Assembly (NCBI GenBank): GCA_003225075.1 | Contig: QIAP01000062.1 | Location: 1 to 35,232, forward strand | From: Acidobacteriota bacterium | GTDB lineage: Bacteria > Acidobacteriota > Terriglobia > Terriglobales > Acidobacteriaceae | Reading direction: 5' to 3' | DNA: 35,232 bases | Shown here: positions 1-35,232 of the stretch, piece by piece | How the letters are laid out: each line of letters starts with the position of its first letter | Position numbering within the stretch: the stretch's first letter is position 1 | Notes under the pieces: model-generated | Told to the model about the DNA's origin: nothing | What the model saw: the letters and a program-made list of their open reading frames with translations, nothing else | Databases searched by the model: none | Made by a program: the position numbers and the translations under genes

Positions 1-393
1 CCCCTTATTGACATCCTCATCAGTGCCACCCCATTTGAGCTAGACGAGGGGAGAGCAGTAGGGCTCGATTTTCCCGACTGGAAAGTGAGGGCGCTGATAG
101 ATACCGGTGCCTCTGTAACAATTATCAACCCGCAAATTGGCAAAACCTGCAAACTTCGACAGACCAGCCGCGCAAGAATTGTAGCGGTTGGTGGCGAAGC
201 GGGCGAGTTTCCGGAGCATGCGGCAGCAATATCATTTCCGGGATCGCGTCTGCCAAGTTTTGATGCGGTTCGCGTAGTTGCATGCCCGATCATTCGTCGG
301 CCGTTCTTTTCTTGTTTAATCGGTCGAGACATCCTGCAAAGATTTCGGTTGATATATGACGGGCGTAATGGTGAGGTCGAAATCCAAGCCTAG
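1..393 (+). CDS. Retropepsin-like aspartic protease, 5'-truncated by window edge
   Basis: The frame is open from base 1 with no stop, so the gene begins outside the window; a GTG at 85 is internal rather than a proven start. The translation has the aspartic protease signature L-I-D-T-G-A-S (the Asp is the expected catalytic residue) and, near the end, L-I-G-R-D-I-L, followed by a hydrophobic and acidic tail ending at a TAG stop. This two-motif layout fits the bacterial retroviral-like aspartic protease family, single-domain proteins that act as dimers. The substrate is unknown. No mobile-element genes are visible downstream, so there is no sign that it belongs to a retroelement here. Confidence 0.75.
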   Translation, partial: PLIDILISATPFELDEGRAVGLDFPDWKVRALIDTGASVTIINPQIGKTCKLRQTSRARIVAVGGEAGEFPEHAAAISFPGSRLPSFDAVRVVACPIIRRPFFSCLIGRDILQRFRLIYDGRNGEVEIQA

Positions 394-480
394 CGACGAT
401 TAGGAGACGTAGGCTTGCATTTCGTCAGTAGTATTAACTCCACTGCCGGATCCTGCCATCCCTCATCAAGGCTCCGCGAT

Positions 481-509
481 TTGACTCCCGGTTCATGCGC
501 GGTTACAGT
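481..509 (+). promoter_or_regulatory. Sigma-70-type promoter for mscL
   Basis: TTGACT at 481-486 and TACAGT at 504-509 are separated by exactly 17 bp, each matching the sigma-70 consensus at five of six or four of six positions. Transcription would begin near 516, about 24 nt before the mscL start at 540. This is one of the cleanest promoter matches in the window. Confidence 0.55.
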
Positions 510-539
510 ATTCCACCATTTCCTTCTGGGAGGTTTCCC

Positions 540-965
540 ATGCTCAGCGGGTTCAAACAGTTCATTCTGCGCGGCAACGTAGTCGACATGGCCGTTGGTG
601 TGGTCATAGGCGCCGCCTTCGCCACGGTTGTGACCGCCTTCACCAAGGACCTGCTGACGCCCCTAATCGCCGCGTTGGTGGGTAAGCCCGATTTCTCCTC
701 GATCACTTTCACCCTAAACGGTACCGCGTTTGCCGTCGGGGACTTTATCAATGCCCTGGTGGCCTTCCTGCTGGTGGCAGTCGCGGTGTACTTTTTCGTG
801 GTGACGCCAGTGAACGCGCTGGTCTCGCGTATGCGCAAGGCCCCGGCACCCGCCGACCCAACGACTAAGAAGTGTCCGGAGTGTCTCAGCGAAATACCCA
901 TCGATGCGCGACGCTGCGCTCATTGCGGCCAGCCCTTGGCGGTAGCTGCGCGGCAGGCATCGTAA
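540..965 (+). CDS. mscL: Large-conductance mechanosensitive channel MscL with C-terminal zinc ribbon
   Basis: MscL is a homopentameric inner-membrane channel that opens under extreme membrane tension during hypo-osmotic shock. The N-terminal segment F-K-x-F-I-L-R-G-N-V-V-D-M-A-V-G-V-V-I-G is the hallmark amphipathic helix and start of TM1; a second hydrophobic helix lies near residues 65-88. I chose ATG 540 over an in-frame ATG at 495 because it follows GGGAGG by a short spacer and starts at the family's normal N-terminus. The protein is 141 residues. The C-terminus carries C112, C115, C126 and C129 (C-X2-C-X10-C-X2-C), a zinc-ribbon-like tail in place of the usual cytoplasmic helix bundle. 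Confidence 0.95.
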   Translation: MLSGFKQFILRGNVVDMAVGVVIGAAFATVVTAFTKDLLTPLIAALVGKPDFSSITFTLNGTAFAVGDFINALVAFLLVAVAVYFFVVTPVNALVSRMRKAPAPADPTTKKCPECLSEIPIDARRCAHCGQPLAVAARQAS

Positions 966-1028
966 ACCGCCACGCGCATCTATCGCGGTCCTGAGTCAAG
1001 GAATCTTCTCTCCTGTAATATGATTAGG

Positions 1029-1709
1029 ATGGCTTTCTGCGTCCTTCGGAAGTGCTGTTTCTTCGTGACCTTGTCCGCGGCGATCACTGTATCGGGGCAG
1101 CAGTCCAAAAACCTTCCGACATCTCCTGCTCGCCCGGGCTCAAAACCGACGTCATCAACTGGTGCCCCCCTTCCTGATGCCGGCACAATCACCGAAGGCC
1201 GCTATCACAATCCATTTTGGGGGTTCAGGTACAAGATTCCCTATGGCTGGGTTGAGCGGACGAAGGAAATGCAGGGGGACAGGGGGGACGAACCAGGAAA
1301 GTCGCTGGTTTTGCTGGCCGCGTTTGAACGGCCTCCAGAAGCTGCGGGAGACACCGTGAACTCGGCCGTGGTCATTGCGGCTGAAAGCGCATCGTCCTAT
1401 CCCGGCCTGAAGACCGCAGCCGAGTATTTTGGACCGCTCACCGAGCTCACCACCGGCAAGGGCTTCCAGGTCGTGAATGCGCCCTACCAATTTCCTGTGG
1501 GCACAAACCAGTTAGTTCGCAGCGATTTCAGCAAGACGCTCGGCTCTTTGACCATGCAGCAAGCATCGCTGGTCCTGTTGCAAAAGGGATACATTCTGTC
1601 CTTCACTTTTATTGGCGGGTCGGAGGACGAAGTTGAAGAATTAATCGAGAATTTAAGCTTTGGGCCGTCAAAAAAACCAAAAGCCGAGGGCCCTTCGCCG
1701 CGCCACTGA
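1029..1709 (+). CDS. Secreted hypothetical protein
   Basis: About 226 residues starting with a hydrophobic stretch (residues 8-22) ending near V-S-G-Q-Q, typical of an acidobacterial signal peptide. After a Pro/Ser/Thr-rich linker comes a segment N-P-F-W-G-F-R-Y-K-I-P-Y-G-W, then an alpha/beta domain and a basic Lys-Pro tail. The 'F-x-Y-x-x-P-x-x-x' start resembles that of the secreted protein at 21282-22319, so the two may share a PsbP/DUF1795-like fold; that is an inference from pattern only. ATG 1020 is possible, but ATG 1029 lies 9 nt after TGTAAT (1014-1019). Function unknown. Confidence 0.65.
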   Translation: MAFCVLRKCCFFVTLSAAITVSGQQSKNLPTSPARPGSKPTSSTGAPLPDAGTITEGRYHNPFWGFRYKIPYGWVERTKEMQGDRGDEPGKSLVLLAAFERPPEAAGDTVNSAVVIAAESASSYPGLKTAAEYFGPLTELTTGKGFQVVNAPYQFPVGTNQLVRSDFSKTLGSLTMQQASLVLLQKGYILSFTFIGGSEDEVEELIENLSFGPSKKPKAEGPSPRH

Positions 1710-1782
1710 CCTCCCGATTGGAGTCCAACGAAGACCCCTGTAACCCACGCCAAAAGTGCAGGTTACCGAGGCGATTCCGGGG

Positions 1783-1811
1783 TCGAAAAAATGATCCCCT
1801 TGTGATACAAT
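1783..1811 (+). promoter_or_regulatory. Candidate gyrB promoter
   Basis: TACAAT at 1806-1811 is preceded, at a 17-bp spacing, by TCGAAA at 1783-1788, a partial -35 match. It lies in the 248-bp gap between the secreted protein gene and gyrB and would give a leader of about 140 nt. No strong hairpin is evident in that leader. Confidence 0.4.
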
Positions 1812-1957
1812 TACTAATAGTTCCGAAAGCTCTAAGTACAAGCAATTTCAATGATTTGAGGTCCATTTCTGGAAAGCGGAGTCTCCCCGCCGTGGCGACT
1901 CCAAGATCCGAAAACGGGACTGGTAACCAGGGCTCAAATCGCGTTCCATGGAGCTGA

Positions 1958-4579
<2,622 letters not shown>

Positions 4580-4581
4580 TT

Positions 4582-5568
4582 TTAGCTGCTGCTGGTCGGA
4601 ACTTCTTTCAATGAGACTGTTGGGTACCTCGCCTGCGGATACACCCGATCGAACAAAATCCACAGCAGTGCGATGATCCCGAACACAAGCACGCTGCCCT
4701 CCGGGCCAACTGAGCCTCCGGTTAACCACGCCGGGCCTTGAAATGACGATTTCATCAGATGTCCCGTGACCATACCCCCGCTGTCTGGCACCGAGTAGAG
4801 GAAGCTTTGGCCCCAGTCCCACGAGGCGTGGAAACCTATTGCGAACCATAAATGGCCGGTCCGGCGGAGAGTTAAGCAGAAGAAGAATCCGATAAGAGCA
4901 GCGCCCAGCCCGCCGACGTAGTTTTCTCCCGGGTTGCGCAGGTGAACCCCTCCAAACAGCAGGGACATGAGAATGGCAGCGGGCCAGAAACCCATTCCAG
5001 TCGTGACTGTATAGAGTGTGTAGCCACGAAAGAGGAATTCTTCAGCGCATCCCACCAGCAGGAAGAACGCGCCCCAATAAGCGGCGAATTTCAACACCCG
5101 TATCCCATGCAGCGCGAAGCCGCCGAAGTAGAAGGCACCCGCTCCTCGCATCATTAGCAGCAGAAGCGTGATCGAGACGATTCCCCAGATAGCCCCCACC
5201 CAGAAGAACTTGCCGAATGCACTGTGTCGCGGTAACCCATAGACATCGAACTCCCGTTTTTCGATGCGGGCCATGACAAAGGCCGGAAGGATGATTGCCG
5301 TCACTTGCACCAGGTAATCAACCAGGCGCGACAATAACAGAGCCTTGCCGTGCAAATCGGGGGAGAGCATCGGAGCCAAAGCAAAGCTCAGGACATAATC
5401 AACCATCCAAGCCATTGCGAGATAAAACAGGATGCGCCACGCCGCGCGCAGACCTTCCGGGCCGACAAAGACACTATGGAAAAACGGTGGCCGACGGAGC
5501 GCAGTTGAATCTAATAGTGGCGGCCCACTTCCCGGAGTGGAGGCCAGTGGAACGTTCGGGTCTTCCAT
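4582..5568 (-). CDS. CPBP family intramembrane glutamic endopeptidase
   Basis: A multi-pass membrane protein of 328 residues from the ATG at 5568; the longer open frame to 5811 would run through the divergent gene and is unlikely. The CPBP (Abi, CAAX-protease-like) motifs are present: E-E-F-L-F-R-G (motif 1, E-E-x-x-x-R), F-G-G-V-H (motif 2, F-x-x-x-H) and a later F-H-A-S-W-D (motif 3). These supply the catalytic Glu and His within the membrane. Family members include Rce1-like prenyl-protein proteases and bacteriocin-immunity proteins; the substrate here cannot be told. It is divergent from the glycosyltransferase gene at 5618, with only 49 bp between them. Confidence 0.9.
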   Translation of the reverse strand: MEDPNVPLASTPGSGPPLLDSTALRRPPFFHSVFVGPEGLRAAWRILFYLAMAWMVDYVLSFALAPMLSPDLHGKALLLSRLVDYLVQVTAIILPAFVMARIEKREFDVYGLPRHSAFGKFFWVGAIWGIVSITLLLLMMRGAGAFYFGGFALHGIRVLKFAAYWGAFFLLVGCAEEFLFRGYTLYTVTTGMGFWPAAILMSLLFGGVHLRNPGENYVGGLGAALIGFFFCLTLRRTGHLWFAIGFHASWDWGQSFLYSVPDSGGMVTGHLMKSSFQGPAWLTGGSVGPEGSVLVFGIIALLWILFDRVYPQARYPTVSLKEVPTSSS

Positions 5569-5617
5569 AAGAAGTTTCCAGCCTGCGCCCGGACATGGTA
5601 AAACACTCACCTTCCTC

Positions 5618-6868
5618 ATGAGCGAATTTTTCACCCGGGAGCGCTTCGGCAAACCGCAGTTTCTGGCTGGGCTCCTGCTTCTTGTCTTTCTGGGGCAGTG
5701 CCTCTGGCTTGCCAGCCGCGACGAGCATGCTTCAGGAACCGTTGAATTTGGCGAGCTCACCCGCGTCCAGCAAGGACTAGAGCAGTGGCATGGCGAGCGC
5801 ATTGCTGGCACTCCCTATGCAATGTCAGTCCAGAAACAACCCAGTCAGGATCCAGATCGCTCTTCCTATTTCGAAAATAATGGCGGATACGATGCTTATC
5901 ACTCACCACTGTATTACCTGATCGCTTCCGCACCTTTGCTCTTATGGCCCGGTTCGCTTCAGCCTGGAACAAAACCCTACTGGGGGGGGCTGGCGCGAGC
6001 ACCCTATCTCGTATTCGGGGTTCTGCTGGGTGCTTCCTTGTGGTACGTCTCGCGGCGGTTGTATGGAAATGCCGGCGGTTACATTGCGCTCACGCTTTAC
6101 TGTTTTTCACCCGGGATAATCCGCGGCAGTGCGCTAGGGTTCACGCATCTCGAGATCGCCGCGGCCTGGGGCGCGTTTGGAACCATCTTCACTGCTATTG
6201 CGGTCGCGCATACCTTGTACGCGCCGCGTGAGGTAGTGCTTTGGAATTGGCGGCGTATCCTCTTACTCGGACTCTCACTCCCACTGGCGGTCGGCACGCA
6301 ATTCTCACTGGTGATAACAATCCCGGCTGCGCTCGCGTTCATGCTGTACCTGGCGCCAGCCCGCCGCGCTGCAGCGTTGGCGATCTGGGTAGCCTCGTGC
6401 GCCATCGCCTTCGTACTTCTCTTCGCCTCCTACTCATTCCGGCCAGGCGTTTTCTGGGAAGGGATTCGTCATGCCACGTTCTTGGGAATCAACTGGAGAG
6501 TCTTTGCCAGGCCTGGCGCCTACCGCCAGGTACTCAGCCATTTGGGGCAGATGAGTCCGGCGCTCGCCCTAGCTCTGCCGGTTGCGGTCATAACCTACGC
6601 CGTATGGCCACGAACCCGCTACTTTGGTAATACTGCTCCACTGCTGGTTGCCGGGCTTTGCGTACTTCTGGGTTTAGCGACCCCGCACTATCCTGGCTTT
6701 GGTTTCGAATTGATAGCCGTGCCGTTCTTATTCGTGTTCGTTGCGGGCGTGGCGGCGGACCTTCTAGAGACGCCAATGCGCAGTCTGGTAATCGCATTCC
6801 TTGTCGGCCTTCTGGGAGCATATGCGCTGTGGTGTCTGCTGGAACTGGCACGCGTTGCGCGCGCATGA
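5618..6868 (+). CDS. Multi-pass membrane glycosyltransferase-like protein (ArnT/PMT, GT-C type)
   Basis: The 416-residue product from ATG 5618 has an N-terminal TM helix followed by a periplasmic loop with charged and aromatic residues (Y-D-A-Y-H-S-P-L-Y-Y-L), then about nine hydrophobic helices. This layout, with a first large extracytoplasmic loop ending in the H-S/Q-P-x-x-Y motif, is that of GT-C (GT39/GT83) glycosyltransferases, which use polyprenyl-phosphate sugars to modify proteins or lipids. The longer frame from 5432 overlaps the divergent protease gene and lacks signal-like sequence, so I reject it. Acceptor and sugar are unknown. Confidence 0.7.
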   Translation: MSEFFTRERFGKPQFLAGLLLLVFLGQCLWLASRDEHASGTVEFGELTRVQQGLEQWHGERIAGTPYAMSVQKQPSQDPDRSSYFENNGGYDAYHSPLYYLIASAPLLLWPGSLQPGTKPYWGGLARAPYLVFGVLLGASLWYVSRRLYGNAGGYIALTLYCFSPGIIRGSALGFTHLEIAAAWGAFGTIFTAIAVAHTLYAPREVVLWNWRRILLLGLSLPLAVGTQFSLVITIPAALAFMLYLAPARRAAALAIWVASCAIAFVLLFASYSFRPGVFWEGIRHATFLGINWRVFARPGAYRQVLSHLGQMSPALALALPVAVITYAVWPRTRYFGNTAPLLVAGLCVLLGLATPHYPGFGFELIAVPFLFVFVAGVAADLLETPMRSLVIAFLVGLLGAYALWCLLELARVARA

Positions 6869-6938
6869 CGAACGTCTGAGTGGATGAGCACGAAAGGATA
6901 ACTCGAACAACCCCCGCGCCTCATGAGTTGTTTCCCTG

Positions 6939-6953
6939 TACAATTTTCTCCCG
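6939..6953 (+). promoter_or_regulatory. -10 hexamer close to the ispE start (leaderless candidate)
   Basis: TACAAT at 6939-6944 is followed after 9 nt (6945-6953) by the ispE ATG. There is no Shine-Dalgarno sequence in between. If the hexamer is a functional -10 element, transcription would begin at or next to the A of the start codon. No good -35 element was found. Confidence 0.35.
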
Positions 6954-8120
6954 ATGGCTGTGACGGTCAATTCCTTTGCGAAAATCAATCTCGGCTTATG
7001 CATCGGTGCGCTCCGCCCCGATGGTTTCCATGAACTCCGGACGGTATACCAGACAATAGCTTTGAACGATGTCATTTCCGTCCAAGTCGGCGCCGGAACA
7101 GGAATAGAGATTCGCTGCTCTGACCCGCGCGTCCCTAAGGATCAATCGAACACGTGCCACCAGATCGTGGCGCGAGCCACTAACGACCTCAAGGTCCCTG
7201 GCAAAGTAATTATTGACATTGATAAGCGCCTGCCGGTGCAGGGTGGACTCGGAGGAGCATCGTCGAACGCGGTGGCTGTGCTGTTGGCGCTGGAGCGTGC
7301 GCTCGAAAAGTCGTTACCCGCCACCCAGAAGCTGCGCCTCGCTGCTGAAGTCGGTTCTGACTTGCCCCTATTTATGTTTGGTGGAACTGTCATGGGCGTG
7401 GGCCGTGGTGAGGAGGTCTACCCGCTACCCGACCTACCACCAACAACCTGCGTCGTCGCTACTCCTGAAATTGCTGTTTCTACACCCAAGGCGTTCGCAG
7501 ACTGGGACTTGGCGATGGCTCCCAGGGATGTCCCACTCGTACCAATACAAGACGAGCCTGTCAGGGCCGTGCCCAAGGCGGTGTATTTCCATGGGCGGCG
7601 CCTCCGAAAGCCGGCAGCAGCCCCGCTGGGATCGACTCCTACGGCCAAGGACACCCAACTAGACGCCAGGGCGTCAGGTGGGGTTGATATCGCTTCAAAA
7701 TTGACGCCCGCGACGCCCTCCGATAGAATATTGGAGTTCGGTCGCGCAGTTTCTTCTGTGCTGACCGCCTCGTTCCAAAGTAAGGTCAAGTCTGGTAAGC
7801 ATTTATCCGGTGTCTCTGCTGGTAAGAGCAGGGGCCGGGCCGAGATCCCGCTTCTCGACCTCGTCCGTACCGGGATTGAAAACGACTTCGAACGGGTCGT
7901 CTTTTCTCAATATCCCGAATTGCGCGAGGTAAAGAGTGTGCTTGAGAGTGCGGGAGCGCAGTACGCCTCGCTGTCCGGATCGGGTTCTGCGCTTTACGGT
8001 CTGTTTGGGTCGCGCTCGGCTGCGCAGAAGGCCGCGGCCGCACTGCGGAAGGAAGGTGTTCCGGCTCAGGTCACGGCTACGTTGACGCGTGAACAGTACT
8101 GGAAGAGGATTTTCGATTGA
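6954..8120 (+). CDS. ispE: 4-diphosphocytidyl-2-C-methyl-D-erythritol kinase with internal insert
   Basis: IspE phosphorylates CDP-methylerythritol in the MEP isoprenoid pathway. The N-terminus S-F-A-K-I-N-L-G-L and the GHMP-kinase ATP loop P-V-Q-G-G-L-G-G-A-S-S-N are intact, as is the C-terminal motif L-S-G-S-G-S-A-L-Y-G. The product is 388 residues, about 100 longer than the usual 280-300. The extra length sits between about residues 190 and 300, as a Pro/Ala/Lys/Ser-rich, weakly conserved-looking segment, before the normal N-D-F-E-x-V-V-F block. It leads the ispE/tRNA-Gln/prs/rplY/pth series. The stop codon lies inside a 12-bp inverted-repeat arm. Confidence 0.92.
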   Translation: MAVTVNSFAKINLGLCIGALRPDGFHELRTVYQTIALNDVISVQVGAGTGIEIRCSDPRVPKDQSNTCHQIVARATNDLKVPGKVIIDIDKRLPVQGGLGGASSNAVAVLLALERALEKSLPATQKLRLAAEVGSDLPLFMFGGTVMGVGRGEEVYPLPDLPPTTCVVATPEIAVSTPKAFADWDLAMAPRDVPLVPIQDEPVRAVPKAVYFHGRRLRKPAAAPLGSTPTAKDTQLDARASGGVDIASKLTPATPSDRILEFGRAVSSVLTASFQSKVKSGKHLSGVSAGKSRGRAEIPLLDLVRTGIENDFERVVFSQYPELREVKSVLESAGAQYASLSGSGSALYGLFGSRSAAQKAAAALRKEGVPAQVTATLTREQYWKRIFD

Positions 8121-8175
8121 AGATTTTTAGCTTGCTGCGTCTGCGTTTTCCATCGACAATCAGCAATCGAAAATC
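8108..8175. repeat. 12-bp inverted repeat between ispE and tRNA-Gln
   Basis: GATTTTCGATTG at 8108-8119 (over the ispE stop codon) is perfectly complementary to CAATCGAAAATC at 8164-8175, with a 44-nt spacer. Inside and beside it are two direct copies of ATCGACAAT (8152-8160 and 8173-8181). It could act as an ispE terminator stem or as a processing site before the tRNA; no T-tract follows. Similar A/T-rich dyads may be dispersed elsewhere in the genome, but that needs a genome search. Confidence 0.6.
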
Positions 8176-8189
8176 GACAATGATTCTAC

Positions 8190-8263
8190 TGGGCCGTCGA
8201 CTAATGGTAGGTCAAGTGCCTTTGGAGCACTTTGTCTAGGTTCGAATCCTAGCGGCCCAGCCA
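8190..8263 (+). tRNA. tRNA-Gln (anticodon TTG)
   Basis: A full cloverleaf can be folded. The acceptor arm is TGGGCCG (8190-8196) with CGGCCCA (8253-8259). The D-arm is GAC/GTC around AATGGTAG. The anticodon stem AGTGC/GCACT holds loop CTTTGGA with anticodon TTG at 8222-8224, and the T-arm CTAGG/CCTAG holds TTCGAAT. The discriminator G at 8260 is followed by an encoded CCA (8261-8263). It reads CAA (glutamine), and CAG by wobble. It lies between ispE and prs and is probably co-transcribed with one of them. Confidence 0.96.
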
Positions 8264-8275
8264 GAAAATCCCTCT

Positions 8276-8315
8276 AGCTTCTGGCTTGCCTGGCAGAAGC
8301 TGGAAGCCAGAAGCT
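8276..8315. repeat. Strong inverted repeat between tRNA-Gln and prs
   Basis: AGCTTCTGGCTT (8276-8287) pairs perfectly with AAGCCAGAAGCT (8304-8315) across a 16-nt loop, and the stem extends by about four more pairs with a one-base bulge. The loop itself contains a related GGCAGAAGCTGG. There is no T-run, so it is a poor intrinsic terminator; it may be an RNA-processing hairpin, an attenuator ahead of prs, or a copy of a dispersed palindromic repeat. Confidence 0.65.
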
Positions 8316-8327
8316 GAGAGCAAACTT

Positions 8328-9353
8328 ATGGCAACTCTTGCGACAGCGACGGATAAGAAGGTCCACACGGGCGCCGACGAGAAGCCTGAGCGCAAGCCTC
8401 AGCGCTCTCGCGTGGATGACAAATTCAAGATCTTCAGCGGCACCGCCAATGAGCGGCTGGCAGATGATGTCTGCGAGTTTCTGGGACTGACTCGCAACCA
8501 GGCCCAGGTCACACGATTCAAAGATGGGGAAGCTTACGTCCAGATTCAGGAGAATGTGCGTGGCGCGGATGTGTTTGTCATACAACCCACCTCGCGCCCG
8601 GTGGACGAGCATCTGATGGAACTCCTCCTGATGATCGACGCGCTCAAGCGGGCTTCGGCGCGGCGCATTACCGCGGTAGTTCCGTATTACGGTTATTCCC
8701 GGCAAGACCGCAAGGATAAGCCGCGTGCCCCGATTTCCGCCAAGCTAGTGGCGGACTTGCTGACTACTGCAGGAGCGGATCGGGCGTTGATTATTGACCC
8801 CCACGCTCCCCAAATTCAAGGATTTTTCAATATTCCGGTCGATCCTCTGTTCGCATCGCCGGTGCTGGTGGACTACTTCAAGAAGTTGAATTTATCCAAT
8901 TTGACCGTGGTTTCCCCAGATGCCGGTGGGGTGGAGCGAGCGCGGTTTTTCGCAAAGAAAATGGACTCCGCGCTGGCCATCGTCGATAAGCGCCGCGTGG
9001 AAGCGAATGTGGCGGAAGTCATGCACGTGATCGGAGACGTGCAAGGCCGTATCTGTTTGGTGATCGACGATTTGATCGACACCGCTGGCACGCTGGTCAA
9101 AACCGCCAGCGCCCTGGTAGAGAACGGTGCCACTGCCGTTTACGCCTGCTGCTCCCACCCTGTGCTTTCTGGTCCAGCGGTGGAAAACATTGCGCAGTCT
9201 TGCATCAAGGAAGTGGTTGTAACCGATACCATCCCGCTCTCAGAAGCGGCGAAAAAGGAACCGAAGATTGTGGTGCGTTCCGTGGCCGGGTTGATTGGAC
9301 GAGCCATTCAGTCCATTCACGAAGAAACTTCGGTCAGCAAGTTATTCATCTAG
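8328..9353 (+). CDS. prs: Ribose-phosphate pyrophosphokinase
   Basis: Prs makes PRPP from ribose-5-phosphate and ATP for purine, pyrimidine, His, Trp and NAD synthesis. Family motifs are clear: F-K-I-F-S-G-T-A-N near the start, the catalytic flexible-loop region Y-Y-G-Y-S-R-Q-D-R-K, D-P-H-A-P-Q-I-Q-G-F-F, and the PRPP-binding loop V-I-D-D-L-I-D-T-A-G-T. From ATG 8328 the product is 341 residues, roughly 25 longer at the N-terminus than typical enzymes (about 315), the extra part being Lys/Glu/Arg-rich. An upstream in-frame ATG at 8286 lies in the hairpin loop and is less likely. rplY follows after 15 bp. Confidence 0.96.
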   Translation: MATLATATDKKVHTGADEKPERKPQRSRVDDKFKIFSGTANERLADDVCEFLGLTRNQAQVTRFKDGEAYVQIQENVRGADVFVIQPTSRPVDEHLMELLLMIDALKRASARRITAVVPYYGYSRQDRKDKPRAPISAKLVADLLTTAGADRALIIDPHAPQIQGFFNIPVDPLFASPVLVDYFKKLNLSNLTVVSPDAGGVERARFFAKKMDSALAIVDKRRVEANVAEVMHVIGDVQGRICLVIDDLIDTAGTLVKTASALVENGATAVYACCSHPVLSGPAVENIAQSCIKEVVVTDTIPLSEAAKKEPKIVVRSVAGLIGRAIQSIHEETSVSKLFI

Positions 9354-9368
9354 GACAGGACTCAAATT

Positions 9369-10109
9369 ATGGCAACTGCAACAGAAAACAACACACTGGA
9401 AGCGCAACCTCGTGTTCCGGGAACCAAGAATGATGCCCGGCGTGTGCGCCGTGAAGGTAAGATCCCGGCAGTGCTCTACGGTGCGGGCAAGGATGCCGCA
9501 TCCCTCAGTGTTGACCCCCGTCAAGTGCTGCGCATTTTGCATTCTGCGAGCGGTCACAACACGATTTTTGATCTCTCTCTGAATGGCGACGAGCGTACCA
9601 AGGCCATGATCGTTGATTGGCAGTTCGAGCCGATCAAGGGCAAGTTGCTGCACATTGACCTCAAGCGGATCGCGATGGACCAGAAGCTCACTGTAATGGT
9701 ACCCATCGTACTGAGGGGCGAAGCCGCAGGCGTGAAGCAGCAGGGCGGCATTCTGGAGCAGGTTCTGCGCGAAGTTGAAATCCAGTGTCTGCCAGGCGAC
9801 ATTCCGGCGTCAATCGAAGCCGACGTGAGCGAACTTGTCTTTGGCAAAGTATTGCGAGTTGCCGACCTGCCGCACAGTGAGAAATTCAAGATCCTCACTG
9901 ACGAAAATCAGACAGTGGCGCACGTCATTACGGTAAAAGAAGAAGTTGCCCCTGCGCCGGAAGCGGTGGCTGCCGAAGCTGGTGCCGTCGCGGCCGAGCC
10001 CGAAGTTATCAAGAAGGGCAAACAGGAGACTGAAGAGGAAGGTGCCGAGGAAGCTGTCGCAGAAAAGGCGCCAAAGGCCGAGAAGGGCGACAAAAAGGAA
10101 AAGAAGTAG
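9369..10109 (+). CDS. rplY: 50S ribosomal protein L25/general stress protein Ctc
   Basis: L25 (long TL5/CTC form) binds 5S rRNA on the large subunit. The N-terminal domain (residues 1-95) has the expected L-E-A-Q-x-R start and G-K-I-P-A-V-L-Y-G motif; the second beta-rich domain of the CTC type follows (about 100-185). The last 60 residues are a low-complexity Ala/Glu/Lys tail ending in K-K-E-K-K, common in long L25 forms. ATG 9369 follows AGGACAGG. Its place between prs and pth is the conserved order seen in many phyla. Confidence 0.95.
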   Translation: MATATENNTLEAQPRVPGTKNDARRVRREGKIPAVLYGAGKDAASLSVDPRQVLRILHSASGHNTIFDLSLNGDERTKAMIVDWQFEPIKGKLLHIDLKRIAMDQKLTVMVPIVLRGEAAGVKQQGGILEQVLREVEIQCLPGDIPASIEADVSELVFGKVLRVADLPHSEKFKILTDENQTVAHVITVKEEVAPAPEAVAAEAGAVAAEPEVIKKGKQETEEEGAEEAVAEKAPKAEKGDKKEKK

Positions 10110-10187
10110 GTCGGGGTGGAGGCTGGTCATTGACCGGCCTGGCCGAGCTGCTGTTCGGCGGTAGCAGACGAGGAAAGTTAACCAAGC

Positions 10188-10772
10188 TTGAAACTGATAG
10201 TCGGGCTGGGCAATCCCGGAATCGAATACCAGTTCACGCCACATAACCTGGGTTTTCTGGCGATTGATCGCATCGCTAACGATTGCGGCGTCGAAATCAG
10301 GAATCGCCAGTGCCGTGCTCTGACGGCGCGGGTCACAATCGGGGCAGAACAGGTTCTCCTGGCTAAGCCGGAGACCTACATGAATCTGAGCGGCATAGCA
10401 GTACGTGAGCTGCTCACAAAGCACGAGTTGAATCCGGCAACCGATGTGGTTGTCATCTACGACGAACTGGACTTGCCGCTGGGTACGATTCGCATTCGCC
10501 AGCGGGGCAGCTCGGCGGGGCATAACGGGATGGAATCGGTGATCGGCGCCCTGGGCACGCAGGAGTTCCTGCGGATTCGTTTGGGTGTCACGCCGGACGG
10601 GAAAAAGGTGTTGGAGGGGGCGCGGTATTTGTTGAAGCCGCTACGCAAAGCACAGCTCAAGATTGTAGATGAAGTACTAGACCGGGCCGCCGAAGCAGTG
10701 AAAGTGATTTTGACCGAAGGACCGGCGGCAGCCATGAACCGCTTTAACCGTAGGCTCGAGGCTGAAAGTTAG
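10188..10772 (+). CDS. pth: Peptidyl-tRNA hydrolase
   Basis: Pth releases tRNA from peptidyl-tRNA dropped by stalled ribosomes. The N-terminus V-G-L-G-N-P-G-x-x-Y-x-x-T-P-H-N-x-G is diagnostic and includes the catalytic His; Y-D-E-L-D-L-P-x-G and G-S-S-A-G-H-N-G are also intact. The product is 194 residues, normal for the family. The start is TTG at 10188, preceded by GAGGAAAG at a suitable distance; no ATG lies near the conserved N-terminus, so the TTG is well supported. Confidence 0.96.
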   Translation: MKLIVGLGNPGIEYQFTPHNLGFLAIDRIANDCGVEIRNRQCRALTARVTIGAEQVLLAKPETYMNLSGIAVRELLTKHELNPATDVVVIYDELDLPLGTIRIRQRGSSAGHNGMESVIGALGTQEFLRIRLGVTPDGKKVLEGARYLLKPLRKAQLKIVDEVLDRAAEAVKVILTEGPAAAMNRFNRRLEAES

Positions 10773-10859
10773 CTACGGATTCGAACCAACGAAACTAGCT
10801 AATTTCGGCTAGGTAGTGAAAACTTTCGGGAATCGGCAGCAAGAATTTGGAGAAGCTAA

Positions 10860-11267
10860 ATGAATCGCACTTATGAATTGATGTTCATCGTTCGGCCTGA
10901 CATGGTCGAAGAGGATCTCGACAAACTGATTTCTACTCTGGAGTCGCAAGTAACATCCTCCGGGGGCGCAGTAAAGAGTGTCGAACGCATGGGCAAGCGC
11001 CGTCTGGCTTACACTGTCCGCAGATTTCATGACGGGATGTACATACTGCTCACCGCTGAGGGCAGCGGTGAGCTCATTCACGAATTGGAGCGCCGTCTGC
11101 GCGTAACTGAGCCGGTGATCAAATTCTTGACTGTGCGGGTGGACGAGGAGCAGAAGCGTCTGGACAAGATCAAGCAGATCCGTGAATCCCGCAAGAAGAA
11201 GGCGCCACCCGCTCCGGCGGAGACGAGCGCCGAAGCAGGCGGCGAAGCAGCCTCGGTAACCGCATAG
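10860..11267 (+). CDS. rpsF: 30S ribosomal protein S6
   Basis: S6 binds the central domain of 16S rRNA as a heterodimer with S18. The N-terminal R-T-Y-E-L-M-F-I-V-R-P and the L-A-Y-x-V-x-x-x-x-D-G-x-Y motif are typical. The product is 135 residues, with an Ala/Glu-rich tail of about 30 residues beyond the folded domain. The ATG follows TTGGAGAAG. The 87-bp gap upstream contains a small CTAGC/GCTAG hairpin, but I cannot assign the known S6:S18 leader motif to it with confidence. Confidence 0.96.
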   Translation: MNRTYELMFIVRPDMVEEDLDKLISTLESQVTSSGGAVKSVERMGKRRLAYTVRRFHDGMYILLTAEGSGELIHELERRLRVTEPVIKFLTVRVDEEQKRLDKIKQIRESRKKKAPPAPAETSAEAGGEAASVTA

Positions 11268-11364
11268 GAACACTCGGTAGTCGCAGTCCTGAGTCTATTC
11301 CGGGATCCGCATCCCAAGCAGGCTGACAGACTGCAGACGACGATTAATCATACGAAGGAGCATC

Positions 11365-11691
11365 ATGGCTGAAGAAACCAGAACTACGTTTTCACCCTCC
11401 GGCGATCGCCCACCCTCTCGTGGTCCGCGTCCTGCTGGCGGCCCTGGCGGTGGCCGGGAAGGTGGCCGCAAATATTTCCGCCGCAAGAAGGTCTGCAAAT
11501 TTTGCGTGGAGAAGATTGAGGCGATCAACTACAAAGACGTGCGTTTGCTGGCGCAATTCGTCGCCGAGAGCGGCAAGATCGTGCCGCGGCGCCTGACTGG
11601 AGTGTGCACGCCGCACCAGCGTCGCCTTTCCACTGCAATCAAACAGGCGCGCAATATCGCGCTCTTGCCGTTTGCGGGGCGGGCATCCTGA
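11365..11691 (+). CDS. rpsR: 30S ribosomal protein S18
   Basis: S18 partners with S6 in the 30S platform. The core [13 protein letters not shown], followed by I-N-Y-K-D-V-R-L-L and [10 protein letters not shown]-x-x-H-Q-R, is canonical. The 108-residue length reflects an N-terminal Pro/Gly/Arg-rich extension of about 33 residues. A strong GAAGGAG lies ahead of ATG 11365. The 97-bp gap after rpsF holds no evident gene. Confidence 0.96.
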
Positions 11692-11780
11692 ACCAGCAGC
11701 CGTGATTTGCATGTCCGTTTTCTGCACACAAGCCAATCGGCGTGATCATCGCGGCACAATTTATATACGGAGTTCATAAC

Positions 11781-12233
11781 ATGGAAGTAATTCTAAAAGA
11801 AGATGTAGCCAAGCTCGGCTCGCGCGGCGACGTGGTCAAGGTTGCCGAAGGTTACGGTCGAAATTTTCTTCTTCCCAAGAAATTGGCCATTGAAGCTTCG
11901 GCGGCCAATAAATCTGTCATAGAGCAGATGAAAGCAGCCTCAGTGCGCCGTTCTGCCAAGGAGAAAGCCAGCGCTGAGGAGTTGGCGAAACAGTTTGAGG
12001 GCGTCGAAGTCTCATTCCTTCGCCGAGCCGGCGAACATGACCAACTCTTCGGCTCAGTCACTTCCGGCGATATTGCCGACGCGCTGGCGAAGAAGGGCCT
12101 TAACGTGGACCGTCGTAAGATTCAAATTCACGAGTCCATCAAAACTCTGGGCGAGTTTACGGTTGCGATAAGACTCCACCGAGACGTTACCACTCACCTG
12201 AAGGTGCTCATCCAAAAGGAAGCTGCGGAATAG
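11781..12233 (+). CDS. rplI: 50S ribosomal protein L9
   Basis: L9 is a two-domain protein at the base of the L1 stalk. The N-terminal M-E-V-I-L-K-E-D-V-x-x-L-G-x-x-G-D-V-V-x-V and Y-G-R-N-F-L-L-P motifs are exact family signatures, followed by the long connecting helix and the C-terminal RNA-binding domain (L-F-G-S-V-T). The product is 150 residues. ATG 11781 was chosen over an upstream in-frame start at 11742 because it begins at the universal M-x-V-I-L and follows GGAG. It is the last gene of the ribosomal cluster; a small terminator-like hairpin follows. Confidence 0.97.
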   Translation: MEVILKEDVAKLGSRGDVVKVAEGYGRNFLLPKKLAIEASAANKSVIEQMKAASVRRSAKEKASAEELAKQFEGVEVSFLRRAGEHDQLFGSVTSGDIADALAKKGLNVDRRKIQIHESIKTLGEFTVAIRLHRDVTTHLKVLIQKEAAE

Positions 12234-12257
12234 TTCTTCCAACTTAGAAGCAGCACT

Positions 12258-12281
12258 GATCGCCGGTTCGCGATCTTGTTC
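12258..12281 (+). terminator. Weak terminator-like hairpin after rplI
   Basis: GATCGC (12258-12263) and GCGATC (12270-12275) form a six-pair stem with a CGGTTC loop, followed by TTGTT. It sits 25 bp beyond the rplI stop. The stem is short and the T-run imperfect, so termination may be partial or Rho-assisted. Confidence 0.35.
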
Positions 12282-12368
12282 CAGGCGATAAACTGGCTTG
12301 GGGCGTATAAACCATAGTTTCGACACTATTTAACAAATTATTTACCAGTTATTGACATTCTTCTCCTG

Positions 12369-12399
12369 TTGAGCAAGAAGCTTGCCAAACTCCTATAAT
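12369..12399 (+). promoter_or_regulatory. Candidate promoter ahead of the sigma-factor gene
   Basis: A perfect TATAAT lies at 12394-12399, with TTGAGC at 12369-12374 as a possible -35 element at a long 19-bp spacing. A perfect TTGACA also occurs at 12352-12357 but is 36 bp from the TATAAT, too far to pair with it. The gap between rplI and the sigma gene (12234-12605) otherwise holds only the hairpin above and a dispensable-looking in-frame extension. No ECF-type autoregulatory promoter was recognised. Confidence 0.4.
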
Positions 12400-12605
12400 C
12401 TTGCTCACGGTTCTGTCCCTGTCACGTCCATAACTATGCAACCTGAAAGCAAGCCCAGGTTGCCGAGGTTTGCTGAGGACAAGGCAAAATGCCGGCCGAT
12501 GCGTGGGCTTTACCCTTTGCGGTTGGCAAGTGTTCCAATCCTGACGCGGCAAGCGCCGGGAAGGGGCGAGACAGCGGAACCCAGGACCCCATCGCGCGGG
12601 GCCAC

Positions 12606-13202
12606 ATGGCTGGGCACAGTCTAAACCGCATAGATGACACGATGCTGATCCGCGAGGCGCAGCACGGGAATCGTGCTGCGTTCGAAGAACTGGTGCGCCA
12701 CTATGACAATGCCGTGCTCCGCCTGGCTCTCCACCTTACCGGATCGGAACATGACGCTCAGGATATTTACCAGGAAGCATTTTTGAAGGCGTACAAGAAT
12801 GTTGGAAGTTTTCGGTTCGAGTGCTCCTTTTATACCTGGATCTACCGTATTGTGACCAATCTATGCCTGGATCACCTGCGGAAGAGAAACGTGCGCAAAG
12901 AAGATGCGCCGGTGACGGTTGACTCCTCAGGCGAGGAGTACAACTTACTGGAGCAGGTGCCGGACGGGCGAGCCGCAGCCAATCCTGAACGCGATCTTAT
13001 GCGGCGCGAATTAGGTGGTCGCATCAACCGCGCACTGGATCGCCTTACGCCCCGCGAGCGCATGGTTTTTGAGTTGAAGCATTATCAGGGTTTGAAGTTG
13101 CGCACTGCGGGCGAGATTTTGCACACGACTGAAGAGACAGCCAAAAATACTTTGTTCCGCGCCACCCAAAAATTGCGCGGAGCTTTATCGGATATGCGAT
13201 GA
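12606..13202 (+). CDS. ECF RNA polymerase sigma factor (RpoE-like)
   Basis: A group-4 sigma factor. Region 2 runs from L-V-R-H-Y-D-N-A-V to L-D-H-L-R-K-R and includes the D-A-x-D-I-Y-Q-E-A-F-L-K-A-Y segment for core and -10 binding. Region 4 (I-N-R-A-L-D-R-L-T-P-R-E-R-x-V-F through the T-A-E-E-T-A-K-N-type helix-turn-helix) binds the -35 element. The start is uncertain. ATG 12606 gives 198 residues; an in-frame ATG at 12489 follows AGGAC/AAGG but would add 39 residues unlike sigma factors; ATG 12642 is also possible. The anti-sigma gene follows 51 bp downstream, so the pair is likely co-regulated. Confidence 0.92.
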   Translation: MAGHSLNRIDDTMLIREAQHGNRAAFEELVRHYDNAVLRLALHLTGSEHDAQDIYQEAFLKAYKNVGSFRFECSFYTWIYRIVTNLCLDHLRKRNVRKEDAPVTVDSSGEEYNLLEQVPDGRAAANPERDLMRRELGGRINRALDRLTPRERMVFELKHYQGLKLRTAGEILHTTEETAKNTLFRATQKLRGALSDMR

Positions 13203-13253
13203 GAGCGAAAAATTTGATTTCAGGTTTCTACATGTCCCCAATGGGGTGCAATT

Positions 13254-14204
13254 ATGAAATGTGACTGGGTAAAGCAAAACGTCGTGCTCTACATTTATAA
13301 CGAGCTGCCCGACGACGCCCGTTATGAACTGGAGCAGCACCTGGGACGGTGTCCCGAGTGTGCCGCCGAGCTAAAGGCCGCACGCAAGTTCAACATGGAG
13401 ATTTCACAGTTTTCAGTTGAGGAACCGGCCGCAAACCTGCTGACGGCCTCTCGTATGCGCCTTCAGGAGTTGCTCGAAACCGCCGAGCAAGGCGGTTTCT
13501 GGCAACGGTTCACATTCGAGCCGGCAAACTGGCTGCGCCAAGTCCGATTTTCTCCCGCACTGGCCGCGGCCATTTTTATTGTGGGCTTCGCTGGCGGGAT
13601 CGGTGCAACTTACAAAATAACGTCCGGGAACAACCCGGGAAGTATCTCCACTGCAAGCAGACCGCAAGGTCCCGTCCCCGCACCTGCCGAATCTTCCATT
13701 ACGGGTATCCGCTCCATCAATCAGGATCCAGGTTCCAACCAGATCAACATCAAGTACGACACCGTTTCTACGCAGGAAACGCATGGTTCGCTGAACGATC
13801 AGCGCATCCAGCAGTTGCTGCTGTTTGCCGCGCGCAACAATTACAACTCGGGTGTGCGCATGGATTCGGTGGACCTCCTGACTCAGAAGCCTGATGACAA
13901 TCGAGTGCGCGAGGCCCTGATTTACGCCCTGCGCTATGACTCCAACCCAGGGGTGCGACTCAAGGCTCTGGAAGGCTTGGGATCATTTGTGAAGGACGAC
14001 GTTCGAGTCCGGGACTCTGTACTGGCAGCTTTGATGAACGATGCGAACCCCGGCGTGCGCACCCAGGCGCTCCACCTGCTCGAGCCCGTAAAGGCTGACA
14101 GCAGCGTGCGGAGTGTGCTACAGCGGCTGGCGGAAAACGATCAGAACCAGTACATCCGGTCTCAGGCGCGCACTGTGATGGCGCAGTTGCCGGAGATTGA
14201 TTGA
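13254..14204 (+). CDS. Zinc-binding anti-sigma factor with C-terminal HEAT repeats
   Basis: The first 40 residues form an anti-sigma zinc (ZAS) domain: C3 plus H29, C33 and C36 in the H-x3-C-x2-C pattern. ZAS domains bind and hold ECF sigma factors at the membrane. A hydrophobic helix at about residues 100-120 is the likely single TM segment, followed by a Pro/Ser linker. Residues about 175-312 are four or so HEAT-like repeats (recurring 'N-P-G-V-R-x-x-A-L-x-x-L' helices), predicted to lie outside the cytoplasmic membrane. HEAT repeats bind proteins, so they may sense an envelope ligand. The cognate sigma is presumably the preceding gene. Confidence 0.88.
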   Translation: MKCDWVKQNVVLYIYNELPDDARYELEQHLGRCPECAAELKAARKFNMEISQFSVEEPAANLLTASRMRLQELLETAEQGGFWQRFTFEPANWLRQVRFSPALAAAIFIVGFAGGIGATYKITSGNNPGSISTASRPQGPVPAPAESSITGIRSINQDPGSNQINIKYDTVSTQETHGSLNDQRIQQLLLFAARNNYNSGVRMDSVDLLTQKPDDNRVREALIYALRYDSNPGVRLKALEGLGSFVKDDVRVRDSVLAALMNDANPGVRTQALHLLEPVKADSSVRSVLQRLAENDQNQYIRSQARTVMAQLPEID

Positions 14205-14245
14205 GTCGTAAAAACAAGGTTTTAGAGGAGATATAACAGAAGTAC

Positions 14246-15448
14246 ATGTCGAAAACTTTATTAAGGTTCGCAGGGACGTTCGCGCTGCTGGCGTCTCTTA
14301 TTTCTCTGGCCTCGGCACAGCAGCAAAACCGGATTTATCGCGAAGGCGGCAACTGGGCCGAAGAGATTACCGGCTCGTTGACGCCCGCGAAGAACCTGCG
14401 GGTCAAGGTGGATGTCGGATCCGTCCGTATCGTAGGGGGTTCACAGCCGGTCATCAATTACGTGATTCGCAATCGTGCTTACAGTTCATCTGAGGACAAA
14501 GCCCGCCGCGAGTTTGATTCATACAAGATCAGCGCCTATGTCCGGGGAGATACCGCCTGGATCGTCGGCGACTGGCAAGGCGGCCGTCCCAAGAGATTTT
14601 CCGGCGAGTTCGTGATCAATGTCCCCCGCGAGATGGAGTGGGTGAAGGTGGAAACCGAGGGCGGCAGCGTGTCCACAACGGGTATCGCAGGACGAGCCGA
14701 TGCTGAGAGCGGTGGCGGCAGCATTCATGTGGATGATATCGGTGGCGCAATTAATGCCGAAACCGGCGGCGGATCCATTGATGTTGGCAACGTCGGCGGT
14801 GACCTCAACCTCCACACCGGCGGGGGCAGCATCGAGATTCGCGCGGCGAAAGGCAAGATCAACGCTGAGAGCGGCGGCGGTAGCGTCGTCCTGATTTCCG
14901 GACTGCAAGGCGCGGTGCTTGAAACCGGGGGTGGCAGTATAGAAGTCAAAAAGTGTACCGGAAGTGTGAAAGCTACCACCGGCGGCGGCAGCATCGATCT
15001 TGGGGACATCGGCGGCCCGGCAGAAATTGAAACTGGCGGCGGCAGCATTCGGCTCGGCTCGGCCAAAGGTTTTGTGCACGCAGACACCGGCGGAGGCAGC
15101 ATCGAATTGAATGGGGTCCCAGGGGCCCGGGCCGAAACCGGCGCGGGCGGGATCATCGCCAAGTTTATTGCCTCAACTGGGGAGCGTACAGATTCCGTGC
15201 TTGAAACATCAGCCGGGGATATTACCGTATTTCTGGCTGCTGATCTGGCGATCACAATTCGCGCCAGCGTCGAGTTGGCCAATGGTCACCAGATTCGCTC
15301 CGACTTCTCTGACATTCACGTGACCACCGAGGGTGGGGAATATGGACCGAAGACGGTTACCGCGGAAGGGCGGTTGAACGGCGGCGGACCGGTGTTGAAA
15401 GTGCGTACTACGACTGGCGACATTACATTTCGCCGTGCCAGCCGGTAA
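14246..15448 (+). CDS. Secreted DUF4097-like beta-repeat protein
   Basis: The 400-residue product starts with a signal peptide (cleavage near A-S-A-Q-Q). The N-terminal third resembles DUF4097/adhesin-like proteins (L-R-V-K-V-D-V-G-S-V-R-I). Residues about 137-310 consist of some nine tandem 18-residue units of the form G-G-G-S-I-x-V-x-x-I-G-G-x-I-x-A-E-T, which would stack as a parallel beta-helix or solenoid. The C-terminal strand block ends T-T-G-D-I-T-F. A GAGGAG lies 14 nt ahead of ATG 14246, rather far. The position between anti-sigma and PDZ genes suggests an envelope-stress role; the function is not known. Confidence 0.8.
   Translation: MSKTLLRFAGTFALLASLISLASAQQQNRIYREGGNWAEEITGSLTPAKNLRVKVDVGSVRIVGGSQPVINYVIRNRAYSSSEDKARREFDSYKISAYVRGDTAWIVGDWQGGRPKRFSGEFVINVPREMEWVKVETEGGSVSTTGIAGRADAESGGGSIHVDDIGGAINAETGGGSIDVGNVGGDLNLHTGGGSIEIRAAKGKINAESGGGSVVLISGLQGAVLETGGGSIEVKKCTGSVKATTGGGSIDLGDIGGPAEIETGGGSIRLGSAKGFVHADTGGGSIELNGVPGARAETGAGGIIAKFIASTGERTDSVLETSAGDITVFLAADLAITIRASVELANGHQIRSDFSDIHVTTEGGEYGPKTVTAEGRLNGGGPVLKVRTTTGDITFRRASR
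14711..15147 (+). repeat. Tandem 54-bp coding repeats (G-G-G-S-I units)
   Basis: Units begin at 14711, 14765, 14819, 14873 and so on, at a 54-bp period, each opening with a GGCGGCGGCAGC-like block. The last unit is one codon short. Codons differ between units, so the array is diverged and not a recent expansion. The repeats also create long spurious open frames on the opposite strand. Confidence 0.85.
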
Positions 15449-15495
15449 AACTCAGTAGGACGATTTTTCATTAAATCTGCATGGAGGGATAGACC

Positions 15496-16644
15496 ATGCG
15501 CATGCGCATCATCACTGCAACCATAATTTTGCTGACCATTTCGGTGGCGGCTGAGAGTTCCAACGTTGGTCTTGGGGAGGCCTACGGCTACGGCGAAGAA
15601 ACTGGTACCGGATCCTATCTTGGGGTTGATATCAGCGATGTTACAAGTGAACGCCTTGCTGCTCTCAAACTAAAAGACGAGCGCGGGGTTGAAGTCACCA
15701 TGGTGGATCAGGATGCTCCCGCCGGCAAAGCTGGGCTCAAGGAACACGACGTTATTCTCACGATGAACGGGACCAACGTCGAAAGTGGTGCGCAACTGCG
15801 ACGCATGATTCACGAAACTCGGCCGGGACGCGTCGTAAGCTTCGGCATCAGTCGTGACGGCCAGCCTCTTACCATCAAGGTTCAGCTTGCCGATAAGGGC
15901 AAGGCCTTTGCGAAGAATTTTCCGCACGATTTCAAATTCGAAGTGCCACCCATGCCTGTCATCCCCGAATTCGATCTCCCCATGTCAGTTGTGGTGGTGC
16001 ACAGTTCCATGCGGAGCGGCTTGGTTGTGGAAAATCTTTCACCACAACTAGGGGAGTTTTTCGGAGCCAAAAACGGCAAGGGAGTGCTGGTGCGCTCGGT
16101 TGATAAGGGAAGCGTGGCGGCTAAAGCTGGTTTCCGCGCCGGTGATGTAATTGTCCGGGTGAACGAGCAAGATGTGCATGATACCAGCGACTTTACCCAT
16201 GCTCTGCGGTCGCGCAGCAATAATTCCGTAAACATCGCAATCATTCGAGAAAAGAAAGAGCAGTCTCTTACGTTGTCACTCCCGCAACCTAAGGATTCGG
16301 GCAACATTTTCGAGGAGAGCTTTGATGTGCCCGATTTCCATGCGGAAACCCGCATCGAGCTTAGCGAGATGCAATCCGAACTGGCGCACTTGAGACCTCA
16401 GTTGGAACTGGCTTCACAGGAGGCGGAGCGTGCGGTGGAAGCGGTGCGTCCCCAGATAGACGAGGCTCGCCGTGAACTCTGCACTCATCGTGACGACCTC
16501 AAAAAGGCGCAGAAAGAAATTCGCCAGCGGGCGCGAGAAATGCGTCAGCAAGTACAGGAACAGCAGCACCGGTTGCGGGAGCGGCAGAAGAAATACCAGG
16601 AACAAATCCAGCATGAATTGAACGGGGACTGGATCGAAATTTAA
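15496..16644 (+). CDS. Secreted protein with two PDZ domains and C-terminal coiled coil
   Basis: The 382-residue product has an N-terminal signal-like helix. PDZ 1 spans about residues 40-135 (Y-L-G-V-D-I then P-A-G-K-A-G-L-K-E-H-D-V-I-L) and PDZ 2 about 170-260 (S-V-A-A-K-A-G-F-R-A-G-D-V-I-V). Residues about 290-375 are a long Glu/Gln/Arg-rich coiled coil. No trypsin-like protease domain is present, so this is not a DegP/DegS enzyme; it more likely binds C-termini of envelope proteins. GGAGGG lies 7 nt before ATG 15496. It follows the DUF4097-like gene after 47 bp and shares a TTAA overlap with the convergent cyclase gene. Confidence 0.88.
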   Translation: MRMRIITATIILLTISVAAESSNVGLGEAYGYGEETGTGSYLGVDISDVTSERLAALKLKDERGVEVTMVDQDAPAGKAGLKEHDVILTMNGTNVESGAQLRRMIHETRPGRVVSFGISRDGQPLTIKVQLADKGKAFAKNFPHDFKFEVPPMPVIPEFDLPMSVVVVHSSMRSGLVVENLSPQLGEFFGAKNGKGVLVRSVDKGSVAAKAGFRAGDVIVRVNEQDVHDTSDFTHALRSRSNNSVNIAIIREKKEQSLTLSLPQPKDSGNIFEESFDVPDFHAETRIELSEMQSELAHLRPQLELASQEAERAVEAVRPQIDEARRELCTHRDDLKKAQKEIRQRAREMRQQVQEQQHRLRERQKKYQEQIQHELNGDWIEI

Positions 16645-18164
16645 ACCAGCGTCTTGCCGGTAATCCTACCGGCCACGCTATGAGCCGAGCTCTGCGTGCT
16701 GGCCGGACCCTGGATGACCAGGTTCCGCCCAGCCTGCTTGGCCGCATACAAACCAGCGTCCGCCGCCTTCACCAGTTCATCCCGGGTCGTTCCGTCTTCA
16801 GGGTAGGTAGCAGCGCCAGCGCTGATACTGACCGGACGTGGAACCCCAGGGAACTGCCAGGTTTCCACCAGTCGGCGTAATTTCTCTGCGACACCCAATG
16901 CTTGTTCCGCGTTGGTCTGAGATAGCAGAATGGCGAATTCTTCGCCACCATAGCGGCATACCACGTCCATCTTTCGCACTTGCTGATGGAAGAGCGAAGA
17001 GACCTGCCTTAGCACCTCATCCCCGAGTAAGTGTCCGAATTCGTCGTTGAGTTTTTTGAAATTGTCGATGTCAACCATGATTACGGCCAACCCAGTGCCA
17101 TATCGGCGGGCGCGCTCGATTTCTTCCGAAATACGCAGTTCAAAAAAACGCCGGTTGAAGATTCCTGTCAAACCATCGAGATATGCCAATTGTTTGACGC
17201 GCTCTACGTAGTGGGCGTTCTGAATGGCAGTAGCGCAAATGTCCGCGACCGATTCTAGAGATTGCGTGTCACCAACATGAAATGCGCCGGTTTCGGCGCT
17301 GTCCAGAACCAGAACCCCCAACGTCTGACCAAAGGAAACCAGGGGAATGCACATGCGTGATGCGGTCTCGGCGAAGAAGCCGACGTATTCCGAGATAACT
17401 CGCACGTCATGCTCAATGACGGTTTTTCCTGCCGCCAAAGCGCGCCCCCACAGCCCCGCGCTTGACGGCAGTCGTCCGCCCTCGAGAATGCGAGGCGTCA
17501 AAGTTCCGTGATGCGCGCGCAATATCAGGTCATCTTCCTCCCGCAGCAGGACCGATACGTGATTCACATGGAATGCTTCTTGTATTAGCGAGCAGACCTT
17601 TGCCAGCAGTTCCTTGACATCCAGCATGGCCGTGGTTTGCTGGGCGATAGCATTGATGGCTTCGAGTTGCTGCGCTCTGTGCCGCTCCAGCGAATACAGC
17701 CGCGCGTTTTGCAGAGCCATGGAAGCTTGAGTTGAGAACAGGGTCAACAGGTCAATGGTCTCTTTGTCGAAATGATCGAGGTTTTCGCTCTGGCAATCGA
17801 GCACGCCGACCACTTCATCTCGCACCATCAGCGGGATTGCCAGCTCCGAGCGGGTGGCCTTCGCCGAGGAAACATAGCGCGCATCTTTGCTTACGTCCGG
17901 AGCGTAAAGCGGCCGCTTCTGCTTGGCTGCCGTGCCGGTAATGCCGTGGCCGATCGGCATGTGGATCTTGTCGTGACCCTCGTCCCAGCCGATCTGGCTG
18001 CGTACACAGAGCTCCTGCGTCTCTTTGTCCAGAAGAAGGATGGCTACGTTCTGCAAATGAAAGTAATCCCGCGCAATCACCAGGATGCGTTGCAAGACCT
18101 CATCCAAGTCGAAGGTCGAGAGTACCGCCTGGCTGGCGTCGTATAGGAGGGCGATTTTTTGCAT
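16641..18164 (-). CDS. Diguanylate cyclase with two GAF domains
   Basis: A soluble 507-residue signalling protein. GAF 1 lies at about residues 20-160 and GAF 2 at about 185-325; these are small-molecule or redox sensors. The GGDEF domain begins at L-D-G-L-T-G-I-F-N-R (about 330) and carries an intact active site R-Y-G-G-E-E-F (about 405), so it should make cyclic-di-GMP. The allosteric I-site R-K-M-D sits five residues before G-G-E-E-F, indicating product inhibition. TACAAT lies at 18177-18182, read on the minus strand, 12 nt before the ATG, giving a very short leader. Stop codons overlap those of the PDZ gene. Confidence 0.95.
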   Translation of the reverse strand: MQKIALLYDASQAVLSTFDLDEVLQRILVIARDYFHLQNVAILLLDKETQELCVRSQIGWDEGHDKIHMPIGHGITGTAAKQKRPLYAPDVSKDARYVSSAKATRSELAIPLMVRDEVVGVLDCQSENLDHFDKETIDLLTLFSTQASMALQNARLYSLERHRAQQLEAINAIAQQTTAMLDVKELLAKVCSLIQEAFHVNHVSVLLREEDDLILRAHHGTLTPRILEGGRLPSSAGLWGRALAAGKTVIEHDVRVISEYVGFFAETASRMCIPLVSFGQTLGVLVLDSAETGAFHVGDTQSLESVADICATAIQNAHYVERVKQLAYLDGLTGIFNRRFFELRISEEIERARRYGTGLAVIMVDIDNFKKLNDEFGHLLGDEVLRQVSSLFHQQVRKMDVVCRYGGEEFAILLSQTNAEQALGVAEKLRRLVETWQFPGVPRPVSISAGAATYPEDGTTRDELVKAADAGLYAAKQAGRNLVIQGPASTQSSAHSVAGRITGKTLV

Positions 18165-18365
18165 GTAGCTTGCCGGATTGTACTAGCCGGCAGTGAAGGC
18201 TCAGAGGTTCCGAAAGTAACCACGCCAGGCGATTTCATGGCTACATTCCCAAATTGACAGCCGTCGACACGAGTACAGGAATCCCCATTGTCAAAGTACA
18301 GCATGTGCTTGATTGGTGAGCGCCGAATTTCCGCCCTACACTCATTCAGAATGGAGGATCTGCAT

Positions 18366-18785
18366 ATGCCGGAAAAAGAAACCATTGAGCGCGCTCGAGA
18401 AGATGCCCGCGAAGGCAAGTCACCCAGCACCCAGGCGGGCGAGTTTGTCCGCGAAGAAATGCACCATATTCGCGAGGGCAAGCACGGCGCGGCTTCCCCT
18501 CAGCAAGCTATTGCCATTGGGCTCTCCAAAGCCCGGCGCGCGGGCGTAAAGCTACAGCCCCCTGAGCAGGGAAAATCCTCGGCGGAAACCCGCAAAAAAG
18601 CTACCCGCGACTACCGCAAGGGTCAATCGGCTTCTCGCAGTAAGACTTCGACTCGAAGATCCCGCGCCACCACCAATGTACTTAAGCACAAAGGTCGCCA
18701 GGCGGCATCGCCCCAGGCGCTGGCTAAACATGCTCGCAGTACTGCGCATCGCCGGACCTCGTCTTCTCGACGGCGAGCAGCGTGA
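18366..18785 (+). CDS. DUF6496 family small basic protein
   Basis: The 139-residue product begins M-P-E-K-E-T-I-E-R-A-R-E-D, followed by G-K-S-P-S-T-Q-A-G-E-F-V-R-E-E-M-H-H-I-R-E-G-K-H-G, which matches the DUF6496 family. The second half is Arg/Lys/Ser/Thr-rich, like a nucleic-acid-binding tail. I chose ATG 18366 because GGAGG precedes it and the family starts at M-P-E-K; the in-frame ATG at 18288 would add 26 unrelated residues. No function is established. Confidence 0.8.
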   Translation: MPEKETIERAREDAREGKSPSTQAGEFVREEMHHIREGKHGAASPQQAIAIGLSKARRAGVKLQPPEQGKSSAETRKKATRDYRKGQSASRSKTSTRRSRATTNVLKHKGRQAASPQALAKHARSTAHRRTSSSRRRAA

Positions 18786-18854
18786 AAGGTTGTGCATTCT
18801 CGCCAATCTCGTCGAGGCGCGAGAAGCGGAGGCCCCAGTTCCGATATTGCGCCG

Positions 18855-18891
18855 GGGGACCGTAGTCTTGAACTGAAAGCTATCGGTCCCC
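18855..18891 (+). terminator. Hairpin after the DUF6496 gene
   Basis: GGGGACCG (18855-18862) and CGGTCCCC (18884-18891) form an 8-bp GC-rich stem with a 21-nt loop, 70 bp downstream of the DUF6496 stop. A clean T-run is absent, so termination is plausible but unproven. The rest of the 270-bp gap to the aminotransferase gene shows no gene. Confidence 0.35.
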
Positions 18892-19055
18892 GCGCCCGTC
18901 ATATTGTGTTTCTGATCGCGTAACCTCCGGCGGGGAAAGCCATCCTGGCGAACACCGTTCCCTGTTCGACGACACGCTCTTTTTGCGGAGTTCTGTTACT
19001 CTTGCGAGTTTCGTACGACAGTTTCAACTACTTAGGAACAGGAGCCGTCATCTTT

Positions 19056-20411
19056 ATGCGTCCCATCGACCGTCCACGTCTCCATTCTCTTCTGCAACGC
19101 GAGCAGAAACGATTCGTTGACGAACGTCCCAAGTCCAAGGCTTTATTTGAGCGTGCTCGCAATTCCTTGTTGAGTGGTGTCCCCATGAACTGGATGGCGA
19201 AGTGGGCAGGCGCGTTTCCGCCATTCGTTCGCGAAGCCCAGGGTGCGCATTTCTTCGACGTTGACGGACATCGTTATGTTGATTTCTGTCTCGGTGATAC
19301 CGGCGCGATGACTGGGCACTCGCCATCGGCAACCGTGTCAGCTATTGAACAGCAGGGGCGGCGGGGTATAACGCTTATGCTGCCCAGCGAGGACGGGATC
19401 CGGGTTGGCGAAGAACTGCAGAAACGTTTCGGGCTTCCCTTCTGGCAATTTGCTCTGACTGCCACCGATGCCAATCGTTTTTGCATTCGCTTGGCACGCC
19501 AGATAACCGGGCGACCGAAGATCCTAGCGTTTAATTGGTGTTATCACGGTACCGTCGACGAGACATTCATCACACTACAGGACGACGGAGTTGCGAAAGC
19601 TCGCCGGGGTAACGTTGGCCCGCCGGTTGATCCTTCGACCACTACACGGGTGGTCGAATTCAACGATGCAGATTCGCTGGAGCAGGCGCTCGCCCCGAGG
19701 GATGTCGCTTGTGTACTGGCTGAACCAGTGATGACCAATGTGGGGATCGTTCACCCCGAAGCGGGCTACCATCAGAAATTGCGGGAAATATCTCGCAAAT
19801 ACGGCACTCTCATGATCATCGATGAGACCCACACGATCTGCGCTGGGCCCGGCGGCTACACGCGCCTTGAAAACCTCGAGCCGGACTTCCTGGTATTCGG
19901 CAAAGCAATCGGCGGAGGAGTGCCTGGCGCAGCTTATGGATTCACAGATGGAGTGGCGCAACAGATTATGGCCCACCATAATCTTGAAGATTGTGATACC
20001 GGAGGCATTGGCGGCACGCTCGCCGGCAATGCTTTATCGCTTGCAGCCATGCGGGCGACCCTGGCGAAGGTTCTCACCAAAGAAGCCTTTGACCACATGA
20101 TTCCTCTGGCCAAGCGCTGGACGGATGGGGTGCAGCAAGTAATTGCGGAGTTTGCGGTGCCTTGGCATGTGACCTGGTTGGGTTGCCGCGCGGAATATCT
20201 GTTTTCGCCAAATCGTCCGCGCAACGGCCGCGAAGCTCACGATTCCATGGACTTCGAGCTCGAACGCTTCATGCACCTCTACGTAATGAATCGGGGCATT
20301 CTGCTGACTCCCTTCCACAACATGGCCCTCATGTCGCCGGTGACCGTGTCGGAGGATGTGGACGAGCACAGCAGGATTTTCCGTGAAGCTGTCAGAGAAT
20401 TGACGGGTTAA
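19056..20411 (+). CDS. Class III PLP-dependent aminotransferase (HemL-like)
   Basis: A 451-residue fold-type I PLP enzyme. The N-terminal half has the F-F-D-V-D-G-H-R-Y-V-D-F segment and the G-H-S-P motif of class III aminotransferases and glutamate-1-semialdehyde aminomutase. The PLP lysine is K283 in V-F-G-K-A-I-G-G-G. The usual D-E-V/A motif is D-E-T-H-T here. That sets it in the HemL-like 'aspartate aminotransferase family' group whose substrates are poorly known. ATG 19056 is preceded by AGGAG. No haem or amino-acid biosynthesis gene is adjacent, so HemL proper is unlikely. Confidence 0.85.
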   Translation: MRPIDRPRLHSLLQREQKRFVDERPKSKALFERARNSLLSGVPMNWMAKWAGAFPPFVREAQGAHFFDVDGHRYVDFCLGDTGAMTGHSPSATVSAIEQQGRRGITLMLPSEDGIRVGEELQKRFGLPFWQFALTATDANRFCIRLARQITGRPKILAFNWCYHGTVDETFITLQDDGVAKARRGNVGPPVDPSTTTRVVEFNDADSLEQALAPRDVACVLAEPVMTNVGIVHPEAGYHQKLREISRKYGTLMIIDETHTICAGPGGYTRLENLEPDFLVFGKAIGGGVPGAAYGFTDGVAQQIMAHHNLEDCDTGGIGGTLAGNALSLAAMRATLAKVLTKEAFDHMIPLAKRWTDGVQQVIAEFAVPWHVTWLGCRAEYLFSPNRPRNGREAHDSMDFELERFMHLYVMNRGILLTPFHNMALMSPVTVSEDVDEHSRIFREAVRELTG

Positions 20412-20464
20412 CTCATCCAGGAGAATGACAGGCTGGAATACGTTATCTAGCGGCAGTATACCGT

Positions 20465-21052
20465 CTAAGGCTCATACACTGCGTTGCCAAACCCCGCCTT
20501 GCGTGCGCCTTCCTGCATGTCCTCGAGTTTCTTCTTTTGTTCTTCCAGTTGCTTTTGCATTTGTTGTACCTGCTCCTGCTTTTTCAACTGATGCTGGTTG
20601 TACTGAACGCCATTGTAGTAGCGGTTGGCTTCGACAAAATGGATTGAGGCGTTGAGCTTATCAATCTGGCTCTGCAATGACGCAATCGCATCCTGTTGCG
20701 CCTGAATTTGTGCCTTCCACTGCTCCGCTGTCATTAAATTATTTCCAGCAGACGAGGAAGACGAATCTTGGTATTTCTGATCCGGCGTGGAGATACTCCC
20801 ATCAGCAGACGAGGAATCGGACGTTGCTTGCGAAGCGGACCGAGGACTTTTAGGAATATCTTCGTTGGTAATGATTTTGTGCGCGCTATGCGTGGCTTTC
20901 GCCTTCTGACGTTGCTGGCGAGCCACGTCACCCAGCGACTGCCCATAGATGGCTGCGACAGATAACAAAATGAAGCCACAAAAAATGATAGCTGCCCTGC
21001 AATAATCATTACTTTGCGACTGCCGCCGGCGAAGTCCATTCATAAAAATCAT
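20465..21052 (-). CDS. Secreted glutamine-rich coiled-coil protein
   Basis: The 195-residue product has a hydrophobic N-terminal segment (about residues 20-37) ending Y-G-Q-S-L-G-D-V-A-R-Q-Q-R-Q-K, a motif combination I associate with acidobacterial secreted hypotheticals, followed by I-T-N-E-D-I-P, a Ser-rich linker, and a Gln/Lys-rich coiled coil (about residues 105-185). No enzymatic motif is present. The start could be the ATG at 21052 or the one at 21043; neither has a clear Shine-Dalgarno. It converges with the aminotransferase gene. Confidence 0.7.
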   Translation of the reverse strand: MIFMNGLRRRQSQSNDYCRAAIIFCGFILLSVAAIYGQSLGDVARQQRQKAKATHSAHKIITNEDIPKSPRSASQATSDSSSADGSISTPDQKYQDSSSSSAGNNLMTAEQWKAQIQAQQDAIASLQSQIDKLNASIHFVEANRYYNGVQYNQHQLKKQEQVQQMQKQLEEQKKKLEDMQEGARKAGFGNAVYEP

Positions 21053-21281
21053 TTGAGTTGGTCCGGGATGTTACATGCAAACACTTCAAACCGCGACATT
21101 ACCCCCCGTACACGGACCGCGAACAACGCAGTGCCGGGAGGTGTGTCGTGCAATCCACAGAGTGTCTTATCTCACACGATTGCTCGAATTGGATCATGAT
21201 GTAAATCCCGCTGGCTCAAGGGGTTTCTGAAAGGCTGCCACCGTGCTCCCCCAATGCTCAGTAACTCTGGAGGAGGCCTAT

Positions 21282-22319
21282 ATGGCACAGCTAACACAAC
21301 TCAACTTAGAAGGTAAGCCAGAAAAACAAACAACCCAAAATGTCGAGAAGCGAGACCTTAGCACGCGATTCAGCGGCAAGCAAAAGAAGGCGGCGATCGT
21401 TGGTTCCGTGATGATCACAACGCTCGTAGGAGTCTTCTTCTTGAGCACAAGTGGTTGCTCCAAAAAGCAATCTGAGAAATCCGCCGAGGTGTCTGGTAAT
21501 CAGCCAATGCTGACTGCTTCTACATCTAATTTAGCGTCCACAACAGCGCCGCCCGCAAGCCAGCCAGCGCTACCCAAGAGATCTGCGAAGAGATCTCCAC
21601 AGAGAAAGTCGCATGCTACGACCTACACCAGCCGTACCTACAATTTTTCTCTCCAATATCCGAAACATTACGTCCTGAAGACGGGCGACGAGGCAAACCT
21701 GGATTGGCCCAACTCGGAGCCGGTGCAGATGAATTTTGTTAAGCCCGGTGGTGTCAGGGTAGCCGCGATCGAATTGCCGCGCGGCTCATTTTCTGGGGAT
21801 CCAAACGCTGCTCAGTTCGCTTCCGCATTCTTCAATGCGAGCGTGAATCGCAATCTGTCGGCGCCGGAATGCGCTCAGTTCGGTTTCCCCGATCCAAGTA
21901 CTGCGCCGGTTGGGCCCGTCTCACCCACGAAAGCAAAAGTCGGCTCGACCGAGTTCGACGAAGTGGAAGACGCCATGAAGCAAGCGGATGCCCGCTATTA
22001 CCACCTGTTCAAGAATGGCGTTTGCTACGAATTTGCATTAGGCGTAGCAACCGCCGCATCTGAAACTACTGCGTCCGGTAGCCCTACACCGGAAGCCACA
22101 GAATCCGAAAGCAAGGCAGGGGTCATCGGGGCAGGGGTCACCGAGGCAAATTCCCAAGCCGTATTCTCCAAGTTAGAGAAGATTCTTTCTACGGTGAAGA
22201 TATCGGAACCATCCGTCCCCGCGGCGCAGAGCGTCGTCAATACACCGGTTCGTGCTCCGGAGGCAAGCTCCGCAGTTCAAAATAGCGAGGTTCAAAACCC
22301 CGAAATTCACAAGAACTAA
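21282..22319 (+). CDS. Membrane-anchored hypothetical protein
   Basis: The 345-residue product has a cytoplasmic basic N-terminus of about 35 residues, one hydrophobic helix (about residues 38-57) ending S-T-S-G-C-S, then a Pro/Ser/Thr linker and a globular domain opening Y-N-F-S-L-Q-Y-P, with a low-complexity tail. The Cys after the helix looks lipobox-like, but the long cytoplasmic N-terminus argues against a normal lipoprotein. ATG 21282 follows GGAGGAGG, which decides the start over ATG 21243. The domain start resembles that of the secreted protein at 1029-1709. Function unknown. Confidence 0.7.
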   Translation: MAQLTQLNLEGKPEKQTTQNVEKRDLSTRFSGKQKKAAIVGSVMITTLVGVFFLSTSGCSKKQSEKSAEVSGNQPMLTASTSNLASTTAPPASQPALPKRSAKRSPQRKSHATTYTSRTYNFSLQYPKHYVLKTGDEANLDWPNSEPVQMNFVKPGGVRVAAIELPRGSFSGDPNAAQFASAFFNASVNRNLSAPECAQFGFPDPSTAPVGPVSPTKAKVGSTEFDEVEDAMKQADARYYHLFKNGVCYEFALGVATAASETTASGSPTPEATESESKAGVIGAGVTEANSQAVFSKLEKILSTVKISEPSVPAAQSVVNTPVRAPEASSAVQNSEVQNPEIHKN

Positions 22320-22351
22320 CGTAAGCGCCTCCGGCATGTACGAACAGCACT

Positions 22352-22380
22352 CGGCCACGCTGTTTTCCTCGGCGTGGCCG
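22352..22380 (+). terminator. Terminator-like hairpin
   Basis: CGGCCACGC (22352-22360) and GCGTGGCCG (22372-22380) pair perfectly over 9 bp with an 11-nt loop, 32 bp after the preceding stop codon. It is GC-rich and stable, but no T-run follows. Confidence 0.5.
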
Positions 22381-22443
22381 TGTCCGTAGTTCGAGTACCT
22401 GCGTAACCCATCCGTTTCGAATGTCCTTGCTGGGTGAGCGCCT

Positions 22444-23352
22444 ATGTCCTTAAATGCTGTTAATTCCATGAAAACCTCATTCATGCTAGGCCTTTTGCTC
22501 TGCGCATTCGCCACGCCATCATTGGCGCAGCAGAAAACCTTCGACTGGGTTCGTGCCAGTGACGAAACTGCCCAGTTGGATCCTGCCGACTACCACACCG
22601 GCCGTGTTTACCGGCCGGGACCTGACGGTGGAAACATACAGGTCGGCATTGAGGCGAAGCAGCCGGTGACCATTGCCATGACCGAAGCTGACGACTGGAA
22701 TGACGCGCTCCTCCATCCCCAGAACATGACTAATCTCACCTACCGCTGCGTGCGCGAACATGTTGTCAGCACGATTTATGAATGTCATCTTCCTCCAGAC
22801 CGGCCGATGGTTTTCGTCATTCATGATGAACGCACTCCCGATCGCGTTCTGCTAACCGGAATCGAGGCGGTCCTGGGGCACGGCGTAAAGCAGTTTGCAT
22901 CGCCCAATGACGTCCGCATCACCTACAACACTTGGGCATGTGTTCAGAATTGCATTCAACCGGAGTATCAGTGGTTTCGTCTGGTAAAAGAGAAATACCA
23001 GCTCACGTCGGTGGCAAAAATTTACAGCCTGCTGACGCCGGAACGCGATGGCCAGCAATTAAGTGTAAAAATCAAGGCTCCAGTGCCGATGACGATTGCA
23101 GTTCTCGCATCAAAGCTCGCCGATCAGGTGTATGACAAGCCCGATTCGTTGGGATCGGCGCTAGCCACTACCTCATGCAAGCAGCGAGGAGTGCAGTCCT
23201 TGACCTTCGAGTGTAAGTTCAATCTAGCCGACGGCCCGCAATCCATCGTTGTCTTGCCCGACGTCTCCATCCCAAATCACAAGAAAGCCGAAATCGAACT
23301 ACAAACGGTCAAGTGCATAGCCAACTGCGACGTCATAAAACCAGTGAAATAA
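22444..23352 (+). CDS. Secreted hypothetical protein with internally duplicated Cys-containing domain
   Basis: The 302-residue product from ATG 22444 contains a second in-frame ATG at 22468 that opens directly onto a good signal peptide (cleavage near L-A-Q-Q); either may be used. After the signal, two similar halves are visible. Each has a strand of the type I-x-V-x-I-x-A-x-x-P-x-T-I-A, a pair of Cys about 15 residues apart (C-V-R-E-H... and C-K-Q-R-G...), and a C-x3-C near its end (A-C-V-Q-N-C and K-C-I-A-N-C). The Cys pairs suggest disulphides in the periplasm. I do not recognise the family. Confidence 0.7.
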   Translation: MSLNAVNSMKTSFMLGLLLCAFATPSLAQQKTFDWVRASDETAQLDPADYHTGRVYRPGPDGGNIQVGIEAKQPVTIAMTEADDWNDALLHPQNMTNLTYRCVREHVVSTIYECHLPPDRPMVFVIHDERTPDRVLLTGIEAVLGHGVKQFASPNDVRITYNTWACVQNCIQPEYQWFRLVKEKYQLTSVAKIYSLLTPERDGQQLSVKIKAPVPMTIAVLASKLADQVYDKPDSLGSALATTSCKQRGVQSLTFECKFNLADGPQSIVVLPDVSIPNHKKAEIELQTVKCIANCDVIKPVK

Positions 23353-23393
23353 GTCGCGAGGTAAAGACCGTGTTACCCTCATAGTTCTGCTGC

Positions 23394-24509
23394 ATGAAAC
23401 TCTTGCGCGATTGCTTTGGCCCCTCTTTCGCACTCGTGCTCACGACCCTACTTGCGGGTTGTGCCTCAACCAGCCCCCCACTGCCCCCGTCGCTCGAGCT
23501 CCCCAAGCCACCAACCGACCTCCGGGCGATGCGCAAGGCCGACCGCGTGTATCTCACCTGGAGTGTGCCCACGTTAACCACCGATCGCCAGGCAGTCCGT
23601 TATTTGGGCGCCACCCGGATCTGTCGGACCCTGGAAACGGTGATGACTCAGTGTGGAAACCCCGTAGGTGAGTCGCCTGCCCCACCGATCCCGCCACGCG
23701 CAGCTGATAAGAAAAAGCCTTCTTCTACAACTCAGATCCTGCAGGCTAGTTACACCGATACTCTTTCGCCACAACTGCAGCAGCAGAACCCTACTGCAAT
23801 GCTGACCTATGCCGTAGAAGTCTTGAATTCGAGTAATCGCGGCGCAGGGCTGTCAAATCAGGCGAAGGTCGCAGCCGCGCCCACGCTGCAGCCACCCGAA
23901 GGTTTCACAGCGAAACTCACGGGGGAGGGCGTCGTGCTCTCGTGGAAAGGGACGGCTGACAGTCACCAGATTCCCGGCTTGAGCCATCGCTACCGTGTTT
24001 ACCGTCGGGAAGTCGGATCGAGCAACGAAGCCCTTGTCGGCGAGCTGCCACTGCAGAACGAATCCGAAATGCGGTTGGTAGACCACGGCTTTGAGTGGGA
24101 GAAGACGTACGATTACCGCGCGACCGTACTCACTTCCGTCTTGGAGCCTGGCAAACCGGAAGTACAGGTTGAAGGCGACGATACGCCCGTAATCAGAGTC
24201 TTCGCGCATGACATTTTTCCACCCGCAGTCCCAAGTGGTCTTGAGGCAGTCTTCTCCGGCGCCGGTCAGCAGCTTTTTGTCGATCTCATCTGGGCGCCGG
24301 ATACTGATGCCGACCTCGCTGGCTACAATATCTATCGGCATGAAGAAGGTGGTAAGGCGGTCAAGATCAACAGCGATCTGGTAAAGACTCCCGCATACCG
24401 CGACGCCAGGGTGGCGCAGGGCAAGAAGTATTTCTATTCAGTATCCGCCATTGATCTGCGCGGCAACGAAAGTGCTCGTTCGGAAGAAACCAGTGAGACT
24501 GTACCCTAG
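23394..24509 (+). CDS. Lipoprotein with fibronectin type III-like domains
   Basis: The 371-residue product has a type II signal peptide with lipobox L-L-A-G-C, so it should be lipid-anchored. The mature part contains about three fibronectin type III-like units, each beginning with a P-x-x-L/F segment and containing V-x-L-x-W (L-T-W, L-S-W, L-I-W) and later Y-x-Y or Y-N-I-Y-R strands. These modules mediate protein or carbohydrate contacts at the cell surface. No Shine-Dalgarno is present; CATAGT ends 8 nt before the ATG. Its ligand cannot be inferred. Confidence 0.8.
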   Translation: MKLLRDCFGPSFALVLTTLLAGCASTSPPLPPSLELPKPPTDLRAMRKADRVYLTWSVPTLTTDRQAVRYLGATRICRTLETVMTQCGNPVGESPAPPIPPRAADKKKPSSTTQILQASYTDTLSPQLQQQNPTAMLTYAVEVLNSSNRGAGLSNQAKVAAAPTLQPPEGFTAKLTGEGVVLSWKGTADSHQIPGLSHRYRVYRREVGSSNEALVGELPLQNESEMRLVDHGFEWEKTYDYRATVLTSVLEPGKPEVQVEGDDTPVIRVFAHDIFPPAVPSGLEAVFSGAGQQLFVDLIWAPDTDADLAGYNIYRHEEGGKAVKINSDLVKTPAYRDARVAQGKKYFYSVSAIDLRGNESARSEETSETVP

Positions 24510-24657
24510 AACCTGCCGACGACACACTAACAAGCGCTTGGTAATTAGCACTTAACGTATGGTCCCTTGGCTATAAACTAGGACGCGAGAGAATCATTGA
24601 TCACAGAAAATCGTTTTGGGGCTGACGCTAAATGCTGAGTGCTAGCGGCTGGTCTTC

Positions 24658-25458
24658 ATGAAATATTGCCGATTCCAATTCCATGGCCAGGCCAATTACG
24701 GCCTGGTCGAAGCTGTTGCCGGTACTGACAAAATCACACGTTTGCTGCTCAGTCCCCCGGAAGATGTTGGAGGCGACATGGAAGACCTCGCCAGCAAACG
24801 GATGGATCCCATCGTGTTGGCTGAGGCGACTTTGCTTGCACCAGTGCGCCCCTCGAAGATCGTATGCGTAGGACGCAACTATCGCGAACACGCTGCCGAG
24901 TTAGGCCACGACATCCCGCAAGAGCCGCTGATCTTTTTGAAGCCGCCGTCCTCGTTGCTTGGGGCTGGCGAGAACATTCGCCGTCCAAAGATTTCTCAAC
25001 GCGTCGACCATGAGGGTGAACTTGGCGCCGTCATAGCACGGCCTTGTCACAAACCAGGCGCAGAGGAAGACTTACGCACATACATTCTCGGCTACACCTG
25101 CGTTAACGACGTTACTGCCCGTGATCTCCAGGATAAAGATGGGCAGTGGACTCGGGCCAAAGGATTCGACACATTCTGCCCCGCCGGACCTGTGGTGAGC
25201 GACGAAATCGATCCCTGGGCTGGGATTGCTCTCCAAACCCGTGTCAATGACGAAGTTCGGCAAGAGGGCAACACTCAGGATTTCATCTTTTCTCTCGATA
25301 CCATAATCCGCCACATTGCCGAGCTGATGACCCTTCTGCCCGGCGACCTGATCGCCACCGGCACGCCTAAAGGCGTTGGGCCACTGGTTGCCGGAGATGT
25401 CGTCGAGGTGATCGTAGATGGAATCGGCACTCTACGGAATCCCGTCGTTGACGAATAA
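24658..25458 (+). CDS. Fumarylacetoacetate hydrolase family protein
   Basis: A 266-residue FAH-fold enzyme. Conserved elements are V-G-R-N-Y-R-E-H-A-A-E, the metal-site motif D-H-E-G-E-L-G, D-V-T-A-R-D-L-Q and the C-terminal G-T-P-K-G-V-G. Members cleave or isomerise 2-oxo or diketo acids (fumarylpyruvate, acylpyruvate, 2-hydroxyhepta-2,4-diene-dioate) or decarboxylate oxaloacetate. An N-terminal domain of about 65 residues precedes the catalytic fold. The genome context gives no pathway clue, so the substrate is open. Confidence 0.92.
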   Translation: MKYCRFQFHGQANYGLVEAVAGTDKITRLLLSPPEDVGGDMEDLASKRMDPIVLAEATLLAPVRPSKIVCVGRNYREHAAELGHDIPQEPLIFLKPPSSLLGAGENIRRPKISQRVDHEGELGAVIARPCHKPGAEEDLRTYILGYTCVNDVTARDLQDKDGQWTRAKGFDTFCPAGPVVSDEIDPWAGIALQTRVNDEVRQEGNTQDFIFSLDTIIRHIAELMTLLPGDLIATGTPKGVGPLVAGDVVEVIVDGIGTLRNPVVDE

Positions 25459-25599
25459 CGACAAACTATAAGCATCGGCCTGCTTCGCAGCGATTCTTTG
25501 GTAACCAGCGCAGTCTCTTCCACCATTCGACTTTCCAGCTTATGCTGTTGGTTCCTGGAATCGAGCGGCGGTTAGTGCCGCTGCTTTTTCCCGCAACGA

Positions 25600-25989
25600 A
25601 TGGACCCTCTTCGCATCTACACCTTGGTTATTGGTGGCACAGGAATCGCTCTCGCCGCCTACGCCTTCTTTCGGCGTAAGCCTAAAAGTCCCGCCGAACT
25701 CGAACGTATCCGCCGGGCATGGCTGAATCAGGTCGGCCGCATCACAGATGGCACAGTAATAGACGTGCAAGAACTGATTTCCAACGGTGACGAGGCCTCA
25801 ACCATGTTGATCTACAAGTATGACGTTGCCGGCGTCTCCTACGAGGCTTCGCAGGACGTCACTTATTTGCGCCAGTGGATTAACCTGCAATCCTGCCGTC
25901 TCGGTCTACCCACCTCGGTGCGCTACGATACCCACAATCCCGGCAATTCCATTGTGATCTCCGAGCACTGGATCGGATTGAGGCAGTAA
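25600..25989 (+). CDS. DUF3592 domain membrane protein
   Basis: The 129-residue product has an N-terminal TM helix (about residues 6-24) followed by a basic stop-transfer segment and a beta-rich domain: G-T-V-I-D-V, then I-Y-K-Y-D-V-A-G-V-S-Y-E, and a closing V-R-Y-D-T-H-N-P-G-N-S. That is the DUF3592 pattern. The same domain recurs in the gene at 29327-29671. No Shine-Dalgarno precedes ATG 25600. Function unknown. Confidence 0.75.
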   Translation: MDPLRIYTLVIGGTGIALAAYAFFRRKPKSPAELERIRRAWLNQVGRITDGTVIDVQELISNGDEASTMLIYKYDVAGVSYEASQDVTYLRQWINLQSCRLGLPTSVRYDTHNPGNSIVISEHWIGLRQ

Positions 25990-26063
25990 TGAAGCTTAAG
26001 CTTTCAGATCTTCTTAGGAGTACGAGGTGAATGGGGCAGGGGAGAGCTAAAAAGCTGGACCCG

Positions 26064-26975
26064 CTAGCTTCCCGCTGCGAATCCGCCGCTATGCGCCACG
26101 GTCATTCGCAGGTATTTATGAGGATTCACAGGAGTGTCGTTAATGCGTACTTCGTAATGGAGGTGGGGCCCGGTACTGCGACCGCTGAGGCCAACATATC
26201 CGATTGTGTCGCCACGGTGTATCTGCTGTCCCGGAATCACGGCGAAATTTGCCAAGTGCCCAAATCGAGTCGTAATGCCATGGCCATGCTCGATCACTAT
26301 GGCGCGGCCATAACCGCCCATAAAATCGGCAAAGACAACCACGCCGTCAGCCGGAGCCACTACCCCTTGGCCATAGCCAGCCGAAATATCGACGCCAGAG
26401 TGAAAGGCGCCCTCTCCATTGAATGGATCAATGCGCTCCCCGAACGAGCCTGTCACCGGACCTTCCACCGGCCACAGGTTCGGAGCCGCCGAGGCTCGCA
26501 GCCAGTCGGCTGTAGTCACATTCTTGCTAAGTCCTAGGGTGATTCCAACCGTCGCCGCGCCGCTCAGAGCCGATGTTTTCAAGGCATATAACTGCTCAAG
26601 GGACGAGCTGACTTCGGCCGCCCTGATTTCTTCGGCGTTGGCCGCCGCCAGGGGCGGTTCTGACTTCAATCCATAGAGAGCAGACACCTCACTGGCCAGC
26701 GAGCCCAGCGATGCCACCTGGATATCTCTTTCCTTGGCCACCTGCTCAAGTTTCGAGTAGCGGTTCTTAAGATCTTCCTTTTCAGTCCGGAGCTCGTTGT
26801 AACGCGATACCTTGAACAGCATTCGGGCGTAAGAACTGGCAATTCCCGTCAAGCTGAGAAATCCAATCGCCGCTCCTACCACGAACACGTACAGATACTG
26901 GACGGGAATAGGTATCTTCCGCAACTGCCCGTCGTCATCGCGGGCGACAAAGAGAATGTAAAAGCGTTTACGCAA
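26064..26975 (-). CDS. M23 family metallopeptidase, membrane-anchored
   Basis: A 303-residue protein with a short cytoplasmic N-terminus, one TM helix (about residues 24-46), a coiled coil (about 58-90) and a C-terminal LytM/M23 domain. Zinc ligands are intact: H192 and D196 in F-H-S-G-V-D and H273 in H-L-H-Y-E-V, with H240 as the catalytic-type His. An active endopeptidase cutting peptidoglycan cross-bridges, acting in the periplasm, is likely. The start is TTG at 26975, supported by GGGAAGGG at about 5 nt and by the absence of an ATG before the TM segment. Confidence 0.92.
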   Translation of the reverse strand: MRKRFYILFVARDDDGQLRKIPIPVQYLYVFVVGAAIGFLSLTGIASSYARMLFKVSRYNELRTEKEDLKNRYSKLEQVAKERDIQVASLGSLASEVSALYGLKSEPPLAAANAEEIRAAEVSSSLEQLYALKTSALSGAATVGITLGLSKNVTTADWLRASAAPNLWPVEGPVTGSFGERIDPFNGEGAFHSGVDISAGYGQGVVAPADGVVVFADFMGGYGRAIVIEHGHGITTRFGHLANFAVIPGQQIHRGDTIGYVGLSGRSTGPHLHYEVRINDTPVNPHKYLRMTVAHSGGFAAGS

Positions 26976-27255
26976 TATTTCCCTTCCCGTTAGAGATCCA
27001 CCAGTTACTTCCGGGTGGTCCTGTGGTTTCAGGAGCCCGAAAACTATCCCGATCTGGGCTAAGCCCCCACTTGGGGATGAGGCTTTTGCGTGCCCGCCAC
27101 CTACCGGAACCAGGCAAGACCCAAACTTGATGGCTGCAATTGTAAGCTAATGCAGCACTTAGTTCGGCCGGAGATGCTTCCAACAGCTTCACGACGGTAC
27201 CAAACTGGGTTCTCCCTGTCAACGCCGCAAGGCCTGGTTTTCCATTACTAAGGGC

Positions 27256-27290
27256 GGGTAATCGGCACATGTCCGCTAGGACGATTACCC
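27256..27290. repeat. 9-bp inverted repeat in the M23/thiL gap
   Basis: GGGTAATCG (27256-27264) and CGATTACCC (27282-27290) are perfectly complementary across 17 nt. The element could be an operator dyad or a transcript hairpin. No T-run adjoins it on either strand. Confidence 0.6.
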
Positions 27291-27501
27291 AAGGTGTTTA
27301 CACCACTTCCCCGGTTGGCTCTATCCGTCCCGTGACGTGCCTGCTTTTTCCCGATTCTTTGATGCCTGTCTGTCCTTTTCGGCCGCCTGAGACAGAACGC
27401 CGGTGGCGGCGTTGGCGACGATATGCCGGCGATCGAGTCAAATTGGAGCCGCCAGGCAGAACCGGTTGGAGGACGACTTCTTCCCGCCGGGCCCGCTCCT
27501 A

Positions 27502-27516
27502 TATATTGATTTCACT
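27502..27516 (+). promoter_or_regulatory. -10 hexamer close to the thiL start
   Basis: TATATT at 27502-27507 ends 9 nt before TTG 27517. The arrangement matches the leaderless-type starts of ispE and the carboxyltransferase gene. No Shine-Dalgarno and no clear -35 element are present. Confidence 0.3.
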
Positions 27517-28482
27517 TTGCCCTTACCTGAAAAAGCCCTGATCCAGCGCATCCGCCGTGAGGCAAGGTTGCCGGCAAAATTAAATCGCGGTCGTACGAAT
27601 ATTGGTGTCGCTATCGGGGATGACTGCGCCGTCGTTCGGTTGCCGCCTGGACATGAAGCGCTGGTCACCACTGATTTCTCTCTGGAAGGAATTCACTTCC
27701 GTCTCGACTGGCACTCGCCCCAGGTCGTCGGCCATCGTTGCCTTGCCCGAGGCCTGAGCGACATCGCCGCTATGGGTGGAGAACCGCTTGCGGCATTTCT
27801 TTCTTTAGCTCTACCCCCGAAACTTCCGCAGCGCTGGGTAGACCTGTTTTTGAAAGGCCTGCTGACGCTCGCCCAGGATTTCGGAATCAATTTGGCTGGA
27901 GGCGATACGGCAGAATCCCCAGACGGTATTCTTGCCGACATCGTCGTACTCGGATCGGTGCCCAGGGGCAGGGCGATTCTGCGCTCTGGAGCTCGCCCCG
28001 GGGACCGCGTTTACGTGACTGGCGAACTGGGTGGTGCGGCAGCAGCGATAGACAGCTTAGTGGCCATCCCAAACAAAAAGCTTTCCCCGAGGGACTTCCC
28101 TCGTCATTTTCGTCCTATGCCCCGTATTCAAGTCGGCCGTACCTTGCGCCAGAGGAACCTTGCCTCGGCGATGATTGATACCAGTGATGGACTCTCTACC
28201 GATCTCGCGCATCTCTGCGATGAGAGCGGCGTAGGCGCCGAACTCCGGACGGAATCAATCCCTCGCGCCCGTGTCAGTAGAACCCGCCACGAAGTAAAAC
28301 TCGATCTCGCGTTGCACGGAGGAGAAGACTACGAACTCTTGTTCACAGCTCCGCGGGGTAAGAAAATACCACGCTCAATTGCCGGCGTGCCAATCCACCT
28401 GATAGGTGAGATTAAAAGTGGCAAGCGCGTTTTGCTGGTGGACGAGCGCCGAGTAGCTCGTGAACTAATCCCCCAGGGCTAG
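27517..28482 (+). CDS. thiL: Thiamine-monophosphate kinase
   Basis: ThiL phosphorylates thiamine monophosphate to the active cofactor thiamine diphosphate. Motifs are clear: I-G-D-D-C-A-V-V (about residues 33-40), T-T-D-F-S-L-E-G-I-H-F, the D-I-A-A-M-G-G metal and nucleotide motif, A-G-G-D-T, D-T-S-D-G-L and H-G-G-E-D-Y-E-L-L-F. The open frame extends to a GTG at 27403, but the added 38 residues are low-complexity Arg/Pro. TTG 27517 gives 321 residues beginning L-P-E-K-A-L-I-Q-R-I, the normal family length and N-terminus. No other thiamine gene is nearby. Confidence 0.93.
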   Translation: MPLPEKALIQRIRREARLPAKLNRGRTNIGVAIGDDCAVVRLPPGHEALVTTDFSLEGIHFRLDWHSPQVVGHRCLARGLSDIAAMGGEPLAAFLSLALPPKLPQRWVDLFLKGLLTLAQDFGINLAGGDTAESPDGILADIVVLGSVPRGRAILRSGARPGDRVYVTGELGGAAAAIDSLVAIPNKKLSPRDFPRHFRPMPRIQVGRTLRQRNLASAMIDTSDGLSTDLAHLCDESGVGAELRTESIPRARVSRTRHEVKLDLALHGGEDYELLFTAPRGKKIPRSIAGVPIHLIGEIKSGKRVLLVDERRVARELIPQG

Positions 28483-28582
28483 GAACACCTGAAGCCGTGA
28501 ATAAATGCCCGCTGCTGGTCATGTCCCTCTGTTACCTCTCTAGGCTATAGCCCACAGCCACTTGTCGGACTAGAGTAGATTC

Positions 28583-29206
28583 ATGTCGTCCTTCCAATGC
28601 TTAGGCTCGTTCTTTTTGCTCGTACTCGCAACCACTCTAAACTCCGTAGCGCAGCAGCCCGCAGCACCTGCAAAGGCTCTGCCCCAGGCAGTGATCGAGC
28701 AAACGTCCTCTACCGTGGTAAACAGCGAATTCGTAAAAAAACAATTTGGCAGCGAGTTCACGCTGCTCCCGTCATTTGCCCCGCTAACGGCTGATTTGGA
28801 TGGCGACGGTGTCGAGGACGTGGTGATTGCGGCGCGCTGCAAAAACCCGCTCATCGATCAGGCTGAGCACGACTACAAGGTGCTGGATCCTTACGATAGC
28901 TTCTATGGTTTCGGTGATCCCAAGGTAACCACGAAATTTTCGGAGGAGGATCCCCTATACCGGGGTCTCGTCCTCCTCATTATTCACGGTGCCGGGTCGG
29001 ACGGCTGGCGCGCAGAGGCGACAAAGTCTAAGTTTGTGATTATCAATTTGCCCTTCAAACAGCTCGCGGTTAAAAAGCTGACAGTACACAAGAAGCCCGT
29101 GATGGCGATTTACGCAGAAGAAGCCACCGCCGACGGCGCCACCTCGGTCATTTTCTTCGACGGCAAGAAATATAAGTACCAGCCTATGGGTTCCAGCATG
29201 GAGTAG
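28583..29206 (+). CDS. Secreted hypothetical protein with calcium-loop-like repeat
   Basis: The 207-residue product has a signal peptide (hydrophobic to about residue 22, cleavage near V-A-Q-Q). It contains L-T-A-D-L-D-G-D-G-V-E-D-V-V-I, an Asp-rich loop of the FG-GAP/VCBS or EF-hand type that often binds calcium. The rest is alpha/beta with several hydrophobic strands and no catalytic motif. The ATG has no Shine-Dalgarno; a weak TAGAGT lies 6 nt upstream. Family not recognised. Confidence 0.7.
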   Translation: MSSFQCLGSFFLLVLATTLNSVAQQPAAPAKALPQAVIEQTSSTVVNSEFVKKQFGSEFTLLPSFAPLTADLDGDGVEDVVIAARCKNPLIDQAEHDYKVLDPYDSFYGFGDPKVTTKFSEEDPLYRGLVLLIIHGAGSDGWRAEATKSKFVIINLPFKQLAVKKLTVHKKPVMAIYAEEATADGATSVIFFDGKKYKYQPMGSSME

Positions 29207-29326
29207 TGCCCGGACTCCCCAAAAGCTCGACTACCCAGTAATTTCTTCTACGTGTGACGGAAAATCGTCATTTCATCAACCAACAGGGTTGAGAGATGCA
29301 ATCGTCTGATTACGCCATTTTTGCCG

Positions 29327-29671
29327 TCAGAAATCCGACCAGACGCGTCGATCCAGCTTGTTCACGCTGGGATCATCAGGACGGTAGCGCACCATCACCT
29401 GCTGATGAACACGAACATTGTGACGAGCGGCCAGGACTCTCTTCTTTGAGAAGAACGCCGGCTGCCAAAAGGATTCGCCCGTATAAGGTCCATCATTGCC
29501 AATTGAGAACTTGTAAGCGACTGCCAACCGGAATGTCTCGCCGCGTTCGGAATCCTTTATCCGTTCCATATCGACTGCGGTGACCTCCCCCACTGTCTCA
29601 GGCCATCGCCAAGACCATAACAAAGAAACAGCATCATACAGGTCATCAAACACGGCGGCAAAGTAGACCAC
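29327..29671 (-). CDS. DUF3592-like hypothetical protein
   Basis: About 114 residues. The layout is W-x-W-P-E-T-V-G-E-V-T-A-V, then V-A-Y-K-F-S-I-G-x-x-G-P-Y-T-G, and a closing V-M-V-R-Y-R-P-D-D-P-S-V-N, as in DUF3592 domains and in the protein at 25600-25989. The start is a GTG at 29671 without a clear ribosome-binding site, and a usual N-terminal TM helix is weak or missing, so the true start may differ. Confidence 0.6.
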   Translation of the reverse strand: MVYFAAVFDDLYDAVSLLWSWRWPETVGEVTAVDMERIKDSERGETFRLAVAYKFSIGNDGPYTGESFWQPAFFSKKRVLAARHNVRVHQQVMVRYRPDDPSVNKLDRRVWSDF

Positions 29672-29788
29672 TGAAAGGAGCCTTGGTCAAGATTGTTGTC
29701 GAAAGATCACCATTACATCAGCAACAATTGGACAGCACATTTATGAGAAGAGTTATAGCCTTATACCTCTCGCGCTCCCTCCTAACGC

Positions 29789-29802
29789 TATAATCTCCCC
29801 GC
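29789..29802 (+). promoter_or_regulatory. Perfect -10 hexamer 8 nt before the carboxyltransferase start
   Basis: TATAAT at 29789-29794 is followed by eight bases and then ATG 29803. No Shine-Dalgarno sequence is present, so transcription would start at or beside the ATG. A -35 element was not found at 16-18 bp. Confidence 0.45.
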
Positions 29803-31353
29803 ATGAATCTTGACCGCAAGTTAGACGAGCTGAAGAAGCGCGACCAGCTGGGCCAGGAAGGTGGCGGAGCACAGCGCCGCGAGAAACAACATAAAGCAGG
29901 CAAGATGTCGGCACGGGAGCGCATCGAGTTTCTGCTCGACGATGGCACGTTCGAAGAAACCGACAAGCTGGTTACCCACCGCTGCAACGATTTCGGCATG
30001 GCCGAGCAGAAGTTTTATGGCGACGGTTTCATCACCGGCTACGGTCGTATTGAGGGTCGCCTGGTCTTTGTGTTTGCGCAAGACTTCACCGTATTCGGCG
30101 GTTCACTCTCCGAAGCCAACGCGGGCAAGATCGTCAAGATCATGGATCTCGCCGCCAAGATGGGCGCCCCTGTGATTGGCCTGAATGACTCCGGCGGCGC
30201 TCGCATCCAGGAAGGCGTGATGTCGCTGGCTGGGTATGCCGATATCTTCCTGCGCAATACGCTATACAGCGGGGTGGTGCCGCAGATCTCTGCCATCATG
30301 GGCCCTTGCGCCGGTGGTGCGGTCTATTCCCCGGCCATCACTGACTTCATCTTCATGGTAGATAAGACGTCTTACATGTTCATCACCGGCCCCGACGTCA
30401 TCAAGACCGTGACTCACGAAGACGTCACTAAAGATCAACTCGGCGGCGCCATGACCCACAATGAGGTCTCTGGCGTAGCCCACTTCATCTCGCACGACGA
30501 CGCTGAATGTCTTTCTTCCGTCCGGGAATTACTCAGCTTTCTTCCCTCCAATAATCTCGAGGACGCGCCGCGCAAGCCCTGTACTGACCCCATCGATCGG
30601 GCTGATCTGGCGCTGGATAAGATTGTTCCCGATCAATCCAATCTCCCCTATGACATGAAAGATGTAATCCACGACGTCGTTGACGACGCCTATTTTTTCG
30701 AGGTGCACGAGCATTACGGCAAGAACATCGTTGTAGGATTCGCCCGGCTGAACGGACGCTCGGTAGGCATTGTCGCCAATCAACCCGCAGTTCTCGCCGG
30801 GACACTGGATATCAACGCTTCCCTCAAGGGCGCGAGGTTTGTCCGCTTCTGCGACTGCTTCAATATCCCGCTCGTAACTTTTGAAGACGTCCCCGGATTT
30901 CTGCCGGGTACGAATCAGGAGTATGGCGGCATCATCAAACACGGCGCCAAGTTGCTCTTTGCTTTTGCGGAGGCTACCGTGCCGAAAGTGACGGTTATTA
31001 CACGCAAGGCGTATGGCGGCGCGTATTGTGTCATGGCATCGAAGCACATCCGCACCGACGTAAATTACGCTTGGCCCACCGCAGAAATCGCGGTCATGGG
31101 ACCGGAAGGCGCAGTGGACATCGTTTACAAACGCGAATTAGAGGCCGCCGGAAATCGGGAAGAAATGCGCCAGAAGAAGATTGAAGAGTTTCGCGATCGC
31201 TTCGCAAATCCTTACATCGCCGCCGATCGCGGCTTCGTGGATGCAGTCATCCAGCCCCGGGAAACCCGCCAGAAGCTGATCCGGGCGCTGGAGATGCTGG
31301 AAACCAAGCGCGACAAGAACCCGCCGAAAAAGCACGGGAATATACCGCTGTAG
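29803..31353 (+). CDS. Acyl-CoA carboxylase carboxyltransferase subunit (PccB/MmdA type)
   Basis: A 516-residue protein with the two crotonase-like halves of acyl-CoA carboxyltransferases. Recognisable blocks are K-M-S-A-R-E-R-I near the start, [32 protein letters not shown] and [10 protein letters not shown]. These enzymes move CO2 between biotin and propionyl-, methylmalonyl- or acetyl-CoA. Length and motifs favour propionyl-CoA carboxylase beta or methylmalonyl-CoA decarboxylase alpha. No biotin carboxylase or biotin carrier gene is adjacent, so the acyl-CoA preference is open. Confidence 0.94.
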
Positions 31354-31365
31354 GCGTCGGCGCTA

Positions 31366-31394
31366 TTGAAATGAGTAAGATAATATGCCAGAAT
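31366..31394 (+). promoter_or_regulatory. Candidate promoter of the three-Cys pair
   Basis: TTGAAA at 31366-31371 and CAGAAT at 31389-31394 are 17 bp apart, in an AT-rich 68-bp gap after the carboxyltransferase gene. The leader to ATG 31422 would be about 20 nt. Both hexamers are partial matches. Confidence 0.3.
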
Positions 31395-31421
31395 TGATAG
31401 CGAACAAAAGGCGAACAAGGC

Positions 31422-32077
31422 ATGGGATCTCCGAAGGTCGATGAAATCGGGCCCTGGTCAGAAGTAAAACTAGACATACTCAAGCGATATGCGGTCGAGT
31501 ATTCGAAGATACTGTCCAGTCAGAAGAACCCGTCTTTCTTTCACGTTTACATAGATGCCTTTGCCGGAACCGGTTTTCACTTATCTAAGGCAACCAGGCA
31601 ACCGGAGAAATGGTATTGGGCAGTCCTCTGAACGCACTACTAGATCCTTACGGCTTGACGCTTGATTGGAAAGTGATACAAGAAGCGGGAACCATGCAAT
31701 CGCTAGATATTTTCATCAATTTTCCAATATATGACATTAACATCAATGTTCTGCACCACGATCAAAAGACCGTGTTGCCGTTGCACATCGAACGGATGAA
31801 CGCGTATTGGGGCGATGAATCGTGGCGGAGTGTCGCTTACGAGAAATCACATGGCCTCTTCGAAACGATGGAAGAAAAGGTTTCTAATCGTCGCTTGGCC
31901 GAGGCTTTTCGTGAGCGGCTTAAGACAGTCGCCGGATTCACAAGAGTTCCCGAGCCACTGCCTATGCGCAACGGCAAAGGGTCTATCGTTTACTACTTGT
32001 TCTTCGCCTCGCATAAAGGTACAGCAGAGAACATTGTGACGTATATTTTCGATAAATTTGCCAGACAGCGAATCTAG
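31422..32077 (+). pseudogene. tcmP: Broken three-Cys-motif partner protein TcmP
   Basis: The first frame (31422-31631) encodes the TcmP N-terminus (D-E-I-G-P-W-S-E-V-K-L-D-I and V-Y-I-D-A-F-A-G-T-G). The next frame continues (G-S-P-L-N-A, L-D-P-Y-G-L, F-I-N-F-P, W-G-D-E-S-W, Y-Y-L-F-F-A-S) to a stop at 32077. The frames switch at an imperfect 8-bp tandem duplication, gcaaccag/gcaaccgg (31590-31605); removing one copy restores K-A-T-G-E-M-V-L-G-S-P. A second lesion is an apparent in-frame loss of about 60 residues between S-P-L-N-A and L-D-P-Y-G, compared with family members as I recall them. Two lesions make an active product unlikely. Confidence 0.88.
31590..31605 (+). repeat. 8-bp imperfect tandem duplication causing the tcmP frameshift
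   Basis: gcaaccag (31590-31597) is followed directly by gcaaccgg (31598-31605), one mismatch apart. An added 8 bp shifts the frame by two, which is exactly the shift between the two tcmP fragments. Confidence 0.85.
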
Positions 32078-32084
32078 ATACGCA

Positions 32085-32918
32085 ATGTCAGTTAATTCCT
32101 TAATCGAGTGGACCGACGCTACGTGGAACCCAGTCCGTGGCTGCACGAAAATCAGCCCCGGCTGCAAGCATTGCTACGCAGAAACTTTTGCTGAGCGGTT
32201 CCGCGGTGTTAGGGGACATCCTTACGAACAAGGATTTGATTTGCGCCTGGTGCCACAGAAACTGACCGAACCCCTGACTTGGCGCTTGCCGAAGCTCGTA
32301 TTTGTCAACTCGATGAGTGATTTATTCCAAACAGGTGTTCCCGATAACTACTGCGAGGCTGTGTCGCGCATCATGGTCACGGCGAACTGGCACACCTATC
32401 AAGTGCTGACCAAACGATCCGAGAGATTGCGCGAATTGCTGACGGGCAAATTGCAATTCGCTGCCGCAACGGAAAACATTTGGTGGGGCGTCAGCGTCGA
32501 AGATCGAAAGCATGGTCTCCCACGACTCGATGATCTCAGAGACACTCCTGCGAAAGTAAAATTCCTCTCCATCGAGCCACTTCTGGAGGATCTTGGCAAA
32601 TTGGACCTTTCGGGTATCAGTTGGGTAATAGTCGGTGGTGAGAGTGGGCCCGGTGCACGCCCAATCAAGCGGGAGTGGGTCGTCTCCATTCGCGATCAGT
32701 GCGGCACATACGGAGTGCCATTCTTTTTCAAACAATGGGGTGGGGTGCGGAAGAAACGAACCGGCAGACTGTTAGATGGCCGTACCTATGATGAGTATCC
32801 GCAGCGTATCCCTATGCCTATTCCCGACAGGTCGAGGTGTTTGGAGTTTGCAGAAGCGTTCCTTGCAAACATTAAGGGAATAATTGAACAAAGCTCGCTG
32901 GTGCAGGTGACAGTGTAA
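32085..32918 (+). CDS. Three-Cys-motif (phage Gp37/Gp68, DUF5131) family protein
   Basis: The 277-residue product opens with I-E-W-T-D-A-T-W-N-P-V-R-G-C, followed by S-P-G-C-K-H-C-Y, giving the three cysteines C20, C27 and C30. The spacing resembles a variant radical-SAM cluster site, and later blocks (V-F-V-N-S-M-S-D-L-F, L-T-K-R-S-E-R, S-I-E-P-L-L, V-G-G-E-S-G-P-G-A-R-P, F-F-F-K-Q-W-G-G) are the family's hallmarks. ATG 32085 begins at the family N-terminus; an upstream ATG at 32058 overlaps tcmP. These genes usually travel with tcmP in accessory regions. The biochemical role is not established. This copy appears intact although its partner is broken. Confidence 0.9.
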   Translation: MSVNSLIEWTDATWNPVRGCTKISPGCKHCYAETFAERFRGVRGHPYEQGFDLRLVPQKLTEPLTWRLPKLVFVNSMSDLFQTGVPDNYCEAVSRIMVTANWHTYQVLTKRSERLRELLTGKLQFAAATENIWWGVSVEDRKHGLPRLDDLRDTPAKVKFLSIEPLLEDLGKLDLSGISWVIVGGESGPGARPIKREWVVSIRDQCGTYGVPFFFKQWGGVRKKRTGRLLDGRTYDEYPQRIPMPIPDRSRCLEFAEAFLANIKGIIEQSSLVQVTV

Positions 32919-32928
32919 GCCGCGTTGC

Positions 32929-33990
32929 CTACTGCCCCAATACCCTCTTAGCCTCCGCGAACGGATCCTTCTCCTGCCGCTGCAGCAACGTATAAACATT
33001 CCTCCGCTGAATCTTGTTCCCTGTCTTCATCAGGCTGAGCGGGCCAAAGGTTTCCAATTCAACATAAGCATCCGGATTCGCACCGGTGTAGATGGTGGCG
33101 TTAGTCCCTTCATCCGCGTATTCGCCACGGACTCGTGACGAGTCAATGCGCACCACGTATTTTTCATCCATCCACAAGAGTGTGTTCGCGTCGGAACCAA
33201 TCTGGCTCTGAGTGTTGTCCCGCGTCAGCGAGACCAAGCCATCTTCCACCTTCAGGTCATGGGGCGGGTCGAATTGCAACCTCACATACCCTTGCGGAAA
33301 TCGCGATTTGGGCGGCAGCACCATGAACGCGCGTTGCGGATCGCGGAGCTGCGTTACGACCCCAATGCCCACTTTCATAGGTCTGCCACTGACCTTCTCG
33401 TACGTGGTCGTAATAGTCATTATCGGTTTTTGGTAATCCAGTTCAACGCGCCTGCGTGTTCGAATACCAAACGAAGGATCAACCGCGGAGACCAGTTCCA
33501 CGACGCCCCCGTGGGTGTTGCTGTGATCGGGCATAGCATCAAACGCCACGGGAGGCGGCCAGCCACGACCGGTAATCTTTTGCCAGTCGGCTTGTGGCGA
33601 GGGCCAACTCTTGTCGCCGCCGAAATTGCTCCATTCTTTAGCAGCTGGATTGGGCGCCTTACCATCCATGGCCCGATTTTCCCAGAACGGCCCGTCCTCG
33701 CGGACAAAGCGAAACTGCATCACTCGTCCAATCGCTGGAACAACGACGACTTCCACTTTCCCGTTACTCAAAATAAGAGAGTTAGGCCAACCATGGTAAG
33801 TGACATTGGTGACAGAAACCTGGTACTCAGAAACCTGGTACTCAGAAACCTGGTGCCGGGCATTGTCTCGGGTCTTGCTTTGGAATTGTGTAGCGGGTGC
33901 CGCTTGCTGCGTCCATGTCAGTGACGCAAGCAGCAGCAGTAGAGCCCAGCGCATATTTTTCGGAAAAGGATTCTCGCAGACGAATGTCAT
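32929..33990 (-). CDS. Secreted DUF4380 family protein
   Basis: The 353-residue product, with a hydrophobic segment (M-R-W-A-L-L-L-L-L at about residue 13) acting as signal peptide, carries a beta-sandwich, galactose-mutarotase-like DUF4380 domain (L-S-N-G-K-V-E-V-V-V-V-P-A-I-G-R-V, then F-G-G-D-K-S-W-P-S-P). Such domains are found in uncharacterised secreted proteins, some near carbohydrate genes. The mature N-terminus has a Q-V-S-E-Y repeat. The start at ATG 33990 is 9 nt after a minus-strand TATAAT (34000-34005); ATG 33954, directly at the signal core, is an alternative. Confidence 0.8.
   Translation of the reverse strand: MTFVCENPFPKNMRWALLLLLASLTWTQQAAPATQFQSKTRDNARHQVSEYQVSEYQVSVTNVTYHGWPNSLILSNGKVEVVVVPAIGRVMQFRFVREDGPFWENRAMDGKAPNPAAKEWSNFGGDKSWPSPQADWQKITGRGWPPPVAFDAMPDHSNTHGGVVELVSAVDPSFGIRTRRRVELDYQKPIMTITTTYEKVSGRPMKVGIGVVTQLRDPQRAFMVLPPKSRFPQGYVRLQFDPPHDLKVEDGLVSLTRDNTQSQIGSDANTLLWMDEKYVVRIDSSRVRGEYADEGTNATIYTGANPDAYVELETFGPLSLMKTGNKIQRRNVYTLLQRQEKDPFAEAKRVLGQ
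33813..33857 (-). repeat. Three tandem 15-bp repeats in the DUF4380 gene
   Basis: Three units of 15 bp (33813-33827, 33828-33842, 33843-33857); the first two are identical and the third differs at two bases. They encode a five-residue Q-V-S-E-Y repeat just after the signal peptide and keep the reading frame. Confidence 0.9.
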
Positions 33991-34005
33991 GCGGAACAAA
34001 TTATA
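33991..34005 (-). promoter_or_regulatory. Perfect -10 hexamer 9 nt before the DUF4380 start
   Basis: On the minus strand TATAAT (34000-34005) is followed by nine bases and ATG (33990). No Shine-Dalgarno sequence is present, so a leaderless transcript is possible. No clear -35 element was seen. Confidence 0.4.
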
Positions 34006-34027
34006 GACTCGCGCGATTTATCAGCCA

Positions 34028-34564
34028 TCACGCAGCCGAACTGTGATTGCCGGCCGCTTTGTCGAATAGCTGAGATACTGCTCGGATGGCCACCGGGGTT
34101 GCGAACATGACTACGGTGAAGAGTAAATCACCTGCCAGCCCACGGCGGAAATATGGTAATCCCACCGCATAGCAGGTCATCAGGCCGCTGAGGCTGCGAG
34201 GATAGGTGTCAGTCCACGCCGCCCACACCGCAAAATTGCTGATGAGGAAAAACGAAACCGAACTCGCCAGCGCCGCGCCCAACACTGGCAGCGGACGCGG
34301 ATTCCGCCCCAATCTGGTGCCCAGCCATAAAATTGCCGCGTACCAGGCCCAAGTCACAAAGTGGTCCCAGGAGAACGGGTAAGCGTAGACCACTTTGGTC
34401 AGAACCACGTCTGCCCCGGCAAGCAGCAACAGAGGCACCCACATCTGGCGGCGCGATCCCTTCGACCCGAAAAATAATAGCGATGCGCCCAAGGGAGTAA
34501 ATCCCAGGGTATGGGCCGTGAAACGGAATGCAACCGCAAAAACCAGGAAGAGATAGGCTAGCAT
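34028..34564 (-). CDS. DUF6580 family membrane protein
   Basis: The 178-residue product has about five TM helices. The motif S-N-F-A-V-W-A followed by Y-P-x-x-L-S-G-L-M-T-C-Y and L-P-Y-F, then G-D-L-L-F, is the pattern of DUF6580 proteins, which resemble substrate-binding subunits of ECF-type vitamin transporters; that relation is an inference from general architecture. ATG 34564 follows GAGGTG by 4 nt and is preferred over GTG 34570. It is followed closely by the DUF4380 gene on the same strand (37 bp). Confidence 0.75.
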   Translation of the reverse strand: MLAYLFLVFAVAFRFTAHTLGFTPLGASLLFFGSKGSRRQMWVPLLLLAGADVVLTKVVYAYPFSWDHFVTWAWYAAILWLGTRLGRNPRPLPVLGAALASSVSFFLISNFAVWAAWTDTYPRSLSGLMTCYAVGLPYFRRGLAGDLLFTVVMFATPVAIRAVSQLFDKAAGNHSSAA

Positions 34565-34727
34565 TGTCACCTCATGAGTTCGGCATCACAGATTGTGCCG
34601 CGCAGCAGCAATCGCGTCAAGTTGTCGGACTGCGGAGTTTACGGAGATCAAGATTTCGATGCGCGCCATTCCGGGATATTTTCGACCGTTGTACGCGTCA
34701 TCAGTTATTCTTCGCGCAATCAGCTTA

Positions 34728-34955
34728 CTAGGCGTCGCTCGTGCCTGAGGAAAGCGATTCTTCCTCGTCATCCGGTTCGGAATCTTCGATGTCTTCAAAA
34801 TAATGCGCCTGGCTGGAGCCGATATCATCCTCTGGCCCTCGCGCCTGCTTTTCGGCTTTTCGCTGATGCTTTTTTTCCAATTTTTCGCGCTGCTTTTCTT
34901 GTCGCGAGCGCTCTTTTAGACGTTTGGTAAAGCTTGAACGGCCTCGACCTGGCAT
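34728..34955 (-). CDS. Small highly charged protein
   Basis: The 75-residue product is Arg/Lys/Glu/Gln-rich over residues 6-40 and Asp/Glu/Ser-rich at the C-terminus. It is probably a basic helix followed by an acidic disordered tail. A strong GGAGG lies about 6 nt before ATG 34955, which supports it as a real gene. It is adjacent to an RNA-binding protein gene on the same strand, so a nucleic-acid-related role is possible but not shown. Confidence 0.65.
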   Translation of the reverse strand: MPGRGRSSFTKRLKERSRQEKQREKLEKKHQRKAEKQARGPEDDIGSSQAHYFEDIEDSEPDDEEESLSSGTSDA

Positions 34956-35038
34956 TCACACCTCCACAGGATCAGTTCTGTAGTAGAACACAGTCTGATC
35001 CCCGCTACACATCCGCTCCATTGAGACCAGGAAGAACG

Positions 35039-35232
35039 CTACCAGCGCGGTTCCCGAGGCTGCCGCGCGTGGTCACGATAGTCATCGCGCCCATATCCGC
35101 CGCCACCCGAACGTTGTCCCCGCGGACTCGCGCTTCGCTCGGTTTTCGGACGCGCCTCGTTTACTTTCAATGCGCGTCCTTCCAGCTCTTTTCCATTCAA
35201 TGCTGCGATGGCTTTGTCGGCCTCGGCAGCAT
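35039..35232 (-). CDS. RRM-type RNA-binding protein, 5' end outside window
   Basis: Read on the minus strand from the window edge, an open frame encodes A-E-A-D-K-A-I-A-A-L-N-G-K-E-L-E-G-R-A-L-K-V-N-E-A-R-P, the C-terminal half of an RRM with RNP2-like and beta-4 features, followed by a Gly/Arg/Tyr-rich tail ending at TAG (35039-35041). Short bacterial RRM proteins with Gly-rich tails are often cold-induced RNA chaperones. The start codon and RNP1 lie beyond base 35232. Confidence 0.88.
   Translation of the reverse strand, partial: AAEADKAIAALNGKELEGRALKVNEARPKTERSASPRGQRSGGGGYGRDDYRDHARQPREPRW

Follow-up and report, generated by a model that had tools for sequence, protein, structure and literature searches.

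The rpoE operon of Escherichia coli is arranged in the order sigma factor, membrane anti-sigma factor and periplasmic protein. Acidobacteria are abundant in soils, but not much is known of how they signal envelope stress. As described for the Escherichia coli system in PMC4598750, RseB binds RseA and inhibits cleavage by DegS. According to the same source, SigW-RsiW of Bacillus subtilis combines a transmembrane ZAS anti-sigma factor with an envelope signal and with site-1 and site-2 proteases. For proteins of the Toastrack (DUF4097) type, PMC11237479 describes pairings with PspC, LiaI-LiaF-TM, two-component systems or DUF2089 proteins and argues for a place inside the cell; in some of these contexts a sigma factor is linked.

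The locus considered here lies in a window of 35,232 nucleotides, by which the whole stretch of DNA that was analysed is meant. The original prediction reported four same-strand genes with short gaps and read them as a candidate envelope-stress system. The run is confirmed overall, with all four genes on one strand and gaps of 51, 41 and 47 bp, and the envelope-stress interpretation is partly supported. A full-text literature search, whose scope left out the main ECF classification paper, found no description of the four-gene system. The genes are as follows.

12489..13202, + strand: ECF sigma factor with an N-terminal extension (MPADAWALPFAVG...), from PF04542 and PF08281
13254..14204, + strand: ZAS anti-sigma factor, from zf-HC2, HEAT_2, the ZAS motif, topology, AlphaFold, Foldseek and invariant residues
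14246..15448, + strand: secreted DUF4097/Toastrack-type beta-solenoid, from PF13349 (below cut-off), AlphaFold, the Foldseek match 4qrk and repeat spacing
15496..16644, + strand: secreted protein, two PDZ domains of HtrA-like type followed by a helical C-terminal part, from PF13180 (twice) and a partial TIGR02037 match

The best reading of this module is that it acts in the manner of RpoE-RseA-RseB, though with different components. That it is an autoregulated pair of ECF sigma factor and transmembrane ZAS anti-sigma factor watching the envelope in Acidobacteriota is held with moderate confidence.

The first gene was correctly recognised as an ECF sigma factor, as both region 2 (PF04542) and region 4 (PF08281) are present above their cut-offs and TIGR02937 scores 129.4 bits against a cut-off of 42.9. 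Its start, originally put at 12606, is probably the ATG at 12489, because an in-frame extension beginning MPAD or similar is kept in 26/43 loci; the extension is absent in the other 17, mostly more distant ones. The second gene carries zf-HC2 at residues 3-37 as well as HEAT_2. Its zinc finger residues C3, H29, C33 and C36 belong to the pattern [C/H]...HxxxCxxC, the described ZAS zinc motif (PMC4598750), which is found in 49 of 50 homologues and is invariant in 21 diverse sequences. A single transmembrane helix at about residues 99-117, a predicted N-inside orientation and a sigma gene adjoining upstream in 45/45 genomes agree with a ZAS assignment. In the AlphaFold model, eight helices between residues 183 and 311 form four HEAT pairs, the first with low confidence (block pLDDT 47-61) and the other three mostly at 72-90. 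Foldseek gave HEAT-like alphaRep proteins as best matches of this part (best E 5.6e-3), with none at E <= 0.001. Pfam, topology and AlphaFold thus bear out the initial description of a ZAS protein with one transmembrane helix and about four HEAT-like repeats.

The gene run is widely conserved. A strong anti-sigma match was present in 45 of the 61 genomes searched, each with the sigma gene just upstream, and the order sigma, anti-sigma, DUF4097, PDZ was intact in 31 of these 45. Moreover, a profile search of the phylum gave matches at E <= 1e-15 in 83/396 genomes. From the 36 matches outside the class, 20 loci were fetched, 19 of which have adjacent sigma, anti-sigma and DUF4097 genes. Co-location in related genomes, proposed earlier as a check, therefore holds, with the same order and strand retained at the level of family, class and phylum, which excludes chance alone. 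Each accessory gene is missing in whole lineages, DUF4097 from the locus in 10 of 35 family f1 genomes having the sigma/anti-sigma pair and the PDZ gene from 14 of the 20 outside-class loci; thus neither is always needed at the locus. Genome G006 no longer has sigma, anti-sigma or DUF4097 genes at the locus, where only a broken remnant of the PDZ gene is left.

Two elements were recognised upstream of the operon.

12394..12399, + strand: TATAAT, a possible -10 box of housekeeping type closely preceding the ECF-type site
12403..12430, + strand: candidate autoregulatory ECF promoter, GCTCAC, 16-nt spacer, CGTCCA, a conserved motif

In 37 of 43 in-class loci the operon has the pattern GCTnAC-N16-CGTC upstream of it (35 with N16, 2 with N17), against 0/43 for the reversed control; four of the six loci without it belong to f1. 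Outside the class it occurs in 6/20 loci, all of family f27, and among the remaining 14 some have merely similar-looking sites by eye. Given this conservation, the operon is probably autoregulated, and the site would be read by the operon's own sigma factor. It was found in 0/7 loci of a sigma paralogue 60-66% identical; other ECF sigma factors could read similar sites. A conserved site before the first gene also fits a single transcript for the four genes. In 22 of 41 aligned regions, TATAAT occurs no more than 25 nt ahead of the ECF-type site. A scan of 12230-16800 for sigma-70-type promoters and terminators gave no excess over shuffles, and no sigma-70-type promoter was scored at 12394..12399.

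The shared sigma-dependent motif that had been proposed now has a good candidate, which also occurs before other secreted-protein genes. In the module's own genome, GCTnAC-N16-CGTCYA gave 8 matches vs 10 for the reversed control, an absence of enrichment on which a genome-wide regulon reading from the motif alone was rejected. A stricter motif searched in 37 genomes gave 41 matches in 23 f1 genomes vs 17 controls; without the 14 that are the operon itself, the comparison is 27 vs 17. Targets were therefore considered only if the same downstream family recurred. Of the 31 non-operon matches, 29 were retrieved or inspected, and downstream proteins were compared all-against-all. The leading family is a 129-residue small secreted protein, with the operon's ECF-type site before the gene in 17 of 29 copies, the other 12 lacking it; when the six copies through which the family was found are set aside, the site remains in 11/23, vs about 0.0115 expected per copy. 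DUF2911 proteins are perhaps targets as well (site in 4/6 orthologues, three of these having led to the family). A 167-residue secreted protein is a weak candidate, its site occurring in only 2/5 copies, both the ones that led to it. MacB/FtsX-like permeases lie near some motif matches. No claim is made for a structured RNA in the leader of the small secreted gene, since six leaders compared with Rfam gave no known RNA and covariation was weak.

The third protein had been described as a secreted protein of 18-residue G-G-G-S-I repeats, and eight GGGS(I/V) units at a spacing of exactly 18 residues agree with this. Its PF13349 (DUF4097) score of 21.1 bits lies just below the cut-off of 22.9. AlphaFold predicts a beta-solenoid (pLDDT 89.9, pTM 0.84), for which Foldseek gave 4qrk as the top PDB match and 4opw lower down, with low TM-scores (0.18-0.42). 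Both structures are named for the Toastrack fold in PMC11237479. The signal peptides of this protein and of the fourth are by-eye readings. From its position and co-conservation, we infer that the solenoid would hold the RseB role and is the best candidate for binding the HEAT part directly. A serious competitor, given somewhat less than an even chance, is that the DUF4097 and PDZ proteins are outputs only, that is, envelope-protecting effectors, while the HEAT domain senses an unrelated lipid, peptidoglycan fragment or misfolded protein. The ten f1 genomes that retain the HEAT anti-sigma factor without DUF4097 at the locus, and the many outside-class loci without PDZ, speak for effectors, as do the other likely targets, which are also secreted proteins. 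However, a position directly after the anti-sigma gene in 19/20 outside-class loci is tighter than an effector needs, and the large beta-sheet surfaces of the DUF4097 domain have been proposed as docking platforms (PMC11237479).

The fourth protein has PF13180 PDZ in two stretches, in line with the two PDZ domains originally noted, and a partial TIGR02037 match in two stretches, below its cut-off; for the coiled coil that was also noted originally, there are weak Pfam matches to helical families. An intact HtrA was rejected, as Pfam matched no trypsin or other protease domain. Its C-terminus (WxEI, xDI), suggested as a PDZ ligand by near relatives, was dropped because it ends in I in only 14/42 sequences. 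The statement that no DegS-like protease is encoded in the run stands by Pfam; the conclusion that another route would release the sigma factor is not forced. Two HtrA-type proteins (Trypsin_2 with two PDZ domains) and one RseP-type protein (M50 with two PDZ domains) are encoded elsewhere in the genome, so the sigma factor may still be released by regulated proteolysis. Proteolysis resembling that of RseA and RsiW, in which an HtrA-type enzyme cleaves the periplasmic part, RseP makes its cut within the membrane and the PDZ protein competes for the same C-termini as adaptor or decoy, is given a slightly smaller chance than the effector view. Besides these enzymes, it draws on the PDZ domains of the operon, which match parts of HtrA/DegS models. 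Such proteases are, however, common in bacteria, are encoded here on contigs other than the operon's, and the 14 outside-class loci without the PDZ gene retain sigma, anti-sigma and DUF4097.

The HEAT part had been placed outside the membrane, a cytoplasmic position being named as evidence against the whole idea. It is predicted to lie in the periplasm, because K/R residues are more numerous before the transmembrane helix than after it in 42/50 homologues. The best 19-residue hydrophobicity window exceeds 1.6 in 43/50, and a second such window occurs in 0/50. A cytoplasmic HEAT domain sensing an internal signal is very improbable: many HEAT proteins are intracellular, and 8/50 homologues show no K/R excess and 7/50 no window above 1.6, but holding the sigma factor requires a cytoplasmic ZAS domain, and a single transmembrane helix is seen. 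Even less credible is that the four genes lie side by side with no functional link, for which the housekeeping-like TATAAT could be cited, given one conserved site upstream and the order and strand kept across the phylum.

In the preferred reading of an RpoE-RseA-RseB-like module, the ZAS domain would at rest hold the sigma factor at the inner membrane, judging from the families. The periplasmic HEAT domain would read an envelope signal, with the exported beta-solenoid as its partner, standing where RseB stands in rpoE-rseA-rseB. Under stress, the anti-sigma factor would let go by shape change or by cleavage through HtrA- and RseP-type proteases encoded elsewhere. The free sigma factor would then act at GCTnAC-N16-CGTC sites before its own operon and before a small number of other genes, in particular that of the 129-residue secreted protein and perhaps those of DUF2911 proteins. 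More secreted proteins would result, and more anti-sigma factor would end the response. A bolder version is less likely than not, namely that HEAT anti-sigma factors with exported DUF4097 proteins form a distinct phylum-wide sensor class, the solenoid being an RseB-like co-inhibitor docked on HEAT and the sigma factor driving a small secreted regulon, one member of which also has another ECF-type site of a different kind. With a promoter and a target predicted and the sensor architecture defined, the question is open to direct experimental test.

Compared with known systems, the fourth protein resembles HtrA, DegP and DegS in its PDZ domains, and differs in having no matched protease domain. 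SigW-RsiW likewise has a transmembrane ZAS anti-sigma factor; to our knowledge, RsiW lacks a HEAT array, no DUF4097 and PDZ genes come after it, and the SigW promoter type differs from the candidate promoter of this module. Toastrack operons of Psp/Lia also set a DUF4097-type beta-helix beside a transcription regulator, whereas the protein here has an apparent signal peptide and its partner would be a HEAT anti-sigma factor; no PspA, PspC or LiaI-LiaF-TM was matched in a scan of seven proteins, four from the run and three from flanking genes. RpoE-RseA-RseB-RseC shares the order of sigma factor, membrane anti-sigma factor and periplasmic protein. Pfam and NCBIfam searches with the second and third genes gave no RseA or RseB family at E <= 0.1, and unlike that system the present one has a zinc-finger anti-sigma domain, a HEAT part and a beta-solenoid third protein. 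If the reading is true, a HEAT array with a beta-solenoid would be an added sensor design among transmembrane anti-sigma factors.

The four same-strand genes of the original prediction, with gaps of 51, 41 and 47 bp, are borne out. Gene 1 matches ECF sigma family profiles and is followed by the genes for a ZAS/HEAT anti-sigma, an apparently secreted DUF4097-type protein and an apparently secreted two-PDZ protein. The window spans an entire contig of its genome. Upstream of the operon are frames matching rplI (Pfam) and rpsF and rpsR (by eye), and its far end abuts a convergent GAF-GGDEF gene. The PDZ and GAF-GGDEF genes overlap by 4 bases at their ends (window 16641-16644), and the GGDEF gene remains beside the operon in several near relatives. 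The sigma start, first placed at 12606, is most likely ATG 12489 instead, judging from an in-frame extension with an MPAD-like beginning that is kept in 26/43 loci. A variable-length linker separates this extension from 12606, and the 17 loci without the extension are mostly the more distant ones.

Window 12403-12430: GCTnAC-N16-CGTC site upstream of the sigma gene
Window 12489-12605: sigma N-terminal extension MPAD.wA.pf.VG and variable linker

Each operon protein was searched against the genome itself and 60 relatives. The anti-sigma matched at E <= 0.001 in 51 of these 61 genomes, of which six weak ones (E 2.4e-8 or worse; G003, G037, G045, G048, G056, G058) were excluded; in G045, just a DUF4097-PDZ piece is seen at a contig end. 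The proposed synteny is conserved, as the sigma gene lies directly upstream of the anti-sigma gene in 45/45 loci (two are fragments at contig edges). All four genes keep their order in 31 of the 45 (the PDZ frame is split in one of these, and another has an additional DUF4097 frame), while nine loci carry sigma-anti-sigma-PDZ, three sigma-anti-sigma-DUF4097 and two the sigma and anti-sigma pair alone, the last two groups each including one locus at a contig end. A gene counted as missing is one not found at the locus itself; many genomes have weaker DUF4097-like matches elsewhere. Seven loci from named relatives (Acidobacteria/Terriglobia assemblies; anti-sigma identity 66-85%) were left out of this count owing to possible identity with counted genomes. 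Across the phylum, a profile built from 21 anti-sigmas matched 83 of 396 genomes at E <= 1e-15, 36 of them outside the class. Twenty of these 36 loci, mostly better scoring, were fetched and the other 16 left out. The sigma-anti-sigma-DUF4097 arrangement is present in 19 of the 20, five of which add PDZ; in the remaining locus sigma, DUF4097 and PDZ are present but no anti-sigma frame was seen between them, though the profile matched there. Because of these counts, sigma, HEAT anti-sigma and DUF4097 appear to form a widespread core to which some groups add PDZ, and in part of the within-class family f1 the locus has lost DUF4097. In one relative, G006, the interval from rplI to the GAF-GGDEF gene lacks sigma, anti-sigma and DUF4097 alike; protein searches found no anti-sigma or close sigma elsewhere in that genome.

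L079 4440-5530: G006 remnant locus, PDZ remnant with in-frame stops

This single assembly hints that the PDZ gene is not kept without the rest of the operon.

The anti-sigma has the expected ZAS character, with a zinc finger of the zf-HC2 family as well as HEAT_2 repeats. Across 21 diverse sequences, C3, H29, C33 and C36 never vary. Among 50 homologues, a set that takes in six of the seven named-relative loci and may repeat genomes already counted, the ZAS pattern is present in 49, 43 have a 19-residue hydrophobic window scoring above 1.6, none has a second one, and K/R are more numerous before the window than after it in 42. The predicted topology agrees with the single TM helix proposed. AlphaFold modelling of eight sequences gave a low mean pLDDT (57.6) and placed eight helices at 183 to 311, which make up four HEAT pairs (pLDDT 47-61 in the first, mostly 72-90 in the other three). 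Foldseek ranks HEAT-like alphaRep proteins closest (E 5.6e-3 at best, probability 1.00), with no match at E <= 0.001. Gene 3 contains eight GGGS(I/V) units spaced exactly 18 residues apart, in line with the 18-residue repeats described before, and its DUF4097 match falls just under the Pfam cut-off. Its structure is confidently modelled as the beta-solenoid first suggested. The top PDB match is 4qrk (E 5.4e-7), with 4opw lower in the list and low TM-scores (0.18-0.42); both are named Toastrack folds in PMC11237479. Profile matches support two PDZ domains in gene 4, and family-profile searches matched no protease domain there.

The GCTnAC-N16-CGTC site occurs in 37 of 43 within-class loci with real upstream sequence (35 N16, 2 N17), and the reversed motif in 0/43. 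Four of the six loci without it belong to f1 and two to other families, the latter having the near variants GTTAC-N16-CGTC and GTGAC-N16-CGTC (by eye). Outside the class it is found in 6/20 loci, all of family f27; the other 14 lack it, some showing GTAAC...CGTC by eye. ECF sigmas commonly recognise their own promoters, and the operon would therefore be autoregulated through this conserved site. A second sigma, 60-66% identical to that of the window, is present in 7/61 genomes, and the motif is absent upstream in 7/7 of its loci. No HEAT/ZAS-type anti-sigma lies beside it in the loci fetched; in L081 it immediately follows a response-regulator-like frame (by eye).

L073 5218-5889: second sigma
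L077 4537-5208: second sigma
L081 3073-3735: second sigma

The GCTnAC-N16-CGTC site is a good candidate for the shared motif that had been proposed: it recurs before secreted-protein genes, but the motif alone shows no excess in the own genome (8 matches against 10 controls). A stricter motif gave 41 matches against 17 controls in 23 f1 genomes, with the operon accounting for 14 of the 41; inspection of the others revealed recurring neighbour genes. The main candidate encodes a 129-residue secreted protein (P0005) with no Pfam match and with relatives in 27/61 genomes (43 matches listed). Thirty copies were fetched, and among the 29 with >= 500 nt upstream the site precedes 17 (16/26 genomes), the reversed site none. 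The family was first noticed through the sites of six copies; without these the site remains in 11/23, with about 0.0115 expected per copy. Additionally, the site precedes 4/6 close orthologues of a DUF2911 protein, three of which led to the family, and 2/5 copies of a 167-residue secreted protein, both discovery copies. In f1, the 129-residue protein occurs in 24/25 genomes with DUF4097 in the operon and 0/10 without, which shared ancestry may explain. In 16/29 copies of the 129-residue gene (reversed, 0/29) the leader also carries a second ECF-type site of another kind, G(A/G)AAC(T/C)-N15..18-CGTA, a pattern composed after inspection of these leaders; the gene may be a common target of two ECF sigmas.

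L136 1888-2257, - strand: leader with the second ECF-type site (orthologues in L137-L150, L157, L163)
L136 about 1970-2100, - strand: conserved leader element of the 129-residue gene (alignment A6)

The conserved element reads GGGACTG.CTCAC..CGGTTTGGCGGCCCAGGTGAG..CAATCCC..ACCCCG..CATTGTAGG; it had no Rfam match in six loci searched, and its covariation is weak (RNAalifold). In a few genomes, promoter-like sites also lie close to MacB/FtsX-like permease genes (named by eye; L105, L108, L134, L135), which could be chance.

The listings of full-text searches on HEAT with anti-sigma, and on DUF4097 with an anti-sigma or sigma factor, showed no paper that describes this combination. In PMC11237479, some Toastrack gene neighbourhoods include a linked sigma factor, but together with DUF2089 proteins; HEAT repeats go unmentioned in the passages retrieved from PMC7406223. 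Acidobacterial ECF270, of unknown mechanism, is listed in PMC8999054. The window's sigma may already be a numbered group of the 2021 ECF re-classification.

The best explanation, favoured with moderate confidence, is an autoregulated ECF sigma/transmembrane ZAS anti-sigma module watching the envelope; this confidence was lowered slightly because of the discovery copies in the target families and the outside-class loci without the motif. Gene order, its conservation and the conserved site are direct observations, while topology and folds are predictions. The HEAT domain would be the sensor, the DUF4097 protein its partner, and the sigma would recognise the GCTnAC-N16-CGTC site. Proteolysis is a possible release route because the own genome encodes two Trypsin_2 plus two-PDZ proteins and one RseP-type protein; direct release is just as plausible. 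The operon order of sigma, anti-sigma and secreted protein is like that of rpoE-rseA-rseB, which runs sigma, anti-sigma, periplasmic protein. According to PMC4598750, RseB bound to RseA inhibits cleavage by DegS, and the binding of LPS intermediates to RseB lifts this inhibition.
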